Of a stretch of 64,000 bases of DNA, positions 1 through 64,000 are shown in pieces. The notes beneath the pieces are model-generated. The model saw nothing but the letters and a program-made list of their open reading frames with translations, did no database searches and was not told the DNA's origin. This DNA comes from a virus: positions 31,864 to 95,863 of the IMG/VR virus record IMGVR_UViG_3300048035_000135. One strand, written 5' to 3'. A program made the translations under genes and the position numbers. Numbering within the stretch: position 1 is the first letter of the stretch; the number at the start of each line of letters is the position of its first letter.

Positions 1-1038
1 TTTACCAGCAGTTTCTACTAAGTTTCTGATTGATTCATAAACTTTTTCTAATCCTTCTTTTCTATATACAGTTTCACCAAATGATGTGTATGCTTTAACA
101 GCTTCTAAGAAAGCTCCTTTTTGTTCAGTAGTCATTTCAGTAGTTTCATCTCTATCATTTTCCTTTACAAAAGGTGAGTGAAATGGGTTTGAATATACTT
201 TCATATTTTCAAACGATTCGTTTAGTAAATCTTTTAGTTTCATAGTTCCCTCTAATTTTGCTTCCATCATTTTTTTAGCTTCAGCTTCTATTTGCTTTTT
301 AATTTTAGATGGTAATTTTTTATCGTAATATTTTATTTTACCTTTAGTATCAATGTGGGCTACATTTTTGTAATCACCAGCTTCTTCTTCAGCTTTATTA
401 TAAATAGTTAATCCGTTTCCTTTACGAGCCATACCAATATCGTATTTTGCTTCGTTCATCTTCATAGATTCCATCAAACCGATTGCGGTACTGCCCACTT
501 CTCTATCACCTTTATCAACATACCTCTTATTAACGATACCAAATTTGAATCCATCGATTTCAATCTGATACATTGGCATCATCGTAGAACTATAGAAGTA
601 TTTCTTTTTGTAACCACCTTTATCTAATTCTTTACCGATTGCAAAGAAATCCTTTGCCTTACCAACTAAATCAGCCAATCTATCTAAGTGAGTACCAGCA
701 TCATCTCTTTCGTTAAGTGATTCTTCGTTTACATTATCTCTCATAGCTCTGGATAAATCTTTGATGTACTTTAATTCTTCTTTAGCACCTTTGTGTTTAG
801 CGTATCTATCCAATCCCATACTACTCATAATACCTAATGATAAATGTAATCTAGCTTTTGCAGCTTTTGGATACTTTCTACCATAAGGTGAAGAGTTAAA
901 CCAATCAATCATAGCTTGTGCCATTTCTTTTGATAGTTTGATTCCTTCTACTCTATCAGTATTACCTTTTACAACCTGCTTTAGTCCACCGATTGCTGAG
1001 ATTTCGTTAAGTGAGTTTTTTATATCAGTTAATTTCAT
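1..1038 (-). CDS. Virion/prohead protein, 3' part outside window
   Basis: An open frame runs from an ATG at 1038 to the window edge (346 codons, no stop), so the protein is incomplete at its C terminus. A GGAG ribosome site sits 7 nt before the ATG. The N-terminal third is helical and charged. Around residues 280-305 there is a second start-like segment rich in Asn/Ser/Phe (LLNESFENMKVYSNPF). I do not recognise the family. It directly follows the prohead protease, the place where T4-like phages carry scaffold (gp22) and then major capsid (gp23), so a scaffold or core role is a positional guess only. Confidence 0.75.
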   Translation of the reverse strand, partial: MKLTDIKNSLNEISAIGGLKQVVKGNTDRVEGIKLSKEMAQAMIDWFNSSPYGRKYPKAAKARLHLSLGIMSSMGLDRYAKHKGAKEELKYIKDLSRAMRDNVNEESLNERDDAGTHLDRLADLVGKAKDFFAIGKELDKGGYKKKYFYSSTMMPMYQIEIDGFKFGIVNKRYVDKGDREVGSTAIGLMESMKMNEAKYDIGMARKGNGLTIYNKAEEEAGDYKNVAHIDTKGKIKYYDKKLPSKIKKQIEAEAKKMMEAKLEGTMKLKDLLNESFENMKVYSNPFHSPFVKENDRDETTEMTTEQKGAFLEAVKAYTSFGETVYRKEGLEKVYESIRNLVETAGK

Positions 1039-1048
1039 TTATTATCTC

Positions 1049-1666
1049 CTAAATAGAACAAACACCATCAATTTCACAGATGATATCTCGTACTAATGTA
1101 TTAATCTTTTTATATGAAGGTGTTTTTGCCTTTCCAACTACTGATTCGTTCATGGGTCTCATAAATGCGCCATGTGTTGATGGGTTTGAAACAAAATCCC
1201 AACAAATTAAATCAAAATCATCTTCTACAGTAACAGATTTACCATTACTAGCTTCTTTTACAGAACCCATACCTCTTGAAGAGATACCAACAGTACAACC
1301 TGCCTCTAAAAGTTCTTTAAGGATGTTCCCTGCTGGAGTTTTAAGTATTTCTACCTTACCCATCACATCATCACCCTTCCAATATACTTCTCTGATGATA
1401 TGTGAAGTGTTTTTTAGTTCAACTACCGAAGATTCAGGATGGTCTAACTCACCAAACGCTCTATTTTCTTTGATTTCTCTATTTTTGTATTTATCCACTT
1501 CTCTTTCTAAGATTGAACGTGGATAAACTCTACCATTTTGATTTTCAGCTTCAGCACGTTGCAGGACACCATTAACAATCAACCTACCATTGTTATCTTC
1601 CAATGATTCATTGATTTGCCTCTTAGTCATAGTAAAAGGAATTGTATCTATAAGTAATCTTCCCAT
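1049..1666 (-). CDS. 21: Prohead core protease (T4 gp21-like)
   Basis: Serine protease that cleaves the prohead scaffold and the capsid precursor during head maturation. The family pattern is clear: NGRVYPRSIL near residue 45, FGELDHP with the catalytic His at about 76, GDDVMG, and GISSRGMGS with the nucleophile Ser in the 129/130 pair, then DLICWDFVSNPS. Length (205 residues) fits the family. A start at 1678 (TTG) is possible, but the ATG at 1666 overlaps the preceding stop as TAATG and gives the natural N terminus MGRLLIDTIPF. It sits in a tight head-gene cluster with the portal upstream. Confidence 0.93.
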   Translation of the reverse strand: MGRLLIDTIPFTMTKRQINESLEDNNGRLIVNGVLQRAEAENQNGRVYPRSILEREVDKYKNREIKENRAFGELDHPESSVVELKNTSHIIREVYWKGDDVMGKVEILKTPAGNILKELLEAGCTVGISSRGMGSVKEASNGKSVTVEDDFDLICWDFVSNPSTHGAFMRPMNESVVGKAKTPSYKKINTLVRDIICEIDGVCSI

Positions 1667-1800
1667 TATGCTCCCCAAACTTTTCGTTTTCTATATAAAT
1701 CAAACATGATTTGTGCTACTTCATATCTTATAAATAGACGAATATTCTCCAAATCCTTATTTGAGAGTTCTTCTTTTAATATTTTCTTTTTGGAACTCAT
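1666..1800 (-). CDS. Small prohead-cluster protein, 44 aa
   Basis: A 44-residue frame starting MSSKKKILKEELSNKD. It overlaps its upstream neighbour as ATGA at its start and the protease start as TAATG at its end, which is the pattern of a real translationally coupled gene. It is basic and helical with no cysteine. Its position between a core-like protein and the gp21 protease resembles the small head-core genes (67/68) of T4, but there is no sequence evidence for that. A late-type promoter element (1729-1736) lies inside it. Confidence 0.7.
   Translation of the reverse strand: MSSKKKILKEELSNKDLENIRLFIRYEVAQIMFDLYRKRKVWGA
1729..1736 (-). promoter_or_regulatory. Late-type element before prohead protease
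   Basis: Minus strand TATTTATA, inside the 44-aa gene, about 63 nt before the gp21 ATG. No -33 box. Confidence 0.55.
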
Positions 1801-2285
1801 GCTGATAACTCTTTTAGGTTTCTAGCTACCTTTAACATACGTTCTGAAATTTTTCCAAATCTTTTTTTAGTTGATTCCCAATATTGACCCGAATGAACAC
1901 CAGCTTCTGTTTTCAATTTAGCGTTTTGATTAACCATTCTTTCCAACTTAAACATCATACTATTGATTTCTTTAATAGAATCATTTATTTTTTGATGTTG
2001 CTTTCTTGAATCATCTTTTTTAAACTCTTTATAAGAAATCTCATTGATTTTATTTTCTAACTTACGTTCTAATGATTCTAATTTTTTAGTATTCATTTTT
2101 TTCTCCTTTGATTTCTTATATCCTAAAACTTCAATATGTTCATCATCCAAATCATCTTCATCTTTACTTTTAGCAAAGGCATGTGGGGTTTTAATAGGGC
2201 CCTCACCACCATCTAAATTAGCAGTTACGTTAGATTCTTCGATTTCTTCGAACTTATCTTCAATTTCTTTTATTAAACTTTTCAT
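1797..2285 (-). CDS. Prohead core/scaffold-like protein
   Basis: 162 residues. The N terminus is acidic (KEIEDKFEEIEESN), followed by NLDGGEGPIKTPHAFAK, a segment I associate with small head-core proteins of T4-like environmental phages from memory only. The C-terminal two thirds is a long charged helix, likely coiled coil, ending in a basic patch. Start and stop overlap both neighbours by 4 nt (ATGA). The combination of acidic and coiled-coil character next to portal and protease suggests an internal core component digested during maturation. Confidence 0.7.
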   Translation of the reverse strand: MKSLIKEIEDKFEEIEESNVTANLDGGEGPIKTPHAFAKSKDEDDLDDEHIEVLGYKKSKEKKMNTKKLESLERKLENKINEISYKEFKKDDSRKQHQKINDSIKEINSMMFKLERMVNQNAKLKTEAGVHSGQYWESTKKRFGKISERMLKVARNLKELSA

Positions 2286-3130
2286 TTAAACACCCTTTTC
2301 AATTCAGATTTAAGTTCGTGATATCTAAGTAGTGATAAAATTTGAGATTCTGTAATTACTTTAGCTGCTTTTAACTTACTAATGAGTTTTAATACTTCAT
2401 TTACTTTAATCTTAGTAACAGTATCTGTAACTTTTACATTTTCAATTTCTTTTTTAAGTAAATTACACTCTCTTATTACAAATTTCTTTAATTTTTGAGA
2501 ATTATCTACTGAGTTGATGTATTCTCTCAAAATATTTTGTTGTTTATCAGTAAGATTTGTATATTTGTTGTTAAAATTCTCAACTAACATCTTCCATGCT
2601 AACAATCTCACCTCTTTTGGTTGTTTAGAATAATCTTCGTTAATGGTAGATGTTACTTTATCTTCTGATTTAGAATTGTTTGTTAACGATTCTAACAATG
2701 TTGATTTACATTCTACATATTCCTTTGGATTATCAGATGTAGTATGTTCAAATAATTTATATATAGATGCATTTGCTTTATAGTTAGATACTCTATACTT
2801 AAAGAAATCTTCTAAAACAAAATTTTTCTTAATAGCTTTGATTAAATTGTACTTCTGTCTATTTAAAACAGATTCGTTTAATTTTTTTCTTTCACTAAGT
2901 ATGATGTTTACAAACTCAGATGCTTTATACTCTGAAGAAAATGATTCTTCAATAAATACTTTATATAATTTAAGTTCCTTAGCTAATTCTGTACTCTTAC
3001 CAAAGTGCTCTCTTATAATGTAAGTAGCTCTTGAATCTTTATTGTTCAAAGTATCGGTACTGATTTGTCTTACCAATAATTCGAATAAGATTCCTGTATT
3101 TTTGTACTTACTATGTTTCAATTTCTTCAT
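2282..3130 (-). CDS. Hypothetical head-cluster protein, 282 aa
   Basis: Highly charged, mostly helical protein (Lys/Glu/Asn rich) beginning MKKLKHSKYKNTGILFELLVRQ. I do not recognise a domain. GAGGA lies 5 nt before the ATG, and a late-type element at 3172-3179 lies about 40 nt upstream. It is coupled by ATGA overlap to the core-like gene after it and follows the portal gene, so a head-assembly role is likely by context only. Confidence 0.8.
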   Translation of the reverse strand: MKKLKHSKYKNTGILFELLVRQISTDTLNNKDSRATYIIREHFGKSTELAKELKLYKVFIEESFSSEYKASEFVNIILSERKKLNESVLNRQKYNLIKAIKKNFVLEDFFKYRVSNYKANASIYKLFEHTTSDNPKEYVECKSTLLESLTNNSKSEDKVTSTINEDYSKQPKEVRLLAWKMLVENFNNKYTNLTDKQQNILREYINSVDNSQKLKKFVIRECNLLKKEIENVKVTDTVTKIKVNEVLKLISKLKAAKVITESQILSLLRYHELKSELKRVFK

Positions 3131-3171
3131 TTGTTTCCTCAGTTTTCGATAAAAGCAACTATATATTTTGT

Positions 3172-3179
3172 TATAAATA
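3172..3179 (-). promoter_or_regulatory. Late-type element before 282-aa gene
   Basis: Minus strand AATATTTATA context (TATTTATA at 3172-3179), 41 nt before the ATG at 3130. No -33 box. Confidence 0.6.
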
Positions 3180-3187
3180 TTATATTT

Positions 3188-5059
3188 TTAAGAATCCAAT
3201 ATGTTTTTCTCATCCAATAATGATAAACTTTCATCATTGGTGTCCTCTTTTAACGATTCTATTATTATTTTTTTGGTTTTTCTATTAGATTTCATACGTC
3301 CAATAACTGCATCAATCTGTTCTTGATTGATAACGGAAGTAGCGTTATATCCTTCAGGTCTTATATCAATACTTTTGTTACCTAAAGGGTCTCTACCGAA
3401 TGGTGATTTATCTTTACCATACGTTCCACCTTCCTTAGGTCTACCAGCACCTTCAAATCCCCCTTCAGGAGCTCCACCTTTGTTTTCACCGAATGCCCCA
3501 CCAGCATCACCACCACCTTCTTGTGTTGTTAGTGCTGCTAAATCATGTGGTGTACCAAATGATTCTCCAGTCTTAACTGGGTCATTACCTTCTTGCTCAA
3601 TCTGTTCGTGTCTGAATCCTAATTTCAAATCATTGATAACTTTGAATTGTTCTTCTTTCCATTCATCTTCACTCATATTAAAGATGTTTTTGTAAACCCA
3701 CTCTTGTGATACCATTCTTAAATCTTTGATATCACTTGCTAATGATACTTTTTCAGACCAAAGGTTTGCTTTTTCTTGCTCATAAATAATAGATGGAGTA
3801 GTAAGTTCTAATTCAAAGTTTACCAACTCTTCATCTGTATAACCTTGTGAGTATAAGTGTACAATTGCAATCTTAGTTAATTCTGAAAGTACAATCTTTT
3901 GGATTCTTTCTACAGAACGAGCAAATCTAATATCTTCTTGCGCTAATGTTGCTTTACCTTCAACACCTTCTTCGTATCCAATAAATGCTTTTGGAACTTT
4001 AAGTGCTGCCATCATTCTGTTTCTTAGGTATTCGATATCATCAATACCACCAAACTCCATTCCACTTAGAGAATCAATCTCAGTACCACTTTGTCCACCT
4101 CTAACAGGTAAATAGTAATCTTCCAACATATTCTGCATATTGAATTTAAGATTGTAATCACCAGTAGTTTCATCAATGTATGGAGTTTTCTTCATCTGGT
4201 CGATGATGTTACTCATATATGAATCAACCTCAGCAGGTGGAATATTACCAATATCAATTTTGAAAATTCTCTTTTCAGGTGCTCTCATAATTCGATGAAT
4301 CATCATCGCATCTTCCATAAGAGTTAATTGTTTCCAAGTCTTTCTTGCACCTTCTAACAATGAACGTCCATAAGGTAGGAAGTTTGTATCTGTTAATAAT
4401 CTGAAATGTGCTACTTGGAATGATTCTAAAAACTTAGTGTTGTTTCTTTGTGAAATTGCATTTGTGTTTTGTTCTTCAACCTCAAATCTTACTGAATAAG
4501 GATTATCTAAATCATATCCTTCTTCTCTTCTCGTTTCATATGCCGATAGTGGTTGTGCGTTTACAACACCTAACTCATCATCAATATCTAAGTAAAGATA
4601 GTAATCACCATATTTGTTCATACCTCTTACCCAAGACCATAAGTTGAACTCAATGTTCAATACATCATAGAATAAGTTTCTTAATGTTTTCTTTAATTTT
4701 TCATCAGATGATTTAACTCTAAGTACATCACCCATATCGTTTTTAAGTGTACACTCATCTGAGTATATATCTAAGATTGATGAGATAATAGAATCTTTAT
4801 CCATTGCCTCATAATCTGTATATAGTTCTAATTTATTCGAATGGTAGTTAAATCTTTCATTGTATGTTTGCCAATTCTTTCTTGAGTTAGAACCATGCAA
4901 TCTTCCATACCTATCATAGTAAGCTGAACCTCTTCTATTACCATCACTTTGTAATCTTGAAGAATCAACAACTTTTAATTTATCTTTACCGACTCTTCTA
5001 ACAACTACCTGAGTTGAGAATAGTCTCTTTAATCTACCGAATAATGAAGTATCTGCCAT
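3188..5059 (-). CDS. 20: Portal vertex protein (T4 gp20-like)
   Basis: Forms the dodecameric ring at the head vertex through which DNA is packaged and ejected. The 623-residue protein has recognisable gp20-like stretches: SIISSILDIYSDECTLK near residue 90, WKQLTLMEDAMMIHRIMRAPEKRIFKID in the middle, and LRNRMMAALKVPKAFIGYEE followed by LAQEDIRFARSVERIQ. The last ~130 residues are a Gly/Glu/Pro-rich low-complexity tail (AGGAFGENKGGAPEGG) that makes it longer than T4 gp20 (524 residues). It follows the terminase gene, and a dual promoter region lies between the two. Confidence 0.93.
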   Translation of the reverse strand: MADTSLFGRLKRLFSTQVVVRRVGKDKLKVVDSSRLQSDGNRRGSAYYDRYGRLHGSNSRKNWQTYNERFNYHSNKLELYTDYEAMDKDSIISSILDIYSDECTLKNDMGDVLRVKSSDEKLKKTLRNLFYDVLNIEFNLWSWVRGMNKYGDYYLYLDIDDELGVVNAQPLSAYETRREEGYDLDNPYSVRFEVEEQNTNAISQRNNTKFLESFQVAHFRLLTDTNFLPYGRSLLEGARKTWKQLTLMEDAMMIHRIMRAPEKRIFKIDIGNIPPAEVDSYMSNIIDQMKKTPYIDETTGDYNLKFNMQNMLEDYYLPVRGGQSGTEIDSLSGMEFGGIDDIEYLRNRMMAALKVPKAFIGYEEGVEGKATLAQEDIRFARSVERIQKIVLSELTKIAIVHLYSQGYTDEELVNFELELTTPSIIYEQEKANLWSEKVSLASDIKDLRMVSQEWVYKNIFNMSEDEWKEEQFKVINDLKLGFRHEQIEQEGNDPVKTGESFGTPHDLAALTTQEGGGDAGGAFGENKGGAPEGGFEGAGRPKEGGTYGKDKSPFGRDPLGNKSIDIRPEGYNATSVINQEQIDAVIGRMKSNRKTKKIIIESLKEDTNDESLSLLDEKNILDS

Positions 5060-5089
5060 AATGTTTTTCTTTTATATACTACTACAATA

Positions 5090-5097
5090 TATAAATA
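5090..5097 (-). promoter_or_regulatory. Late-type element before portal gene
   Basis: TATTTATA overlapping the host-type -10 at 5092-5099; 30 nt before the portal ATG. Confidence 0.6.
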
Positions 5098-5122
5098 TAC
5101 AAAAAATATTTTTAATATCCAA
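5092..5122 (-). promoter_or_regulatory. Host-type promoter of portal gene
   Basis: On the minus strand, TTG (5120-5122), 20-nt spacer, TATATTTA (5092-5099). Matches TTG-N20-TAnnTTTA. It overlaps the late-type element (5090-5097), so this site could serve both polymerase forms. Confidence 0.6.
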
Positions 5123-5125
5123 ATT

Positions 5126-6694
5126 TTATAGTAACCAACTTATATCCTCATCACCTCTACCAGTATTAATCTTCCAAGCATCTTTTGCTTTAGATTGATT
5201 TGTTTTAAAAACACCCTGCTTAGATGTTAAGGATAATGCTCTTTTATTTAATTCGATTCCCTGCTGTCTTAATTTAAGTGCCGTATCTCTTACCCAAAGT
5301 CCTGTTGAAAATGATAATACTAAATCATCATTATAACCTTGTTGAGCTTCAGCTCTATTACCATTCCATATAAAAACAAAAAGTTCATCAATCAATCGTT
5401 TAGAACGAACAATCGGAACTCTTTCTCTCATATAAGTATCTAACTTTGAGATAACTAATGGACGTGTTCTACTTGTCATTGAAAAACCAGGTACCATTTG
5501 TGATTTATCTTTTAAATCATATGCTTTTTGTAAATGAATATCTTCATCTACATATCCAAACTCTTTGTATGAATAATATAAGTTTTTGTAATTTCTATCT
5601 ATTGCTTCTTGGATTACTGCCCAACCAATATTTGCGTTCTCAATCACTAATAGAGCATCGTTCCATTCAGTTGCAACATTTACTAACATATTACCATAAT
5701 CTTTAGTACCTATCTTACCTTTATATTCTGCTACTTGCTCTACACTTTCTACATCAAATACGTGAAACGCTGAATAATCTGCACCATCACCTCTCGCAAC
5801 ATCGGCAACCACTACATAATCTTTTGTATAGTTTGGTTGTGACCATAACCAATAATTACCATCGTATCCTCGTTTCTCTACTGGGTCTTGAACATGGGTT
5901 TCTTCATACCATTGTAGAAGTTGTCCATCTACGACTGTGTAACCAGATGAAATAAAATCACAATCACATTCTTGTGCTGCCATCTTCTCACCTAAGAGTT
6001 GAGTTTGTTCTGCTCTCCACTTATCATTTCTTTCAGGATGTACAGTCCAATGAAGTTTGATTGGATTCCATCCATCACCCTCTTCACCTTTAATCCAAGT
6101 TTTATGAAAGAAGTTACCAACACCATTTGGAGTTGATAATACGATTGCCTTTCCACCAGTTGATAATGTAGATTGAGCTGATGCCCATATCTCATCAATA
6201 CCTTTAATAAATGCACCCTCATCTATAATCAACATTGATAATGCTTCAGAACGACCTGCATCACCACTAGCTGATGTTGCTTTGATTGTTGAACCATTTC
6301 GTAATCGTAAGGATAGTTTGTTATCTTCTTCAGTATCACCCCTTAACCAACTCGGTAAGTTTTCATGCATATACCTAACCTTAGTAACTAAGTTTTTAGC
6401 TACCTCTTGCTTAGTTGCGATTACCAATATATTTTTATCATCGTGGAATAACATCATCCATAAAGAATAACCAGCGGATAATGTTGAGATACCTAATTGA
6501 CGGGATTTAAGAATTACATTATATCTATGTTTATCTAACTCACCCATTACATCTTCTTGAAATGGATACAAATCAAAAAGTATCTTACCTCTCTTTGGGT
6601 GTTGAATGTAACAATACTTTTTAAAAAAGTAAACTGGGTTTTTAGCACATTTAACGTACTCTTCCCTAATAAGTTCTTTTATGTTTTTGCTCAT
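5126..6694 (-). CDS. 17: Terminase large subunit (T4 gp17-like)
   Basis: ATP-driven DNA packaging motor with a C-terminal headful nuclease. Walker A-like SRQLGIST is at residues 64-71, Walker B LIIDE ends at about 158-159, and the coupling motif VLSTPNG follows near 185. The RNase H-like nuclease domain begins with VVVADVARGDGADYS, supplying the first catalytic Asp. I place the start at the ATG at 6694, which overlaps the upstream stop as ATGA; an upstream in-frame ATG at 6712 is less likely. The 522-residue length is slightly shorter than T4 gp17 (610). Confidence 0.95.
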   Translation of the reverse strand: MSKNIKELIREEYVKCAKNPVYFFKKYCYIQHPKRGKILFDLYPFQEDVMGELDKHRYNVILKSRQLGISTLSAGYSLWMMLFHDDKNILVIATKQEVAKNLVTKVRYMHENLPSWLRGDTEEDNKLSLRLRNGSTIKATSASGDAGRSEALSMLIIDEGAFIKGIDEIWASAQSTLSTGGKAIVLSTPNGVGNFFHKTWIKGEEGDGWNPIKLHWTVHPERNDKWRAEQTQLLGEKMAAQECDCDFISSGYTVVDGQLLQWYEETHVQDPVEKRGYDGNYWLWSQPNYTKDYVVVADVARGDGADYSAFHVFDVESVEQVAEYKGKIGTKDYGNMLVNVATEWNDALLVIENANIGWAVIQEAIDRNYKNLYYSYKEFGYVDEDIHLQKAYDLKDKSQMVPGFSMTSRTRPLVISKLDTYMRERVPIVRSKRLIDELFVFIWNGNRAEAQQGYNDDLVLSFSTGLWVRDTALKLRQQGIELNKRALSLTSKQGVFKTNQSKAKDAWKINTGRGDEDISWLL

Positions 6695-7290
6695 TTCTTT
6701 CCCAATTTCCAAAGAAACTGAGTTGATATGATTGGTTGAAATTGGTCGTTTAATCCAATACCTAATCCAAACGCCTGCTTCTTTCTCGTTCTGTATAATA
6801 TAGAACCACCAACATAGTTAAATTGTTTTGATGTTCCATTTAATCCGAATCCTACATAGAATTCTCTTGGATTTATGTATTCAGTTTGAGTTACAGTAGT
6901 TGTAGGTATTATAAGTTCTGATTCAACTAACCTATTGAAGAGTGTGTTTTTCCATATTGTATCTGTGATGGTTACGAAACCTAATGAATCTAATTCAATC
7001 TTATCAACAAACACATTTTTAGCGTAATAATCTTTTAGAACTTCTAAAGTATCAATTGGAGTATTTACTAAAATAGAATCAACTTGTGTAACTATTTTTG
7101 TTTTCCATTTAGGAACATAAACTTTCTTGTCTATGGTAATTGTATCGTATTTCGTTTCTACCTTTGTAACAATAGTAGGCTCGGATGGGGTAATTTCTCC
7201 CCCATCTCCACTACATTGTCTAAGTAATAATATTACAATTATTAAAACTAAGATTATTAGATTTCTAATATCTCCGAAATACTTTTTCAT
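6691..7290 (-). CDS. Membrane-anchored protein, possible spanin/o-spanin type
   Basis: 199 residues. One hydrophobic segment (residues 11-24, LIILVLIIVILLLR) is followed by QCSG, which could be a poor lipobox or just the end of a signal anchor. The middle is Thr/Val rich with short repeats of the type KYDTITIDKKVYVPK. The C-terminal 60 residues (YVGFGLNG, LGIGLNDQF, STQFLWKL) have the alternating pattern of outer-membrane strands. Similar architecture occurs in small envelope proteins of Bacteroidetes phages. Lysis function is a suggestion only. Confidence 0.75.
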   Translation of the reverse strand: MKKYFGDIRNLIILVLIIVILLLRQCSGDGGEITPSEPTIVTKVETKYDTITIDKKVYVPKWKTKIVTQVDSILVNTPIDTLEVLKDYYAKNVFVDKIELDSLGFVTITDTIWKNTLFNRLVESELIIPTTTVTQTEYINPREFYVGFGLNGTSKQFNYVGGSILYRTRKKQAFGLGIGLNDQFQPIISTQFLWKLGKK

Positions 7291-7298
7291 CGGCCACC

Positions 7299-7625
7299 TT
7301 ATTTTTTAGTAGCTGATTTTCTTTTTGAAGGTTTTCTACCTTTTCTGTTTCCACCTTTTGCAGCTTCAACAACATCTTTAGATTGTTTAGCTAAGTTTTT
7401 ACCAGCAGCTTTAACGTCTTTGAGTTCTTCTTTAACTCTTTTAACTCTACGCTTAACTTCTGATTTTACTTCAGCTACATCTTCTTTGATATCTTCTACA
7501 GTATCTTCTACTACATCAGGAATAAAATCTCCATCTTTATCTTTGATTTTTCCTGTATATAATAATACTACATATGTTGCTACTGCAACTCCGATAACTA
7601 ATGCTATGATTAATAATGTACTCAT
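7299..7625 (-). CDS. Single-pass membrane protein with basic tail, 108 aa
   Basis: Residues 3-22 form a transmembrane helix, followed by a short acidic loop containing DKDGDFIPD, a calcium-loop-like sequence typical of thrombospondin type 3 repeats. Next comes a charged amphipathic helix (VEDIKEDVAEVKSEVKRRVK) and a Lys/Arg-rich tail (GRKPSKRKSATKK). Function unknown. It heads the late unit that continues into the terminase, with a late-type element at 7658-7665. Confidence 0.75.
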   Translation of the reverse strand: MSTLLIIALVIGVAVATYVVLLYTGKIKDKDGDFIPDVVEDTVEDIKEDVAEVKSEVKRRVKRVKEELKDVKAAGKNLAKQSKDVVEAAKGGNRKGRKPSKRKSATKK

Positions 7626-7657
7626 AATTTGCCTTTTTAAAATTAAACTTCTTATAC

Positions 7658-7665
7658 TATAAATA
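7658..7665 (-). promoter_or_regulatory. Late-type element before 108-aa membrane gene
   Basis: TATTTATA (CATATTTATAG context) 32 nt before the ATG at 7625. No -33 box. Heads the unit that runs through the terminase. Confidence 0.6.
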
Positions 7666-7690
7666 TGGTAATATATTTAATAAAACTATT

Positions 7691-9778
7691 TTACCAAGTT
7701 CTACACGCCCAATATCTTGCTTTCCACTTAGGGCCTGGATTATCACAATTCATTCTATCTCTAAATGCTTTTCTTCGAGCTGGGTCTGATTTTTTAATTC
7801 TCATTGTTTTCTCACCACCCTTGCCTTTGTGACCAAAGTTTACTTTCACTACATTACCTTTATCATTGTTAACATAAACTTTAAACTTCTTTACATCACC
7901 TTGCATAATTTTATTGAGTTCTACTTTTCTTCCTTGATATTCTGCTTCGTTGATTGATTCGTGCATATCTTCGATAGTGGCTGCCATATCACCAATAGCC
8001 ATAGTTACGTTTCCGTTTCTTTGGTATAGATAATACTTAACACCTTTTGGATTCTCTGGATTTTGTAGAATGATTCTTTCTACTTTTTGTTTACCAACTA
8101 AAGTTTTTCCTTTGGATACTACAAATTCCTTTTCAACTCCACCTCTCATTGATGAACCATACTTAATCGTAATCTTATCACCTTTTTTGAGTTTATCGTA
8201 AACCTTTAATCTTTTTTTCATATCCATAGATTTGGCTTCGGTAAACAATGTTTCACCACTTTTTGATTCAACACTAATTTTTGCGTTTGGATATTTCTTT
8301 TGTAGAATCATAAATATAGCTGGAACTAATTGTGGAGTTTTTACTAACTCTTGATAAACCACCTTACCTTTTTCAGAAACCACTATAGTTGCTGGGTAGC
8401 TACCTTTTTTAGCTGCTTTATGAATCTCACCTCTAGTAGCTTCATCGATTGCTTTTGGATATGGAGTATTTTTAGCTAACTTCAAAAGAGCTTGTAAATC
8501 TGATGATTTATTTCTATTGTACTTATCTGCGTTCTTTTTATTTTTGAAGATAGCTGATACTTTCTTTCCGTTATCATCAATCATAATAATGATACCTTTT
8601 TTACCAAAGTGTCTTTCATCAGTTACAGATAATCCTTCTTCAACTTTCTCACCTGCTTTTAATGGTGCCATATCTTTATACATATTGTACAACCAATCCA
8701 TAAAATCAGGAGTATTTTGGAATACTTTTCTATAATGTTTTTTGAATTTCTTTTTGAAATCTTCAAAATCTTTAGATGCATCAGCTAACAAATGAATGTT
8801 AGACATTACACCTTCTTCAATAGATTCTTTTGTAGTTCTCCATCCACCACCTGCTGCTTTGTATTGTTTAGCAGCCCAAGCATTAGCGTAAGCCGATGGA
8901 TATACATCGAACTTTTGTTTAGCTTGTGATTTATAGTAAGACCATTTAGATGGATTTGTAGGAACATTCTTTTCTGTAAGTTCGATTACTCTTTCTTCTA
9001 ACTTTTTACCTTCAACAGTTTTGGTAATTATATCAACATGCCCTTGAATATAGTGATGTTCTTTTTCCAATCCCATCATCTTTGCCATTTTCATAATGTT
9101 TTTTTGTAGATTCTTAGCTACCATTATGTAATCTTTTTCAGGTTTGTAACCATCTCTCTGAATATGTTCTTCTACAAAGAAAAGTACATCATGTAATCTT
9201 GCACTTCTTTCAGCCATATCCATATCAACACCTTTAGATTCTATATCCATATATAGAGATGATGCGCCAGGACAAACGTGAAAGTATTTTGTGTGATAAT
9301 TACCGATTCTAAAATCTTCTTTATCATTCTCATCTTCATTTTGGCCACTCATAGTTTCGTATTCATATGAATGAGTTACTTCATTGATGAATTTATTTAC
9401 AAACATTCTAATGTTTTCATTCATACCTTCTTTTAGTGAAGTAATTTTAGCACCTACAGGTCCACCAATAAACATCGATGCCCAATATGAAATAGCATCT
9501 ATAATTTCATACCCATCCCATTTAGCTGCTTTAGCGATTGGAACTCCGTGATTCATTTCTATTGAATCTTCCCATTCTCTTTTACCAGCGTGCTTAGCTT
9601 TATTCGCTTTAGGAAACATATTTGCTACTCTCTGAGATTCAGAATGAAAGTTAGCATCTGTTAATGCACCTATTAGGATATGTTTTAATGCATGGTGTAC
9701 TTCCGGCTCTGAACCTTTGTACCCTTTGAAGTATGCATCTAAATCTTTTTTGACTTTTTTATTTAATCTGGTATTCAT
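7691..9778 (-). CDS. Large phage protein with C-terminal small Cys/Trp motif
   Basis: 695 residues, function unknown. Visible parts are an N-terminal helical region (to ~130), a segment with FDVYPSAYANAWAAKQY and GGGWR near 290-310, two mixed basic regions, and a terminal motif (MRIKKSDPARRKAFRDRMNC then GPKWKARYWACRTW). I recall that terminal motif at the end of several otherwise unrelated large proteins of T4-like marine phages; this is memory, not a search. No signal peptide or enzyme motif is evident. Confidence 0.75.
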   Translation of the reverse strand: MNTRLNKKVKKDLDAYFKGYKGSEPEVHHALKHILIGALTDANFHSESQRVANMFPKANKAKHAGKREWEDSIEMNHGVPIAKAAKWDGYEIIDAISYWASMFIGGPVGAKITSLKEGMNENIRMFVNKFINEVTHSYEYETMSGQNEDENDKEDFRIGNYHTKYFHVCPGASSLYMDIESKGVDMDMAERSARLHDVLFFVEEHIQRDGYKPEKDYIMVAKNLQKNIMKMAKMMGLEKEHHYIQGHVDIITKTVEGKKLEERVIELTEKNVPTNPSKWSYYKSQAKQKFDVYPSAYANAWAAKQYKAAGGGWRTTKESIEEGVMSNIHLLADASKDFEDFKKKFKKHYRKVFQNTPDFMDWLYNMYKDMAPLKAGEKVEEGLSVTDERHFGKKGIIIMIDDNGKKVSAIFKNKKNADKYNRNKSSDLQALLKLAKNTPYPKAIDEATRGEIHKAAKKGSYPATIVVSEKGKVVYQELVKTPQLVPAIFMILQKKYPNAKISVESKSGETLFTEAKSMDMKKRLKVYDKLKKGDKITIKYGSSMRGGVEKEFVVSKGKTLVGKQKVERIILQNPENPKGVKYYLYQRNGNVTMAIGDMAATIEDMHESINEAEYQGRKVELNKIMQGDVKKFKVYVNNDKGNVVKVNFGHKGKGGEKTMRIKKSDPARRKAFRDRMNCDNPGPKWKARYWACRTW

Positions 9779-9780
9779 TA

Positions 9781-10206
9781 TTATGCCCCTGTCTTACTAT
9801 TAGTAGGTGATTTACCTTTGGTTCTATTTCCACCTTTTTTAGTATCACCTGCTTTCTTTTGGTCTGCTCGTTTTCTTCTTACAAATGCGGCTCTACCTTT
9901 CGGCCCTAACTTATTGGCTTTCTCTTTTGATAAACAAGCTGCATATGCATCACCTTTTTTACCATCACCACACTTACCTAACTTCTGGCCATCACTTCCG
10001 TATCTATCCCAGCCACCGCCATCGGTAGAACCTGTCTTACCTTTACCTAACCACTTTCTTAAATCTTCGTTCATAAGATTTTCTGTACAAAGATGTTCGT
10101 ATAAATCAGACAAAGCAAATTCAACACATAATGTTGAATCTGTTCCATTCGATGAATATGAATCAAATGATTCTTTTAAGAATTCTTTAATTTGATGTTT
10201 GTTCAT
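9781..10206 (-). CDS. DUF5872-like small basic protein
   Basis: 141 residues. The C-terminal half reads DLRKWLGKGKTG, GGGWDRYGSDGQKLGKCG, YAACLSKEKANKLGPKGRAA then a Lys/Arg-rich tail ending KGKSPTNSKTGA. I recognise this as the DUF5872-type domain seen in phage and algal-virus proteins; its function is unknown. Three cysteines lie in the domain. Starts 20 nt inside the upstream gene and ends 2 nt before the next, so the three genes form one unit. Confidence 0.8.
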   Translation of the reverse strand: MNKHQIKEFLKESFDSYSSNGTDSTLCVEFALSDLYEHLCTENLMNEDLRKWLGKGKTGSTDGGGWDRYGSDGQKLGKCGDGKKGDAYAACLSKEKANKLGPKGRAAFVRRKRADQKKAGDTKKGGNRTKGKSPTNSKTGA

Positions 10207-10786
10207 TTTTAAGTTTTCCTATAAAGTTGTTTCTAAAGGTTTCAAAATCTTTATCAATTTTTTCTACCAACTCTTCTTCAGTCATACCTTCGGCCCATTC
10301 TTCAACAGAACCATCTTCATTTATGAATGAAGCTTTTAGAGTTGTTTTTAAAACTTCTTTTTCTAACTCAGCTTGTTTTAACCAAGCCTCAGCGTTAGCT
10401 AATAATTTCTTTCTTTCATATTCCTCATACTTACCTTCTAACTTTAATTTGTGTTCCATTTCTATAACACAATTTAAACACATACCATGTATAGCTTTCA
10501 TTTTTAAATCAGCTGTACCTGGTTCGGTACAATTACAAGAACTATTTTCTTTGTTGCAGTTTGGAAAATCTTTTAATTCTTCTCTGAGTTTAGAAAGTTT
10601 TCCAACTTTAACTTTGTAACCTTTTCGTTGTTCCCACTTTTGACCTTTATCATCAGTCCAAGTTTCCCCAACATCTCTTCTTTCTATAACCTTATCAGTA
10701 AATGAGATTGTTTTTTTTGTTTGGGTTTTATGCTTCCCATCCAACATCTCTTTTACTGCTTTTACATTCTTTAACTTATTTGACAT
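10187..10786 (-). CDS. Putative zinc-ribbon phage protein, 199 aa
   Basis: A central cluster (FPNCNKENSSCNC ... GMCLNCVIEMEHKL) gives three cysteines followed by a C-x2-C pair, suggesting one zinc site. The C-terminal half is a long charged helix followed by a short acidic segment (NEDGSVEEWAEGMTEEEL). The N terminus is basic with TWTDDKGQKWEQRKGYKVK. Function unknown. A late-type element (10800-10807) ends only 13 nt before the ATG, so its transcript would be nearly leaderless. Confidence 0.75.
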   Translation of the reverse strand: MSNKLKNVKAVKEMLDGKHKTQTKKTISFTDKVIERRDVGETWTDDKGQKWEQRKGYKVKVGKLSKLREELKDFPNCNKENSSCNCTEPGTADLKMKAIHGMCLNCVIEMEHKLKLEGKYEEYERKKLLANAEAWLKQAELEKEVLKTTLKASFINEDGSVEEWAEGMTEEELVEKIDKDFETFRNNFIGKLKNEQTSN

Positions 10787-10799
10787 AACTTTGTTTTTA

Positions 10800-10807
10800 T
10801 ATAAATA
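10800..10807 (-). promoter_or_regulatory. Late-type element before zinc-ribbon protein
   Basis: CCATATTTATATAAAA context; 13 nt between the element and the ATG at 10786, so the transcript would have an almost absent leader. Confidence 0.55.
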
Positions 10808-10818
10808 TGGAAATTAAT

Positions 10819-13143
10819 TTAAAAATACATTAATCCTAATATTTGATTCAATGATGCAAAAGTACCAGTTAGTTTATATGTTCCACCTTTATATGTAAAC
10901 ACAATTCCTTCATTTGGTACAATCTTATCTTTACCACCTACTGCGGCTAATCTTTCCAATTCCATTCTTAGTTTTTCAATCTTTTTAACATCACCACTTT
11001 TCTGAACTGCTTTCACAGTTTTATCTAATTCAGATTTCATAGTTCTAAGCGCTTCATCAGGATTAACTGTTAATGCTGAACTCATAAATGAAAGTACATC
11101 TGCGCCAACACCTAAGAATATATCTTCAAACTTTCTAAGGTTTTGTTTAGATATCTTTGCTTTATCTTGCTTATCTGTTTTAGTTGCCCACGCTAATACT
11201 TTAGAATCTGAAATATTCTTTTTATTCAATCTGAATGAGTTATCAAAGAATGCCCATCTTTTAACTAATCCCATTTTGGTTTTGTTATCTAATGTAGATG
11301 GTGAATTTTTATCAACATATTGTTCCCACCATGCTTGATGATAATCAGCAACACCATTAGAATCTTTTAGTTTAAATTCTTTTTGGATTTTGTTTAGTTC
11401 TGAATAGTATTTACCTTGCTTCTTTGAAAGTTCTTCCGATTGTGGTAACTTAACTACAGGTGGTCCTTGGATTGTATAATTTTTTTGAACATCTTGATTG
11501 ATTTGTTTTATCATACCAGCTAAAATTTTAGCCGCTGATGTATCAGCTCCAATTGCTTTCCCATCCATATTATATTGCATTGTTCCGTGGAATACTAATA
11601 AAGGTTGTCCGTAAGGAATTACATTTACTGATGTTGGGAATATAACTTCTATATTCATAAAGGATGAACCTTGATTGAATATTTTATCTCTTTGTGCTTT
11701 TGATAATGATTTGATTGCTTTGGATAAATCTTCCATAGCAAAATTGTATGCATCTGTTAGTCCACCTCTACCTTGAAACTTAGATGCTACTCCACTAATA
11801 TCCAATGCGTTTTCACCACTATTCTTCAGATGACCACCATTACGAGCAGCGATTAAACCTTTATCATCTCTCCAACTAATAGCAAGTGCTTGTCCATCTG
11901 TTTTTTCTCTAGCGAATTCTAACTTACCATTTAATGCGTTTGATATAATTGTTTTTAAATCACCAAATGTTAGATTCATTTGTGTATCGAATGGGTGAGC
12001 CATATGTCCATATGCCCCACCTTCGGTAATCAATCCTTCGTGAATCTGAGTTTGTTCATCATCGCCATCTTTTAATCTTTGTTTTGGTGATGGTGCTTTT
12101 ACTGGTGCATCTTTTGTATCATCGATAGATTCTTCTGCACCTAAGAAATCAATTAACTTATATCCAACAGATGTAGCTACACCTTTGATTTTATCAACCC
12201 AACTTTTGTATGCTTTAGTACCTCTTAAATCAATGTATCTTTGGGATGCCGCATCTAACCCATCAATACCAGATGGAAAGTATGATACTGGATATTTATC
12301 ATCAATACTTCTTGCATCATCTGCATATATAGAATCTTCATCAGTATCTAATATATAATCAACTACCATCCAACCCAATCTTCTTGCGGTTTCATCACCA
12401 ACGGCTTTATATGATTTAGAATTACCATATGAAAATCCTGGCCCATCATCAACACCTTGTGAGTTACCACCAATTCCAACTTTAGTTGAACTTGATTCAG
12501 ATATTAACTTATTAAAATCAAATGTAGATAAAAATCTTTCCATTGTGATTTCAATCTTACCTAATCTATTTGTTAAGAACTTATATATCTTTGGGTCGAA
12601 CTTACCATAAGCTCTTTTGAATCCTGCTTTTCTGATTTCATCATCGCCTGATGATAGTGATTTCCTAACTTCAGTTCCACTAATACCTTCACCTTGCGCT
12701 GGTGCTACATAAACATATCCCTTTTCTTCATATCCTTTTTCAATTTTATCAGGATGATATGGTTCAAAGTATTTACCTTTTAATCTATATCTATCTTTTT
12801 CACCAACAACAGTAACAAATGCCGTTTTATCTTTATCGAACTTACCTATAATTTCTTTTGGGGCGTATGGGTTTTTGATTTGAACAATCTTAGATGCTGG
12901 AACTCCAAACATCTTTATCATTACCATTTTCTTTTCTTTAAACTTAAATGGTGATTTAATATTATCTGTTTTATTAGATGTACCAATATAAACATTATCT
13001 CTACCAAATTGTTTTACCAAATGGTCGTAAGTTAAATAATGTCCTTTATGAAACGGTTGAAATCTACCAGCGTAAACTACTACCTTTTTTTCTATTCCTT
13101 CAGTTAAGATTCCCTTAACCCATTCTTTAATTAATTTTCCCAT
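10819..13143 (-). CDS. Fusion: HxGH nucleotidyltransferase + ligase-like (KTDG) domain
   Basis: The N-terminal domain (residues ~20-195) is a cytidylyltransferase/NadM-type fold: YAGRFQPFHKGHY with HKGH at 32-35 and GISGTEVRKSLSSGD near 155. A linker region (200-385) of unknown fold follows. The C-terminal domain looks like a covalent nucleotidyltransferase (DNA/RNA ligase superfamily): motif I EKTDG with candidate Lys414, an Arg in LIAARNGG, Glu499 in NIEVIFP, EGIVF at 745-749 and a motif-V-like Lys757. The ligase reading is my inference from motif order. Neither substrate is known. A late-type element (AATAAATA on the plus strand) ends 4 nt upstream of the ATG. Confidence 0.8.
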   Translation of the reverse strand: MGKLIKEWVKGILTEGIEKKVVVYAGRFQPFHKGHYLTYDHLVKQFGRDNVYIGTSNKTDNIKSPFKFKEKKMVMIKMFGVPASKIVQIKNPYAPKEIIGKFDKDKTAFVTVVGEKDRYRLKGKYFEPYHPDKIEKGYEEKGYVYVAPAQGEGISGTEVRKSLSSGDDEIRKAGFKRAYGKFDPKIYKFLTNRLGKIEITMERFLSTFDFNKLISESSSTKVGIGGNSQGVDDGPGFSYGNSKSYKAVGDETARRLGWMVVDYILDTDEDSIYADDARSIDDKYPVSYFPSGIDGLDAASQRYIDLRGTKAYKSWVDKIKGVATSVGYKLIDFLGAEESIDDTKDAPVKAPSPKQRLKDGDDEQTQIHEGLITEGGAYGHMAHPFDTQMNLTFGDLKTIISNALNGKLEFAREKTDGQALAISWRDDKGLIAARNGGHLKNSGENALDISGVASKFQGRGGLTDAYNFAMEDLSKAIKSLSKAQRDKIFNQGSSFMNIEVIFPTSVNVIPYGQPLLVFHGTMQYNMDGKAIGADTSAAKILAGMIKQINQDVQKNYTIQGPPVVKLPQSEELSKKQGKYYSELNKIQKEFKLKDSNGVADYHQAWWEQYVDKNSPSTLDNKTKMGLVKRWAFFDNSFRLNKKNISDSKVLAWATKTDKQDKAKISKQNLRKFEDIFLGVGADVLSFMSSALTVNPDEALRTMKSELDKTVKAVQKSGDVKKIEKLRMELERLAAVGGKDKIVPNEGIVFTYKGGTYKLTGTFASLNQILGLMYF

Positions 13144-13146
13144 AGT

Positions 13147-13154
13147 AATAAATA
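13147..13154 (-). promoter_or_regulatory. Late-type element at start of nucleotidyltransferase fusion gene
   Basis: GGATATTTATT, one base from the TATTTATA core; only 3 nt before the ATG (13143), an extreme case. Could be promoter of a leaderless mRNA, or a chance match. Confidence 0.4.
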
Positions 13155-13179
13155 TCCCATTTTAAATTTAAAACCCAAT

Positions 13180-13557
13180 TTATGGTTTTGGATTAGAATC
13201 TTTTACATTTTTTATAGTAGTAAACCAATTTCCAGATGTTGATAACGAACCTGATTCGTTAAGTTCGTGAAATATCATATCAAATTGTTCACGCATTGAT
13301 GGATAACTCACTCTTCTATTTTCAATAGAATTAGATTGGCTTGTTATTAATGCTGCTTCTGCTAAATTACTATCTGAATTTAATTGTTCATCTGTTGGTT
13401 GTGGAATTCCATTTACATTCCAATAAGTTATAAATATATTCGTACCATCACTTTCCATTGTAAGATTTGAATCATCACCAGTATCTAATGAACCACTCCC
13501 ATTTAACTTTAGATAAGCTTTTACTTTTTTATTAAAATCCATAATATTTTTCTCCAA
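13180..13557 (-). CDS. Tail-fibre-associated small protein, 125 aa
   Basis: Ends with a pattern common in small phage tail genes next to fibres: RRVSYPSMREQFDMIFHEL ... WFTTIKNVKDSNPKP. The N-terminal half is Ser/Asp/Asn rich with beta character. The start at 13557 has GGAG 9 nt upstream. It follows the fibre and a jelly-roll-like gene in the same unit, so attachment to or assembly of the fibre is the likely role; exact function unknown. Confidence 0.8.
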   Translation of the reverse strand: MEKNIMDFNKKVKAYLKLNGSGSLDTGDDSNLTMESDGTNIFITYWNVNGIPQPTDEQLNSDSNLAEAALITSQSNSIENRRVSYPSMREQFDMIFHELNESGSLSTSGNWFTTIKNVKDSNPKP

Positions 13558-14133
13558 TTAGTTATTTAGTGTATAATGTAATGCATCGAACTCTGAATAA
13601 TCACCAGGACCTACATAGAATCCTTCAAAAGAAGACCATCCCGCACTAGCGTACATAGCTACATTCCCATCACGTGATTTTAAGTAAACTTCAACAAATT
13701 CCCCTTCTTTCAGTCTAACTAATTGTGAATGTCTCAATGTATGATATTTTGCAGTACCATCCATATCAGCTGCAGTATATAATCTTTGTGGATAAGTAAT
13801 AGTTTCTCCATTCTTACGGAAAACACAATCAAATCTTTTTTGGTCTAAATTAGCATTTGCAAACATTATTAGAGTTTGGCAATAATAAACTCCACCTAAT
13901 CCAATTCGGAATCTTTTATTACTTGTATCAATTCCCATATATCCAGAATAACCATTTCCTTCTTCCCATCCATAGCTAGTTGAACTAAAATCAACTTTCG
14001 TCCAAGTTTCATCGTTGAATGTTTGTGCACCACTACTTTTTGTCATTCTCCAACTAGGTGGAATACCAGTGATATCAACGTTATAACTAGTATGAGTATC
14101 ATCTAATGGGTTTGTATATCTTCCTCTTGCCAT
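13558..14133 (-). CDS. Probable C1q/TNF-like jelly-roll fibre protein
   Basis: 191 residues. The central part (WTKVDFSSTSYG, GLGGVYYCQTLIMFANAN, FVEVYLKSRDGNVAMYAS) has the strand pattern of C1q-like beta-sandwich domains: an alternating aromatic/Gly pattern and a terminal region giving surface contacts. The assignment is by eye. Position directly after the giant fibre fits a fibre tip or receptor-binding subunit. AGGA lies 7 nt before the ATG. Confidence 0.72.
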   Translation of the reverse strand: MARGRYTNPLDDTHTSYNVDITGIPPSWRMTKSSGAQTFNDETWTKVDFSSTSYGWEEGNGYSGYMGIDTSNKRFRIGLGGVYYCQTLIMFANANLDQKRFDCVFRKNGETITYPQRLYTAADMDGTAKYHTLRHSQLVRLKEGEFVEVYLKSRDGNVAMYASAGWSSFEGFYVGPGDYSEFDALHYTLNN

Positions 14134-14156
14134 ATTATTTTCCTTTTTTATTAATT

Positions 14157-17100
14157 TTATGCAGATGGGAAGTTTTCAGCTGATACTAATGTTGCTGCTG
14201 TACTACCCATTGATGTTTGTGATAACGGTCTCGTTGCTATTATATCTAATCCTTTAAAATAAGCACCACACCTAGTCGCTTGAATTCCACCACCTGAACT
14301 ACCATCTAATGCTAAATTCATAAATAATTGAACTCTACAATATTGTGATTGCGCTTCTTCAGGTATTGTGTATGAAATTACACTACTACCTACCCTAAAC
14401 CTAGTTTTAAATACATCATCTGCTCCGTTTAAATCAAATCCACTATTTGTTATATCTGAATTTACTCTTTTCCAAACACCATGAGTATCACCAGTGACAT
14501 AATACACACCCATTGGAGAATCAGGAATATCAGTAGCTGTATAATATTGGTTAGCGCTAGTTCTTTTAAGATAATCTAATTGTAATGCAAAATCTGCATT
14601 AGCGTGCATTCCAGTGGTTGTAGAGAATGAACCCACTGCTGACATTCCTGAAATTGTAAGTCTTGTTTCATATGGTAGTAAATGAAAATACCATTGTTTC
14701 ATAAGAATCATTGTAGAACTATCTCTATCTGTCATATAATACAAATCGCCATCATTAACAACCTGTCTACCAATATTTTTAGCTTCTATTAATCCAATTT
14801 CAGTATCGAATATTTTATACACAACACCACCAGCAACTTTTCTAACATATAAGTTAGAACCTGAGATTTCACCTGATGAGTTAAGTTCGAATGCTGGTGA
14901 TGAATCTGGCGAAGCTAAATTTGTTGATGATTCAATAGAATTAGAACCTATAGTAAGTCCACCAATTGTACCATCATTTGCGTTTACAGTACCATCTACT
15001 TCTAATTTAGTACCATTCCAAGATAATTTAGAATTAGAACCAGTACCACCTAAGAAGAATGTTCCTGCATCTAAATCAATTCTTGAACCTGCGGTTGGTG
15101 ATACGTTGGTTGAATCTATTCTACCTGTTGATATAGCGTTACCTGATAGTGTAGTTGTTTTTGGAGTACCATTAACATTAAAACTTTCAATACCTATTTG
15201 CTTACCCCCAGTATCGTGGTACAACAACATAGCTGGGAAATAATCTTCATTAGTATTTAATCCACCATAACTTGTATTTGTATCATACGACCAAGCTGGT
15301 GTTGAAAAATCACTATTTACAAATATTCTATATGTAGCCCCACCATCGGACTTAAGTGTGATTTCGATTCTTAATTTTGTATCTGTTCCAGTTACCCAAG
15401 GAACATTTCCTTCTTTTGGTCCTCCTGTATATCCGATGGAATTAGATTCCCAATCCACAGTGTTAGCATTAAGAATACTACCATTTTCTATCACTCTTAC
15501 ATCATTGTAATATTGAGAAGAGTCTTGAACCGAAGTCAGATAAACACCATGTCCTATATGGTTATAGCTATCTGCTGTGGTTAAATCTAAATCTGAATCT
15601 ATATCCGTAAATCCAATGAATACATATACACCCTCAGTAGTTGTACCACGACTAGAACCACCCCCACCATCATTTACAAGAACATCCCAAACTGCAGTTG
15701 TATTGGTACTTCTTTGGAATGGTTTTCTTGTTACAATTCCTTTAGTCCATCCATTTGCATTACTACCTTGATATCGGTTATACCCTACTTGCCCAGCTGT
15801 CGATGGTATTTTGTTTTCCGTAAGATTTTGAATACGCCATCTTAGAGTAGAATCAACTGCTTGACCAAATAATTGGTCAAATGTACTAGCTGCGAAATCT
15901 TCTGGATTGGTTACTGTAACATTACCTGTAATATTTAATGTTGAGTTACCAGCATCCCAAGCAAATGCATTTGTTAATGAGAAATCTCCATTATCTCCTA
16001 TATACAAAGGAGTATCTGCTTTACTATAGTTACCTACTCCAGTAAATATTTTACCAGAATCAAATTTGATTCCAGCAATATCACCACCTGTTAGATGAAT
16101 AGCTGAACCAGTCATCTCTCCATTTGATTTTAATCGTAAATTACCATTTGTTGAATCTATTGATGTGTTTGATATAGTAAACCCACCAATCGAACCAGCT
16201 GATGCGTTTACAGTACCTGACATACTTACATTACCTGCTGAATCTAAATGGAAGTTAGAACCTGATATTTCTATTACTCCATTAGAACCGCTAATAAATT
16301 GAGTGTTAGTATTTCCAACAAAAAACTTATCTACTTCAATGTTTACATTAGAACCACTAATTAATAATGACCTATCAGTATTATTCCAAGCTAAGTAACC
16401 ACTAGTCGCTGCACTTCCACTCATTCCACTACCATTTCCACCTAAGTAGAAATTTCCACTACTATCTAAAAATGATGTGAAATCGGAAAGTAAACCATCG
16501 GTTCCTTGAATTCCATTGTGGAATCCAAACACCTGTGAATTCATTAATAATCCCGGAGAACCAATTGGTCCGATACCACTTAAACTCGCATCTAAGTATG
16601 AGAAGTCTTGGTTATTATCACCTTGCTGCCCTTGAGCTCCCTGCTTAGATTTAGATAAACTCATAGTTTTATCAACCTTTACAGTTCCAGCTGATAAATT
16701 ACCACTACCATCTTTTACTTCTTTAATTTCAATATAATCTAATCTAACTATTCCACTTTCATCAGGATGACTGGATATAAACAGTGGTGATATGTAAGCT
16801 GCGTTTGTATGAATATTTTTTGGATTATTAATATCAGGAGCTTCACCACTATTAGTTCCAGCTGATGTACCATGACCTGAGAAGTAACCTCTCTTAGTTA
16901 CCCAATCTGTACCCTCTCCATCACCAAATGAAAACCCAGCCGCTCCTATATAATGTTGACTACTAAAACTGTTAGTACCACTACTATTACGTTTTGTGGT
17001 TTCATTACTCCAACCATTTACACCTATATATACTAACCCACTACCAGCAACTCTTTTAAACCTAGCTTCAACATAATAAGTTTTAGTATCATCATAGGCA

Positions 17101-20100
17101 ACTATATCTTTACCTACTATCCAAGCCCTATCATTATCAGCATCATTACCAAATTCAACATAGTTGTTTCTTAATTCACCATCACCCGTTCCAACATTTA
17201 TAGTATCAGGATTATCAACTAAGTACCAATCGTTATCAGTTCCATTAATATCACCAGTACCATTAGTTACAAATTGATTAGTTGACCAATTCTCACCGGC
17301 GTTAGCCCCCCACCCAGTATGAGGAACACCACCACTAATTGAAGTGATTGTTACAGAACCACTATCATGCCCCATAGCAGTAACATTTAAGGATGATGAA
17401 TTAAATGAATTAAAATCGTTATCAATTGTAACTCCTGTAGAAGGTACTCCATGTGTAAAGTATTCTGTTGTTTTATCGGTTACACCTTCAAATATTGTAA
17501 CATCTGTTTCTGCCCCAACAAAACCACCTGATGGTACTGTCCCATCGCTATCAGCTCCTATAGTATGTGATTCGTTACTTAGTATAACAGTTAGTCCACC
17601 AGAACCATCAGCCCCATCAGTACCATCAGCCCCACCATCCAATGTAAATATTTTCGTACTATCACTTACACCATCTTTTGTTACACTAATTGTGATTGGG
17701 AATTTAGTTTTATTAGTTGGTGTGTTTGTTGAAAATACTAAACTACCACTAACAATCCCAGTTCCATCCGTTAGTGAAGATGGCGCTAATGTAGGTACAG
17801 TATGAGTAGCACCCGTCCCATCTGTAATCGTAACATCACTTGCTCCGATAGTACCATTAAGATTTTGTTGATTGAAAAATAATTCAATAGTGTTATCATC
17901 AGGCGTTGTTACAGAAGCTGATGCGAATGTGAATACTTGCGAATCAGATGTTAATGTAACTAACTTAGCACTAGAACCTGGAGTTCCATCATCTCCATCA
18001 TCACCTTGCAACGCTTGTGATATTGACATTGTTTTAGATAATTGAACTTGACCACCACCAGAACCTGATTCTGCTGTTATTACAATTGAACCAGTAAAAG
18101 GTGTTGTAGAAGCTGTAAGTGTAATTGTACCATTAACTTTTGTTGTTGTCATATGTGATGGAGCAGTTCTTTCAAAAGTATAATTAGAACTTCTATCTGA
18201 AGTACCTTCAAATACAATCATTTCTGTATTTGCTCCAGCAAATGATATAACATTACCTGATGAACTTACAGGAAGTGTATGTGAATCATTAGTTAGTAAT
18301 GCCGTTACTGCGTTTGTACCCGCAGCTCCATCTGCTCCACCAACAACTTTAAATATTTTTACTGAATCCGATAACCCATCTTTTGTAGCCGTAATTGTAA
18401 TAGGAAGTTTGGCTGTATTACCACCAACACCACCTGCTGATGGGCTTGATGCGAATGTGATAGAACCACTAACAATACCTGTTCCGTTTGTAACATCATT
18501 ATTATCAAATCCAAATCCAGTGATTGAATCGTTATTAACATCTCTTACATCTATATCAGAACTACCAATTGTTAAGAATCCTAAAGAACCACTTAGGTTT
18601 TGTTGTTGGAAACTGAACTCAATTGATAATGGGTCTGCCGTATTAGAGGTACTATCTTCAAACGCAAATACTTGAGAATTTAAACTACCAATTAATAATT
18701 TAGCAGCCGTTCCATCCGAACCATCTGAACCCTGTCTTGCTTTTGTTAACGACATTGTTTTAGTGATACTAACTTGCCCACCTCCTGAACCTGATGTAGC
18801 GGTTATATCAACAGAACCACTATCGTGTCCTAATGCTGATATCGTTAATACATTTTTAGTTGCTCCAGTACCTAATGCGGAAGTAACTCCAGTTCCATCC
18901 GATTTGCTATATGTGTAGATTGAAGTTCTATCGGTAACTCCTTCGAATACACTCATAGTTGTTGTACCACCAACAAACGATGCTATATTTCCATTTGAAT
19001 CTGCAGGGAAGGTGTGAGATTCATTCGATAAGAATCCATTTATTGCATCAGTACCATCAGTACCACCCGTACCACCTTCTACTTTAAATATTTTTAAACT
19101 ATCTTCTAATCCATCTTGAGTAACTGTAATCTCTAATGGTAACTTAGTTTTATCACCACTAACAGTTCCACTAAATGTAATAGAACCACTAACTAATCCA
19201 GTATTATTATTTAACGATGATGGGGCTAATGTAGGGTCGGTTAAAGGATTACCACTTTTATCTTTAATTACTATATCATTAACATCTACAGTAGCACTTA
19301 AATTTTGTTGATTGATTATTAGTTCTATAGTATCATCTATTGCAGTTGATGAGGATGCTGATGCAAATGAGAATACAGGTGAATCAGATGTGATTGTTAA
19401 CATCTTAGCCGAATCACCAGGTAATCCTGCTGCTCCTTGCTTAGATTTAGATAAACTCATAGTTTTAACTAATTGAACTTGTGCTCCACCTGAACCTGAA
19501 GTTGCTGTGATTTTTACACTTCCACTATCGTGTGATAATGCTGATATGGTAACTCTGTTATTACTATCAGATGCAGTTCCATCCCCAAACGAAGATGAAA
19601 TTACATAGTTAGAAGTTACATTTGTTAAACCCTCAAAAACTTCCATATCGGTGAACGCACCATTGAAAGATACAATGTTTCCATCATTATCAGATGCGAA
19701 TGTATGGGCCTCATTAGTTAAGAACGCAGTAACTGCATCTGTACCATCAGAACCTGCCGTACCACCCTCTACTTTAAATACTTTTATTGAATCTGTTAAA
19801 CCATCTTTAGTTGCTGAGATAGTTACAGGTAATTTATCTTTATCAGAACCTAAACCACCAGAATTGGTTGCTGCTGAGAATGATAAACTACCGCTTACAA
19901 TACCACTAAAGTTAGAATCAACATCATTATTATCTAAACTAAAGTTAGTGATGTTTGTTCCATCAGCGCCTGTAATTGTGATATCACCACTACCAATCGT
20001 AGCGTTGTTTAAGTTTTGTTGATTGAATGAGAATATAACAGATGTTGGTTCTGCAGTGTTATCACTCGCACTTAGGAATGAAAATACTTGCGAATCTACA

Positions 20101-23100
20101 GATGCTACAATATTTTTAGCATTAGCTCCACTTAAACCTTGTGGACCTGCTACACCACCAACATTTAACGACCATGTCGTTTGTGTTCCACCACCAGTAA
20201 TTGTATCTACATTCAACGACATCGCACCATTGGCTGAGTTGTATGAGTTTACCGTACCATTTACAAAATTAGAACTATCGTAAGAAAGAACTGCTGTTAA
20301 TCCTGCAGTCCAAGCTAATCCAGTATCTGCTGTAAATGTTAGTGTATCATCTCTTTGTAATGTTGTTAAGTTTATTGTTGTTGTAATTGAAGTATCAGCA
20401 AACTTATCACCATCTTGTCCTTGCTTAGCTTTGGTTAAACTCATTACTTTATCAATGGCAATACTACCACTAGCTATTCCAATTGTAACCGAACCACTAT
20501 CTTCAGTCATTCCCGTTACAACCACACTTGCGTTAGAATCTCCAGATGAATATGTACCACTATCCCCTATAAGATTTGTTGATACACCCGACCCATTTGT
20601 TCTACTAATTGTATAAGCTGAAGTTTTATCTGTAATACCTTCGAATACAGTTATATCGGTTTCCGCGCCTGAAAATGAGATTACCGTACCATCTGGCTGT
20701 GCGGCTAATGTGTGTGATTCATTACTAAGAATTACTTGAACAGAATCTGCTCCAGCCTCACCATCGGCTCCACCATCCAATGCAAATACTTTGAATGAAT
20801 CGGTTAAACCATTTTTTGATACACTAATCGTAATTGGGAATTTATTTTTATTAGAACCATTTGGTGTATTTGTTCCAAATACTAAACTACCACTAATTAC
20901 CCCAGTACTATTTAATAATGTTGTAGGAGCAAATGTTGGTACAGTCAAAGAACCACCATCAGTATCTACCATCGTAACATCACTTGCTGTAATGGTTTCT
21001 CCTAAATTTTGTTGATTGATAAATAATTCAATAGTGTTATCTTCAGGATTTGTTGCTGATGCAGATACAAATGCGAACACTTGGGAATCTGCGGTTATAC
21101 TTAATGTTTTAGCGTTTGCACCTGGCGTTCCATCATCCCCATCATCTCCCTGTCTACTTACACCAACCGACATTATCTTAGAAAGTGATACACTTTCCGA
21201 TACTGCGGTGATTGTTACTGAACCACTATGTGGGGTTGTTGTATTTGTTATAGTAAATGTATTTGATGAAGATACTACCGTCATATATGATGGTGAACTT
21301 TCGGTATATGTATAATTTGATGTAGAATCTGTTATACCTTCAAATACTTTTATTTGAGTATTAGCACCTGCGTATGATTGAATCACACCAGAACTACTTA
21401 ATGGTAGTGTATGAGCTTCATTAGTTAAAAATGTAGTTACTGCATCTTGCCCCTCAGTTCCATCAGAACCTGGCTGAATACCGAATAATGTTAAAGAATC
21501 TGCAGTTAGGGATGTTCCACCAGAAGAACCTGTAAATGTTTTTACTTCATATGTTTTTGGAGTAGAGGCAGTTGGTTTTTCTGCTACAGTATCAACAGTA
21601 AATGTGTTTGTTGTACTTCTACTTCCTTGTAGTGTAGAATCTTTATAAAATTCATAATATACAGTATCAGAACCAAAGTTTTGTGCTGTGGCGGTTAGTG
21701 TTATTGATTGAGCCGCAGGGTCTTCGTTACCATCCGAATCAAATGTAATAACATATTTATCAGCTGATAATTCTACTGTTCTTCCCGCAGAACCCGTTGC
21801 TATATTTTCAATAGCAGTTTCTACTGATGTTCCATCTGCAAAGTTTAGTTGCCCAACAATTGTTAGTGTAGATGTTGATGGATTCCAAGATAATTTATTA
21901 CCTAATGAGAAATTAGAACCTGAATCTACATAGAACCCAGTGTTTGAATTGTTGTAATTACCGGCTCCAGTAAATAATTTACCATCATCCATATTGATTC
22001 CACCAATGGAACCTGTTCTTGCTATTATACCACCTTGTAGGAATACGTTATCTGTTGCTAATCCAAAACCAGGATTAGGATTTCCAAATACATAAGTTGA
22101 ATTAGCTAATCCACTTAAATCACCTAATCTAGCTTTCAAAGCCACATCGTATAATCCACTACCCGTTCTTTCTACTATATCAATAAATGGTGTTGCCGTA
22201 TCATTTGGATTGGCATTCATTTTGATATAACCAGTGTTTAATTTACCAGTCGATACAACTACCTGTCCATCTTCATAAGCTTGAGCTGAAGATGCTAAAT
22301 CACCAACGAAATCACCTTGCTGTCCACTACCATATGCTCGTTGTACATATATTCTACCAAAAGTTTCATCTTCATTTGAGTTATCACCCTCAACTGATGC
22401 TGATTCTAATAAAAGATATTCTGTTTGGAATCCAGTATTATCTACTTTTTTAGCCAAAAGTATTTCACCTGCGGAAAATCCACTAGCATTCTTAACAGAC
22501 ATTGTTGTATCTGTTGCTGTTATAGAACCTGTAATGGTAGTAGCGTTAGCAACCCATAATTGTCCACCAACTGCATTTACCGATTCTTTCTCAAAGGTAG
22601 TTGTTCTTAATGTACCTCTTATTCTAATATTTTCAAATTCTGCCGTTCCGTTTCCTTCGGATGAAATCTTCCAACCTTTTAAACCACTAGCGAAATCTCT
22701 TGTCTGTAAGATACCTTCTGGTTTCATCAAAAGGTTTCCACCTTCGATTGATGAGGTAGTTATTCCCCAACCACCAATTGATGCTGATACGAATCTTGCG
22801 AAACCATCTGCTTTTATAGATGATGATGAGTTTGTTTCAGTTGAGGCAACTCCACCAATTGATGCGGGTGTTCTAAGATTATCAACTGTTAAATCTGCGT
22901 TAATTGTTGCGTTTGCTCCAATAACCAAACTACCCGCCCCACCATTAGCAGAAGGATTTAAGTGGAATATTGAAGAACTAATTTCTATAGCTCCATCAGA
23001 ACCACTTATAAATTGTGTATTTTCTGTACCTATGAAAAACTTATCAGTTTTAACATCTAATAAACCGCCATCATCAGTTGTAAAGATAAGGTGTCTTGCA

Positions 23101-24521
23101 TCATTATCACCGATAAACTGCATACCAACACCATTTAAGAAATCTTCACCCATCTTTAAGTTACCAGAACCACTATAGATTACAAATCCACCTGGCGCTT
23201 TACCTAAAGATGCTGAGGTTTGTCCATCAAATCCAACTGAACGGATGAATCCACTACTAGCACCACCAATCTCAATACCAGTTCCCAATGTGTTTGATAT
23301 ATAGATAGAACCACTAATTAAGTTTTCAGAACCACCAATGTAAACATTATCACCATCAAACACAAATGGTTTAGATAGTGTTTGGGTTCTTGATATACTA
23401 CCTTCAGAGTTTAGATATAATAATTTTAATATCTTAGGGTCTTTTAAGTTTTTAGATGGTATCGGTACTTTGATACTTGCTGAAGAACTGAATGGAACTT
23501 CTACTTCATTTAATAATTCAAAATCACCTGGCAATCCATCAGATTTATGTAATATTTTTATTTTATCAACAACACCAGTTATAGGGTCTATGTTGTTTAA
23601 AGTTATGTTTGCAAAGTTTCGTTTGTTCTCTGTATTTACATTTGAACCAGTTTGAATATATTCAATTTTATAATCAGCTTCACTTACAAAATCAAATGTA
23701 TGAGTTAAATCTGCTCTATCGCTAAATGATGTTGTAAAGTTTGTAGTTGGTTTTAATACTTTATTCGTTAATACTTCTTTAATAGATGAACTAAAGAATG
23801 TAGAACTTAATGGGTTTTCAATATTAGATATTGGTTCGGCTGGTTTGGTGAAGTTATTTAGTATGATAGAACCACCAACCATCTCACCATTCAATGTACC
23901 TGAATCTTTGATTTCTATTATGGGAGTTTCCCCTTTAAATATGTATTGTACTTTACCTGTTTGGCTTGTTAAATTTAAACCATCTCCTGATTGAGGTTGG
24001 TTTTGGTATGCTTCAACACTTTGAGAAACTATTAATGAAGGAATTACATTAGGGTCAAAAATAATTTCAGATGTATTATCTCGTTCCCTATCAACAGTAA
24101 CAGTAGTTTGCCACTTTACATTTAATTTACCTCTATGTTTTTGTGGTAATGGGTTTCCATCCATATCCACATTAGCAATACCCACTAATGTAATTGTAGC
24201 TTCACCATTTGGAGTGTTATCTTCACCTTTGTCGTGATAAACCCAAATAGATATAACCCTACTTTTATCGTTTTCTAAGTAATCAGGTATCTCATAGTAT
24301 ATAGGATTCCCATTAGAATCTCTAACATCAACATAAACTTGAGTACCAGGTACCAAATTTGTTGGATGCGCAGTAATTCTTAAAAGGTTTTTACCTTTCT
24401 GTAAAACTTGTGGTACGTCAGAAACTCTAAAATACTTTGTTGATTTTGGCGTATTATCAACAATGTATGTTTGTATATCTGTTACGTTATCTCGTACCGA
24501 ACTTTTATAAACTAAGGACAT
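14157..24521 (-). CDS. Giant repetitive tail fibre, 3454 aa
   Basis: Likely receptor-binding long fibre. The N-terminal ~170 residues are a unique beta-rich attachment region. Residues ~200-950 mix unique segments with fibre-type modules (IGGINMDDGKLFTGAGNY, NKLSWNPSTSTLTI). Residues ~1010-2640 are six tandem repeats of about 230-250 residues separated by collagen-like Gly-X-Y linkers (QGDDGDDGTPG). After the repeats come a second fibre module (GKIFTGVGNYSKADTP), a carbohydrate-binding-like region and a unique C-terminal tip (from ~3200). A stretch near residues 2250-2400 breaks the sixth repeat with a galactose-binding-like insertion. The N-terminal attachment plus variable C-terminal tip is the usual phage fibre plan. 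Confidence 0.9.
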   Translation of the reverse strand: MSLVYKSSVRDNVTDIQTYIVDNTPKSTKYFRVSDVPQVLQKGKNLLRITAHPTNLVPGTQVYVDVRDSNGNPIYYEIPDYLENDKSRVISIWVYHDKGEDNTPNGEATITLVGIANVDMDGNPLPQKHRGKLNVKWQTTVTVDRERDNTSEIIFDPNVIPSLIVSQSVEAYQNQPQSGDGLNLTSQTGKVQYIFKGETPIIEIKDSGTLNGEMVGGSIILNNFTKPAEPISNIENPLSSTFFSSSIKEVLTNKVLKPTTNFTTSFSDRADLTHTFDFVSEADYKIEYIQTGSNVNTENKRNFANITLNNIDPITGVVDKIKILHKSDGLPGDFELLNEVEVPFSSSASIKVPIPSKNLKDPKILKLLYLNSEGSISRTQTLSKPFVFDGDNVYIGGSENLISGSIYISNTLGTGIEIGGASSGFIRSVGFDGQTSASLGKAPGGFVIYSGSGNLKMGEDFLNGVGMQFIGDNDARHLIFTTDDGGLLDVKTDKFFIGTENTQFISGSDGAIEISSSIFHLNPSANGGAGSLVIGANATINADLTVDNLRTPASIGGVASTETNSSSSIKADGFARFVSASIGGWGITTSSIEGGNLLMKPEGILQTRDFASGLKGWKISSEGNGTAEFENIRIRGTLRTTTFEKESVNAVGGQLWVANATTITGSITATDTTMSVKNASGFSAGEILLAKKVDNTGFQTEYLLLESASVEGDNSNEDETFGRIYVQRAYGSGQQGDFVGDLASSAQAYEDGQVVVSTGKLNTGYIKMNANPNDTATPFIDIVERTGSGLYDVALKARLGDLSGLANSTYVFGNPNPGFGLATDNVFLQGGIIARTGSIGGINMDDGKLFTGAGNYNNSNTGFYVDSGSNFSLGNKLSWNPSTSTLTIVGQLNFADGTSVETAIENIATGSAGRTVELSADKYVITFDSDGNEDPAAQSITLTATAQNFGSDTVYYEFYKDSTLQGSRSTTNTFTVDTVAEKPTASTPKTYEVKTFTGSSGGTSLTADSLTLFGIQPGSDGTEGQDAVTTFLTNEAHTLPLSSSGVIQSYAGANTQIKVFEGITDSTSNYTYTESSPSYMTVVSSSNTFTITNTTTPHSGSVTITAVSESVSLSKIMSVGVSRQGDDGDDGTPGANAKTLSITADSQVFAFVSASATNPEDNTIELFINQQNLGETITASDVTMVDTDGGSLTVPTFAPTTLLNSTGVISGSLVFGTNTPNGSNKNKFPITISVSKNGLTDSFKVFALDGGADGEAGADSVQVILSNESHTLAAQPDGTVISFSGAETDITVFEGITDKTSAYTISRTNGSGVSTNLIGDSGTYSSGDSNASVVVTGMTEDSGSVTIGIASGSIAIDKVMSLTKAKQGQDGDKFADTSITTTINLTTLQRDDTLTFTADTGLAWTAGLTAVLSYDSSNFVNGTVNSYNSANGAMSLNVDTITGGGTQTTWSLNVGGVAGPQGLSGANAKNIVASVDSQVFSFLSASDNTAEPTSVIFSFNQQNLNNATIGSGDITITGADGTNITNFSLDNNDVDSNFSGIVSGSLSFSAATNSGGLGSDKDKLPVTISATKDGLTDSIKVFKVEGGTAGSDGTDAVTAFLTNEAHTFASDNDGNIVSFNGAFTDMEVFEGLTNVTSNYVISSSFGDGTASDSNNRVTISALSHDSGSVKITATSGSGGAQVQLVKTMSLSKSKQGAAGLPGDSAKMLTITSDSPVFSFASASSSTAIDDTIELIINQQNLSATVDVNDIVIKDKSGNPLTDPTLAPSSLNNNTGLVSGSITFSGTVSGDKTKLPLEITVTQDGLEDSLKIFKVEGGTGGTDGTDAINGFLSNESHTFPADSNGNIASFVGGTTTMSVFEGVTDRTSIYTYSKSDGTGVTSALGTGATKNVLTISALGHDSGSVDITATSGSGGGQVSITKTMSLTKARQGSDGSDGTAAKLLIGSLNSQVFAFEDSTSNTADPLSIEFSFQQQNLSGSLGFLTIGSSDIDVRDVNNDSITGFGFDNNDVTNGTGIVSGSITFASSPSAGGVGGNTAKLPITITATKDGLSDSVKIFKVVGGADGAAGTNAVTALLTNDSHTLPVSSSGNVISFAGANTEMIVFEGTSDRSSNYTFERTAPSHMTTTKVNGTITLTASTTPFTGSIVITAESGSGGGQVQLSKTMSISQALQGDDGDDGTPGSSAKLVTLTSDSQVFTFASASVTTPDDNTIELFFNQQNLNGTIGASDVTITDGTGATHTVPTLAPSSLTDGTGIVSGSLVFSTNTPTNKTKFPITISVTKDGVSDSTKIFTLDGGADGTDGADGSGGLTVILSNESHTIGADSDGTVPSGGFVGAETDVTIFEGVTDKTTEYFTHGVPSTGVTIDNDFNSFNSSSLNVTAMGHDSGSVTITSISGGVPHTGWGANAGENWSTNQFVTNGTGDINGTDNDWYLVDNPDTINVGTGDGELRNNYVEFGNDADNDRAWIVGKDIVAYDDTKTYYVEARFKRVAGSGLVYIGVNGWSNETTKRNSSGTNSFSSQHYIGAAGFSFGDGEGTDWVTKRGYFSGHGTSAGTNSGEAPDINNPKNIHTNAAYISPLFISSHPDESGIVRLDYIEIKEVKDGSGNLSAGTVKVDKTMSLSKSKQGAQGQQGDNNQDFSYLDASLSGIGPIGSPGLLMNSQVFGFHNGIQGTDGLLSDFTSFLDSSGNFYLGGNGSGMSGSAATSGYLAWNNTDRSLLISGSNVNIEVDKFFVGNTNTQFISGSNGVIEISGSNFHLDSAGNVSMSGTVNASAGSIGGFTISNTSIDSTNGNLRLKSNGEMTGSAIHLTGGDIAGIKFDSGKIFTGVGNYSKADTPLYIGDNGDFSLTNAFAWDAGNSTLNITGNVTVTNPEDFAASTFDQLFGQAVDSTLRWRIQNLTENKIPSTAGQVGYNRYQGSNANGWTKGIVTRKPFQRSTNTTAVWDVLVNDGGGGSSRGTTTEGVYVFIGFTDIDSDLDLTTADSYNHIGHGVYLTSVQDSSQYYNDVRVIENGSILNANTVDWESNSIGYTGGPKEGNVPWVTGTDTKLRIEITLKSDGGATYRIFVNSDFSTPAWSYDTNTSYGGLNTNEDYFPAMLLYHDTGGKQIGIESFNVNGTPKTTTLSGNAISTGRIDSTNVSPTAGSRIDLDAGTFFLGGTGSNSKLSWNGTKLEVDGTVNANDGTIGGLTIGSNSIESSTNLASPDSSPAFELNSSGEISGSNLYVRKVAGGVVYKIFDTEIGLIEAKNIGRQVVNDGDLYYMTDRDSSTMILMKQWYFHLLPYETRLTISGMSAVGSFSTTTGMHANADFALQLDYLKRTSANQYYTATDIPDSPMGVYYVTGDTHGVWKRVNSDITNSGFDLNGADDVFKTRFRVGSSVISYTIPEEAQSQYCRVQLFMNLALDGSSGGGIQATRCGAYFKGLDIIATRPLSQTSMGSTAATLVSAENFPSA
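16620..21480 (-). repeat. Six in-frame ~700-bp tandem repeats in the fibre gene
   Basis: Each unit contains, in order, a LTNEAHTL/LSNESHT segment, FEGxTDxTSxYT, a DSGSVTITAxSG segment, KTMSLxKAxQG with a collagen-like Gly-X-Y run, DSQVFxFxSAS, a NQQNL segment, and DGLxDSxKxFxxxGG. The LTNEAHT landmarks lie near 21425, 20725, 19710, 19025, 18285 and 17575. Spacing is 685-740 bp except 1015 bp between the second and third, where about 90 extra residues are inserted, and the sixth unit is followed by an insertion. Copies have diverged, so they are old or under selection. Confidence 0.88.
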
Positions 24522-24551
24522 TCATTACTCCCATATATTTCTTTACTATAA

Positions 24552-27500
24552 CTATAAATATCTAATTGATGAAAATCCACCTAATTTTGTAATATCTATA
24601 ATTTGGTCTACCATATCTCTCGTTTTATCAATGTGAGATATAGTAACTATGAAATCAAATTGATTCTTCAGGTAATCAAATAATAAATATAAAGAATTAA
24701 AGTTATCAGTATCTAATGAACCAAACCCCTCATCAATTGCGATAAAGTTTGGACGGGGTAAATTTGATACATTTACCAATGCCGTTCTGATGGCTACTGA
24801 TGAAATAAACTTTTCCATCCCACTAGTCAATTCTAATGGCCAATATTCTTCAGTTCCATATGCAATATATGAATTAATATTCTTACCATCTGTATTTAGA
24901 AGGATTTGGAAATCTACAATTGGTTGTAATATATTATTAATCTCTACTTCTAATTTAGGAAGTATCTCTGAGATTAATTCATATGGGATTCCATCTCTTC
25001 TAACACATTGTAAGTAGTATTCATATCCTTCATACTTTTGTTCCATCTCTTCTAACTTATCGATAGAATCATTTACAGTTTGTATTACATTCTCTGAAAT
25101 ACGAATATCACCATTGATATCAATTATATCATCATTTAAGTTAGAAATATCAACATCTAAATTATCTAAAGAATCTTTTGCTTTATCAATTTTTTGTTGT
25201 ATCTTTGTATTATGCTTTACTGATGCTTTTTGTTCTAATGATTTATTTATATTATTTTCTGTTGAATCTAATTTACTTTTTAACTCTGATAGTTCTAAGT
25301 TGCAAGATTTATTTGTTAATTGTAATTTTTCTATTTGATTAGTTAAATCATCGGATTGTGTTTTCAGTTCTTGAACTGTAACCAACACTTCTCTAACATC
25401 GTACTTAAACATTTCCGATTTCATATCGATGATTTCTTCACTTAATCTATTTGATTTTAGTTTTAACTTTTCGATATCATCAGATAATGTTTTTGATTTT
25501 TTAGCGAATGGTGTATTTTGATTCTTTACACAATGTTCACAATTATCATCAAATGTTAACTGCCCAATTCCTTCTAAATGTTCTTCTTTATGGTCTATAT
25601 CAGTATTAATAGAATCTAAAGAATGAGTAATCTCTTCCAATCTGTTAACATAGGATTGGTGTTTTAAGTGATTTTGTTTTAAAAGGTTTAAATCATATGA
25701 TGTGTATGTTTCATTGACTCTATCTAAATCTTTAGTTAAAGTTTCAATATCTGTAACATACCCATTACATTCTTTTGATTTATCTACTATTTGTTGTTTT
25801 AATTCTTTTTTAAGTTCTCTAAGAGAATTTGTATCTATTATTGTATCATCTACAGGTTTTAAATCTGATACTAAATTATCTTTGGTTTCTCTTAACTGAT
25901 TTCTTTTATCTTTTAACTTAGATAACTTATCATTATGTTTAATTAGTACCTTTTCATTCTTTTGTAAATCTTCTTTTGCTTCCACTAACTTATCAGTAAA
26001 GTTTTGATTCTTATAATCTTTTAGTAAAGCACTTAACTCTCTAATCTCATCATTAGCTATTTGATACAATTCTTCAAATACATTCATATCTAAAAATTGA
26101 GCAAGAAGTTCTTTCTTCTCTCTTTGTGATTTCTCAATGAACCCACCACTATTAGATTGATTAGACATTGCTGTAAGAATGAAATCTTCATACGAACCAA
26201 CATACTGTCTGATTATAGAGTTTGTATCTCTTCTCTCTTCACCATTTAGAGATTCAGTAGAACCATCTTCGTTTATCCTATAGAAGTTTACATCAACCTT
26301 TACAGTTCCCCTCTTAGGCGATTTCTTACCAACTCTTTCTATAAAGTAATCAATACCATTAATCTCAAAGTTAAACTTACAATCAAACTTTGATTTAGAA
26401 TAGTTCAATACATCTAATGCTTTATTTGTACGAGAACACTTATCAAATAAACAGAATGATAGAGCATCCCATAATGATGATTTACCACTAGCGTTTGGGG
26501 CAAAGATTCCATATGCTCCTTTCATTTGTGAAAAATCAACTATGTTGTTTGTACCATATGAAAACATATTAGAGAACTCAAATGTTTTTGGTTTCCATAT
26601 AATGTTTTTCATTCCGTGAACACCACCCAACTTATTGTTTATATCTTGATTGATGTTTCGTATCACTTCCATTTGTTCATCAGCGATGATGTACTTATCC
26701 GATAGATACTTTTCCATCATTTTATTTTGGAAACCAATATCTCTTACGTTTTGTAATGTAATGTTTGAATCACCAATAGAATCTTTTCTATCTGATAATA
26801 CTTTTTGAATCGTTAGTTCTTGTACTTTTCTACCAATCTTAACCTCTGATATAATTTTCTTTAGTTGTGATTGAGTTGTATCTTTTACTCTAACTCTCAT
26901 ACGAGGTTTGTTAGGTATCGTTGGATTACCTATCAACTTACCATTGTCAACATCTAAGGTTACATATCCATAATCGTTATGAATCGGAACAAACTCTGAT
27001 TCTTTGGTTTCAACATCCCATACCAAAATACCATGCTCAGGATATTTAGCTTCGGCATGATTCTGCATAATCGTAGAACCACAATACTTAATCGTACCCT
27101 CATCATTTAGTGATTGATTTGGAACGTGGATATCACCCAATAGAACTAAATCATATCCATCGAATGAATCTACCTTTACGTTTTTGTTTTCTAATTGAAA
27201 CCCATATTCTGTTTTTACCTTATCTACAGGAGCATGATATAAAGCAATCTTATAATCACCATGCACTTCTTCAGATGGGATAATCTCTTTTACATCACCA
27301 AAAACAGATGAGTGTGAAAAGGAAATTCCACCCATTTTCCAAACTCCATCATCTTTTAGATAATGTAGATTTGAATGATTCAATGCGTTTACGATTGGTG
27401 ATAATGCATCTAATCTATTTGGATTGTTTAGATTGGCATCGTGATTACCTGGTATCATAATTGTTGGTAATAAATCCGATAGGTTTTTTAGAAATGTTTG

Positions 27501-27725
27501 AGTCATTTCTATAACCTCAGGAGTCATATCCGTTTTTGCGTGAACAATATCTCCACATAATACAATGATGGAATCATCAGTCTTTGTAGTGGAAATATAA
27601 TCATAAAGATGGGAAAATACTTCCCTATATTCTTTATGTCTTTTTAAATTTCTGATATGTACATCAGCGATGTGGTAAATCTTTTTGATTGTACCATCAT
27701 ACTTTATTCTCTTCGATTTTCTCAT
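24552..27725 (-). CDS. Fused SbcD-SbcC nuclease/ATPase (T4 gp47+gp46)
   Basis: Single 1057-residue chain doing what two genes do in T4: DNA end processing for recombination-dependent replication. The Mre11-like phosphoesterase half has IADVHIR (Asp21, His23), CGDIVHAK (Asp59), PGNHD (94-96) and LLGDIHVPN. The Rad50-like half has Walker A NASGKSS near 410, long coiled coils flanking a zinc hook CEHC near 729, the signature LTSGMEKFISS and Walker B FIAIDEGFGSLD near 997. No frameshift or internal restart is seen. It overlaps the primase gene by 4 nt. Confidence 0.93.
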   Translation of the reverse strand: MRKSKRIKYDGTIKKIYHIADVHIRNLKRHKEYREVFSHLYDYISTTKTDDSIIVLCGDIVHAKTDMTPEVIEMTQTFLKNLSDLLPTIMIPGNHDANLNNPNRLDALSPIVNALNHSNLHYLKDDGVWKMGGISFSHSSVFGDVKEIIPSEEVHGDYKIALYHAPVDKVKTEYGFQLENKNVKVDSFDGYDLVLLGDIHVPNQSLNDEGTIKYCGSTIMQNHAEAKYPEHGILVWDVETKESEFVPIHNDYGYVTLDVDNGKLIGNPTIPNKPRMRVRVKDTTQSQLKKIISEVKIGRKVQELTIQKVLSDRKDSIGDSNITLQNVRDIGFQNKMMEKYLSDKYIIADEQMEVIRNINQDINNKLGGVHGMKNIIWKPKTFEFSNMFSYGTNNIVDFSQMKGAYGIFAPNASGKSSLWDALSFCLFDKCSRTNKALDVLNYSKSKFDCKFNFEINGIDYFIERVGKKSPKRGTVKVDVNFYRINEDGSTESLNGEERRDTNSIIRQYVGSYEDFILTAMSNQSNSGGFIEKSQREKKELLAQFLDMNVFEELYQIANDEIRELSALLKDYKNQNFTDKLVEAKEDLQKNEKVLIKHNDKLSKLKDKRNQLRETKDNLVSDLKPVDDTIIDTNSLRELKKELKQQIVDKSKECNGYVTDIETLTKDLDRVNETYTSYDLNLLKQNHLKHQSYVNRLEEITHSLDSINTDIDHKEEHLEGIGQLTFDDNCEHCVKNQNTPFAKKSKTLSDDIEKLKLKSNRLSEEIIDMKSEMFKYDVREVLVTVQELKTQSDDLTNQIEKLQLTNKSCNLELSELKSKLDSTENNINKSLEQKASVKHNTKIQQKIDKAKDSLDNLDVDISNLNDDIIDINGDIRISENVIQTVNDSIDKLEEMEQKYEGYEYYLQCVRRDGIPYELISEILPKLEVEINNILQPIVDFQILLNTDGKNINSYIAYGTEEYWPLELTSGMEKFISSVAIRTALVNVSNLPRPNFIAIDEGFGSLDTDNFNSLYLLFDYLKNQFDFIVTISHIDKTRDMVDQIIDITKLGGFSSIRYL
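24553..24560 (-). promoter_or_regulatory. Late-type element before giant fibre gene
   Basis: ATATTTATAGT overlapping the stop of the SbcDC gene, 31 nt before the fibre ATG. The GGGAG ribosome site follows before the ATG. Confidence 0.6.
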
Positions 27726-28654
27726 ACACCTAATAACTTATACTCCATTAACTTTCTTAACGAAAGTAATTCGGTATTGCCTATTTCATTATAAATTTTT
27801 TCAAAACCTAATTCTGATGGGTCTGAATCTCCCATCTCAACAATGTGTACATCAATACCATTGTTCATTAATTCTTCTGCAAATCTAAGTGAGTTTTTAA
27901 ATGCATCTGAATCTAATGCCAAATACACTTTTCTTACACCTTTACTGATTATCTTCTTTTGTAATTCTGATTGTGGTGATTTACCGAATAGTGGAATACT
28001 ATTCATTCGGATTGCCATAGCATCAAATGCCCCCTCACATATAACAATTGGTAAATCCCAATTGATAAACATCTCAAATCCCACAACATCTTTTGATACA
28101 TTTGGGTTCTTATGTTTAAAACTACTATCGTAAAAACTTCTACCCACAAAATAGTTTAACATACCATACTCATCATAAGATGGTACAATTACTTTATGTT
28201 TGTACGGGCCTTCTTCACAATAACCTATTTGGTACTTTATTATCTCTAATGAGGTTACACCCCTTCTATCTAAATAAGACAACGCATGCTTTCTTATAAC
28301 GGATGTGGAAGGTTTCCATAACGGAATATATTCTTTGGGTAATTGAACTACCTTAGATTCTTCGGTAGTTACATCAGTTCTGTATCTATATTTTCTACTG
28401 AAAATAGAATTATGTTCATCCCAAATCTCTTTAGATACTTTAAGTTTTCTAAATAGAGAACGGATTGATTTACCTTTTTCATCAGAAATCCAACAATGCC
28501 AAGGGTTATCTGCATTAGAGTTTAACTTAATGTTTATCTCTAATTTAGGTTTATGATGGTTCACAAATGGTGACCAAAAGGCATAATTATCACCTGATGT
28601 TTTCTTAGCTTTTCCTAAGACAGATTCTAATAAAGAGAGTAGTCTTTCTTCCAT
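27722..28654 (-). CDS. DNA primase, gp61/DnaG-Toprim type
   Basis: Synthesises primers for lagging-strand replication. The Toprim core has IVICEGAFDAMAI near residue 205 and KVYLALDSDAF near 250, with the expected Glu and Asp-x-Asp. The DnaG-like catalytic N-terminal region has KVIVPSYDEYGMLNYFVGRSF. The CHC2-type zinc region is degenerate: PWHCWISDEKGKSIRSLF retains one Cys. I place the start at the ATG at 28654; the upstream TTG (28672) falls inside the promoter. The host-type promoter at 28662-28692 would give an almost leaderless mRNA. Confidence 0.85.
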   Translation of the reverse strand: MEERLLSLLESVLGKAKKTSGDNYAFWSPFVNHHKPKLEINIKLNSNADNPWHCWISDEKGKSIRSLFRKLKVSKEIWDEHNSIFSRKYRYRTDVTTEESKVVQLPKEYIPLWKPSTSVIRKHALSYLDRRGVTSLEIIKYQIGYCEEGPYKHKVIVPSYDEYGMLNYFVGRSFYDSSFKHKNPNVSKDVVGFEMFINWDLPIVICEGAFDAMAIRMNSIPLFGKSPQSELQKKIISKGVRKVYLALDSDAFKNSLRFAEELMNNGIDVHIVEMGDSDPSELGFEKIYNEIGNTELLSLRKLMEYKLLGV

Positions 28655-28661
28655 ATTAAAG

Positions 28662-28692
28662 TAAATATACAAAAAATATTTGAATTATCCAA
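28662..28692 (-). promoter_or_regulatory. Host-type promoter of primase/SbcDC unit
   Basis: TTG (28690-28692), 20-nt spacer, TATATTTA (28662-28669); lies in the end of the resolvase gene. The ATG of the primase is only 8 nt further on, so the transcript would start at or near the ATG (leaderless or almost so). Confidence 0.7.
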
Positions 28693-29110
28693 AAAATTTC
28701 TTAGTTGGTTTTTCATCTATCCATTCTTGTGGGATTTCTTTCTTTGCCCATTTGAATCCGTTCTTCTCACACCATTGTGCATATGTGGTTTTAGAACCTT
28801 TGTATATTTTACCATTTGGGGATTGTAATACGAACCTTAAATCCATATCAGGATTTTGTTCTTTGATTAATAAATGCTTCTTTCTATCTTCGGGTAAAAA
28901 CCATCCTTTAGATTCTATATAAATATCGTTAGGTAATCTAAAATCGGGTTTGTAAGAATGAGTAGTTGCTGGAATTGTATAGGATACTTCGTGCTCTTCG
29001 TATTCACCATCAATACCTTGTGCTTTAAGTTGTTCATCTATGCGAGTTTCCAACCCACTTTTGTGTCCCTTCATCTTTTGGATGTGAGACCAATTTCCTT
29101 TTTTATTCAT
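28685..29110 (-). CDS. Holliday-junction resolvase, T7 endonuclease I-like
   Basis: Resolves branched DNA before packaging. It aligns by eye along its whole 141 residues with T7 gp3. Catalytic residues are preserved: Glu21 (SGLETRI), Asp56 (KPDFRLP), Glu66 and Lys68 (YIESKGW), followed by DRKKHLLIKEQNPDMDLRF and YKGSKTTYAQWCEKNGF. T4 uses an unrelated enzyme (endonuclease VII, gp49) for this job, so this is a non-orthologous replacement in a T4-like gene set. It precedes primase and the SbcDC fusion. Confidence 0.93.
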   Translation of the reverse strand: MNKKGNWSHIQKMKGHKSGLETRIDEQLKAQGIDGEYEEHEVSYTIPATTHSYKPDFRLPNDIYIESKGWFLPEDRKKHLLIKEQNPDMDLRFVLQSPNGKIYKGSKTTYAQWCEKNGFKWAKKEIPQEWIDEKPTKKFFG

Positions 29111-29125
29111 AACTTATTCTTTTTT

Positions 29126-31189
29126 TTATTTTGCGTATCCACCATAATTTACATTAGGGTCTTTTGGATTATTCGTTGGTTTTCCTGGAGGTTCGGTTGG
29201 GGTTTCATCAGGTAAAACATTATCTTGCTGTAACTGATTTTCATCCATTGATTGAGTATCAAAAGCTTCTCCAAAATTACCATCAACTAAAATATCAGGT
29301 TTATCTAACTTATTCCAAATGAATCTACCATCACCCATATCAGTAATAGTTGCAGTTCTACCACTCATTAAAGAACCAGTGCCTGGTGCTCCAAACGGGC
29401 CATCCATATCTAATCTAACCTTAACAGTTATATCTACATCACTTCTATTTTGAATAGCTGATGCTAGTTTACCAATTGCAACTAAATCACCATTTGGATT
29501 GTATAATCCAATTGTTGTAAAGTAGTTTCTGAAATCAGAACCTGTAACAAATGATTTTAGTATCGAACTATTAACATCATTGTTCTTTTTTAATGTTGGG
29601 TTTTGAGATACGTTAAATTCATTCTGACCAACTTCACATAATATGTTTACTTCATGTAGTTGTTTGGTTGATTTATATTTTGTTTGCCAACCATAGTTAG
29701 AACCTATTCCCTCTTGTCCACTTTGAATATTACCATAATCCCACGTACCAGTTTGCCCAGTCCAAACATATCTGTATTTTGGTCTTGGGTCTGATACTAC
29801 CATTATTCCGTGATTGTAAAATACTTCACCAACTACATTCGTTTGATATGCTGAACCAGTTAGGTAATCATTGTTTGATAATCCTTCAATTTCAGATTTA
29901 GTTAATCCCCTATTGTATATACGGAACTCATCCAATGAACCACTAAGTGAATTATGACTTGATAATACATCAAATCCACCTGGTAAGGTTTTACTACCTA
30001 ACAAAATATCATATTCGTTGGATATACCTCTGAGTGTTATAGAACCACTATCATCAGTTGGTAACGAACCCGTTACTTCTTTAACACCATCAACCCATAG
30101 TTCCATATGAGAACCTGTTTTGTTAAAACATATATGATGTGCCGTATTATCATTTATTTTGGTTGTTGAATCTGTAATGATACTAGTGTTTCCGTTTGAT
30201 AAGGATATTCTAACTTTTCCGTTATTAGAACTTTGATTTTGGTTGTGAACTTCTATATCAAATGGAAATATTGGAGTTTCTCTATTTCTTCTAAACAGAG
30301 TTGGGTATGCATATCTATTTTCTCCAAACTCTTTGTTAGTACCCCTTTTAGATACTATTGAATTATAATTTTTCGAAACATCTTTTTGTTGTGTTGGTAA
30401 AACTGCCCATATTGATACTGAGTAATCTGATGTTGCGAAGAAGTTATAATTTTTGTTATGGTCTATTCTAATATAAGAATCAGAACCATTGAATGTTGCT
30501 TTAGTTCCAGATGGTAATTGGAAATCGCCTGTTGTTTTTATACCATCTGTATATGATATATTACTTCCATATGCGTGATGAATATAACCACTCCTATCTT
30601 CTATTATTTTATCAAGCTTAGTAGTTCTATTTACAACCTCATCATTGAATCCCCAATAACCAACCAAATTTCCAAATGGAACATATGAACCAGTATCCAA
30701 TCCATCATCATATAAATGGCCGTGAAACTCATCAACTTTTTTATCTTTTATAATTATGGAATCACAATTAGATGAGGTCATAGAAAAATCTATAACTTCA
30801 ATTGTATTACATCTTATACCATCACCTAATCTGTTTTGAGGAATAGAGAATATAGATGCGGATGCGTATAAATCTCTTTCAGCTCTAGGTCTATGTTTAA
30901 AAAACATTTGGTTAAGGCTTGACCATACAACCTTTTGATGTTTTATTTTTAAAAAATCTGTATTGGAAGAATCAGAGTTATCAATCTGGTCAATTTCTCT
31001 GTACGCTGGTAAACTTATTGATTCCGAAACATTTATTTTTTCACCAAAGTTTGGGGATATACCTTTTATTACGGATGTCTGATATGAATCTGTTCGTTGA
31101 TTTATATCAGTAACTACCCATCTTTTATAGGTGTTGAATGGTCTTAGTTGTATGCCACCCCCATTGATTGGTTTGTAAGCTGTTGCCAT
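29126..31189 (-). CDS. Tail/baseplate protein with LamG-like domain
   Basis: 687 residues. Residues ~165-440 are a concanavalin/LamG-type glycan-binding fold: GYWGFNDE, FNGSDSYIRIDHNKNYNFF, DYSVSIWAVL, HHICFNKTGSHMELWVDGVKE, SLSGSLDEFRIYNRGLTKSEI. The C-terminal domain (~530-620) ending YFTTIGLYNPNGDLVAIGKL ... VKVRLDMDGP matches the C terminus of the next tail gene (31220-32278), so the two share a domain. The last ~60 residues are Pro/Asp/Asn rich. A surface or adhesion role is inferred. Confidence 0.82.
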   Translation of the reverse strand: MATAYKPINGGGIQLRPFNTYKRWVVTDINQRTDSYQTSVIKGISPNFGEKINVSESISLPAYREIDQIDNSDSSNTDFLKIKHQKVVWSSLNQMFFKHRPRAERDLYASASIFSIPQNRLGDGIRCNTIEVIDFSMTSSNCDSIIIKDKKVDEFHGHLYDDGLDTGSYVPFGNLVGYWGFNDEVVNRTTKLDKIIEDRSGYIHHAYGSNISYTDGIKTTGDFQLPSGTKATFNGSDSYIRIDHNKNYNFFATSDYSVSIWAVLPTQQKDVSKNYNSIVSKRGTNKEFGENRYAYPTLFRRNRETPIFPFDIEVHNQNQSSNNGKVRISLSNGNTSIITDSTTKINDNTAHHICFNKTGSHMELWVDGVKEVTGSLPTDDSGSITLRGISNEYDILLGSKTLPGGFDVLSSHNSLSGSLDEFRIYNRGLTKSEIEGLSNNDYLTGSAYQTNVVGEVFYNHGIMVVSDPRPKYRYVWTGQTGTWDYGNIQSGQEGIGSNYGWQTKYKSTKQLHEVNILCEVGQNEFNVSQNPTLKKNNDVNSSILKSFVTGSDFRNYFTTIGLYNPNGDLVAIGKLASAIQNRSDVDITVKVRLDMDGPFGAPGTGSLMSGRTATITDMGDGRFIWNKLDKPDILVDGNFGEAFDTQSMDENQLQQDNVLPDETPTEPPGKPTNNPKDPNVNYGGYAK

Positions 31190-31219
31190 GCGTGTTCATT
31201 ATCGTTCTTAAAATATTAT

Positions 31220-32278
31220 TTAAAAGTCTAACTTAACTTTCACCAATACTTCATTTGAAAATGATTTTAGAATTGGTTTAGATAACTTAGCCACTGCTAA
31301 TAGTTGTTGTGTACTATTATACAATCCAACAGTTGTAATGTACGATTTAGGATTGTTAGCAAATGTTGGTTGTCTAAACGAACCATTCGAACCTGTTACA
31401 TATGATGGATTATTTGAGAAATTATACTCACCATTTTTAGCTCTTACGAAATAGAATGTTGATTGTACTCTTTCTTCGTTTCTTGCTGCAAATCCGTTGT
31501 TTGCGTTAATTACAGCTGCTCCACTAATAGATGTGAATAATCTAAATGCGTTATCACCATCTGTGTTTGAAGTTTTAACAGTACCAAAATTAAGTTGTGC
31601 TAAATCTAACTTATCTGCGTTTAGGATAATAACACCCTGCTCAGGATATACAGAACCATACTCAATAGCTGAATTGAAAACTCCGTTTAGGATTGAACCT
31701 GAAACTAAGCTATATACTCTACCAATTTGTGTTGCTGCTTGTTGAGTATCACCACTATTATCAATTAATGAGATTACTAAGTCATCACCATGTATTGCTG
31801 GAGTTGATGCTCCTGTTAGTTTAGCTAAGTGAAGTTCAAAGTTACCAGGGTCAAGTCTATCTTTCAACCTAGCTCTGTTCATATTGATTGCGTAAATCTG
31901 CTGAGTTGTTGTGTTATTAAACTTAAATACTCTTTGATTATCTGGAAGTAGGATTTGTGCGTACTGAGAATAGATAGCATTAGATGGAGAATCTTCATTC
32001 TGACCTAATGAACCACTACCTTGATTGTGTCCGTATGTTACTGAAAACTGAGATTCTGATGTAGCATCAGTTGATATCTTATTGAAAATCTCATAATAAT
32101 ATTGTTTCTGAGTATCTGATTGTGCCGAAGATGTAAAGAACGTAGTTAATGTACCTACATTACCACTCCATAGACCTCTGGTCACTTTTTCTACACCACC
32201 CTCAACAACATCTCCTACTTTTAATGCCGTATAAACTCTCTTTGATGTATTAAACGAACCTGCTGGTAAAATTGCCAT
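31220..32278 (-). CDS. Structural baseplate/tail protein
   Basis: 352 residues. The N terminus is MAILPAGSFNTSKRVYTALKVGD; the middle has QRVFKFNNTTTQQIYAINMNRARLKDRLDPGNFEL, and the C terminus YITTVGLYNSTQQLLAVAKLSKPI ... VLVKVKLDF resembles the C-terminal domain of the neighbour at 29126-31189. I have seen this type in baseplate regions of environmental T4-like phages but cannot assign a T4 gene number. Confidence 0.82.
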   Translation of the reverse strand: MAILPAGSFNTSKRVYTALKVGDVVEGGVEKVTRGLWSGNVGTLTTFFTSSAQSDTQKQYYYEIFNKISTDATSESQFSVTYGHNQGSGSLGQNEDSPSNAIYSQYAQILLPDNQRVFKFNNTTTQQIYAINMNRARLKDRLDPGNFELHLAKLTGASTPAIHGDDLVISLIDNSGDTQQAATQIGRVYSLVSGSILNGVFNSAIEYGSVYPEQGVIILNADKLDLAQLNFGTVKTSNTDGDNAFRLFTSISGAAVINANNGFAARNEERVQSTFYFVRAKNGEYNFSNNPSYVTGSNGSFRQPTFANNPKSYITTVGLYNSTQQLLAVAKLSKPILKSFSNEVLVKVKLDF

Positions 32279-32302
32279 ATCTTATTCCCTTTTAAATTAT
32301 CC

Positions 32303-32965
32303 TTATAATGTTGAATCTAATGTGTTACCTACTGAAATATCAGGATTGTTAGTAACAGTTAAATCAATTTCCGTACGTCCACCCGTTTCATTTCCAATAA
32401 CAAATATCTTCGTTGATATATCAGTATTATCTGCTAATACTTTTGTTGTAATTGTAAATCGGCTATTTGTACTAACCGTAACACTTCTTCTATCTTCGTT
32501 AGCGCCAACAGTATCTGAATTATTTGCGATACCACTTCCATCACCAACGATACTTGCTGCATCTGAGTTAAGTAATGTAACAGTGTATCCTAATGTATCG
32601 TTACCACCATTCTTAGTAGTAAGAGTTACAGTTTGTTGTTGTCCACCTTCTTCTAAACTTATTTCGTTAGGGTTAGATTGAATAATAGGGATTCTAATAG
32701 TGTTTTTTGGAAGTGTTAACAACTTATATCTTAATGAGTAATTCTCATCTGTTACTGCCTCTACTATCGGCATGTTTTCAATTATGATTCCATAATAGTC
32801 TGAACCTAGCGGATGTGCTGGATTCCATAGTTCGTAATCTACTTCATCATCTGCCAATGCGAATTGACTGATTACAAAGAAGTCTCTACCTTTTGCCAAT
32901 AACTCTCTACCCTTTTTCGTAAGAATAGCGTCTACTGTTATTGATGAATTATCTAAATATCCCAT
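32303..32965 (-). CDS. Structural protein with C-terminal Ig-like domain
   Basis: 220 residues. The first ~120 contain VDAILTKKGRELLAKG, FFVISQFALADDEVDYELW and IIENMPIVEAVTDENYSLRYKL, a compact N-terminal domain recurrent in T4-like phage tail clusters. The remaining ~100 residues form an Ig-like beta domain (VTLTTKNGGNDTLGYTVTLLN, STNSRFTITTKV). Capsid- or tail-surface Ig domains commonly act as weak glycan adhesins, which is inference here. AGGG lies 7 nt before the ATG; a late-type element lies at 32997-33004. Confidence 0.8.
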   Translation of the reverse strand: MGYLDNSSITVDAILTKKGRELLAKGRDFFVISQFALADDEVDYELWNPAHPLGSDYYGIIIENMPIVEAVTDENYSLRYKLLTLPKNTIRIPIIQSNPNEISLEEGGQQQTVTLTTKNGGNDTLGYTVTLLNSDAASIVGDGSGIANNSDTVGANEDRRSVTVSTNSRFTITTKVLADNTDISTKIFVIGNETGGRTEIDLTVTNNPDISVGNTLDSTL

Positions 32966-32996
32966 ATTATTGCCCTTTTACAATTTTGTTTTCTTA

Positions 32997-33004
32997 TATA
33001 AATA
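32997..33004 (-). promoter_or_regulatory. Late-type element before Ig-domain tail gene
   Basis: AATATTTATATAAG, 31 nt before the ATG at 32965. An AAAAATATTTTT palindrome is next to it. Confidence 0.6.
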
Positions 33005-33044
33005 TTAAAAAAAATATTTTTACACTAACTTTTATAATTTTCTA

Positions 33045-34151
33045 TTATCTGCCACGCTTTCTATCATCTTTATCCATCTTAACAATGAAATCATCTTCAC
33101 CATTACGATTGTTCATAGATTGTCTTAATACTTCTAAAACCTCTCTTTTTTGTTCATAGTTTTCAAAAGGTGATTCTTGCTTTGGTTTGATTAACAAGTC
33201 CGTTGATTTAGATGATGTATCTGAATCAAAATCTGATTCATTACTTTCTACTATATCTCTATGTGGAACAATTGGTCTACCCATACGGATTTCCATTTCA
33301 TTCGCTTCTTTAATAATTTTTTGAACTTCATTCAAACCATCTATTTCAGGATTTCTATCTTTCTTCTCCTGTTGTTCTATAATTATCTCTTCTTCTAAAA
33401 AAGTAGAAACATTTCTTGCCGTTTTTGTACTTGTAACCATTTTGATTTCTTTTTGCTTTCGAATCTTTTCCCCTTCAACACGCTTAACCATATTTAGTTT
33501 TAGCTTTTCTTTTCGTTCTTTAACTTCTTTGGCTTTCTGTTTTACTTCTTCTTTTCTTTTTTCTATATCAGAATCTTTTATATTTTTTTCACCAACGATT
33601 TCTGGATACTTTTCTTTAAGATACAAATCAAATTCTAACTTCATTTGTTCTAATTCTTTTTTGAAAGTTTCTCTTCTTTCAATCTCATCGTTAAAAGCTT
33701 CTTGAATCTTTCTGAATCGTTCATCTTCAATTGCTCTTCTTTCCTTTTCCTCTATTAAGATTCTACGTCTATCTTCTTCGTTAAAATCTTTTGTATCTGG
33801 AACTGGGTCTGCTATAATCTCTGCTACCTTTGGATTTTTTATAGCATTAATTATTGATTCGGCGTTACCATCATCAATAGTAGATATCGGTTTTACTAAA
33901 TCAATTAATTCCTTTGTACTAGCTTTATCATTAGAATCAATTACTTTGTTATCTTCTAAAACCTTTCCAGTCTTTACTATCTCTTCAGGTTGTTTTATTA
34001 TCTCTGAAATCTTAGTTGATTCTTCTTTAGGAGCTTTAGGTGCTTTTATTAGAGGTTTAGACAAACGTTCATTCAATCTATTTTCAATTAGATTGTTTAA
34101 TCTGCTCGAATCCCTTCTATCTCTAAATCTTATGTTTCTTCTTACTGCCAT
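33045..34151 (-). CDS. Coiled-coil protein, 368 aa
   Basis: Very highly charged, with long helical Glu/Lys/Arg runs (EEDRRRILIEEKERRAIEDE, KRKEEVKQKAKEVKERKEK) through residues ~125-250 and an Arg-rich N terminus (MAVRRNIRFRDRRDSSRL). No enzyme motif. It lies between two large tail genes, with only 3 nt to the upstream one, so a structural rod, tape-like or assembly role is plausible but unproven. Confidence 0.78.
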   Translation of the reverse strand: MAVRRNIRFRDRRDSSRLNNLIENRLNERLSKPLIKAPKAPKEESTKISEIIKQPEEIVKTGKVLEDNKVIDSNDKASTKELIDLVKPISTIDDGNAESIINAIKNPKVAEIIADPVPDTKDFNEEDRRRILIEEKERRAIEDERFRKIQEAFNDEIERRETFKKELEQMKLEFDLYLKEKYPEIVGEKNIKDSDIEKRKEEVKQKAKEVKERKEKLKLNMVKRVEGEKIRKQKEIKMVTSTKTARNVSTFLEEEIIIEQQEKKDRNPEIDGLNEVQKIIKEANEMEIRMGRPIVPHRDIVESNESDFDSDTSSKSTDLLIKPKQESPFENYEQKREVLEVLRQSMNNRNGEDDFIVKMDKDDRKRGR

Positions 34152-34154
34152 TTT

Positions 34155-37100
34155 TTATGAACCATTTTTAATATCAAATTCTTTTCTTCTAACCAATTCT
34201 GCTTCACGTAATTGTAATTCTTTTTTGTATCTTAAATCAAACTCATCCGCTCTCGCATCTTCAATCTCAATCATCTTCTCTACTTTACGTCTAAATTCTC
34301 TAAGTTCTCTTCGATACTCTTGTAGTAGTTTCCAATAAATATCATCGTTAACAACTAATTCGGCAGTATCTAATACATCCAACCCGGTTGCCGTATCCAC
34401 ATCTAAGTTTCCTTCAGCTGCAGTTTCCGATGTGTATATTAATACATTAGGGTCTGCTTTGAATATTTCAATTACAGGTTTACCATCAGGTGTATCTGGA
34501 GAATTTGTGGTTAAAGAATCAGAAGTCATCTTACAACCTAAGTATCTTAAATTTTCAACCGCTAAAGGTAAACTATCAGTTGATACTTCAGCTGGTATTA
34601 ATGATGATGAGTTTGGAAGATTCATAGATGCCGATGCTGCTGATGAGTAGAATAACTTTTTCTTTCTAGCATACTTAGATGGTGTACTACCAGTTACCGA
34701 TGTTCCAATAACTCTATAATTCCAATATCCATTTGAACCTGTCGCCCAATTTAATCCATAACCAACATTCTCCCCATCTTTGTAATTTAAAATCACATAT
34801 CTGTATTTAGATGGTTCGTGCATATCACCTAATTTTGGATTACCAACATCTTCTACATCATCTTTTTGAGATGTTATAACAAAAAGGTTTCTTAGATTTA
34901 CAGTATCTTCATAACCTAATGTTTCAGCTTCCATTGAGTATGATTGAGAAATCTCCCCCTCATACAATATATTTTCAGCTGATACACTATATGAATTTGT
35001 AATCTCTGTTTCAAACAAATGATTCGATGCACTTATAGGTCTATTCATAGTAGCAATATGTGCATCATACATAGGTCTTGTCTGAGTTACCTTAGTTAAC
35101 GATTTAGCTTTCGGTCTTTCTAAGATATGTGGTTCAATTAAAATACCTGAGTTGTAATCAACTCTAGCGGGCATAGTTTGTCTGATTTGTTCAAATACCG
35201 ACATATCGTATTTAGCAAGAATATCAATCGTATTATTAATTAAGTTTTTGTTTGAGTATTTTTTAAATACCTGTCTACGAACATAATCTAATTCTTCATT
35301 TTGTTCGGTGTATCCACTTCTTTGGTCTGGATTACCAATGTAATCATCAATATCAAAATATCCCGTATGATTTATAATATCATCGTTGTACATTTTAGTA
35401 GCCGCTAAGTAAACACCCACTACATTAGAATCTACTGGCGCTGAATCATATTGTGATTTTTCTTTTCTTTCTTCCGAATCTAATATTCCTGTAAGTTCGT
35501 TCTTTTCAACTCTAACTTTATTGTTAAGAATGTTGTTAGCACCAGCTGATGGTACTTTTGTATAATATTCTTCTGTTACACCAATCAAATCATCATTTTC
35601 AAAATTGAATAACGATGCCGTTAATGGGTATCCTAATTGAGTAGTTGATACTTTTTGATTAGGATGTTGTGATAGGTGTGAATCAGGATTATTAATTGTT
35701 TTTAAATTAGAATCAGGTAAGAATCTAAACTTTAAATCAAAGTAAGATGATGTTACCGAATTACCATGATAAGATTCTCTTGATAAAGTATGTTCATCGA
35801 TAACGATATCTTTAAGTGTATTTGCCCAATATCTTATTTCTTGAATAGAACCACTCATTGTATTTGTATCAGCCCATAATGATGGAGCTCCACTTATTGT
35901 TCCAAACGCTTTACCAAATTGTACATCTCCACTACCAGTCCAAGCTGCGTTATAAGATGATTCCGTTGAACCATCAATTGAAATACTAGCTGAACGGCTT
36001 ACTGTAATTCTATCTTTTTTACTTCTTCTGTATTGAAGTTTATAACCATTATCCGAAGTAATATCATTTACTGATTTATCTCTTTCAACTATTAATGTAC
36101 TCATTTTAGAATCAAAGATAGGTACATCTAATATTGATGCCGATTTGTATCCATTACTACCACTTAGGTAAAAGTGTATATTACCAGTCGTACTATCAAA
36201 ATCATTATCATTAGCAGATTCGAACAATACTGCGAAATCACTACCCTTACGAATAACGGCAGTATCTCTGTTTAAGTTTTGTTGAACTTGTAACTCTATA
36301 ACATCAATTGGGTTTGGTCCACCCACATTGATTGTAATATTACCACCCATACCACTATGATTAGTACAATAGTATTTTAAAGCAGGAGTTGAGTTTGATA
36401 CTACAATTTGAACATATGCCCCCATCTGTCCTTGAGTTCCAACTGTAGTAACATCCGTTGTATAAGATGAATTATCGGATGCTTTTTGGAATCTAAATGG
36501 GTGTGAACCATTTGATGAATCACTTACATCAAATTTATATGTGTTTCCTGCATCTAATATTAAGGTTGGTTGTGATACATTATCAATTTCATATACCCCA
36601 CCGTCTACTTTAACAACTTTAGTTATCGTTGAACCATCGCCAGGAGTATTACTATCAATTTCATAAGTTACAGGATTTATATCTGATATGTTATCCCAAG
36701 GAACTTCAATGTAATTATTATTATCCATTCGTAAATGGTAAACGAATCTATCGTGTTCCCAATAAGGTCTTACATCATGTTCGATTACAGGCCCACCATA
36801 TTCTCTAATTGATAAAAACGTAGAAGGAATACCATATGTAGCAATCAATGCTTTAACTGCTCTAGCTGAACCTTTTGTTTTTAGAAGGTATGGGATGTTG
36901 TTTACAATCCTTCTCCATACTTCATAGTTAATTTGTTCGTGTGATTTAGATGGTAACGAACCACTATTAGGTACATTACCAAATTTATCAGTTCCCAATC
37001 CGAACTCCCAAAGGTTAGATGTATCTTTACCATGTGTTAATTTCCAACCCATAGATTTAGCTACATCATAAAGAAGTTCGTTTGGCATACCATCATAAGG

Positions 37101-38927
37101 ATGCTCTTCCCTTTCATTGATGGATGTTAATGCGTTTATATAAGACCAACTAATATCAAAGTGATGCCCAATCATATCTACGAATAAAACATATTCTGCG
37201 TTTAACGGGTCCTCTACGATTGAGGCAGGTACTACTTTTGTTAATCTTGCATCATTTAGTGCGTCGTGAATACTAGCCGAATCTATTAAACCATTATAAG
37301 CTTTAATGGCTTGTGATGAGGTTACACTATATAATTTGTTTGGATATACAGATTGTTTTGGCCAAGGTTCTATAGCGTAGTTGGATGAACTATAATGAGT
37401 ATAAAGTGAACCAGTTGATTCCTGATACATCCATCGTTCCCAACCATCAAACCCACTTATCACACTATTTTTACGATTAGTAGTTTGAGTTATATTTGTT
37501 TCTGCATCCGAACCACTAACTGATGATAGTGTAGATATTCTCTTATCATACGATTCAATAAGCTCTAATTTATATCTTAAATTATTAACCCTCTCAACAG
37601 CCGATGAATATTTAACAAAACTTTTGAAATGAGTGTAATCTAAGTTCAATGGTATAGTACCAAACGAACCACTAATGTATTTATCTACTATTTGTTGAGA
37701 TGTTGATAGATTTGCATCTAATAAATCATTCCAACTTTTTAAATCAGTACCTTGTGATTTTCCATAATTACCTAAATCAATTTTGAAGTTAGGTGCAGAA
37801 AAGTTTGGTTGTTCTTCTGCTTTTTCAAAATCATATACCAATACTCTTTCAATATAAGATTCTCTTTTTATTTCATCAATCTGACAATTGTATGGAGATA
37901 ATCCATCTGGTAGAGGTTTATATAATTTAACTATTACATTTTTTAATTCTGATAATAATAAGTTAGAATTGTAGTATCTTACTTTAGTAGATTTTTGTAT
38001 AGTTGACCGCCTCTTTGTATAGTTACTTCTAGGTTCTTGATTGAAGTATGGTCCAGGTGGTAAATCTACTCTTCTATCTTCTGGAATTGTATTTGTTGCT
38101 ATACCAGTGTGGTAGTAATAATCTACATCACCATTACCATCCTTTTCTAACTCATATTGTACACTACCATCTTCTTGTCTTACTAAGTTTGCCTTAGCAG
38201 CTCTACCAGTAGAATAATATACTGGGGAGTTACTAAATGCTGGTCCGAATGGATTGGGTTTCTTAGCCTCAAAAAATTCAATCCAAAGGTTATCATCTCT
38301 TTGGTCGCCAGATGGTGAGAAGAATGTAGTTTCACCTGCTTGTGTATCTCTTGGATGTGGTATATTAGGTGTTGCCTCTCCAACTCTTGGATTGTTAGAA
38401 AAGTCCATATCGGATATCATTGATATGTTGTTATTACCAAAGTTTAATCCTAAGTTTAATTTTTTATCAACTGATTGTTGATTTAACATATACAGATTAT
38501 CTAATATGCTAGTACCATTTGGATTTTCTAATTCTAACTCTATCTCAGTACCATCCGCACTAATATTTTTTACCTTTAGTGATGGGGATACGCTTTGTAC
38601 AAAGTTGTAAACTATACTGTAATATCCTGATTCTAACTCTGTATTTCTTACATCCTTTTCAGGTTGTATTAGGATATCTACATCAACATCATCTGCAGAT
38701 GTATTTAATGCATAATTTAAAACTCCTGCATCTTCAGAGCTCATCAACTTATCTGCGGAGTAAATATGTGTTTCCAATCTACATCCAGCTGAGAAGTTGT
38801 TCATTTGAAGTTTAACCAAATCATATTTTAGATTAGCATAATCTTCTAATGAATATGTTAAGACACTTTCAACAGGCACCTTTGAGGAAACCACTATATC
38901 TTTATTTTGAAATCTATCTATTGCCAT
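34155..38927 (-). CDS. Large baseplate/tail protein with cupredoxin and lectin-like insertions
   Basis: 1590 residues. Near residue 655-695 is a tail-protein segment (NNIPYLLKTKGSARAVKALI, YGIPSTFLSIREYGG) of the kind found in gpI-type wedge proteins. Residues ~765-870 form a cupredoxin-like insertion with His809, Cys854, His857 and Met860. A concanavalin-like region follows at ~890-1060 (KMSTLIVERDKSV, TMSGSIQEIRYWANTL). The C terminus is a charged helix (EYRRELREFRRKVEKMIE). It seems to be a multi-domain baseplate hub or fibre connector. Confidence 0.85.
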   Translation of the reverse strand: MAIDRFQNKDIVVSSKVPVESVLTYSLEDYANLKYDLVKLQMNNFSAGCRLETHIYSADKLMSSEDAGVLNYALNTSADDVDVDILIQPEKDVRNTELESGYYSIVYNFVQSVSPSLKVKNISADGTEIELELENPNGTSILDNLYMLNQQSVDKKLNLGLNFGNNNISMISDMDFSNNPRVGEATPNIPHPRDTQAGETTFFSPSGDQRDDNLWIEFFEAKKPNPFGPAFSNSPVYYSTGRAAKANLVRQEDGSVQYELEKDGNGDVDYYYHTGIATNTIPEDRRVDLPPGPYFNQEPRSNYTKRRSTIQKSTKVRYYNSNLLLSELKNVIVKLYKPLPDGLSPYNCQIDEIKRESYIERVLVYDFEKAEEQPNFSAPNFKIDLGNYGKSQGTDLKSWNDLLDANLSTSQQIVDKYISGSFGTIPLNLDYTHFKSFVKYSSAVERVNNLRYKLELIESYDKRISTLSSVSGSDAETNITQTTNRKNSVISGFDGWERWMYQESTGSLYTHYSSSNYAIEPWPKQSVYPNKLYSVTSSQAIKAYNGLIDSASIHDALNDARLTKVVPASIVEDPLNAEYVLFVDMIGHHFDISWSYINALTSINEREEHPYDGMPNELLYDVAKSMGWKLTHGKDTSNLWEFGLGTDKFGNVPNSGSLPSKSHEQINYEVWRRIVNNIPYLLKTKGSARAVKALIATYGIPSTFLSIREYGGPVIEHDVRPYWEHDRFVYHLRMDNNNYIEVPWDNISDINPVTYEIDSNTPGDGSTITKVVKVDGGVYEIDNVSQPTLILDAGNTYKFDVSDSSNGSHPFRFQKASDNSSYTTDVTTVGTQGQMGAYVQIVVSNSTPALKYYCTNHSGMGGNITINVGGPNPIDVIELQVQQNLNRDTAVIRKGSDFAVLFESANDNDFDSTTGNIHFYLSGSNGYKSASILDVPIFDSKMSTLIVERDKSVNDITSDNGYKLQYRRSKKDRITVSRSASISIDGSTESSYNAAWTGSGDVQFGKAFGTISGAPSLWADTNTMSGSIQEIRYWANTLKDIVIDEHTLSRESYHGNSVTSSYFDLKFRFLPDSNLKTINNPDSHLSQHPNQKVSTTQLGYPLTASLFNFENDDLIGVTEEYYTKVPSAGANNILNNKVRVEKNELTGILDSEERKEKSQYDSAPVDSNVVGVYLAATKMYNDDIINHTGYFDIDDYIGNPDQRSGYTEQNEELDYVRRQVFKKYSNKNLINNTIDILAKYDMSVFEQIRQTMPARVDYNSGILIEPHILERPKAKSLTKVTQTRPMYDAHIATMNRPISASNHLFETEITNSYSVSAENILYEGEISQSYSMEAETLGYEDTVNLRNLFVITSQKDDVEDVGNPKLGDMHEPSKYRYVILNYKDGENVGYGLNWATGSNGYWNYRVIGTSVTGSTPSKYARKKKLFYSSAASASMNLPNSSSLIPAEVSTDSLPLAVENLRYLGCKMTSDSLTTNSPDTPDGKPVIEIFKADPNVLIYTSETAAEGNLDVDTATGLDVLDTAELVVNDDIYWKLLQEYRRELREFRRKVEKMIEIEDARADEFDLRYKKELQLREAELVRRKEFDIKNGS
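36330..36610 (-). other. Embedded cupredoxin-like domain with type-1 copper ligand set
   Basis: Within the 1590-residue protein this segment reads PTLILDAGNTYKFDVSD, NGSHPFRFQKASD, VVSNSTPALKYYCTNHSGMG and NITINVGG. The candidate ligands His809, Cys854, His857 and Met860 have the plastocyanin order His...Cys-x2-His...Met. The flanking beta pattern fits a small Greek-key domain. That it binds copper is inferred from the ligand pattern only. Confidence 0.7.
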
Positions 38928-38938
38928 ATCCTAATCCG

Positions 38939-39976
38939 TTATCTACCTGCGCTACTACTTTCTGCTTCTGCTTGTTGGTTTGGTATAAATCCATTTGTTA
39001 TACTAGCACCACCAGTCGTACTATTTGGAACTGGTATTGGTGGTGTATCTTGAGTATATGCGATTACTTCAAAATATGATTTATCACCATACCAATAGAT
39101 TGGGTTTGTAGCCGATGCCGCAGCTTGAACATACCATAAATCATCTTCCTGCATAGTATTAGCTGCGTTCTCAACATCTAATTCAAATGTAAGGAATGGA
39201 TAATCGCCTGATGGTACTGAAAATTCAACTACATTATCAACTATTATATTACTACCTTGCATTGGTCTGTGAACTTGGTTACTTCGTACCTTTCTTCCAT
39301 TAACAATACTAATTCGTTCTCTAGTAAAGTAAAACTTAAACGTATGTGTCTCATTCTTTTCATTAGCTACACCAAAACTAGCTACCAGTTTTAAACTTCT
39401 TCCACTATCGATTAATTCTTTTGTAATTCTATATCCACCATTACTTTCCAACTGAGGTCCTCTTGATGCTTTATCCCAAGGAACAGGCCTGAACCCTTTT
39501 CCACCCATAGCATTGTCTTGATAATCGACCTGGCCGCTGGTGTACTCATTTTCAATAGGGAAGTAGTGAACATTTCCTGCCGCTGTTTTCTGCCTTCTCT
39601 TCCAAGGACCAGCATCAGTCATTTCATATAATCCACTAAACACATCTTCTTCTTCTACATCCACCGCTTGTCTTATGGATATTAATTGATTTGAATTACT
39701 AACTCTGTACATGTTAGCCTCATCTATAAAATTTTGATTTACTATTTCCAATGGAACATCTGGTAATGGGTTAACCAATTCATTAGATAATTGGTCTATG
39801 GTTCTATCATATTCAGTTCTATAGTATTTAGCCGTAATAGCAGGTACTTTGTGATACCCATAATCTTTATCAGAATCATCTGCCAAAGTATATGATATTA
39901 TTTGATTAGAACTATTACGTCTTATTTCACGTAATTGAATTTGTTCTTGCTCTGTTGTTATGTTTATATCTGCCAT
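38939..39976 (-). CDS. Tail structural protein, 345 aa
   Basis: No recognised domain. N terminus MADINITTEQEQIQLREIRR; the middle has GPWKRRQKTAAGNVHYFPIE and GGYRITKELIDSGRSLKLVA; the C-terminal part is beta-rich (DYPFLTFELDVENAA, YWYGDKSYFEVIAYTQ) and ends in a low-complexity Ala/Ser tail. Gene order (next to the 674-residue and 1590-residue proteins) places it in the baseplate/tail cluster. Confidence 0.8.
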   Translation of the reverse strand: MADINITTEQEQIQLREIRRNSSNQIISYTLADDSDKDYGYHKVPAITAKYYRTEYDRTIDQLSNELVNPLPDVPLEIVNQNFIDEANMYRVSNSNQLISIRQAVDVEEEDVFSGLYEMTDAGPWKRRQKTAAGNVHYFPIENEYTSGQVDYQDNAMGGKGFRPVPWDKASRGPQLESNGGYRITKELIDSGRSLKLVASFGVANEKNETHTFKFYFTRERISIVNGRKVRSNQVHRPMQGSNIIVDNVVEFSVPSGDYPFLTFELDVENAANTMQEDDLWYVQAAASATNPIYWYGDKSYFEVIAYTQDTPPIPVPNSTTGGASITNGFIPNQQAEAESSSAGR

Positions 39977-42000
39977 TATCTAACCACTTTAAATACGAAC
40001 CCATCGAAATATTGTTGATTACCACTTCGGTCAACTCTAAATTCGAATTGATAAAATCTTTCAGGTTGTAATGTATTAAATCTAAAATCAAAGAAATTTC
40101 CAGTTGAATCACAACTAACCTTTGTGTAAGTTGTATCGAATGGAATCAATACTAAATTTGTTTCTACATCCCTAACCTGGTAATAAGTAGTTGCGGGTAG
40201 ATATTTAATTTGGTTATATGGTGCTGAGTTCGTAAAACTTCTTTGAGGATATGTTTCTCTACCAACAACTCTTAATTTAGCTCTTGATAATTCTTTATAT
40301 TCGGTTTTAAGATTCTTCATATATAATGTAATATCATCTTCTGTTAGTTCTGTTAGTGAACCTGTTACGAATGATGAATCATCCCACTTAACTTCTAATG
40401 TAGGAACGTATATTGTATGAGTATCATTTGAAAAGAACTTCGATGAACCATATTTAATAGAACCACTTTCTTCAGTAGAACCTCGTTTAATAATAAACCC
40501 ATCGTTAGGTCTTGTTTGTTTAAGTATATCCGTTACATATTTTGTTACATTTACATTCAAATCTGATGTAGATTTATTAAATGTTTGAGAATATTTTGTA
40601 TTATCAGCTGATGAGGTGTACCAAGTAGCCCCACCTGAATTTTTCAACCAACCTGCTTCTGAAATTGGTCGTTTGTTTAATGTACCGGAATATGTTAATT
40701 TCCAATTATCCATTGAACCTGTACCACCATCCGATGTAGCATTGAAGTATGTATATGCAAATATATAATCACCTTTACTCGGTGGGGTAAAAGATATAGA
40801 TTGAGTTGCTGAAGTTGTATATGATGATGTTAAGTTTGTTATCCCACTTCTCAATGGTAATCCGTTAGTATCATATAATGTAAATTCTATTGAATCAAAA
40901 TCACCTACATTTATAGATGATGTTAGTTGGTAATTTAATCCAGATTGTAGAGGTACTGATATTTGTGCATCCGCTCCACCATCAGTAGCGTATAAATTTA
41001 ATTTAGATTCTGATGCGAACATTCTAACGTTAGAAGTTATCTCTTCATTTACTCTATTTCTCAATTTGAAATCACCTTCGTTTTGAGTAAACGTTTCCCA
41101 CTTAATTAGGTTTCCTTCTTTTTGATAAACATATACTTCATCAAAAGAACCTGTTGTAGTAGTACCATCACCACTTCCATCAAAGAAAGTAAATCTTAAC
41201 TCATGCTCACCCGTTTCAGTTGAGGCTAAATCAAATGATTGAGTTGATGCGGTCTTTATAGCACCAACCATACCTTCGTAATCACCTTCGGTTTTAACAA
41301 CACCACTTGGTGTTTTGATTCTAAATGCTACATCATCAAATGATGATGGGTCTATCTGAAATTGTACTCCATAATCAGTACCACTTTCAAGATACGCTGG
41401 GAATACTAATGTAGTTCCTGCGAAGTTAGATGCAGAAATAATTAGTTTCTGATTCTGTATAAGTGTGAATGGTGAGTTACCATTAAAATCGTTTATTGAT
41501 TGTGTTAAAAATGCTGAACCGCTTCCATTTGCAAATGATTCATATAATACAACACCACTTTTTGGAGCTGTTTCAACAGCCTCACCATTGAAAACTTGCG
41601 TTGTTGATACTCCCCATAGGTTTGAACCATCTCTATATTGCCAAGTACCACCAACCTGCGTAATGGGATTATCAAAGAATTGACCTGCTCCTTCTGACCA
41701 ACTTTGTGAAATTGGATATACCTCTAATGAGTATTCACCTAATACTTCTCTAGCTTCAGTAGATGTTAGGTTTAGTTGGTACTCTGCAGTAAGTGGTATA
41801 TCACCATTTACAGTTGATGATGATATTTCTGATAAATCAAACTTAGTTAAGATTCGACTATTACCAATATGTACAGTTTCTGTTTCTTCATCGAAGAACT
41901 TGGTAACTTCTAACACCTCATCCAAACCAGTGTTCTGATTTTTACGATTGTTCAATTCGTAAATCGTAGTATCCTTTTCGCCGTATATTCTATAAATCAT
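39976..42000 (-). CDS. Large tail/baseplate protein, 674 aa
   Basis: N terminus YRIYGEKDTTIYELNNRK then HIGNSRILTKFDLSEI; two consecutive beta-sandwich-like repeats in the middle (LIISASNFAGTTLVFPAYLE with SFDDVAFRIKTPSG, and LNLYATDGGADAQISVPLQS with DFDSIEFTLYDTNG) look like an internal duplication. The C terminus FNTLQPERFYQFEFRVDRSG then FDGFVFKV is typical of this cluster in related phages as far as I recall. GAGGA precedes the ATG. No T4 gene number assigned. Confidence 0.8.
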   Translation of the reverse strand: MIYRIYGEKDTTIYELNNRKNQNTGLDEVLEVTKFFDEETETVHIGNSRILTKFDLSEISSSTVNGDIPLTAEYQLNLTSTEAREVLGEYSLEVYPISQSWSEGAGQFFDNPITQVGGTWQYRDGSNLWGVSTTQVFNGEAVETAPKSGVVLYESFANGSGSAFLTQSINDFNGNSPFTLIQNQKLIISASNFAGTTLVFPAYLESGTDYGVQFQIDPSSFDDVAFRIKTPSGVVKTEGDYEGMVGAIKTASTQSFDLASTETGEHELRFTFFDGSGDGTTTTGSFDEVYVYQKEGNLIKWETFTQNEGDFKLRNRVNEEITSNVRMFASESKLNLYATDGGADAQISVPLQSGLNYQLTSSINVGDFDSIEFTLYDTNGLPLRSGITNLTSSYTTSATQSISFTPPSKGDYIFAYTYFNATSDGGTGSMDNWKLTYSGTLNKRPISEAGWLKNSGGATWYTSSADNTKYSQTFNKSTSDLNVNVTKYVTDILKQTRPNDGFIIKRGSTEESGSIKYGSSKFFSNDTHTIYVPTLEVKWDDSSFVTGSLTELTEDDITLYMKNLKTEYKELSRAKLRVVGRETYPQRSFTNSAPYNQIKYLPATTYYQVRDVETNLVLIPFDTTYTKVSCDSTGNFFDFRFNTLQPERFYQFEFRVDRSGNQQYFDGFVFKVVR

Positions 42001-42013
42001 ACTATATCCTCGT

Positions 42014-43954
42014 TTAGAATTGTTGTGTTACAACCTGTCCTCTAATATCTTGATTAGGGTATTTCACTTCAAATATAGATGGGTCTCTTGGTGGGAATAT
42101 AATTCCACCTTTAGTTGCATTTATAATACTATATTTGTTTGGTGAATAGTTACCATTAAATTTATTTACAACTTGCAATCCACCCTTCCCATCTTTATCG
42201 GGTCTTACTACAGTTTGTACTCCATCTACTTTATCAATCTCAACATATAGTTTAGATAAATTAATTGGTTCGTTGATTCTCCAATTATCTATATTAAAAT
42301 AATCTCTTAATCTATCAATCGCTCTTAATAAAACTTCGTTGGAATTGTATTCAGGCATAACAATGATTTCAAAGTTGATACCAATATTAACTATATGTGC
42401 ATCTTTAATGTTAACCGCATCTGTTAACAATCTATGATACGATATATAGTTTTTTAAATTATACTTAGTGGCAGCGTTTAAAGCTCTTAAATTTTTGTTA
42501 TTATCATATCCACAAGTGTATAAGTTCAATGCTAATGGGTTGGGGATTTCAGTATTTATGAATTGCCCATCTACCTTAGAATGTTCTGTTTGGTAATCTT
42601 GTTGTAAATATGCTTTTGCTACTGAACCAAATTGTGGTGGAAGAGCGTAACATCTCATTACATAATCTTCTCTAGTTACAGTTCTATTTTGTGCTGCGAA
42701 AAATGCCATAGCATTCTGTCTAATTTCTTCTTGAGTTTCTGTAGTTTTACCACCTACAGCTGCGTTTGGATTTGTACAAGCTAACGATGCTCTAACAAAA
42801 GATACAACATCCTTACTAAGATTTATTTCATTCTTTAATGTAGTTGTACTTGATAATACGTTTGTTAAATCTTTAGCAGGTACATTATCTGCAATACCAT
42901 TACCAACAATATACTTAACAGTTAATGTTGTGTTTTGTGGAGCTACTCCATACGTTTTTGTGTATAAAAAGTTTGATGGGTCTAATGATGAATCTAAATT
43001 CTGATGCTCTGTATAAAGTGCTGAACCTACATTATCGGGATTAGGAATTATTTCTTCATCGGCATTTGATGAGATACCCGCACCAAACTGAATTGTTAAG
43101 ATACCATTATCTTCAAAATTTGTTACATATCTTTTAGGAACTCTATTTAATTCTAATAAGTAAGGTGTATCACCACTATACTTATGTAACATAGTTGAGT
43201 TCTCTTCGTTATTATCTATTTGTTCAAATACAGTATCTTGTGCTAAGTACGGAACTCTTGTCCAAACATCCCCGTCGGAATCTACGATTGATTTAACTCT
43301 TATTAGTTGTTCATCTTCTAATTTAATTTTATCATAAATCTTAGGATTCGTAAATCTATACTCTCTTGTTTTTTCTTTACCACTTGTAGCTTTTATCTTT
43401 TTCTTTAGTAGGTAATATACAGGTTCGTTTGTATTTTCATCAATTTGATAAACTGATACTTCAGTAGCATCAAATGAAGAAGAGAATGCAAAATCAACTG
43501 AACCAACTGTTGTGAACTCTACATCTGAAAAATCTGTTGAACCAACAATCATACCTTCCGATAAACTCATAGCGTATGTAAAATCAGGTTTTACATTATC
43601 ACCACTTCCAATCGCAGGTACTAATTGGAATACATCCAATGTTACCGATGCAGGTATAATATTTTTTGGTTTATATCCTAATGAGTTTACAATATTAAAT
43701 AGGTTTGCATTTTCTTCTGCCGTAGTTAATAGTGATTCTCTTAATTGTGTATCTGTATAAAATGATAATACATCGCCTACATATGATGCCATTTCCATAA
43801 ACATCATACCAGGAGATGATTCGTTAAAATCATTGTAGGTGTTTGGGAAATAGTTTTTAGAAAACTCAATTAAGTTTTTTCTAAATTCACCAAAATCTCT
43901 ACCGATTAACGATACATCCTTTTGTACTAAATCTGATTTCTTTTTGTTTGCCAT
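42014..43954 (-). CDS. 6: Baseplate wedge protein, gp6/baseplate-J-like
   Basis: 646 residues. The N-terminal segment DFNESSPGMMFMEMASYVGDVLSFYTDTQLRES is the typical opening of J-like wedge proteins, followed by a long middle domain and VTREDYVMRCYALPPQFGSVAKAYL, which is the conserved core, and IGINFEIIVMPEYNSNEV near the end. T4 gp6 forms the inner wedge ring of the baseplate. It is 9 nt downstream of the gp25-like gene, matching the usual 25-6 neighbourhood. Confidence 0.88.
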   Translation of the reverse strand: MANKKKSDLVQKDVSLIGRDFGEFRKNLIEFSKNYFPNTYNDFNESSPGMMFMEMASYVGDVLSFYTDTQLRESLLTTAEENANLFNIVNSLGYKPKNIIPASVTLDVFQLVPAIGSGDNVKPDFTYAMSLSEGMIVGSTDFSDVEFTTVGSVDFAFSSSFDATEVSVYQIDENTNEPVYYLLKKKIKATSGKEKTREYRFTNPKIYDKIKLEDEQLIRVKSIVDSDGDVWTRVPYLAQDTVFEQIDNNEENSTMLHKYSGDTPYLLELNRVPKRYVTNFEDNGILTIQFGAGISSNADEEIIPNPDNVGSALYTEHQNLDSSLDPSNFLYTKTYGVAPQNTTLTVKYIVGNGIADNVPAKDLTNVLSSTTTLKNEINLSKDVVSFVRASLACTNPNAAVGGKTTETQEEIRQNAMAFFAAQNRTVTREDYVMRCYALPPQFGSVAKAYLQQDYQTEHSKVDGQFINTEIPNPLALNLYTCGYDNNKNLRALNAATKYNLKNYISYHRLLTDAVNIKDAHIVNIGINFEIIVMPEYNSNEVLLRAIDRLRDYFNIDNWRINEPINLSKLYVEIDKVDGVQTVVRPDKDGKGGLQVVNKFNGNYSPNKYSIINATKGGIIFPPRDPSIFEVKYPNQDIRGQVVTQQF

Positions 43955-43963
43955 ATCTTAAAC

Positions 43964-44401
43964 CTATTCTATTGTACTTCCAGCTGAATCTACAAATAAT
44001 ATTATTTGTTGGTTTGCACCTTGCTCTGTAACTCTGAACCTTAATTCTATTCTAAGGAAATTTCTATCAGGTTCTGTTTCAATATCTATATTGTCAATAA
44101 CTATATAAGGTAACCAAAATTTGATATCTTCTGATAACGTTTGTGAAACTCTTTCGTTTAGATTAGAGTCAATATTTTCAAAGAGTTGAGAATATACATC
44201 CGAACCAAACAAAGGTTGAAATGGTCTTTCACCTTTTCTAGTCAATAATAGATTCTTTAAATTAGATATTGCTTGCTCTTCAGTTGTGTAACTTTGAGCA
44301 AATAATCCTTTGGGTTTACCAAATGGTAATTTTACCCCAACGGCAACATCAGGTTTAAAATCTATTGGATTGTAGAAATATTCTTTTCTAGGTTTAGCCA
44401 T
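43964..44401 (-). CDS. 25: Baseplate wedge protein, gp25-like
   Basis: 145 residues with the gp25/lysozyme-like wedge pattern: AISNLKNLLLTRKGERPFQPLFGSDVYSQLFE, then ISEDIKFW-type region, ending in FRVTEQGANQQIILFVDSA. gp25 caps the sheath and joins it to the baseplate, and the family is shared with type VI secretion (TssE). It precedes the gp6-like gene in the same unit. Confidence 0.9.
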   Translation of the reverse strand: MAKPRKEYFYNPIDFKPDVAVGVKLPFGKPKGLFAQSYTTEEQAISNLKNLLLTRKGERPFQPLFGSDVYSQLFENIDSNLNERVSQTLSEDIKFWLPYIVIDNIDIETEPDRNFLRIELRFRVTEQGANQQIILFVDSAGSTIE

Positions 44402-44405
44402 TTAA

Positions 44406-44894
44406 TTATCTTCCCTTTTTCTTATCAATCGCTTTCATCAATTGAGAATAATCTTTTGTTATTGCACCCATCACATTAGCCACTTCAGGGTTAGATGTAT
44501 CAACAGGTCTACCATCGATATCTTGTGTTGGTGCTGCTGAGGTAGAACCATTATCCACCCATCGTTGTGCTTGATTAGACCCAAATTGAGAATCCATAGT
44601 TCTCCATTCGCCATCATTCATTGTTTGATTTAACATTTCATTTAACATTGGATTCTTAACAAATGTTTTTGGTTTAGATGTTTTTTTATTTTCCACTACC
44701 TCTCTACCAAATATTTCTTTTAAATCTAAATCAGTAGGGTCTTTTACAACACCCTTTTTTCCACCACCATTCAATTCAGTAATAGTGTGTTTTGGTCTGT
44801 TGCTCTTAATCTCTTTAAGCATAGGTTTTAGTTCTTCACGAACTACCTTTCTTACGATTACTTCTAATAATTGTGCTAAATCTTTTGCCTTCAT
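44406..44894 (-). CDS. Tail-cluster protein, 162 aa, N-terminal basic helix
   Basis: Opens MKAKDLAQLLEVIVRKVVREELKPMLKE, a helical segment with conserved spacing, followed by disordered Lys/Gly/Asn-rich sequence (KNPMLNEMLNQTMNDGEW near 85-100) and DGRPVDTSNPEVANVMGAITKDYSQLMKA. I recognise this layout from small genes in front of gp25 in environmental phages. Function unknown. Late-type element 44911-44918 lies 16 nt upstream. Confidence 0.78.
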   Translation of the reverse strand: MKAKDLAQLLEVIVRKVVREELKPMLKEIKSNRPKHTITELNGGGKKGVVKDPTDLDLKEIFGREVVENKKTSKPKTFVKNPMLNEMLNQTMNDGEWRTMDSQFGSNQAQRWVDNGSTSAAPTQDIDGRPVDTSNPEVANVMGAITKDYSQLMKAIDKKKGR

Positions 44895-44910
44895 AATTTT
44901 CTACTTTATA

Positions 44911-44918
44911 TATAAATA
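44911..44918 (-). promoter_or_regulatory. Late-type element before baseplate unit
   Basis: AATATTTATATATA, 16 nt before the ATG at 44894. The whole block from 44894 down to 33045 has no other element and is probably read from here. Confidence 0.55.
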
Positions 44919-44933
44919 TTAAAAACTTTCTTT

Positions 44934-45542
44934 TTACACCATTCCAATCCAAGGTTGTGAAATTGGCCCGATAGGAATTGGTGTTAGAGGTGAACCACTT
45001 GTTACAAATTCAGTTTGTAATCCACCTACTGTCATTAAGTGAGCAGTAAATGCCGCTACTAATTTAGTAGCAAATGGAATTCCAAATGGTACTGGTGATG
45101 GTGGGTGAGTAAATGCTGCTAACAACCCCGCTTTAAGTGGTGCTACCGCCCCACCATTATTTATGATGTGAGTTATTGGCGCTGGTATTCCTGCAGTTCC
45201 TGTAGATGCTGCCATATTCAATGGATGAAATGGAGTTTGGGACATTGTTGTTGCTAACCAATATTGTGATGTTGCGTTTGCCCAATCCGTAAAATGGTTC
45301 AACTTAGGTCTACCTTCGGAATCTTTTATATCGTTTAGAGTTTTTAAGATACCCAATTTGATTGGTTGATATGGTGCTTGAACTGATGGTAGATTGACAT
45401 GAAGAACTGTTTGAGCAGTTTTAACTGCTTTGTGATATTCCGATGCTATCTTCTCTGCGGTTTCTTCTTCAGTTTTTCCTTCGGTTGCTGAGTTTAAGTA
45501 ACCACCTACTACTGGTATAAATGTTGGCCAAAGTGCGGGCAT
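44934..45542 (-). CDS. Hydrophobic Ala/Thr/Pro-rich tail-cluster protein
   Basis: 202 residues, with many Ala, Thr, Pro and Gly and few charges in the second half (PITHIINNGGAVAPLKAG, FGIPFATKLVAAFTAHLMTV). The first half includes TEEETAEKIASEYHKAVKTAQ, a short helix. No signal peptide. It lies directly after the spike-like gene. The composition suggests a buried tail or baseplate component rather than a soluble enzyme; I do not recognise it. Confidence 0.75.
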   Translation of the reverse strand: MPALWPTFIPVVGGYLNSATEGKTEEETAEKIASEYHKAVKTAQTVLHVNLPSVQAPYQPIKLGILKTLNDIKDSEGRPKLNHFTDWANATSQYWLATTMSQTPFHPLNMAASTGTAGIPAPITHIINNGGAVAPLKAGLLAAFTHPPSPVPFGIPFATKLVAAFTAHLMTVGGLQTEFVTSGSPLTPIPIGPISQPWIGMV

Positions 45543-45546
45543 AATA

Positions 45547-46545
45547 TTATTGTTTCATTGCTTTTATATCACTAAGTATAGATGCAACTTTTCCAGCATT
45601 AGTAGCCGGGCCTGTAGGTCCGACTCCAGTTGCGTAAGTTGCTGCGGCTGATGTTAAATCTTTTAACTCACTTGCTAACTTCTCTATCAAAGTAAATAGT
45701 TTATCCATTTCCATTTGCCATCCCGGCGTTGCATTTATAATATCTTTTTTTGCTGCTATAATAACACTTTCGTTTCTAGCATTTAAAAATATTCTATCTG
45801 AATTCATTACTATCGAAGGATTCGAATACGATGATGGATTATCTGCCCCACCAATACCAGTTTGAGCTGGCGTTAGTTTTATCTTTTGTGATGAACCCAA
45901 CCATATAGATGAAAGGTCATCATTCACATCTTCTATAATAAATTTATTGTAAGAACCACCACTCTTTCTACCATTAGATATAATTGTGATTGGGTCGTTA
46001 TCAGTTGAAGAACTCCACGATGGTGTTTGAGTTGTATCACTACCATTTGGAGTATACCCGAATCTCATTGAATGCCCAAATCTACCTTCTAAAAGAACAT
46101 CACCGATAAATGGTTGTACAGTACCAACATCATCTCTTTCCGAAAACCCTTTACCTAAATCTGCTTCAGAATCACCACTACTAACATTTGGGTTTCCTGC
46201 GGCTGCACTATTATAACTCCCAGCATTGTTTTGTGAAGATACTGATGTTTTTGAATTTACTAATGCGTTATTGTGAGGATTCTTTTGAATGGAAACAGGA
46301 TTCATATAGTAATATGTTCTGTTTGATTGCCTCTGAGTTGGTGCAGCTTCAGCTTCCGTACCCATAAAGCAAACAACGGATTCACCAATCAAAGGAATCC
46401 GTCTTATAGACATATCGAATGGATATGCAGTTATTTGTTGATTTACAGTTTTTTGATTAAACCCCTGAATTGAATGTACCTCATTGATATCATCATCTTT
46501 AAGGGTTATATTTTGTACCGTTATTATTTCAATAGTACCACCCAT
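45547..46545 (-). CDS. Baseplate spike/hub protein (gp5/gpV-like)
   Basis: 332 residues. The N-terminal region (VHSIQGFNQKTVNQQITAYPFDMSIRRIPLIGESV) resembles the OB-fold of gp5/gpV spikes. A mid segment DVLLEGRFGHSMRFGYTP and GSSQKIKLTPAQ is followed by VMNSDRIFLNARNESVIIAAK, a pattern of short beta repeats ('xNSDRIxLNAxxxxxxIxA') typical of spike beta-helices. A helical C terminus (MDKLFTLIEKLASELKDLTS) follows. A gpV-like rather than full T4 gp5 is likely, since no lysozyme domain is seen. Confidence 0.72.
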   Translation of the reverse strand: MGGTIEIITVQNITLKDDDINEVHSIQGFNQKTVNQQITAYPFDMSIRRIPLIGESVVCFMGTEAEAAPTQRQSNRTYYYMNPVSIQKNPHNNALVNSKTSVSSQNNAGSYNSAAAGNPNVSSGDSEADLGKGFSERDDVGTVQPFIGDVLLEGRFGHSMRFGYTPNGSDTTQTPSWSSSTDNDPITIISNGRKSGGSYNKFIIEDVNDDLSSIWLGSSQKIKLTPAQTGIGGADNPSSYSNPSIVMNSDRIFLNARNESVIIAAKKDIINATPGWQMEMDKLFTLIEKLASELKDLTSAAATYATGVGPTGPATNAGKVASILSDIKAMKQ

Positions 46546-46913
46546 TAATCATCTCCCTCTTCTGAATTTAAGGTTTCGATTGATTTATCGATTGCTTCAG
46601 CATTTAAAATTAATTGTTTCTTTTCTTCTTCGGTTAATCCGAATCCACCATCATCGCCTGAGTTTGCATCCTTCATCATACGTTGAACAATCGCTGCTAA
46701 TTTAACAATCTGGTCATCGTTTTTTACAGCCACTTCCATATACTCTTTTATCAAAGGAACAATTACTGTAGCATCTTGTAGGTTCTTTACCAATGGTTCT
46801 AATTGTGCTATAAGAAGTTTTAGTTGCCTATCCTTCTTTTTAGAATTATGGTAAACATCAGACATGATATCAGAAAACGTTTTCCCTTTAAATAATTCAG
46901 TATCCTTATCCAT
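46545..46913 (-). CDS. Short helical protein, 122 aa
   Basis: Charged helical sequence (LKLLIAQLEPLVKNLQDATVIVPLIKEYMEVAVKNDDQIVKLAAIVQRMM) ending in an acidic tail (SEEGDD). It overlaps its neighbours (starts inside the sigma gene end, stops at the spike start). No conserved motif recognised. Possibly a small structural or assembly protein of the tail cluster. Confidence 0.72.
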   Translation of the reverse strand: MDKDTELFKGKTFSDIMSDVYHNSKKKDRQLKLLIAQLEPLVKNLQDATVIVPLIKEYMEVAVKNDDQIVKLAAIVQRMMKDANSGDDGGFGLTEEEKKQLILNAEAIDKSIETLNSEEGDD

Positions 46914-47628
46914 TACTATCCTTTAGTTTATATTTAAGGGATAAAAATCCCTTCTGATTGTATTCGGTGTACAACTCTACATAAATACCTTTTAATTTAC
47001 CAACTACTTTAGTTATATATTGAGTATGTACTCCTGTTCTCTCTCTAATAAGTATGTAGAGTGCTTTTTTGTTATACGAATATAAATCATATCTGTTCTT
47101 AAATAATTCATTTATTGAATCTGCAATCGCCCTATCCCTATCTTTTAAAAACAATTCATATAAATGATAATCTATATATTTTGTATAATGGTCTATGAAA
47201 TCTGATTTTGCTTCTTTGTTGTTTTGGTCTACAATCTCATTTACGATATTACGAGATGTATCAATTGCCGCTACCTTTTCTTTTGATTTCATCCTAGCAT
47301 AGTTTGCATTATTCTCATTGAATAAATAGTTTCTTGCAACTACTGTGAAATAGGAGAACGCTCTACCATTCTCACCATTGAACTTATGAATCTTTTCATT
47401 CAGAAACGCAACTACACTCGCCTTTACATCTTCATATGGTACATCAAAGTAATATGTTTTGTATGTATGAATTACATTTTCAGCTAACTTATCAAACGGA
47501 TAATGAATGAATCTGTTATAGATTTTGTTCTTTAGTTGGTTATCATCACAACCATTATATGCATTTATTGCGATTTCGGTGATTTTGGTAAAATATCTTT
47601 TACTCCTTTTTCTTCTTTTTTTAGGCAT
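46906..47628 (-). CDS. 55: Late sigma factor, gp55-like
   Basis: 240 residues. The region DVKASVVAFLNEKIHKFNGENGRAFSYFTVVARNYLFNENNANYARMKSKEKV corresponds to the sigma region-2 core used by T4 gp55 to bind core RNA polymerase and the late -10 element. The last segment (KKALYILIRERTGVHTQYITKVVGKLKG) is a helix-turn-helix-like region of the region-4 kind. It is transcribed in the ClpP/GroES/HD unit from the host-type promoter at 49738-49768, which fits expression before the late genes. It probably recognises the ATATTTATA element seen upstream of the structural units. Confidence 0.82.
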   Translation of the reverse strand: MPKKRRKRSKRYFTKITEIAINAYNGCDDNQLKNKIYNRFIHYPFDKLAENVIHTYKTYYFDVPYEDVKASVVAFLNEKIHKFNGENGRAFSYFTVVARNYLFNENNANYARMKSKEKVAAIDTSRNIVNEIVDQNNKEAKSDFIDHYTKYIDYHLYELFLKDRDRAIADSINELFKNRYDLYSYNKKALYILIRERTGVHTQYITKVVGKLKGIYVELYTEYNQKGFLSLKYKLKDSNG

Positions 47629-47902
47629 TCGGATTTATTTCATTATTTAACTTATCTAATGCAGATTGTATTTCTTTATATACAAACCCGCTTTCATCAT
47701 CTGCTTCAAACGAACCAACTCTATCTACCTCTCTCATTCGAGCTAATGCTCTATCAACAGAGGTAGCTACTGATTCAATTACTTTATCAGATTCTTCTAT
47801 ACCATCTTCTAACTTTTCAACCTTACGAAGTAAGTTCCAAACTATATAAAGTAAGATTGATATTATTACTAATGGTAAAACTATGTGTTGTATTAGTTCC
47901 AT
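47621..47902 (-). CDS. Single-pass membrane protein with acidic tail, 93 aa
   Basis: Residues 7-23 form a transmembrane helix (VLPLVIISILLYIVWNL), followed by a charged coiled-coil segment and then VDRVGSFEADDESGFVYKEIQSALDKLNNEI. The motif GxFExDDExG is one I have seen in small genes of T4-like phages near the late-transcription genes, but I can attach no function. It overlaps the sigma gene start by 8 nt. Confidence 0.72.
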   Translation of the reverse strand: MELIQHIVLPLVIISILLYIVWNLLRKVEKLEDGIEESDKVIESVATSVDRALARMREVDRVGSFEADDESGFVYKEIQSALDKLNNEINPNA

Positions 47903-47903
47903 A

Positions 47904-48677
47904 TTAGGCCTCTTCTACTTCACCAAAGATAGATTTAAAATCAATCTTCTCTGGCATTTTTACATTTTCTAATTTTGCTTTCTTAGTTGGTCTACCACCT
48001 ACATTCTTTGTAGTAACTTCACCTTGCTTCATCTTCATCCATCTTTCGTTTTCGAATCTAGCTGCCATAATATCAGCTTGATGCATTACAAATGGTAGTC
48101 CAGTCTTTAGTGCGTTATCTTTATTATATGCGATATAATACTCTTTATTGGAATCATCGTACAATCCATCAGTAAGTTTGATACCTAAGTATTCAACCTC
48201 TGAGATTTTAATTCCGAAATGGTTCAACATCCAAAATGTTCTATCATTCAAATTCATCCAATGCATTGATGGATTAGTTTTGTAAATCTTTCCTTGATTC
48301 TCAACATGCCATTGTGAATCATTTGGGATATACCAACTCTCATCAGCGTTACCAACTTTACCTAAGTCGTGGTGAAGGGCTGTGAAGATTACAGTTTCCT
48401 TATCGTATCCACCATCTCCGATTCCTAACTCAGTATGTAAATCGAATACCTTAACTGCGTTTAGAGTAACTCTTAATACGTGGTCAATGTATCCACCAGC
48501 AAATGCGTTGTGGAAGTGTTCGGTTGATGAGGCAGGAGTAAGAATGATTCTATCTTCAAGATGGTCGTACATCTTGTTAAGAGCTTCTAACCTCTCACCT
48601 GTAAATGTTTGATTAATTAATTTTCTGAACTTTTCGTAGTTCTCTTTGATTTGATTTTCATCTAAAATGTGTACCAT
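47904..48677 (-). CDS. HD-domain phosphohydrolase
   Basis: 257 residues. HD signature: GGYIDHVLRV (His66) and TALHHDLGKVGN (His102, His103, Asp104), the metal-binding arrangement of HD-superfamily hydrolases. Nucleotide phosphohydrolase activity (as in phage dNTP-clearing or second-messenger-degrading enzymes) is possible; substrate unknown. It is one gene after GroES, in the host-promoter unit. Confidence 0.85.
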   Translation of the reverse strand: MVHILDENQIKENYEKFRKLINQTFTGERLEALNKMYDHLEDRIILTPASSTEHFHNAFAGGYIDHVLRVTLNAVKVFDLHTELGIGDGGYDKETVIFTALHHDLGKVGNADESWYIPNDSQWHVENQGKIYKTNPSMHWMNLNDRTFWMLNHFGIKISEVEYLGIKLTDGLYDDSNKEYYIAYNKDNALKTGLPFVMHQADIMAARFENERWMKMKQGEVTTKNVGGRPTKKAKLENVKMPEKIDFKSIFGEVEEA

Positions 48678-48721
48678 AATTTAATTTTTAATTGTTAACT
48701 AATTGATTATCAATGTGTTGT

Positions 48722-48755
48722 GATGATAGTGATAGTGTAACTGATTGATTATCAG
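48722..48755 (-). repeat. 34-nt element after groES stop
   Basis: 29 of 34 bases match the element at 60014-60047, including the block GATGATAGTGATAGTG (plus strand). It starts 4 nt past the GroES stop. It contains a CTGAT/ATCAG hairpin, and a palindrome (ATTGATTATCAAT) is close by. Confidence 0.55.
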
Positions 48756-48759
48756 ACAC

Positions 48760-49056
48760 TTACACTTCATCTAATATAGATAAGAATTCACTCTCTCTAT
48801 AAATGTTATACGTTTTACCACCATTCTTATGTTTGAATCCAGTTCCATCTAATAGAACTATATCCCCAACCTTAGTGCTCATTGGTATTGATACACCACT
48901 TTGTGTAAACAATCCACTACCAACTGCAACTACTTTACCCATCATTGTGGTATCTGAACCTGATGGTTTGTATAAACCACCTTTGGTTTTTTCATCGTGT
49001 CTTTTGAGTATCTCTACTACTACTCTATCCCCTAAGGGTCTGTAATTATATTCCAT
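48760..49056 (-). CDS. groES: Co-chaperonin GroES
   Basis: 98 residues, full GroES length. It has YRPLGDRVVVEILKRHDEKTKGG, the mobile-loop region LYKPSGSDTTMMG and the closing GKTYNIYRESEFLSIL. Caps the host GroEL chamber; in T4 the equivalent gp31 is needed for major capsid folding, so a phage GroES makes sense for a large capsid. It is immediately downstream of the clpP gene. Confidence 0.93.
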   Translation of the reverse strand: MEYNYRPLGDRVVVEILKRHDEKTKGGLYKPSGSDTTMMGKVVAVGSGLFTQSGVSIPMSTKVGDIVLLDGTGFKHKNGGKTYNIYRESEFLSILDEV

Positions 49057-49059
49057 AAC

Positions 49060-49701
49060 TTAAACTATTTTATCTATTATTCCTAATTCTAATGCTTCTT
49101 CTGCTGATAAGAAGTAATCACTTCTTTGATTTTCTTTCCAAAACTTCTTATCTTTTTTTGTGGTTTCTTCCATAAGGTTATTACAATCATCTTCTAATTG
49201 TTCTGCGAACTTAGCGTTTGATTTAATATCTTCTAACTTTCCAAAATTCATTGTTGATAATTGGTGAACCATAATCTTAGAGTGTTTAGATGCTGCTCTA
49301 AGACCTGTACCACATGCTAATAGTAATGCTGCAGCACTCATAGCTGAACCTCTACAAATAATGTTTGTAGAAATATCATCATCTTTCTTTATGGTTCTGA
49401 TGTAATCAATCAATCCTAATGTTTCTACTACATCACCGCCGGGTGAATTAAGTAAGATATTGATTGATTTTAATTCTGGATTAATTTTTCTGAGTAATCT
49501 AACTTTCGATATTGTATCGAATATCATACCTTGACTAATCTCATCTTGTACTAAGATAATGTTTGATTCAATATCAATTCCATAATCAAACTCTCTGAAC
49601 TCCTGAAAGTGTTTATCTCTTTCGGATACTTTCTGTACATCATACTTTGGTTCTATATCACCAGCCGTAGATGTTCTGCCTTCATTATATAAATCACTCA
49701 T
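49060..49701 (-). CDS. clpP: ClpP-like protease subunit
   Basis: 213 residues. NSPGGDV at about 85-91, nucleophile Ser122 in RGSAMSAAALLLACG, catalytic His146 in KIMVHQLS; the third residue of the triad is further on and not certain. It could degrade or process phage or host proteins with host ClpX/ClpA, as no Clp ATPase is seen here. It is the first gene after host-type promoter 49738-49768 and is followed by GroES. Confidence 0.88.
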   Translation of the reverse strand: MSDLYNEGRTSTAGDIEPKYDVQKVSERDKHFQEFREFDYGIDIESNIILVQDEISQGMIFDTISKVRLLRKINPELKSINILLNSPGGDVVETLGLIDYIRTIKKDDDISTNIICRGSAMSAAALLLACGTGLRAASKHSKIMVHQLSTMNFGKLEDIKSNAKFAEQLEDDCNNLMEETTKKDKKFWKENQRSDYFLSAEEALELGIIDKIV

Positions 49702-49737
49702 ATGCTTTTTGTAACTATTTTTTATGTTAAACTTATG

Positions 49738-49768
49738 TAAATATACGAAATTATTTTTACAATACCAA
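49738..49768 (-). promoter_or_regulatory. Host-type promoter of clpP-groES-sigma unit
   Basis: TTG (49766-49768), 20-nt spacer, TATATTTA (49738-49745), 36 nt before clpP. Drives ClpP, GroES, HD protein, the membrane protein and the gp55-like sigma. Confidence 0.75.
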
Positions 49769-49773
49769 ATCTT

Positions 49774-50973
49774 TTAATAAGTTTTTATATCATCTTCATC
49801 GATATCATTTAAACTTTCTTTTTCAGTTTCACCTATATAAGTTCCATCTGAATATGGTTTGGAAAACTCATTATAGATTCTCTCATCTTTTTTCTTAACA
49901 GATTTTTCTACTTCATCTAACTTTTCTAAGAACTCTTTTTTCTCCAATCGTTCTTCTTCTTTTGGATATACCTCTACATTTCCTGCAGTATCTTCTACTT
50001 CATACTTTGGTGTAGCAAGAATCTCTTCATTCTTCTTAATCATTTCTTCTTGAGAAAGTTTATCTTTCATTTTCTTATGATTCTCACCATTCATCATTGT
50101 ATGTTTGTACATCATTTTATTTCTTTGTGTGAAATAATCATCTAAATCATCTTCTTCTTTTCTACCAAAGTATTTGTTTACTGCGATTACCATAGCTATT
50201 GCCATCGGGTCGAATACGAATACAATCATTAGAGTAAACCAATTCACAATCACATCCATTGACTTACCTGTAATGTTAGCCATATATCTAAGTGGGCCAA
50301 TCTCTGCCGCTACTTCGTTGTTGGATTCTAAATCTAAAATCTGTAACTCTAATTTTGTAATAGAATCGGTAACTGCTTCCATCTTAATCGAAACACTATT
50401 TCGTTGTTCCTTCATATCATCTAATTGTGCGTTTAAAACTCTACGAGTAGATGATGAGGTTGTGGTGATGATTTCACCAGTTTCTTTATCTTTATATTGG
50501 ATAGTGTTATTTGATAAACCTTTTGTAAGTTCTGATATAGATTCACTAAGTTGAACTCTTTCTATTTTGTATCCTTCTAATGATTCAGAGAATCTATCTC
50601 TTTTCATTTCAACTACAGCTACTTGTTTATCTACGATAGTTAATTGGTCGGCAGTAGTTTGGTATGCTGATGTAAGGAATCCATATATACCTGCTGAGGT
50701 TATAATCATTAAGATACCCACACCTAATGTAAGATAGGATTTCAACATCCATCCTAATTTCTTCCAATGGTTATGTAGATATGATGCAACGATTAATTTA
50801 GCTAACTCTAATGCCGAAGCCATTATGATAACTTCAAACTTAGCGCCAGCGAACAATGAACTTAATCCAAATACAGAATAGTAAGCTGCCGTTCCTGCTA
50901 AAGATAGTGTAGAAAACACCATTAAGAATCCGAACCAAGTTCGTTTAGAAAAAAAGTTTTTAACAATACTCAT
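49774..50973 (-). CDS. Four-helix membrane protein with central coiled coil
   Basis: The start at 50973 (ATG, AGGA at 9 nt) gives MSIVKNFFSKRTWFGFLM; the GTG at 50991 is less likely. Hydrophobic helices lie near residues 13-35, 41-58 and 79-99, and another near 238-258 (DVIVNWFTLMIVFVFDPMAIAMVIAV). Between the third and fourth is a long coiled coil (QVAVVEMKRDRFSESLEGY ... MEAVTDSITKLELQIL). The C-terminal tail (about 110 residues) is charged. No enzymatic motif. Membrane remodelling or sensing by stalk is possible; function unknown. Confidence 0.78.
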   Translation of the reverse strand: MSIVKNFFSKRTWFGFLMVFSTLSLAGTAAYYSVFGLSSLFAGAKFEVIIMASALELAKLIVASYLHNHWKKLGWMLKSYLTLGVGILMIITSAGIYGFLTSAYQTTADQLTIVDKQVAVVEMKRDRFSESLEGYKIERVQLSESISELTKGLSNNTIQYKDKETGEIITTTSSSTRRVLNAQLDDMKEQRNSVSIKMEAVTDSITKLELQILDLESNNEVAAEIGPLRYMANITGKSMDVIVNWFTLMIVFVFDPMAIAMVIAVNKYFGRKEEDDLDDYFTQRNKMMYKHTMMNGENHKKMKDKLSQEEMIKKNEEILATPKYEVEDTAGNVEVYPKEEERLEKKEFLEKLDEVEKSVKKKDERIYNEFSKPYSDGTYIGETEKESLNDIDEDDIKTY

Positions 50974-51085
50974 ATTTTTTCCTGTTTTCACGTTTTATTA
51001 ACTTTGAGTTTTGTATTTATTACAAATATTATTATTCATATAATAAGTATTAGCTTGCAAGACAACCTAATAATCTATAACAATA

Positions 51086-51112
51086 AGTATTAAAAATATA
51101 ATAATTAATACT
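51086..51112 (-). terminator. Possible hairpin between uvdE and the membrane-protein gene
   Basis: AGTATTAA ... TTAATACT, 8-bp stem with 11-nt AT-rich loop. Nearby the sequence AATAAGTATTA occurs twice (51042-51052, 51082-51092) 40 bp apart, and AGCTTG/CAAGCT (51053-51058, 51117-51122) could form a longer stem. No U-tract, so a terminator is uncertain. Confidence 0.35.
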
Positions 51113-51132
51113 AAAACAAGCTCAAACCCATA

Positions 51133-52041
51133 CTATGCTTTCGCCTGAATGTACTCTAAGATAGAGAGTTCTTTAGCTTTAGCTTCTACCATAATATCTA
51201 CATCTAATCCATATGTATTAGGAACTTCAGAGATATAATCTGAGTGTGCTTGAGGTTTCAGTTTATCATTACTTTCGTGCAATGCTTTTGATTCTGAATA
51301 GTGAACTACAGGTACAATATCTTTAGGCCAGGTAGAAACGGCTAACTTCAGTGCTTCTTCCTCTGATAAATCTCCAGTACAAAATTTGTGGTGGTGATAA
51401 TCGAATACAATAGGAATACCAATACGTTCATGTATGTACATCAAATCTTTTACTGAATACATACTAGCCTTATCATCGTTTTCTACAGTCAAACGTGTTT
51501 GTACGGATTCAGGCAACCTCTCAAAGTTCTTACAGAACCTATCCATAGCAGATTGTTTATCACCATATACACCATTACAATGAATATTGATTTTGTTGTA
51601 AGGAGTTCTACTCAAACCCATCATATCAAATACCTCTCCGTGATTAGATAAATCAGTAATAGTATTTTCTACTACATGCTCACGCGGGGATACCAATACG
51701 TTGAATGGGCCGGGATGGGTTGTGATACGTTGGTTGTATTTCTTAGCAAGATGTCCAGCACCCAACAATAGATTAGATATCCGTTGGTAATGTGGCATAT
51801 CTTTGAAATCATATTCAGATGCCCAAGGAAATATCTCAGAACTCAACCTAAAGAAGTTGATACCATTCTGATGATTCCATTTGATAATCTCTACTAAATC
51901 TCTGGCGTTTTGAATCCCCAACTCTGATGCGTATGGGATACCTTTTTCTAAAAAGGTTTTTTTAATCATACTACGATTTGTAGTGATTTTGGGTTTCTGT
52001 TTACCCAATGTCATGTTGATACACGCATAACCTAAATTCAT
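51133..52041 (-). CDS. uvdE: UV damage endonuclease (UvdE)
   Basis: 302 residues. Typical N terminus MNLGYACINMTLG; TIM-barrel motifs include NHQNGINFFRLSSEIFPWAS, ITTHPGPFNVLVSP, TVENDDKASMYSVKDLM and FDYHHHKFCTG, giving His, Glu and Asp residues for the metal centre. Nicks DNA beside UV photoproducts. Promoter 52072-52102 with a TTAACA pair precedes it. It adds repair to a phage likely exposed to light at the sea surface (inference). Confidence 0.92.
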   Translation of the reverse strand: MNLGYACINMTLGKQKPKITTNRSMIKKTFLEKGIPYASELGIQNARDLVEIIKWNHQNGINFFRLSSEIFPWASEYDFKDMPHYQRISNLLLGAGHLAKKYNQRITTHPGPFNVLVSPREHVVENTITDLSNHGEVFDMMGLSRTPYNKINIHCNGVYGDKQSAMDRFCKNFERLPESVQTRLTVENDDKASMYSVKDLMYIHERIGIPIVFDYHHHKFCTGDLSEEEALKLAVSTWPKDIVPVVHYSESKALHESNDKLKPQAHSDYISEVPNTYGLDVDIMVEAKAKELSILEYIQAKA

Positions 52042-52071
52042 ATGTTACAATTTTTAATTATTATTATACTA

Positions 52072-52102
52072 CTAATATACAAAAAAAAGGGGACTTATAC
52101 AA
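52072..52102 (-). promoter_or_regulatory. Host-type promoter of uvdE
   Basis: TTG (52100-52102), 20-nt spacer, TATATTAG (52072-52079). It is nested inside the terminator hairpin at 52081-52108: the -33 box is in the stem and loop, so termination and initiation share one sequence. The TTAACA pair is at 52110-52129. Confidence 0.7.
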
Positions 52103-52108
52103 GCCCCC
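52081..52108 (-). terminator. Rho-independent terminator after the 61-aa gene
   Basis: Minus strand GGGG-G-CTT, loop GTAT, AAG-T-CCCC followed by 8 T. Strong stem with U-tract. The same sequence also holds the -33 box of the uvdE promoter. Confidence 0.85.
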
Positions 52109-52109
52109 T

Positions 52110-52129
52110 ATGTTAAGAAATTGTTAAAT
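52110..52129 (-). promoter_or_regulatory. TTAACA pair upstream of uvdE promoter
   Basis: Minus strand TTTAACA, 4 nt, CTTAACAT: two TTAACA cores 11 bp apart, ending 7 nt before the -33 TTG. Probable activator-binding site. Confidence 0.55.
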
Positions 52130-52309
52130 ATTTTCCCACTCTACATCCGTAACTTCTTCACAAAAATAATAGTAAGGTTCTTTTTTAAATACCTTATCAG
52201 AGCGTAAGTGTTCTCTCCACGTAGCTACGATAGGTCTATCTGTAATTCGAATCTTTCTTTGTACTACCCATAAAGTGTTATCTATATTTAAAACCTCTTT
52301 ACAGAACAC
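52124..52309 (-). CDS. Hypothetical protein, 61 aa
   Basis: Starts with GTG at 52309, sharing a base with the Hsp20 stop (TAGTG), and ends at the terminator hairpin. The sequence MFCKEVLNIDNTLWVVQRKI is followed by a mixed basic/acidic C terminus with a YYYFCEE segment. No family recognised. The GTG start and overlap suggest it is translated by coupling to Hsp20. Confidence 0.6.
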   Translation of the reverse strand: MFCKEVLNIDNTLWVVQRKIRITDRPIVATWREHLRSDKVFKKEPYYYFCEEVTDVEWENI

Positions 52310-52647
52310 TACTTAACGGATACTTCAATTACTTTAGCCTTCTTTTCTTCTACCTTCGGAATCGATACAGTCAACACACCATCCTTCACAATGGCTGATG
52401 TTTTAGCCACATCCCAATCTTCTTGAATGTTGTATCTTTTATTGAATGTTCTTTTTTCATTATCACCTTCAATAGAAAGAACTGTATCTTCTACCTTTAC
52501 ATTGATATCTTTTTTGGATAAGCCAGGTACATCAAACTCCATAGTGAGTACATCATTTTCAACTTTCATATTACGAGTATCTCTTCGAGGTTGTTGTTCA
52601 AAGAACTCATCCATTAAATTCCATGCGTTATTCATTGTTAAAATCAT
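52309..52647 (-). CDS. Small heat-shock protein Hsp20
   Basis: 112 residues from the ATG at 52647 (an upstream TTG at 52674 is unlikely); AGGGA precedes the ATG. The alpha-crystallin core is clear: DVLTMEFDVPGLSKKDINVKVEDTVLSIEGD, the RTFNKRYNIQE strand region and the C-terminal IPKVEEKKAKVIEVSVK. N terminus MILTMNNAWNLMDEFFEQ. Holdase preventing aggregation of phage or host proteins. Promoter region contains two tandem palindromic boxes (52723-52780). Confidence 0.92.
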   Translation of the reverse strand: MILTMNNAWNLMDEFFEQQPRRDTRNMKVENDVLTMEFDVPGLSKKDINVKVEDTVLSIEGDNEKRTFNKRYNIQEDWDVAKTSAIVKDGVLTVSIPKVEEKKAKVIEVSVK

Positions 52648-52722
52648 TTTATTCCCTTTTTTATAGTTAAACAATTAATTTCTTTTGATTACTATAGTAC
52701 CAATTGTGTACCAAAGGGATTT

Positions 52723-52780
52723 GTAAGGTTATAGTATGACAAAATGTCAGTTAAGTAAGGATATAGTATGACAATTTGTC
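52723..52780 (-). promoter_or_regulatory. Tandem palindromic operator-like boxes before hsp20
   Basis: Two 26-nt units (52723-52748 and 52755-52780; 3 mismatches) with a 32-bp period, each ending in an inverted repeat GACA-N3-TGTC. Between them and the ATG is a direct repeat GTACCA with an 11-bp period. Most likely binding sites of a dimeric regulator controlling Hsp20. Confidence 0.55.
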
Positions 52781-53247
52781 TAATTTACTGAAAATGGTGG
52801 AACATTTCCGATTAGTTTGTAGGTAACAATTACATGCCAAGGTTCGTATTTAGTAAATTCTATTTTCTTATCCATTAGAATCATACCATTCATCATTAAA
52901 TCATTAGCCACCTTCAATAAAACTTCTAAGGTTGGTCCGATGATTTTGATGTAATCCATATCTACATCTTTTACAAACTCAATCTTAACTTCGTTCCTAT
53001 CGGTTTCGAAATCCCATATATCGTTATCTTCTTCCTCATCATCCATTTCAGCAGCTGCCTCACCTAACTGCTTAAACATCTCACCCAATTCTTTTTCTTG
53101 CCTATCCAACTCTTCCATTTCATTGTGAATTTCCATATAGGAAAACTCACCAATCATTAAATCATATAGGTAAAGCAATTTATCTTCATCTTCCAACGTT
53201 TCAAAAAAGTTGAATTCCGATTCATCCCAATATGTTGATTCAGCCAT
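52780..53247 (-). CDS. Acidic protein, 155 aa
   Basis: Acidic throughout (EFNFFETLEDEDKLLYL; AEMDDEEEDNDIWDFETD), with a middle Glu/Asp run and a C-terminal beta segment (YKLIGNVPPFSVN). The start at 53247 has AGGAG 6 nt upstream, and an alternative ATG 6 nt further upstream exists. The gene's last base is the end of the palindromic repeat 52755-52780. Function unknown. Confidence 0.68.
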   Translation of the reverse strand: MAESTYWDESEFNFFETLEDEDKLLYLYDLMIGEFSYMEIHNEMEELDRQEKELGEMFKQLGEAAAEMDDEEEDNDIWDFETDRNEVKIEFVKDVDMDYIKIIGPTLEVLLKVANDLMMNGMILMDKKIEFTKYEPWHVIVTYKLIGNVPPFSVN

Positions 53248-53256
53248 CTCCATCTC

Positions 53257-53442
53257 CTACTTTTTAAAATCTTTAATAATCTCTTTAGTTAGCCAAGCGG
53301 GTTCGCTTGTGAAGTGTTTGAAATAAGGTTCACTAATAAGATACAATTTAACATTAAGATATTTTCTTTCATCGGTATCATCAGTTGATAGTATATCGAT
53401 TATCTTTTGTCTGTATGGTTCTTCTATATAGTGTAAGCTCAT
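53257..53442 (-). CDS. Hypothetical protein, 61 aa
   Basis: Helical and charged: MSLHYIEEPYRQKIIDILSTDD then YLNVKLYLISEPYFKHFTSEP. Ends FKK. No recognised family. It is the middle of a run of small unknown genes; about 20 nt of intergenic sequence on each side. Confidence 0.6.
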   Translation of the reverse strand: MSLHYIEEPYRQKIIDILSTDDTDERKYLNVKLYLISEPYFKHFTSEPAWLTKEIIKDFKK

Positions 53443-53462
53443 CTAATTATATATATTGGGGT

Positions 53463-53870
53463 TTAATACTTTCTCTTATGGATTAGGTTCATAAACTTTA
53501 AACAATCTTTACTTAAAGCTTTCTTATCTTTCTGAACTATCTGTACACAAAGTTGTAAGAATTTATGAATGTGTGGTGGGTGTTCGGAATCAATTAACAT
53601 CATAACTCTATCTTGTAACTTATGAATATAATCTGATTCAATACTGACGTTAGAAGATATATAACGTTCGGTCATATATCTTTCTGAAAACCATTGGTGT
53701 GGTTTGGCATCCGTTTCAACTGCTTTCTTATAAACAGTATCCACATATTCACTTAATGATAGAATATCAGGAACAGTTTCTGAGAAATGTTTATAATTAA
53801 CCCAACTACGGGCTTCATTCATTTCTTCATCACCCATTCCCAATTCCTTAAATAAGTCGGATGCTTTCAT
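53463..53870 (-). CDS. Hypothetical helical protein, 135 aa
   Basis: N terminus MKASDLFKELGMGDEEMNEARSWVN; middle with RYMTERYISSNVSIESDYIHK and a C terminus rich in His and Lys (HPPHIHKFLQLCVQIVQKDKK). No motif recognised; the fold is likely all helical. Overlaps nothing; 9 nt separates it from the upstream gene. Confidence 0.65.
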   Translation of the reverse strand: MKASDLFKELGMGDEEMNEARSWVNYKHFSETVPDILSLSEYVDTVYKKAVETDAKPHQWFSERYMTERYISSNVSIESDYIHKLQDRVMMLIDSEHPPHIHKFLQLCVQIVQKDKKALSKDCLKFMNLIHKRKY

Positions 53871-53879
53871 TGGTTTGTT

Positions 53880-54173
53880 TTAATCAAACATACCTAATTG
53901 AATCTTTCTTCTATGTACTTGTTGTGCATCTAATAATGTAGTGAAGATTTTATTACACTCACTCCATGTCAAATCAACTCTTTGATTCCCAACAACAAGC
54001 GTTCCAATAGGTCTGCTTTTATCTTTATAATTCGCTTCAGTTAAATTAGAACCCATTTCAAAATCAATTGAGTTATAGTTCTTTCCTAACTGCTTTAGTT
54101 TATCTCTATCTTTTTGGTGGGTTGCTCCACCTTGATTTACTCTACCTCTCGGTTTTCCTGAATATCTTTTCAT
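53880..54173 (-). CDS. Basic hypothetical protein, 97 aa
   Basis: Lys/Arg/Gly-rich N terminus (MKRYSGKPRGRVNQGGATHQKDRDK) followed by a more hydrophobic half with PIGTLVVGNQRVDLTWSECNKIFTTLLDAQQVHRRK. DNA or RNA binding is possible from the basic character. A late-type element (54207-54214) lies 33 nt upstream, one of two such elements outside the structural units. Confidence 0.62.
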   Translation of the reverse strand: MKRYSGKPRGRVNQGGATHQKDRDKLKQLGKNYNSIDFEMGSNLTEANYKDKSRPIGTLVVGNQRVDLTWSECNKIFTTLLDAQQVHRRKIQLGMFD

Positions 54174-54206
54174 TGTAAGAATATTTTAATTATTTAACTA
54201 TTTGTC

Positions 54207-54214
54207 AATAAATA
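54207..54214 (-). promoter_or_regulatory. Late-type element before basic 97-aa gene
   Basis: TATATTTATTG, one base from TATTTATA, 33 nt before the ATG at 54173. This is outside the structural units. Confidence 0.4.
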
Positions 54215-54239
54215 TAAAATAAACTTTAATGAAACTATA

Positions 54240-54533
54240 TTACTTACGATTTCTTTTAGAAATTCTTGCGAACTTAGCTTCAAATGATTTTAAGTCCATT
54301 CTCTTAGGATGAGTTCTTTCGATGTTCTGATTAACTCTCATAGTTTCAGCCATCCAATACCATGCAGCCGCTACAGTGGCTTGTGGTGGTATCATATACT
54401 CCTTCTGCAATCCATTCCCAACACCATCCGATACGAAAAATTTTCCATCGGATGTTCTTTGTGTTGAAGCTTTTGGATATGTGTTTAAAACTTTCTTCTT
54501 TAATCTTTTGAACTTTGTTTTATCAATTTCCAT
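54240..54533 (-). CDS. Hypothetical protein, 97 aa
   Basis: Contains KVLNTYPKASTQRTSDGKFFVSDGVGNGLQKEY and PQATVAAAWYWMAETMRVNQNIERTHPKRMD; mixed alpha/beta. No domain recognised. Overlaps the next gene's end (54523) by about 11 nt, so the pair is probably co-translated. Confidence 0.62.
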   Translation of the reverse strand: MEIDKTKFKRLKKKVLNTYPKASTQRTSDGKFFVSDGVGNGLQKEYMIPPQATVAAAWYWMAETMRVNQNIERTHPKRMDLKSFEAKFARISKRNRK

Positions 54534-54750
54534 TCTCTAAATGTTTTTTAAATGATTTGGATAATCGGCTATCTATAAACGATGTTACACTATTGTCATC
54601 AACATACAAATCTTCTACTATCCCACCATCTTCAGTTTTAACAATATAACGATACCCTTTAACTGTCTTTTGTTTTTCGGTAACCGTACCTACTTTGTTT
54701 TTACCAAAGACAGATACGATTACAATTTCACCAGTGCTATACGATATCAT
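54523..54750 (-). CDS. Small SH3/KOW-like protein, 75 aa
   Basis: Sequence YSTGEIVIVSVFGKNKVGTVTEKQKTVKGYRYIVKTEDGGIVEDLYVDD has the strand pattern of a small SH3-like or KOW barrel, followed by a helix (SRLSKSFKKHLENGN). Fold is by eye. No function known. Confidence 0.6.
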   Translation of the reverse strand: MISYSTGEIVIVSVFGKNKVGTVTEKQKTVKGYRYIVKTEDGGIVEDLYVDDNSVTSFIDSRLSKSFKKHLENGN

Positions 54751-54754
54751 ATAC

Positions 54755-54955
54755 TTAACTTATAACTTTTATGATTCTAGTCTCAAGTACGGATGTTACT
54801 TCGAACTCAACTGAATCGTTTTTAAACTCTTCGTGAACTTTAGTTTCTGCATCGGTTACCGATACTGCGTGTACTAAATATTCTTCTACGTTTTTCTTTT
54901 GTCTACCTTTGTCATCTTGTGTGATAACTTTTACTTTAGCTTTGTAATACTTCAT
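54755..54955 (-). CDS. DUF4494-like small protein, 66 aa
   Basis: MKYYKAKVKVITQDDKGRQKKNVEEYLVHAVSVTDAETKVHEEF is the pattern of the small DUF4494-type proteins found in Bacteroidetes and their phages (WYxAKVRYxxxxExGxxKxVxExYLVxAxSxxEAE from memory). It supports the host inference. Function unknown. Confidence 0.62.
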   Translation of the reverse strand: MKYYKAKVKVITQDDKGRQKKNVEEYLVHAVSVTDAETKVHEEFKNDSVEFEVTSVLETRIIKVIS

Positions 54956-54965
54956 GTTTACTTTT

Positions 54966-55373
54966 TTAGTTATTAAAATTAATGTTATACTTCTCTGATA
55001 ATTGAGTTTCTGTAATTAGTTCGTATTCACCATTACATTCACCCAACTGCATATCTTCTACAATAGTATGAAACCATTGAACCATTGTTTCTCCATCATG
55101 CTGTCTGCCTGCTGGAATAACCATTAGTTGCATTGGTATCATTCTATTCTGATACGACTTCCATATTCGAGGACCAATCTCATCGGGCCCCTTTCCGAAA
55201 CGTTCTCTTAAATGGGAGAAATACGCTTCATCCATTTCATCCCACTCATCGTAGTTTGAAAATTCTTCGTTGGCTTCATCAAATGCTTTAGCCATAGCTT
55301 CTTTTTCTGATTCCGATAACTCACCCCAAAAATCTTTAGGGATAAGATTCTCATCTTTTAAATCTTTACTCAT
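54966..55373 (-). CDS. Acidic hypothetical protein, 135 aa
   Basis: Acidic N terminus (LIPKDFWGELSESEKEAMAKAFDEANEEFSNYDEWDEMDEAYF) then SYQNRMIPMQLMVIPAGRQHDGETMVQWFHT with a likely metal-free alpha/beta fold. Overlaps the upstream gene by 8 nt. No family recognised. Confidence 0.62.
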   Translation of the reverse strand: MSKDLKDENLIPKDFWGELSESEKEAMAKAFDEANEEFSNYDEWDEMDEAYFSHLRERFGKGPDEIGPRIWKSYQNRMIPMQLMVIPAGRQHDGETMVQWFHTIVEDMQLGECNGEYELITETQLSEKYNINFNN

Positions 55374-55680
55374 TCTTATAATCTTTATTTAATACAAATC
55401 CAGTGTTACCATCTTCTGTAGTAACTTCTTTTACCAATCCTTTACTTTCTAATTCATCTAAAGTAGTATTGATATTCTCTTTAATAATCTCTCTACTAAC
55501 GACTTCGGCAAACCCTATAAATCTATTTATACATTCTTCGGTTTCCTCATACGTTATATGCTCAGTAGCTTTATAAAAGCGAGGCCTGAACTTATGTTCA
55601 TCAATCCACTCATTATCGAAGAAACCATCTTCGTTAAGTAGGTTGATTACTAATTTACACATATCTTTATTATCTTTCAT
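55366..55680 (-). CDS. Hypothetical protein, 104 aa
   Basis: N terminus MKDNKDMCKLVINLLNEDGFFDNEW and a helical middle (TYEETEECINRFIGFAEVVSREIIKEN) with a C-terminal strand (VKEVTTEDGNTGFVLNKDY) resembling a small winged-helix pattern. First gene of the unit, 14 nt after the host-type promoter 55695-55725. Function unknown. Confidence 0.68.
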   Translation of the reverse strand: MKDNKDMCKLVINLLNEDGFFDNEWIDEHKFRPRFYKATEHITYEETEECINRFIGFAEVVSREIIKENINTTLDELESKGLVKEVTTEDGNTGFVLNKDYKNE

Positions 55681-55694
55681 TTCAATATTTTTAT

Positions 55695-55725
55695 CTAATA
55701 TACAAAATTATTTTATAACTTCCAA
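55695..55725 (-). promoter_or_regulatory. Host-type promoter of small-gene unit
   Basis: TTG (55723-55725), 20-nt spacer, TATATTAG (55695-55702), directly after the terminator at 55731-55752. No TTAACA pair is present. Confidence 0.65.
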
Positions 55726-55730
55726 ATAAA

Positions 55731-55752
55731 CCCCCCACTAATTTAGTGGGAG
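55731..55752 (-). terminator. Rho-independent terminator after MoxR/AAA gene
   Basis: Minus strand CCCACTAA-A-TTAGTGGG stem followed by TTTATTT. Follows the AAA gene stop by about 27 nt; the -33 box of the next promoter begins just beyond. Confidence 0.8.
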
Positions 55753-55778
55753 GTCATTTGATGAGTAATAATTAATAA

Positions 55779-57062
55779 TTAAAATGGGTTGGAGATATCA
55801 ACATCTTCAGTTGAATCATCTTCTACATTGAAAAGGTTTTCTTCATCTGTAGAACCAACAAACTTTTGAACGTATTGTTTAACGTAAGTTCTTTCTGATT
55901 GAGCTCCACCTGCATCATCGAACAATGGGTAGATGGTAATCTCAGCGGCCTCAGCCAGATTGAATCCATCGTAAAGAAGTGAACCAATCTCAACAGCCGT
56001 TCTAGTCGATAGTGAGTTTGAAAGAGTAGGAACTTCTTTCTTCACATCGTTTCTGGTCATCGTAGTGATGTTAGCCACACTCTTCAGAACAGTCTCATCA
56101 ACCGATGGATACATCATCTGAAGTAGTGATGATTCTTCATCGATGGTTAGTGTATCCATTTCGATGATTGTGAATCGGTCAACGATAGCTCTATCCAACT
56201 GTCTAGTCGATGTGTACTCATTACCGATGTTAGCCGAAGCGATGAATGAAACACCATCAGCCACTTTCACAACAGGCGAATCAGCCGCCTCATCCAATCT
56301 GAGGTATCTCTGTCCCGCATCCAATACGGTCATCAGAATGTTGTGAGCTTCAGGGTGAGCCCTGCTAATCTCATCCAAAACAATAACGGTGTTTGGAGTT
56401 TGGATAGCTTTCACAAAAGGTGATGGTGAAAAGACCGTACCCTTCTTAGTATCGAACTGAGTATTTCCGATAAGAGTAGCTCGAGGGTCTTGCGTTGAAC
56501 CTAAATTGAAGATTTCCATATTGTAACCATCAATCGAATTAGCCGCCGCCTTAGCCGCCATAGTTTTACCACAACCAGCAGGCCCGGTCATCATAATATT
56601 TTTACCTCTGAGGATGTTTCTGATTAGATACTTCCACTTCAGTTCACTCATAAACAACATTTGTGGTTTCAAACCATTAGCCTCAGAGTGAATAAACTTT
56701 AGGAAATCTTCTTCCATTGGTTTTTCTGCAACTTCCATAGTTGGTGTTTGTTTCATTTGATATTGTTCAATACCACCATTAGGTTTGTTGAAGTTAGTTA
56801 CAGGTTCAGAACCATTGAACTTCTCACCTGGCACTCTGTTGAACTCAACAGAACCATTGGTAAGGTTACCTTTGATACGGGCTTTGATACAATACTTAGT
56901 TGGATTGTTAGCCGCCGATACACACCTTTTGTATAGTGATGTACCTACTTCGTTTAGTTGTGGAACGAAGAACTCCGTTCCAGCGGAATCAATAAGGATG
57001 ATTTCCTTATTCTCATTTTTCTTCGCCTGAAGAAATACTGCTCTTTGTGATTTGTTACTCAT
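55779..57062 (-). CDS. MoxR/CobS-type AAA+ ATPase
   Basis: 427 residues. Walker A GPAGCGKT at 160-167, Walker B VIVLDE near 220, sensor region SFIASANIG and RQLDRAIVDRF. Phage proteins of this type are often annotated cobS. Its VWA partner (57460-59610) lies upstream in the same neighbourhood with a 55-residue gene between. MoxR-VWA pairs act as chaperones in metal or cofactor insertion or in protein remodelling. Here the substrate is unknown. Promoter 57106-57136 with a TTAACA pair precedes it; the terminator at 55731-55752 follows. Confidence 0.9.
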   Translation of the reverse strand: MSNKSQRAVFLQAKKNENKEIILIDSAGTEFFVPQLNEVGTSLYKRCVSAANNPTKYCIKARIKGNLTNGSVEFNRVPGEKFNGSEPVTNFNKPNGGIEQYQMKQTPTMEVAEKPMEEDFLKFIHSEANGLKPQMLFMSELKWKYLIRNILRGKNIMMTGPAGCGKTMAAKAAANSIDGYNMEIFNLGSTQDPRATLIGNTQFDTKKGTVFSPSPFVKAIQTPNTVIVLDEISRAHPEAHNILMTVLDAGQRYLRLDEAADSPVVKVADGVSFIASANIGNEYTSTRQLDRAIVDRFTIIEMDTLTIDEESSLLQMMYPSVDETVLKSVANITTMTRNDVKKEVPTLSNSLSTRTAVEIGSLLYDGFNLAEAAEITIYPLFDDAGGAQSERTYVKQYVQKFVGSTDEENLFNVEDDSTEDVDISNPF

Positions 57063-57105
57063 AAATTTTACTTTTTAATTATTACTCTTACTAATTATTA
57101 CTCTA

Positions 57106-57136
57106 CTAAAGTACGGAATATATTTTACAATTCCAA
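57106..57136 (-). promoter_or_regulatory. Host-type promoter of MoxR/AAA gene
   Basis: TTG (57134-57136), 20-nt spacer, TACTTTAG (57106-57113); TTAACA pair at 57144-57163 sits 7 nt further upstream. Geometry identical to the UvdE, VWA and 65-aa-gene promoters. Confidence 0.75.
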
Positions 57137-57143
57137 ACTTTTA

Positions 57144-57163
57144 ATGTTAAGAAATTGTTAAAT
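57144..57163 (-). promoter_or_regulatory. TTAACA pair upstream of MoxR/AAA promoter
   Basis: Identical 20-mer to the UvdE and 59985 sites, same 7-nt offset. It overlaps the end of the 55-aa gene. Confidence 0.6.
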
Positions 57164-57325
57164 CTTTGATAAGGTTACTTTCTCTAAAGTTTTGTAAATG
57201 GTATTAAACCCATCAACGGCCTCATTGGGATTAACCTCTTTAGTTCCCATCAGTTCACCATTCACTTTAATCGTTACCATTGAACCTGTCAACTCTAACT
57301 CATACTTACCAATCGATTTTTTCAT
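57158..57325 (-). CDS. Small hypothetical protein, 55 aa
   Basis: MKKSIGKYELELTGSMVTIK then VNGELMGTKEVNPNEAVDGF, mainly beta. It sits alone between the VWA gene and the AAA gene, with its own degenerate host-type promoter (57380-57411). Its C-terminal coding bases end inside the TTAACA repeat of the next promoter. Because of its place between the two partners it may be a third component, but there is no direct evidence. Confidence 0.65.
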   Translation of the reverse strand: MKKSIGKYELELTGSMVTIKVNGELMGTKEVNPNEAVDGFNTIYKTLEKVTLSKI

Positions 57326-57379
57326 ATTTCTTATTTTTTAATTTTTAATTCGGTTAAACTCTCAACCCTTATTACCTTA

Positions 57380-57411
57380 CTAATGTACGACTTTTTTTTT
57401 AATAAACCTAA
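57380..57411 (-). promoter_or_regulatory. Degenerate host-type promoter of 55-aa gene
   Basis: -10-like TACATTAG (57380-57387) preceded by a poor -33 box (TTA at 21 nt). Upstream are GTTATTAACAA repeats (57435-57457). Weaker than its neighbours. Confidence 0.45.
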
Positions 57412-57434
57412 TTTTTTAACACTTTTTTTTGAAA

Positions 57435-57457
57435 GTTATTAACAAAGTTATTAACAA
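57435..57457 (-). repeat. GTTATTAACAA tandem pair
   Basis: Two copies of GTTATTAACAA on the plus strand, 12-bp period (one extra A). Each TTATTAACA core resembles a degenerate DnaA-box shape (TTATnnACA). Follows the VWA stop. Confidence 0.5.
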
Positions 57458-57459
57458 TT

Positions 57460-59610
57460 TTATTGAAACAATTTGTTCAATGTTTTAGTTAACGCCATTA
57501 GATTCGTACAATCTACTGATGTTGCTGATTTACCATACATAGCTTTGAAGTTTTCGATACCACCTTCGTAACCTTCGTAAACAAAGTATGAAAGAACCTT
57601 AACGCCGGCCTGTTGGATTTTCTTAACCTGATTAGCCGTATGTTTAACAGCTTCATATCCACCATAATCGATATCTCTATTAGAGAAACCTGGCCATCCA
57701 TCTGAGAAGTTGATGAAGTAAGAATCAACACCTTTGTTAGTTTTGATGATATCATCTAACACAGTTTCAAAACACAACCCTTCAGGAGTAGTTCCACAAG
57801 GATTAAGATATTTGAACAATTGTTGAACCTTAGAGAACTTATCTTTTCTACTATCGTATGCAATCAACATTAGTGGTTGACAAAGGTTGTGGTCATGTTG
57901 GATACTTCTGTAAGAAATCACTACATCAAGATTAGAGGTCATTGATGCCGCCTTAGCGATTGCTACTGCGGATGTTTGAGTTTGTTTCCACTTACCACCA
58001 CCCATTGATGAACTAGCATCAATCGAAATGTGAACCAAAGCCGGATTGTGTTTGTTGATGATGGTTTGGTCAAAGATTTGAACATTACCCATACCCAACT
58101 CATGCAACAATCGACCTGAGATTTTACCATTCTTCATTCGAGGAGTAACCAAACTTCTTTCCTCACTTCTAAGTTTAAGTTTCTTACCCAACACAGTACC
58201 CAATACGATACCCTTTTGGATAGCTTCCTCATTTCTTTCAACACCCCAAGAGTAAGAAGATAACATACTAATCATATCAGAATCAACCAATTGTTTAGTG
58301 TAGTTTCTTACAACCATTACAGGAGTTTGTTTATCAGTTTTGTAGTATCTGCCTGATTGGTAATCTTTACCAGCCAACTTTTCTTCGATACCACTCTTAA
58401 CCAAAGTATCTAACTTCTTAGATTCACCTTTGGAAACTTTCTTCTTTTTGATATCACCATTCTGAAAATTCTTTTGTTTCTCAATAGCGTTATCTAATTG
58501 TTTCTTTTGTCTATCAGAAAGAGAACCATTACCTTCAGTAACTTTGGTATCTGTGATTTGAGAATCATTACCACTACCACCGGCACCATTAGGATTGTAA
58601 CCACCCTTAGAACCTTTCTTTACATCATCACCTTCTGCATCACCTTTGGAATCATCAGTATCATTAGAACCATCTTTTGATTCACCACCATTACCTTCGG
58701 TATTATCAGTACCATTGGTTTCAGAGTTATCTCCACCACCACCAGTACCACTACCTTCTGATTCTTCTTCATCAGAACCTTCACCACCACCACTTTGTTG
58801 GTTAGGTGATTCGATTGGTTTTTGTTCAGCTGGAAGTGAGTTCTCAATCAATTTGAAAATCTGTGAAGCCAGAACCAAAGAACCATCGGTAGTTTTTATC
58901 ATATCGATGTTTTTCAAATCCATCAGATTCCATACACTTCTCAACATTGGAAGAGCATCTAAATCTCTATTCTTATTAGTGATGTTGATGATACGGAACA
59001 TATAAGATTCCCAATTCAACTCTCTGTACTCTGAAGATTGTAATCCCTTATCAACAATCTTAGAATTGAAATACTTATCGTACATAGCGTGGTAGTAACC
59101 TTTGTAGCCAGGAGAAGTAGAATAGATGTAATAATCAATTCTCCTATCTTCGATTACGTTAAGTAGATTCTTAACAATACCCTTAACATACTCTTTAGTT
59201 TCCCACTCATCCTTAGAATGTTTATCCATCAGATGAGTAATGTAATCGTTATCAACAACCAATTCGATGTTGTTGTTGATTGTATCTAACGAATTGAAAT
59301 CGGTTAACTTAATGTGAGAACCTTCGTGCAGTGCCAACCCAACGGTTGAATCAAATTCTTTATCATCCATCTTAGATGAAATCACAACCGATTTACCATC
59401 AGTATAAGAATCACCACCCCTTACATCAAACGTAACGGGGATGTTCTGATTGGTAACGATGTTAACGAAGTTGGCGATGGATTTTTTGTAAGATGCTAAT
59501 GCCATCAGATTTGAATGTTTAGATTCTACAACATTCAACCCATCATCAACATCATCGAACAGGTTATCTTTCAACCAGAACGAACTATATTTTGTGTTAT
59601 CTCTATTCAT
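57460..59610 (-). CDS. VWA-domain protein, CobT-like
   Basis: 716 residues from the ATG at 59610. N-terminal metallopeptidase-like helices include SKMDDKEFDSTVGLALHEGSHI (HEGSH is an HExxH-like variant). Residues ~265-360 are an acidic, Gly/Ser/Asp-rich disordered spacer. The C-terminal VWA domain has the MIDAS DASSSMGG at 531-538. It matches the plan of CobT-like subunits paired with CobS-like AAA ATPases. Promoter 59640-59670 has the 11-bp-phased TTAACA pair. Confidence 0.88.
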   Translation of the reverse strand: MNRDNTKYSSFWLKDNLFDDVDDGLNVVESKHSNLMALASYKKSIANFVNIVTNQNIPVTFDVRGGDSYTDGKSVVISSKMDDKEFDSTVGLALHEGSHIKLTDFNSLDTINNNIELVVDNDYITHLMDKHSKDEWETKEYVKGIVKNLLNVIEDRRIDYYIYSTSPGYKGYYHAMYDKYFNSKIVDKGLQSSEYRELNWESYMFRIINITNKNRDLDALPMLRSVWNLMDLKNIDMIKTTDGSLVLASQIFKLIENSLPAEQKPIESPNQQSGGGEGSDEEESEGSGTGGGGDNSETNGTDNTEGNGGESKDGSNDTDDSKGDAEGDDVKKGSKGGYNPNGAGGSGNDSQITDTKVTEGNGSLSDRQKKQLDNAIEKQKNFQNGDIKKKKVSKGESKKLDTLVKSGIEEKLAGKDYQSGRYYKTDKQTPVMVVRNYTKQLVDSDMISMLSSYSWGVERNEEAIQKGIVLGTVLGKKLKLRSEERSLVTPRMKNGKISGRLLHELGMGNVQIFDQTIINKHNPALVHISIDASSSMGGGKWKQTQTSAVAIAKAASMTSNLDVVISYRSIQHDHNLCQPLMLIAYDSRKDKFSKVQQLFKYLNPCGTTPEGLCFETVLDDIIKTNKGVDSYFINFSDGWPGFSNRDIDYGGYEAVKHTANQVKKIQQAGVKVLSYFVYEGYEGGIENFKAMYGKSATSVDCTNLMALTKTLNKLFQ

Positions 59611-59639
59611 ATATTTTACTCTTATCAATTATTACTATA

Positions 59640-59670
59640 CTAAAGTACGAAATTATTTCCATATAAACAA
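59640..59670 (-). promoter_or_regulatory. Host-type promoter of VWA gene
   Basis: TTG (59668-59670), 20-nt spacer, TACTTTAG (59640-59647), TTAACA pair 59678-59696 exactly 7 nt upstream and GTTATTAACAA repeats (59697-59718) beyond. Confidence 0.75.
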
Positions 59671-59677
59671 GCCTTTT

Positions 59678-59696
59678 ATGTTAAATTTTTGTTAAA
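59678..59696 (-). promoter_or_regulatory. TTAACA pair upstream of VWA promoter
   Basis: TTTAACA-AAAA-TTTAACAT, the same 11-bp phasing and 7-nt offset, with a few changed spacer bases. Confidence 0.55.
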
Positions 59697-59718
59697 GTTA
59701 TTAACAAGTTATTAACAA
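59697..59718 (-). repeat. GTTATTAACAA tandem pair
   Basis: Two copies, exactly 11-bp period, after the stop of the 65-aa gene and next to the TTAACA pair of the VWA promoter. Confidence 0.5.
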
Positions 59719-59719
59719 T

Positions 59720-59917
59720 TTAAAGTAACCCATTTAGTAGTTTCTTATAATCTATGGATAGTAATCCCATAGAACCTATCATTAACCCACAAACTGCGAA
59801 ACCTATTTCATTATCGACACCCTCAAAATGGATGTAGTTCTGAATAGTTCCCTTCATAGTTAAATAGGTAACTCCTAACCCTAAAACGGCTGTTAAAATT
59901 GCTTGGTAATTTTTCAT
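59720..59917 (-). CDS. Small membrane protein, 65 aa
   Basis: Starts MKNYQAILTAVLGLGVTYLT and continues MKGTIQNYIHFEGVDNEIGF followed by AVCGLMIGSMGLLSIDYKKLL: two hydrophobic segments with a short loop. The ATG at 59917 is preferred to TTG at 59935. Promoter 59947-59977. Function unknown; position before the VWA gene hints at membrane association of that system. Confidence 0.65.
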   Translation of the reverse strand: MKNYQAILTAVLGLGVTYLTMKGTIQNYIHFEGVDNEIGFAVCGLMIGSMGLLSIDYKKLLNGLL

Positions 59918-59946
59918 ATCTATATCTATTATCAATTATTACAGTA

Positions 59947-59977
59947 CTAAAGTACGAAAAATATTTGATATATCCAA
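59947..59977 (-). promoter_or_regulatory. Host-type promoter of 65-aa membrane protein gene
   Basis: TTG (59975-59977), 20-nt spacer, TACTTTAG (59947-59954), TTAACA pair at 59985-60004. Follows the end of thyA. Confidence 0.75.
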
Positions 59978-59984
59978 GCTTCCA

Positions 59985-60004
59985 ATGTTAAGAAATTGTT
60001 AAAT
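59985..60004 (-). promoter_or_regulatory. TTAACA pair upstream of 65-aa-gene promoter
   Basis: Same 20-mer as at 57144 and 52110, 7 nt before the -33 TTG. Confidence 0.6.
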
Positions 60005-60013
60005 TTTTGGAGC

Positions 60014-60047
60014 GATGATAGTGATAGTGGAACGTGTTGAGTATCAG
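60014..60047 (-). repeat. 34-nt element after thyA stop
   Basis: Directly abuts the thyA stop codon; same GATGATAGTGATAGTG core as the GroES element, followed by TTAACA promoter elements. Likely a 3'-end signal used at two gene ends. Confidence 0.55.
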
Positions 60048-60989
60048 TTAGTTACTCAAAGGGGCTTTTATCGTTGGGTGTGATTTATAACCTGTTAGTA
60101 AAGTACCGAATAAACCTTCTAATATATTGAACTCACATTCCATACAATCTAAATCTAAAGTAGGTAATGGATATGGTTCGTTTCTTAATTGTTGTTTAGC
60201 TTGTTCAATATGATTATTATATAAGTGAGTATCACCCAAAGAACCAATCAATTGGTCAGGCATCATATTAACTTCTTTAGCAAGTAAGGATAGCAACAAT
60301 CCATATGATGCTATGTTAAATGGTAATCCTAAAAATACATCTACACTTCGTTGATTCCACATTAGGGATAACTTTCTTTTAGGTACATTCTTCTCATCTA
60401 AATCAGATTCATCAAGCTTTGCTGCATATGAGATATCTTTACCAATTGATGATGTCCAATATAATGCTCTTTCACCGAATGTCATTTCTGTAGTGTAACA
60501 TTGGAATCCGTAGTGGCATGGTGGTAATACCATCTTAGATAGTTCACCAACATTCCATGCACTAACCATCAACCTTCTACTATCAGGATTGTGTTTTAAT
60601 AAATGTATTAGAGTTGATATCTGGTCGATGGAATCATCATATGAACCATCATCTCTTACAGACCAATCTCTCCATTGTTTACCATAGATTGGACCTAACG
60701 AACCATCTGTTCTACCACTCTTATTATAATCACCATCCCAAATCTTACAATTGTTTTCTCTTAGATATTCAATATCAGTTCTACCCTGCAGAAACCATCT
60801 CAATTCAGTAACCATTGTATTAAAGGCAACCTTCTTAGTTGTTAGTAGTGGGAATCCATCTTGCATATTATGTCTGATGGTGTATCCAAAAATAGATTGA
60901 GTACCTGTACCCGTTCTATCTTCCTTATCTACTCCATAGTAAAGTATCGTTTCTAAAAGTTCTTTATATTGTTTATCTAATTTATTCAT
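60048..60989 (-). CDS. thyA: Thymidylate synthase ThyA
   Basis: 313 residues. DREDRTGTGTQSIFGYTIRHN-type N terminus, RWFLQGRTDIEYL, catalytic Cys158 in LPPCHYGFQC, and QRSVDVFLGLPFNIASYGLL. Makes dTMP from dUMP and methylene-tetrahydrofolate. About 25 residues (ALYWTSSIGKDISYAAKLDE) are inserted between the Cys region and QRSVD compared with canonical ThyA. Supports phage DNA synthesis. Follows the thioesterase gene with 1-nt stop/start sharing. Confidence 0.95.
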   Translation of the reverse strand: MNKLDKQYKELLETILYYGVDKEDRTGTGTQSIFGYTIRHNMQDGFPLLTTKKVAFNTMVTELRWFLQGRTDIEYLRENNCKIWDGDYNKSGRTDGSLGPIYGKQWRDWSVRDDGSYDDSIDQISTLIHLLKHNPDSRRLMVSAWNVGELSKMVLPPCHYGFQCYTTEMTFGERALYWTSSIGKDISYAAKLDESDLDEKNVPKRKLSLMWNQRSVDVFLGLPFNIASYGLLLSLLAKEVNMMPDQLIGSLGDTHLYNNHIEQAKQQLRNEPYPLPTLDLDCMECEFNILEGLFGTLLTGYKSHPTIKAPLSN

Positions 60990-61390
60990 TAATCTAATAT
61001 TTTGTTTTTTGGAAGTTTACCTCTAACCCTATCTGAGATTGGAATAGCATCACCCATCTCATCGATTCTAACAAATGTCATATTGGTTCTTAGGATTAGA
61101 TTTTGTTTACCATTGTAAACATTATGAGAACGAGCCTCTATTACCAATCGTATGGATGAACCACCCACCGATTCAACCTCACCATATATCTTTAGGAGTT
61201 GACCTTCTCTCGCAGGTTTATTGAATATACATTTATCAATTGCTTTAGTTACCATACGAGGTGTATCACAAAACTCTGCAGCAAATCCTGCAGCTGCCGC
61301 ATCCAGCCACGCCAATAGTTTACCACCGAATAAGTTTCCGTGGAATCCTAAATCTGATTTCTTAATTGGGTGTTGGGTAATATACTTCAT
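60989..61390 (-). CDS. Hotdog-fold acyl-CoA thioesterase
   Basis: 133 residues. YciA-like pattern: HPIKKSDLGFHGNLFGGKLLAWLDAAAAGFA, RMVTKAIDKCIFNKPAREGQLLKIYGEVESVG and ILRTNMTFVRID. Hydrolyses acyl-CoA thioesters; substrate in the phage unknown. An auxiliary metabolic gene, between thyA and mgsA. Confidence 0.85.
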   Translation of the reverse strand: MKYITQHPIKKSDLGFHGNLFGGKLLAWLDAAAAGFAAEFCDTPRMVTKAIDKCIFNKPAREGQLLKIYGEVESVGGSSIRLVIEARSHNVYNGKQNLILRTNMTFVRIDEMGDAIPISDRVRGKLPKNKILD

Positions 61391-61761
61391 AACTTATTTT
61401 TAAAATGCTTAATCATTATATGAGCTGATTTATAATTAGTAGCAAGAGGTATATCATGCACATCACATAACCTCATCAACATACTAATATCAACATCATG
61501 TGGATGTTTATCTAATGGGTCTCTAAAGAAGAGAACACAATCAACTTCACCTTTGGTAACCATAGCACCAATCTCTGCATCACCACCCATTGGACCTGAT
61601 GCAACCAACTCAACCTTCAAACCAGCATGCTGAATCATAGTACCTGTCGTACCCGTTCCAACCAATTCTACATCATCCTTTTTAAAGAAATCTAATCTCT
61701 TCATTACAAAGGAAACCATATCGGCTTTCTTACCATCATGTGCGATTACTGCTATCTTCAT
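61387..61761 (-). CDS. mgsA: Methylglyoxal synthase
   Basis: 124 residues. Family motifs: AVIAHDGKKADM, GTGTTGTMIQ, ELVASGPMGGDAEIGAMV, FFRDPLDKHPHDVDISMLMRLC and IPLATNYKSAHIMIK. Converts dihydroxyacetone phosphate to methylglyoxal and phosphate, releasing phosphate when it is limiting. It overlaps both neighbours (ATGA). A role in phosphate supply or host stress is possible, by inference. Confidence 0.93.
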   Translation of the reverse strand: MKIAVIAHDGKKADMVSFVMKRLDFFKKDDVELVGTGTTGTMIQHAGLKVELVASGPMGGDAEIGAMVTKGEVDCVLFFRDPLDKHPHDVDISMLMRLCDVHDIPLATNYKSAHIMIKHFKNKL

Positions 61762-61934
61762 ACTCTGCCTTGATTACCAATACCATCCATATCAATAACA
61801 TCAACTTTATCACTATCTAGCTCTGGATAGTTTTCTTCTCTTTGTTTTCTGGTGCTATAAAAGATATTCCAAATTGTAAAGTACATATAAATTGCGAAGA
61901 TAACGAACCCCACAATAAACATTGTTAAGCTCAT
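61758..61934 (-). CDS. Small membrane protein, 58 aa
   Basis: MSLTMFIVGFVIFAIYMYFT begins with one hydrophobic helix, followed by a charged tail (STRKQREENYPELDSDKV). Overlaps the mgsA start as ATGA and the next gene's stop the same way. Function unknown. Confidence 0.7.
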   Translation of the reverse strand: MSLTMFIVGFVIFAIYMYFTIWNIFYSTRKQREENYPELDSDKVDVIDMDGIGNQGRV

Positions 61935-62116
61935 TTCTTTTGATTTTGAATTTGGTTAATTGCTATACTAAATAATAATATCGTACCTGGCCAGTGGGCT
62001 GAGTAGATAGCTTCCTCAGTACGACCCGTTAATCCTAAACCTACAGAATACAATAGGCATACAAAAGCGATACCAACTGGATACCACTTCATTATTTTTT
62101 CGTTAATCTTATTCAT
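61931..62116 (-). CDS. Small membrane protein, 61 aa
   Basis: Two hydrophobic segments (VGIAFVCLLYSVGLGLTG and SAHWPGTILLFSIAINQIQ) with a short loop. It is coupled to its neighbours by overlaps. Function unknown; two adjacent tiny membrane proteins suggest a membrane activity in this unit. Confidence 0.65.
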   Translation of the reverse strand: MNKINEKIMKWYPVGIAFVCLLYSVGLGLTGRTEEAIYSAHWPGTILLFSIAINQIQNQKK

Positions 62117-62276
62117 TTATCTTCATATTTTGAATTGATGTAATTAAGACATCAGCTAAATCATTCTGTGCCTTCTTTAATCTATCTACTAACCATTGAT
62201 GGTCTTCGTGTTTATTTGTAGCCATTAACCTAAATGATATCTCATCGGCTAATGCATTTATTTGTTCTTCGTTCAT
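62109..62276 (-). CDS. Small helical protein, 55 aa
   Basis: MNEEQINALADEISFRLMAT then NKHEDHQWLVDRLKKAQNDL; all-helical, charged. The ORF overlaps the next gene by 8 nt and the previous by ATGA. No family recognised. Confidence 0.65.
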   Translation of the reverse strand: MNEEQINALADEISFRLMATNKHEDHQWLVDRLKKAQNDLADVLITSIQNMKINE

Positions 62277-62428
62277 TTTTTTATACATTGATTATATGCT
62301 AGGTGATAAGCATCTATTTTCTTAGCACCTTCGTTTATTAACTTACGAGCCATATTCAATACCTCTTGTCTAACACCATAGGCATGGGCTTCGTATAAGA
62401 TTTCTTCAATTTGTTCTTCAGTAGTCAT
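62273..62428 (-). CDS. Small helical protein, 51 aa
   Basis: MTTEEQIEEILYEAHAYGVR then QEVLNMARKLINEGAKKIDA, helical throughout, with weak similarity by eye in its opening (EEQI...) to the 55-residue protein next to it, so an old duplication is possible. Starts by TAATG overlap. Function unknown. Confidence 0.65.
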   Translation of the reverse strand: MTTEEQIEEILYEAHAYGVRQEVLNMARKLINEGAKKIDAYHLAYNQCIKK

Positions 62429-62565
62429 TACAACATATTTACTATAGCCGCAATAACGACTGTTAATATAATACCAACTACAGAAACCATAGCAAGTGTT
62501 TCGTTGTTTTGAACTTGCCTTCGACTTCTACCTTGCCAATCGTTTGGATTCCAATTATCTTTCAT
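62428..62565 (-). CDS. Small C-tail membrane protein, 45 aa
   Basis: Polar N-terminal half (KDNWNPNDWQGRSRRQVQNN) then a hydrophobic C-terminal helix (MVSVVGIILTVVIAAIVNML). Its stop overlaps the next start as TAATG. Function unknown. Confidence 0.65.
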   Translation of the reverse strand: MKDNWNPNDWQGRSRRQVQNNETLAMVSVVGIILTVVIAAIVNML

Positions 62566-62567
62566 AA

Positions 62568-62906
62568 TTAATATGTATTTAATTGTTCATTTATTTGTTC
62601 TACTAATTTATTATCCTTTTCACATCCGAACTCATCAATCAAAGTATCTTTGATGGTGGATAGTAAAGCCGATATTTTTGCTTTGGATTTCTTCTTAGCC
62701 ATTGTAACATTCTTATGTTGTACTTTGTATAAGTGGAATGCTACCGGGTCTAAGTTCATTAACTTATTTTCGTATTTAGATATACGAGTATCTTGAATCC
62801 TCATAGATGTTGAGGTATAACTTGGAACAAATCCTTTGTAGAGTTCATCTAACCTTCCTGTTAGATATTGGATTTCCATTAATTTATGAATTTCTTTATA
62901 ATCCAT
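62568..62906 (-). CDS. Hypothetical protein, 112 aa
   Basis: Charged helical protein (DYKEIHKLMEIQYLTGRLDE ... KENTMAKKKSKAK-like basic middle). No recognised family. The first downstream gene after the tandem tRNA-like RNAs, so these RNAs either lie in its 5' leader or end before it. Confidence 0.65.
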   Translation of the reverse strand: MDYKEIHKLMEIQYLTGRLDELYKGFVPSYTSTSMRIQDTRISKYENKLMNLDPVAFHLYKVQHKNVTMAKKKSKAKISALLSTIKDTLIDEFGCEKDNKLVEQINEQLNTY

Positions 62907-62928
62907 TTTTTCAATTTTTATTTAATTA

Positions 62929-63003
62929 GAGCGGGAAGGTGGAACTGCCCCACCATCTCCGTACTGGAAGTACGGCGAGTTTCTCTTAACTCTTTTCCCG
63001 CAG
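62929..63003 (-). tRNA. tRNA-Gly(UCC)-like RNA, copy 1, non-canonical elbow
   Basis: Read on the minus strand it folds as a full cloverleaf: 7-bp acceptor (GCGGGAA/TTCCCGC), D-arm with 4-5 bp (GAGTT/AACTC), anticodon arm CCGTA-CTTCCAG-TACGG (U33, anticodon UCC, A37), variable AGAT, and a 5-bp T-stem GGTGG/CCACC with a 7-nt loop GGCAGTT. Arm lengths are those of a real tRNA. But U8, A14 and the T54-U55-A58 set are missing: the T loop lacks TTCRA. Glycine identity bases (G1:C72, C2:G71, G3:C70, C35, C36, U73) are all present. CCA not encoded. Confidence 0.6.
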
Positions 63004-63005
63004 TT

Positions 63006-63080
63006 GAGCGAAAGGTTGGAACTGCCCCAACTTCTCTACACTGGATGTGTAGCAAGTTTCTCTTAACTCTTCTCTCGCAG
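63006..63080 (-). tRNA. tRNA-Gly(UCC)-like RNA, copy 2, non-canonical elbow
   Basis: Second 75-nt unit, separated by 2 nt from the first. Arms: acceptor GCGAGAG/CTTTCGC (one G-U), D-arm GAGTT/AACTT (one G-U), anticodon arm CTACA-CATCCAG-TGTAG (A33 instead of U33; anticodon UCC), T-arm GTTGG/CCAAC with the identical loop GGCAGTT. Acceptor, anticodon and T stems all show compensatory changes relative to copy 1, and both G-U pairs are valid only on the minus strand. Its 5' acceptor overlaps the last codons of the gene at 63063-63317. Confidence 0.58.
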
Positions 63081-63317
63081 TTTAGTTATGATTGAGTTAT
63101 CTTTCTGAGTTTCTATATGTGTATTCCATAACTCTCTCATAAATTTCATATGATGAGGTTGGATTTCAAATCCCATCTCACCACTAAAAGTATTTTGAGA
63201 ACCTGTTATAAGTGCGTTTATAATGTACTCATCACCATCTTTATATTCGGTGGAGTTCATTAATACATCTTTTAACCAATGTATCTTATCACTTATATGT
63301 ACAGAATCCCAATTCAC
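63063..63317 (-). CDS. Hypothetical protein, 84 aa
   Basis: NWDSVHISDKIHWLKDVLMNS and NTFSGEMGFEIQPHHMKFMRELWN: an alpha-rich protein, unknown family. Its last codons (LREKS plus stop) run into the acceptor stem of the second tRNA-like RNA. Driven by host-type promoter 63333-63363. Function unknown. Confidence 0.65.
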   Translation of the reverse strand: MNWDSVHISDKIHWLKDVLMNSTEYKDGDEYIINALITGSQNTFSGEMGFEIQPHHMKFMRELWNTHIETQKDNSIITKLREKS

Positions 63318-63332
63318 TTTTTAAATATACTA

Positions 63333-63363
63333 CAAATATACGAATAATTTTTTAAACTACCAA
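63333..63363 (-). promoter_or_regulatory. Host-type promoter of the 84-aa gene / tRNA-like unit
   Basis: TTG (63361-63363), 20-nt spacer, TATATTTG (63333-63340), the best match to the Bacteroidetes TAnnTTTG box. Upstream are A-tracts with TCA breaks at 11-bp spacing. Likely drives the 84-aa gene and the two tRNA-Gly-like RNAs. Confidence 0.72.
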
Positions 63364-63394
63364 ATGTTTTTTGATTTTTTTTTGATTTTTTTTG

Positions 63395-63468
63395 TGGAGA
63401 ATATCGGAGTCGAACCGATGACCTCTTCGGTGCAAGCGAAGCGCTCTAGCCATCTGAGCTAATTCCCC
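63395..63468 (-). tRNA. tRNA-Ala(UGC)
   Basis: Canonical tRNA: acceptor GGGGAAT/ATTCTCC (one G-U), D-arm with TAGCTCAGATGGCTAGAGC, anticodon loop CTTGCAC giving UGC, T-arm ending GGTTCGACTCC, discriminator A. A frame at 63352-63552 over this and the next tRNA is spurious. CCA not encoded. Confidence 0.95.
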
Positions 63469-63473
63469 ATTTG

Positions 63474-63558
63474 CGGAAAAGAAGGGATTCGAACCCCTGG
63501 TACCTTTCAGTACGCTGGTTTTCAAGACCAGTGCATTCGACCACTCTGCCACTTTTCC
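63474..63558 (-). tRNA. tRNA-Ser(UGA)
   Basis: 85 nt with long variable arm (GTACTGAAAGGTAC), as expected for Ser. Acceptor GGAAAAG/CTTTTCC, anticodon stem CTGGT/ACCAG with loop CTTGAAA giving UGA, T-arm GGGGTTCGAATCCC, discriminator G. Five nt from tRNA-Ala. Confidence 0.95.
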
Positions 63559-63566
63559 GTTAGGGA

Positions 63567-63845
63567 TTACCCTTTGAGTAACTCCTTCCCATCTTCATCT
63601 ACATGAACTGTAGGTATATCGTGTCCATACTCTTTACCAAAGTTCTTAGAAAGTGTTTCCAACTTACCAGTAGCAGATTCTATCTGTCCGATTAGTTTAT
63701 CAATTTCTTCCGTATGTTGTGGGTGTTCACCTATAGCTACAGGTGATTCAAAGTAAACAGATAATCGTGCTCTTGCATCCATTATCTCTGCGGTGTACTT
63801 AGCTTCTAAAGCTTGATACAACCTTCGTGCAATTTTATGATTCAT
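63567..63845 (-). CDS. Hypothetical protein, 92 aa
   Basis: [20 protein letters not shown] then [20 protein letters not shown], and a C-terminal acidic part. Predominantly helical with a central beta segment; no domain recognised. Late-type element 63873-63880 lies 27 nt upstream, one of two outside the structural units. Confidence 0.65.
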
Positions 63846-63872
63846 AACAAATTTGTTTTTAATGTTAACATA

Positions 63873-63880
63873 TATAAATA
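63873..63880 (-). promoter_or_regulatory. Late-type element before 92-aa gene
   Basis: ATATTTATATATG context, 27 nt before the ATG at 63845. An AAAAATATTTTT palindrome lies just upstream. Confidence 0.45.
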
Positions 63881-63909
63881 TAAAAATATTTTTAATAAAT
63901 ACCTTTAGG

Positions 63910-63986
63910 TTGAGATGATGGGGATTGAACCCATATGTAACCAGTTACCCTTTCTACTGCGTATAAGACAGAGGGGATACATCTCA
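63910..63986 (-). tRNA. Degenerate or unusual tRNA-like element
   Basis: Minus strand. Acceptor-like TGAGATG/CATCTCA (7 bp, 8 with the next T-A) and a canonical T-arm, ATGGG-TTCAATC-CCCAT, are clear. Between them, an arm with loop CTTATAC (possible anticodon UAU) and a GTAAC/GTTAC hairpin resembling a long variable arm can be drawn, but no D arm fits. It could be a damaged tRNA, a tRNA with unusual arms, or a partial copy. Anticodon identity is uncertain. Confidence 0.4.
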
Positions 63987-64000
63987 ATATAGTGGTGATT

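What the first reader, a model, noticed from the sequence alone, without database searches (positions are those of the whole stretch)
62929..63080. Two tandem tRNA-Gly(UCC)-like RNAs that keep glycine identity but lose the canonical elbow
Two 75-nt units, 2 nt apart, each fold as a cloverleaf with normal arm sizes: acceptor 7 bp, T-arm 5 bp with 7-nt loop, anticodon 5 bp with 7-nt loop, anticodon UCC. The stems differ between the copies and the differences are compensatory in the acceptor, anticodon and T stems. G-U pairs appear only on the minus strand, fixing the strand. Known glycyl-tRNA identity bases (G1:C72, C2:G71, G3:C70, C35, C36, U73) are present in both. But U8, A14 and T54-U55-A58 are missing and both T loops read GGCAGTT. 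Staphylococcal non-proteinogenic tRNA-Gly, used for peptidoglycan bridges, also alters elbow elements to escape EF-Tu. A phage version could serve cell-wall or protein modification, be a decoy for GlyRS, or regulate.
Basis: partly seen in the sequence, partly recalled or inferred. Interest (0 to 1): 0.85.

Follow-up and report, generated by a model that had tools for sequence, protein, structure and literature searches.

The report
Phage glycine tRNA-like RNA with Mom

Summary
In detail: two cloverleaf RNAs lie on the minus strand (63078-63007 and 63001-62930). They are members of a phage RNA family found in about 67 diverse viral records. Across 49 distinct sequences 98% of base-pair cells are paired, with 300 double-sided changes. 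Acceptor G1-C72/C2-G71/G3-C70, U73, C35 and C36 never change; position 33 is any base and 32-38 is a covarying Watson-Crick pair. That leaves a 5-nt anticodon loop: glycyl-tRNA-synthetase identity kept, decoding apparently lost. It is re-coded (A18.G55, G54.G58, G19-C56 kept), and the 18.55 re-coding occurs in phage tRNAs of many isotypes. The new result is a partner gene: PF25680 Mom, the DNA-modification enzyme of phage Mu, whose product is a glycinamide-adenine. Mom is in 34 of 67 RNA-bearing viral records versus 0 of 11 control records, usually touching the RNA. In the reverse search, 56 of 78 relatives of one Mom type carry the RNA. The window's contig ends before the place where Mom sits in the three related contigs long enough to show it. 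Best explanation: a dedicated, non-translational glycyl-tRNA that donates glycine to Mom. The linkage is shown; charging and glycine transfer are inferred. Many Mom phages, Mu included, lack the RNA.

The parts
63007..63078 (-). tRNA-Gly-like RNA, unit 1 (G1 at 63078, U73 at 63007); anticodon loop C32 A33 U34 C35 C36 A37 G38; T loop GGCAGUU
   Evidence: fold; CM R1 86.8 bits, E 4e-20; alignment A3
62930..63001 (-). tRNA-Gly-like RNA, unit 2 (G1 at 63001, U73 at 62930); anticodon loop C32 U33 U34 C35 C36 A37 G38; T loop GGCAGUU
   Evidence: fold; CM R1 94.0 bits, E 5e-22; alignment A3
63002..63006 (-). 5-nt spacer CAACU; C74 follows U73, CCA not encoded (same style as the phage's other tRNAs)
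   Evidence: sequence
63063..63317 (-). 84-aa ORF upstream; its stop codon (TAA, 63065-63063) lies inside the D arm of unit 1; kept in at least 9 related phage records
62568..62906 (-). 112-aa ORF downstream; relatives in 12 RNA-bearing records, including G004 which carries mom
63394..63468 (-). ordinary tRNA-Ala(UGC) of the same phage tRNA cluster (contrast: canonical T loop)
   Evidence: ARAGORN and Rfam
63473..63558 (-). ordinary tRNA-Ser(UGA) of the same cluster

Best explanation
The two RNAs are copies of a phage-encoded, non-translational glycine tRNA dedicated to DNA modification by Mom. Proposed path: the RNA is cut from the phage transcript by host RNase P/Z and given CCA; host GlyRS charges it through G1-C72, C2-G71, G3-C70, U73, C35 and C36; its 5-nt anticodon loop (32-38 paired, no fixed U33) keeps it out of decoding; Mom, a GNAT-fold enzyme with an invariant serine, takes the glycyl group from it and puts it on N6 of adenine in phage DNA. 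N6-glycyl-adenine is an isomer of the N6-carbamoylmethyl (glycinamide) adenine known from Mu, so an internal rearrangement would give the known product. Shown here: the RNA family, its structure, identity bases, changed decoding loop, re-coded elbow, and genetic linkage to mom. Inferred: expression, processing, charging, escape from translation, and glycine transfer to DNA.
For: Covariation proves a conserved cloverleaf. Identity bases and C35/C36 are invariant while 33 and 34 drift and 32-38 covaries as a Watson-Crick pair. The most frequent neighbour gene, found without prior expectation, is PF25680/PHROG 1384 Mom. Mom is in 34/67 RNA-bearing viral records versus 0/11 control records over the cut-off; for comparison one Mom query finds 324 of 50,697 phage records. 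The RNA touches the 3' end of mom in several Mom lineages (L111, L053, L028, L036, L066, L025) and the 5' end in L051 and L021, so the contact seems to have arisen more than once. Reciprocal: of 78 loci fetched by Mom protein only, 56 carry the RNA or a close tRNA-Gly relative, nearly all at the 3' end of mom. Window group: the only three contigs reaching far enough (G004, G005, G011) each have three mom genes about 50-77 kb upstream of the RNA (for G004 if circular); the 23 shorter ones, G000 among them, end before that. Eight records with other re-coded phage tRNAs have no Mom over the cut-off, so the link is specific. The Mom serine mutated in inactive 8bv8 (S124A) appears to match the invariant Ser of all aligned Mom relatives. 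Mu's product is named a glycinamide, and a review only assumes an acyl-CoA donor such as glycyl-CoA (PMC3874153, PMC7824862).
Against: No charging, binding or modification data exist. Mu and 11 other isolate Mom phages of the 14 tested have no such RNA, and the hits in the remaining two are ordinary or differently altered tRNAs; 0 of 80 loci of another Mom type have it within 6 kb. So Mom does not need this RNA in general; these phages would have to use host glycyl-tRNA or another donor. mom itself is not on the window's contig. Some relatives (L004/L043 in T4-like fragments, L056, L073) have no mom on their short contigs.
Confidence: 0.6

Rival explanations
1. The RNA regulates or chaperones Mom without donating glycine: it binds Mom (as aminoacyl-tRNA or not) to control a toxic late enzyme, or controls mom mRNA, while Mom uses an acyl-CoA donor.
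For: In one large mom type the RNA is the in-frame last 72 nt or so of the mom ORF; many Mom phages work without it; a review assumes an acyl-CoA donor (PMC7824862).
Against: In the window group the RNA lies tens of kb from mom, so it acts in trans; strict keeping of GlyRS identity bases (C35, C36, U73, G1-C72, C2-G71) is not expected of a mere regulator.
Confidence: 0.2
2. Decoy or sink: the RNA occupies GlyRS or a host defence enzyme that targets glycyl-tRNA, for example GNAT toxins that acetylate Gly-tRNA.
For: Glycine identity without decoding ability; a GNAT toxin acetylating Gly-tRNA is reported (PMC7595197 abstract).
Against: Does not explain the linkage to mom, the direct contact with mom, or the absence of mom from records with other re-coded tRNAs.
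Confidence: 0.07
3. Ordinary translational phage tRNA-Gly(NCC) with a drifted core.
For: Lies in a phage tRNA cluster; anticodons UCC, CCC and ACC would all read glycine codons; re-coded elbows occur in phage tRNAs with normal anticodon loops; L050 and L070 hold Gly relatives with a normal loop.
Against: Position 33 is not U in 39 of 75 units, 32-38 is a covarying pair closing a 5-nt loop, and this is kept over wide divergence; no reason for mom linkage.
Confidence: 0.08
4. A conserved peptide tail of Mom rather than an RNA.
For: In the A6-type mom the RNA is read in frame, and third codon positions vary most (0.17 versus 0.06-0.08).
Against: 362 of 362 differing pairs stay paired there; in L053 the frame stops inside the T arm; in L021/L051 the RNA is 5' of mom; in the window and its relatives it is outside any such frame.
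Confidence: 0.01

Closest known systems
Staphylococcal non-proteinogenic tRNA-Gly (peptidoglycan bridge donors for FemXAB)
   Same: Dedicated glycine tRNA proposed to be kept out of translation; altered D loop (G18G19 replaced) and T arm; a transferase takes glycine from it (PMC4052509).
   Different: Cellular, not phage; D loop UU or CU rather than AG; alterations reported at G18G19 and T-stem pairs A49-U65/A51-U63, whereas here T loop and anticodon loop are changed; the partner here is Mom, a DNA-modifying GNAT, not Fem.
Phage Mu Mom (PF25680, PDB 8bv8)
   Same: The linked enzyme family; invariant Ser and fold conserved.
   Different: Mu has no such RNA; its glycine donor was only assumed in the papers held.
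Rfam tRNA (RF00005)
   Same: Cloverleaf with 7/5/5/5-bp arms, G19-C56, U73; CCA encoded in about a third of the 84 units first listed.
   Different: Not matched by RF00005 or ARAGORN in the window; U8, U33, U54, U55, A58 and G18 replaced; 5-nt anticodon loop.
tRNA-dependent GNAT and related enzymes (GNAT toxins on Gly-tRNA; cyclodipeptide synthases with an acyl-serine)
   Same: Precedent for aminoacyl-tRNA as substrate or donor, and for a serine that accepts the aminoacyl group (PMC7595197 abstract; PMC4052509).
   Different: None of them acts on DNA, as far as I know.

Membership tests
tRNA (RF00005), translational | Cloverleaf with covarying stems | tested here: met
   98.4% cells paired, 300 double changes
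tRNA (RF00005), translational | Score above RF00005 gathering cut-off in the window | tested here: not met
   no match even at E up to 10
tRNA (RF00005), translational | 7-nt anticodon loop with U33 | tested here: not met
   33 any base; 32-38 pair covaries
tRNA (RF00005), translational | L-shape elbow pairs 18.55, 19-56, 54.58 | tested here: met
   re-coded but covarying: A.G or G.U; G-C; G.G or U.A
Glycine tRNA identity (bacterial GlyRS) | G1-C72, C2-G71, G3-C70, C35, C36, U73 | tested here: met
   C35 and C36 invariant in 75 distinct units though not part of the pattern; CGC U73 was part of it
Glycine tRNA identity (bacterial GlyRS) | Charged with glycine | not testable with these tools
   needs an aminoacylation assay
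Non-proteinogenic donor tRNA (Staphylococcus type) | Altered EF-Tu/elbow elements | tested here: met
   18, 54, 55 and 58 changed, but 18.55 re-coding is also seen in phage tRNAs with normal anticodon loops, so this is weak evidence
Non-proteinogenic donor tRNA (Staphylococcus type) | Linked to a transferase gene | tested here: met
   PF25680 Mom adjacent or in the same record
Non-proteinogenic donor tRNA (Staphylococcus type) | Amino acid shown to be donated outside translation | not testable with these tools
   needs biochemistry
Mom family (PF25680), for the partner gene | Above the curated cut-off and Mu Mom fold | tested here: met
   80-177 bits versus 27.1; model best hit 8bv8, E 2e-13

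The most novel reading that the evidence does not exclude
DNA base modification by aminoacyl-tRNA: phages carry a private glycyl-tRNA whose glycine is transferred by Mom to N6 of adenine and rearranges to glycinamide-adenine, making tRNA a substrate of DNA chemistry and answering where Mom's glycine comes from.
Probability: 0.55. Interest if true: 0.95.

Novelty: categorically new. Interest (0 to 1): 0.88.

Why it matters
Mom modification protects phage DNA from restriction, yet the papers held here only assume an acyl-CoA donor for its glycine-derived group. A glycine tRNA that seems unable to decode but is kept next to mom makes one answer directly testable: aminoacyl-tRNA as donor for DNA modification, a use I do not know of elsewhere. 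It also gives a natural set of tRNA-shaped RNAs in which tertiary pairs (18.55, 54.58) have been exchanged compensatorily, a test of how tRNA elbows can be rebuilt. Caveat: the paper behind PDB 8bv8 (released December 2023) and the 2020 Mu Mom paper (doi 10.1093/nar/gkaa319) were not readable here, so part of the donor question may already be answered elsewhere.

Tried and rejected
Pseudoknot between leader AACUGC and T loop GCAGUU: the leader base varies (C/A/U) while the loop does not, so rejected. Cis-regulatory element only: rejected because the RNA is far from mom in the window group. Peptide tail only: rejected (L053). 'Altered elbow equals special function': rejected after finding the 18.55 re-coding in Phe, Leu, Cys, His, Ile, Glu, Arg, Ala, Met and Asp phage tRNAs, and GGCRG T loops also in Val and Lys types. 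BLASTN of 14 units, and of two single units at E up to 10, against 50,697 phage records: no convincing isolate. Alignment A4 was too diverse to use as a search profile. Literature searches found nothing on this RNA or on tRNA-dependent Mom.

Full report
1. What is there. On the minus strand of the window two 72-nt units (63078-63007, 63001-62930), 5 nt apart, fold as cloverleafs with 7-bp acceptor, 5-bp D, 5-bp anticodon and 5-bp T stems. They sit between an 84-aa ORF, whose stop codon is inside unit 1, and a 112-aa ORF, next to ordinary tRNA-Ala and tRNA-Ser genes. The window is the right-hand 64 kb of a 95,863-bp virus record. tRNA finders do not report the two units.

2. It is a family. Three pattern scans of viral contigs and one of genome contigs gave, after requiring stems the pattern did not specify, about 80 units in very different phages. 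Invariance of GGGGCAGTTCC and CGCTC in that first set is by construction. A covariance model (R1) then found units with other T loops: GGCAGAA, GGCAGAG, GGCGGUA, GGCGGUU, GUCAGUU, UGCGAUU. Pair counts leave no doubt about the structure (for a second set fetched through Mom proteins). A sample of 199 Planctomycetota genomes held strong hits in only two; I read these as phage contigs in bins, without proof. No isolate phage was found.

3. Anatomy. In 75 distinct units G1C2G3/C70G71C72 and U73, and C35 C36, are invariant; 34 is C, U or A; 33 is U 36, A 27, G 7, C 5; 32-38 is C-G 57, U-A 8, A-U 3, U-G 3, G-C 1 and has the highest mutual information of all nominally unpaired positions. So the loop is N33 N34 C35 C36 A37 on a 6-bp stem. 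Bacterial glycine identity bases are kept; the decoding U-turn is not. The D loop is AAGAGA or similar, the T loop G54 G55 C56 R57 G58. G19 and C56 are kept. A18 with G55 changes jointly to G18 with U55 in one clade (AAGGGA with GUCAGUU), and G54.G58 changes to U54.A58 in L290 and in the middle unit of L014. The elbow is re-coded, not lost.

4. The elbow change is general. ARAGORN tRNAs of the fetched loci: with G55, the D loop has AG and never GG (17/17, about ten isotypes); with U/C55 it has GG in 231 of 239 (Fisher p about 6e-23 for AG versus GG). So several phages have tRNAs with an A18.G55 elbow, and this does not by itself mean a non-translational function. Some Gly relatives (L050, L070) have such elbows with normal anticodon loops.

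5. The partner. ORFs of the RNA-bearing loci and of eleven larger records were clustered without preconception. The most frequent neighbour, in 30 loci, is a roughly 250-aa protein that is PF25680 Mom (80-177 bits, cut-off 27.1) and PHROG 1384. Mom is over the cut-off in 34 of 67 RNA-bearing viral records (17 of 47; 17 of 20) and in none of 11 records whose pattern match was chance (p 0.002; against the rate of 324 per 50,697 phage records, p about 1e-55). These p-values treat related records as independent and are therefore optimistic. In G013, G031, G038, G046 and the large A6 type the RNA touches the 3' end of mom; in L021 and L051 it is at the 5' end.

6. Reciprocal test. Fetching Mom relatives by protein only (search words in the Mom body, KPGYVYQ and WLYGGFI) and scanning with R1 gave the RNA in 56 of 78 loci. 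Nearly all are at the 3' end of mom in the same strand and mostly in frame. The ranking of those loci used query proteins that include the RNA-coded tail, which could favour loci with the RNA somewhat. Mu Mom ends at YPK, where the body of these Mom proteins also ends shortly before the RNA-coded part begins. Two of the 56, L302 and L304, differ: L302 has a tRNA with a canonical T loop just 5' of mom, and L304's unit is about 6 kb upstream. Another Mom type gave 0 of 80 within 6 kb, although G003, G017 and G018 carry both elsewhere in the genome. In the in-frame type 362 of 362 pair differences keep pairing.

7. The window's phage. G000 has no mom. Records with the same RNA type that are long enough (G005: 110 kb upstream of the RNA; G011: 82 kb; G004: mom 110-119 kb downstream, equal to about 50-58 kb upstream if circular) each have three mom genes. 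The 23 others, which end before that distance, have none; G000 stops 0.9 kb upstream of the RNA. That the window's phage has mom is thus a prediction.

8. Mechanism. Mu's modified base is a glycinamide of adenine (Swinton 1983, as cited in PMC3874153); a review takes the donor to be an acyl-CoA such as glycyl-CoA (PMC7824862). Mom has the GNAT fold (model pLDDT 82, best match 8bv8) and an invariant serine that appears to match the one mutated in inactive 8bv8 (a numbering offset of 10 is assumed). Enzymes that take aminoacyl groups from tRNA onto a serine are known (cyclodipeptide synthases, PMC4052509), and a GNAT toxin handles Gly-tRNA (PMC7595197 abstract). I therefore propose that Mom takes glycine from this RNA. 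Acyl transfer to N6 gives N6-glycyl-adenine, which has the same formula as N6-carbamoylmethyl-adenine; a Smiles-type rearrangement would link them (my inference).

9. Weak points. No biochemistry. Mom in Mu and most isolates manages without the RNA, so in those phages host Gly-tRNA or another donor must serve. The A6-type loci are partly near copies of one another. Contig fragments limit the absence statements. The papers most likely to discuss Mom's donor were not held.

Noticed in passing
L344, L345, L346, L340, L341, L104, L106, L159 (HGTV-1), L133 (G007): Phage and halovirus tRNAs of many isotypes have T loops with G55 (UGCRANN or GGCRGNN), and the D loop then carries A18G19 instead of G18G19: a compensatory exchange of an elbow tertiary pair (17/17).
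   Followed up: partly
L014:4896-5176, L009:5520-5845, L015:50-173: Between tRNA-Gly-like units lie other apparently structured stretches with complementary ends (GAGAAUGAUU..AUUAUUCUC type) and shared words GAUUGAGAUAA..CCGCUCA..CCGG; no Rfam match.
   Followed up: no
L009:5445-5516 and L014:4964-5035: Sister tRNA-Gly-like units with canonical (UUCAAAU) or half re-coded (UGCGAUU) T loops beside the re-coded ones: possible evolutionary intermediates.
   Followed up: partly
L020:1779-1842, L078:2223-2286, L004:5695-5761, L043:437-503: Shortened relatives (64-67 nt) in which the D arm is reduced or absent, in T4-like or other phage contigs without a mom hit.
   Followed up: no
L247-L301 (A6-type mom loci): The RNA is the in-frame 3' part of the mom ORF, which runs about 15-120 nt beyond it; cutting out the RNA would truncate the mRNA, so mom and RNA production may compete.
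   Followed up: partly
W05 Aeromonas phage AS-szw 63684-63756 (-) (L158): tRNA-Gly(UCC) with T loop AUCGUUA (A54.U58 in place of U54.A58, G18.U55 kept) in an isolate phage that also has mom.
   Followed up: partly
G007:C1:143849-144307 and 125580-125939: Weak Mom-like domains inside 591- and 664-aa ORFs of a 160-kb phage with over 20 tRNA genes.
   Followed up: no
G003, G004, G005, G011, G017, G019: Two or three different mom paralogues in one phage genome, some in direct tandem.
   Followed up: no
window:63910-63986 (-): Borderline tRNA (Rfam 29.7 bits, not called by ARAGORN), possibly tRNA-Ile(UAU).
   Followed up: no
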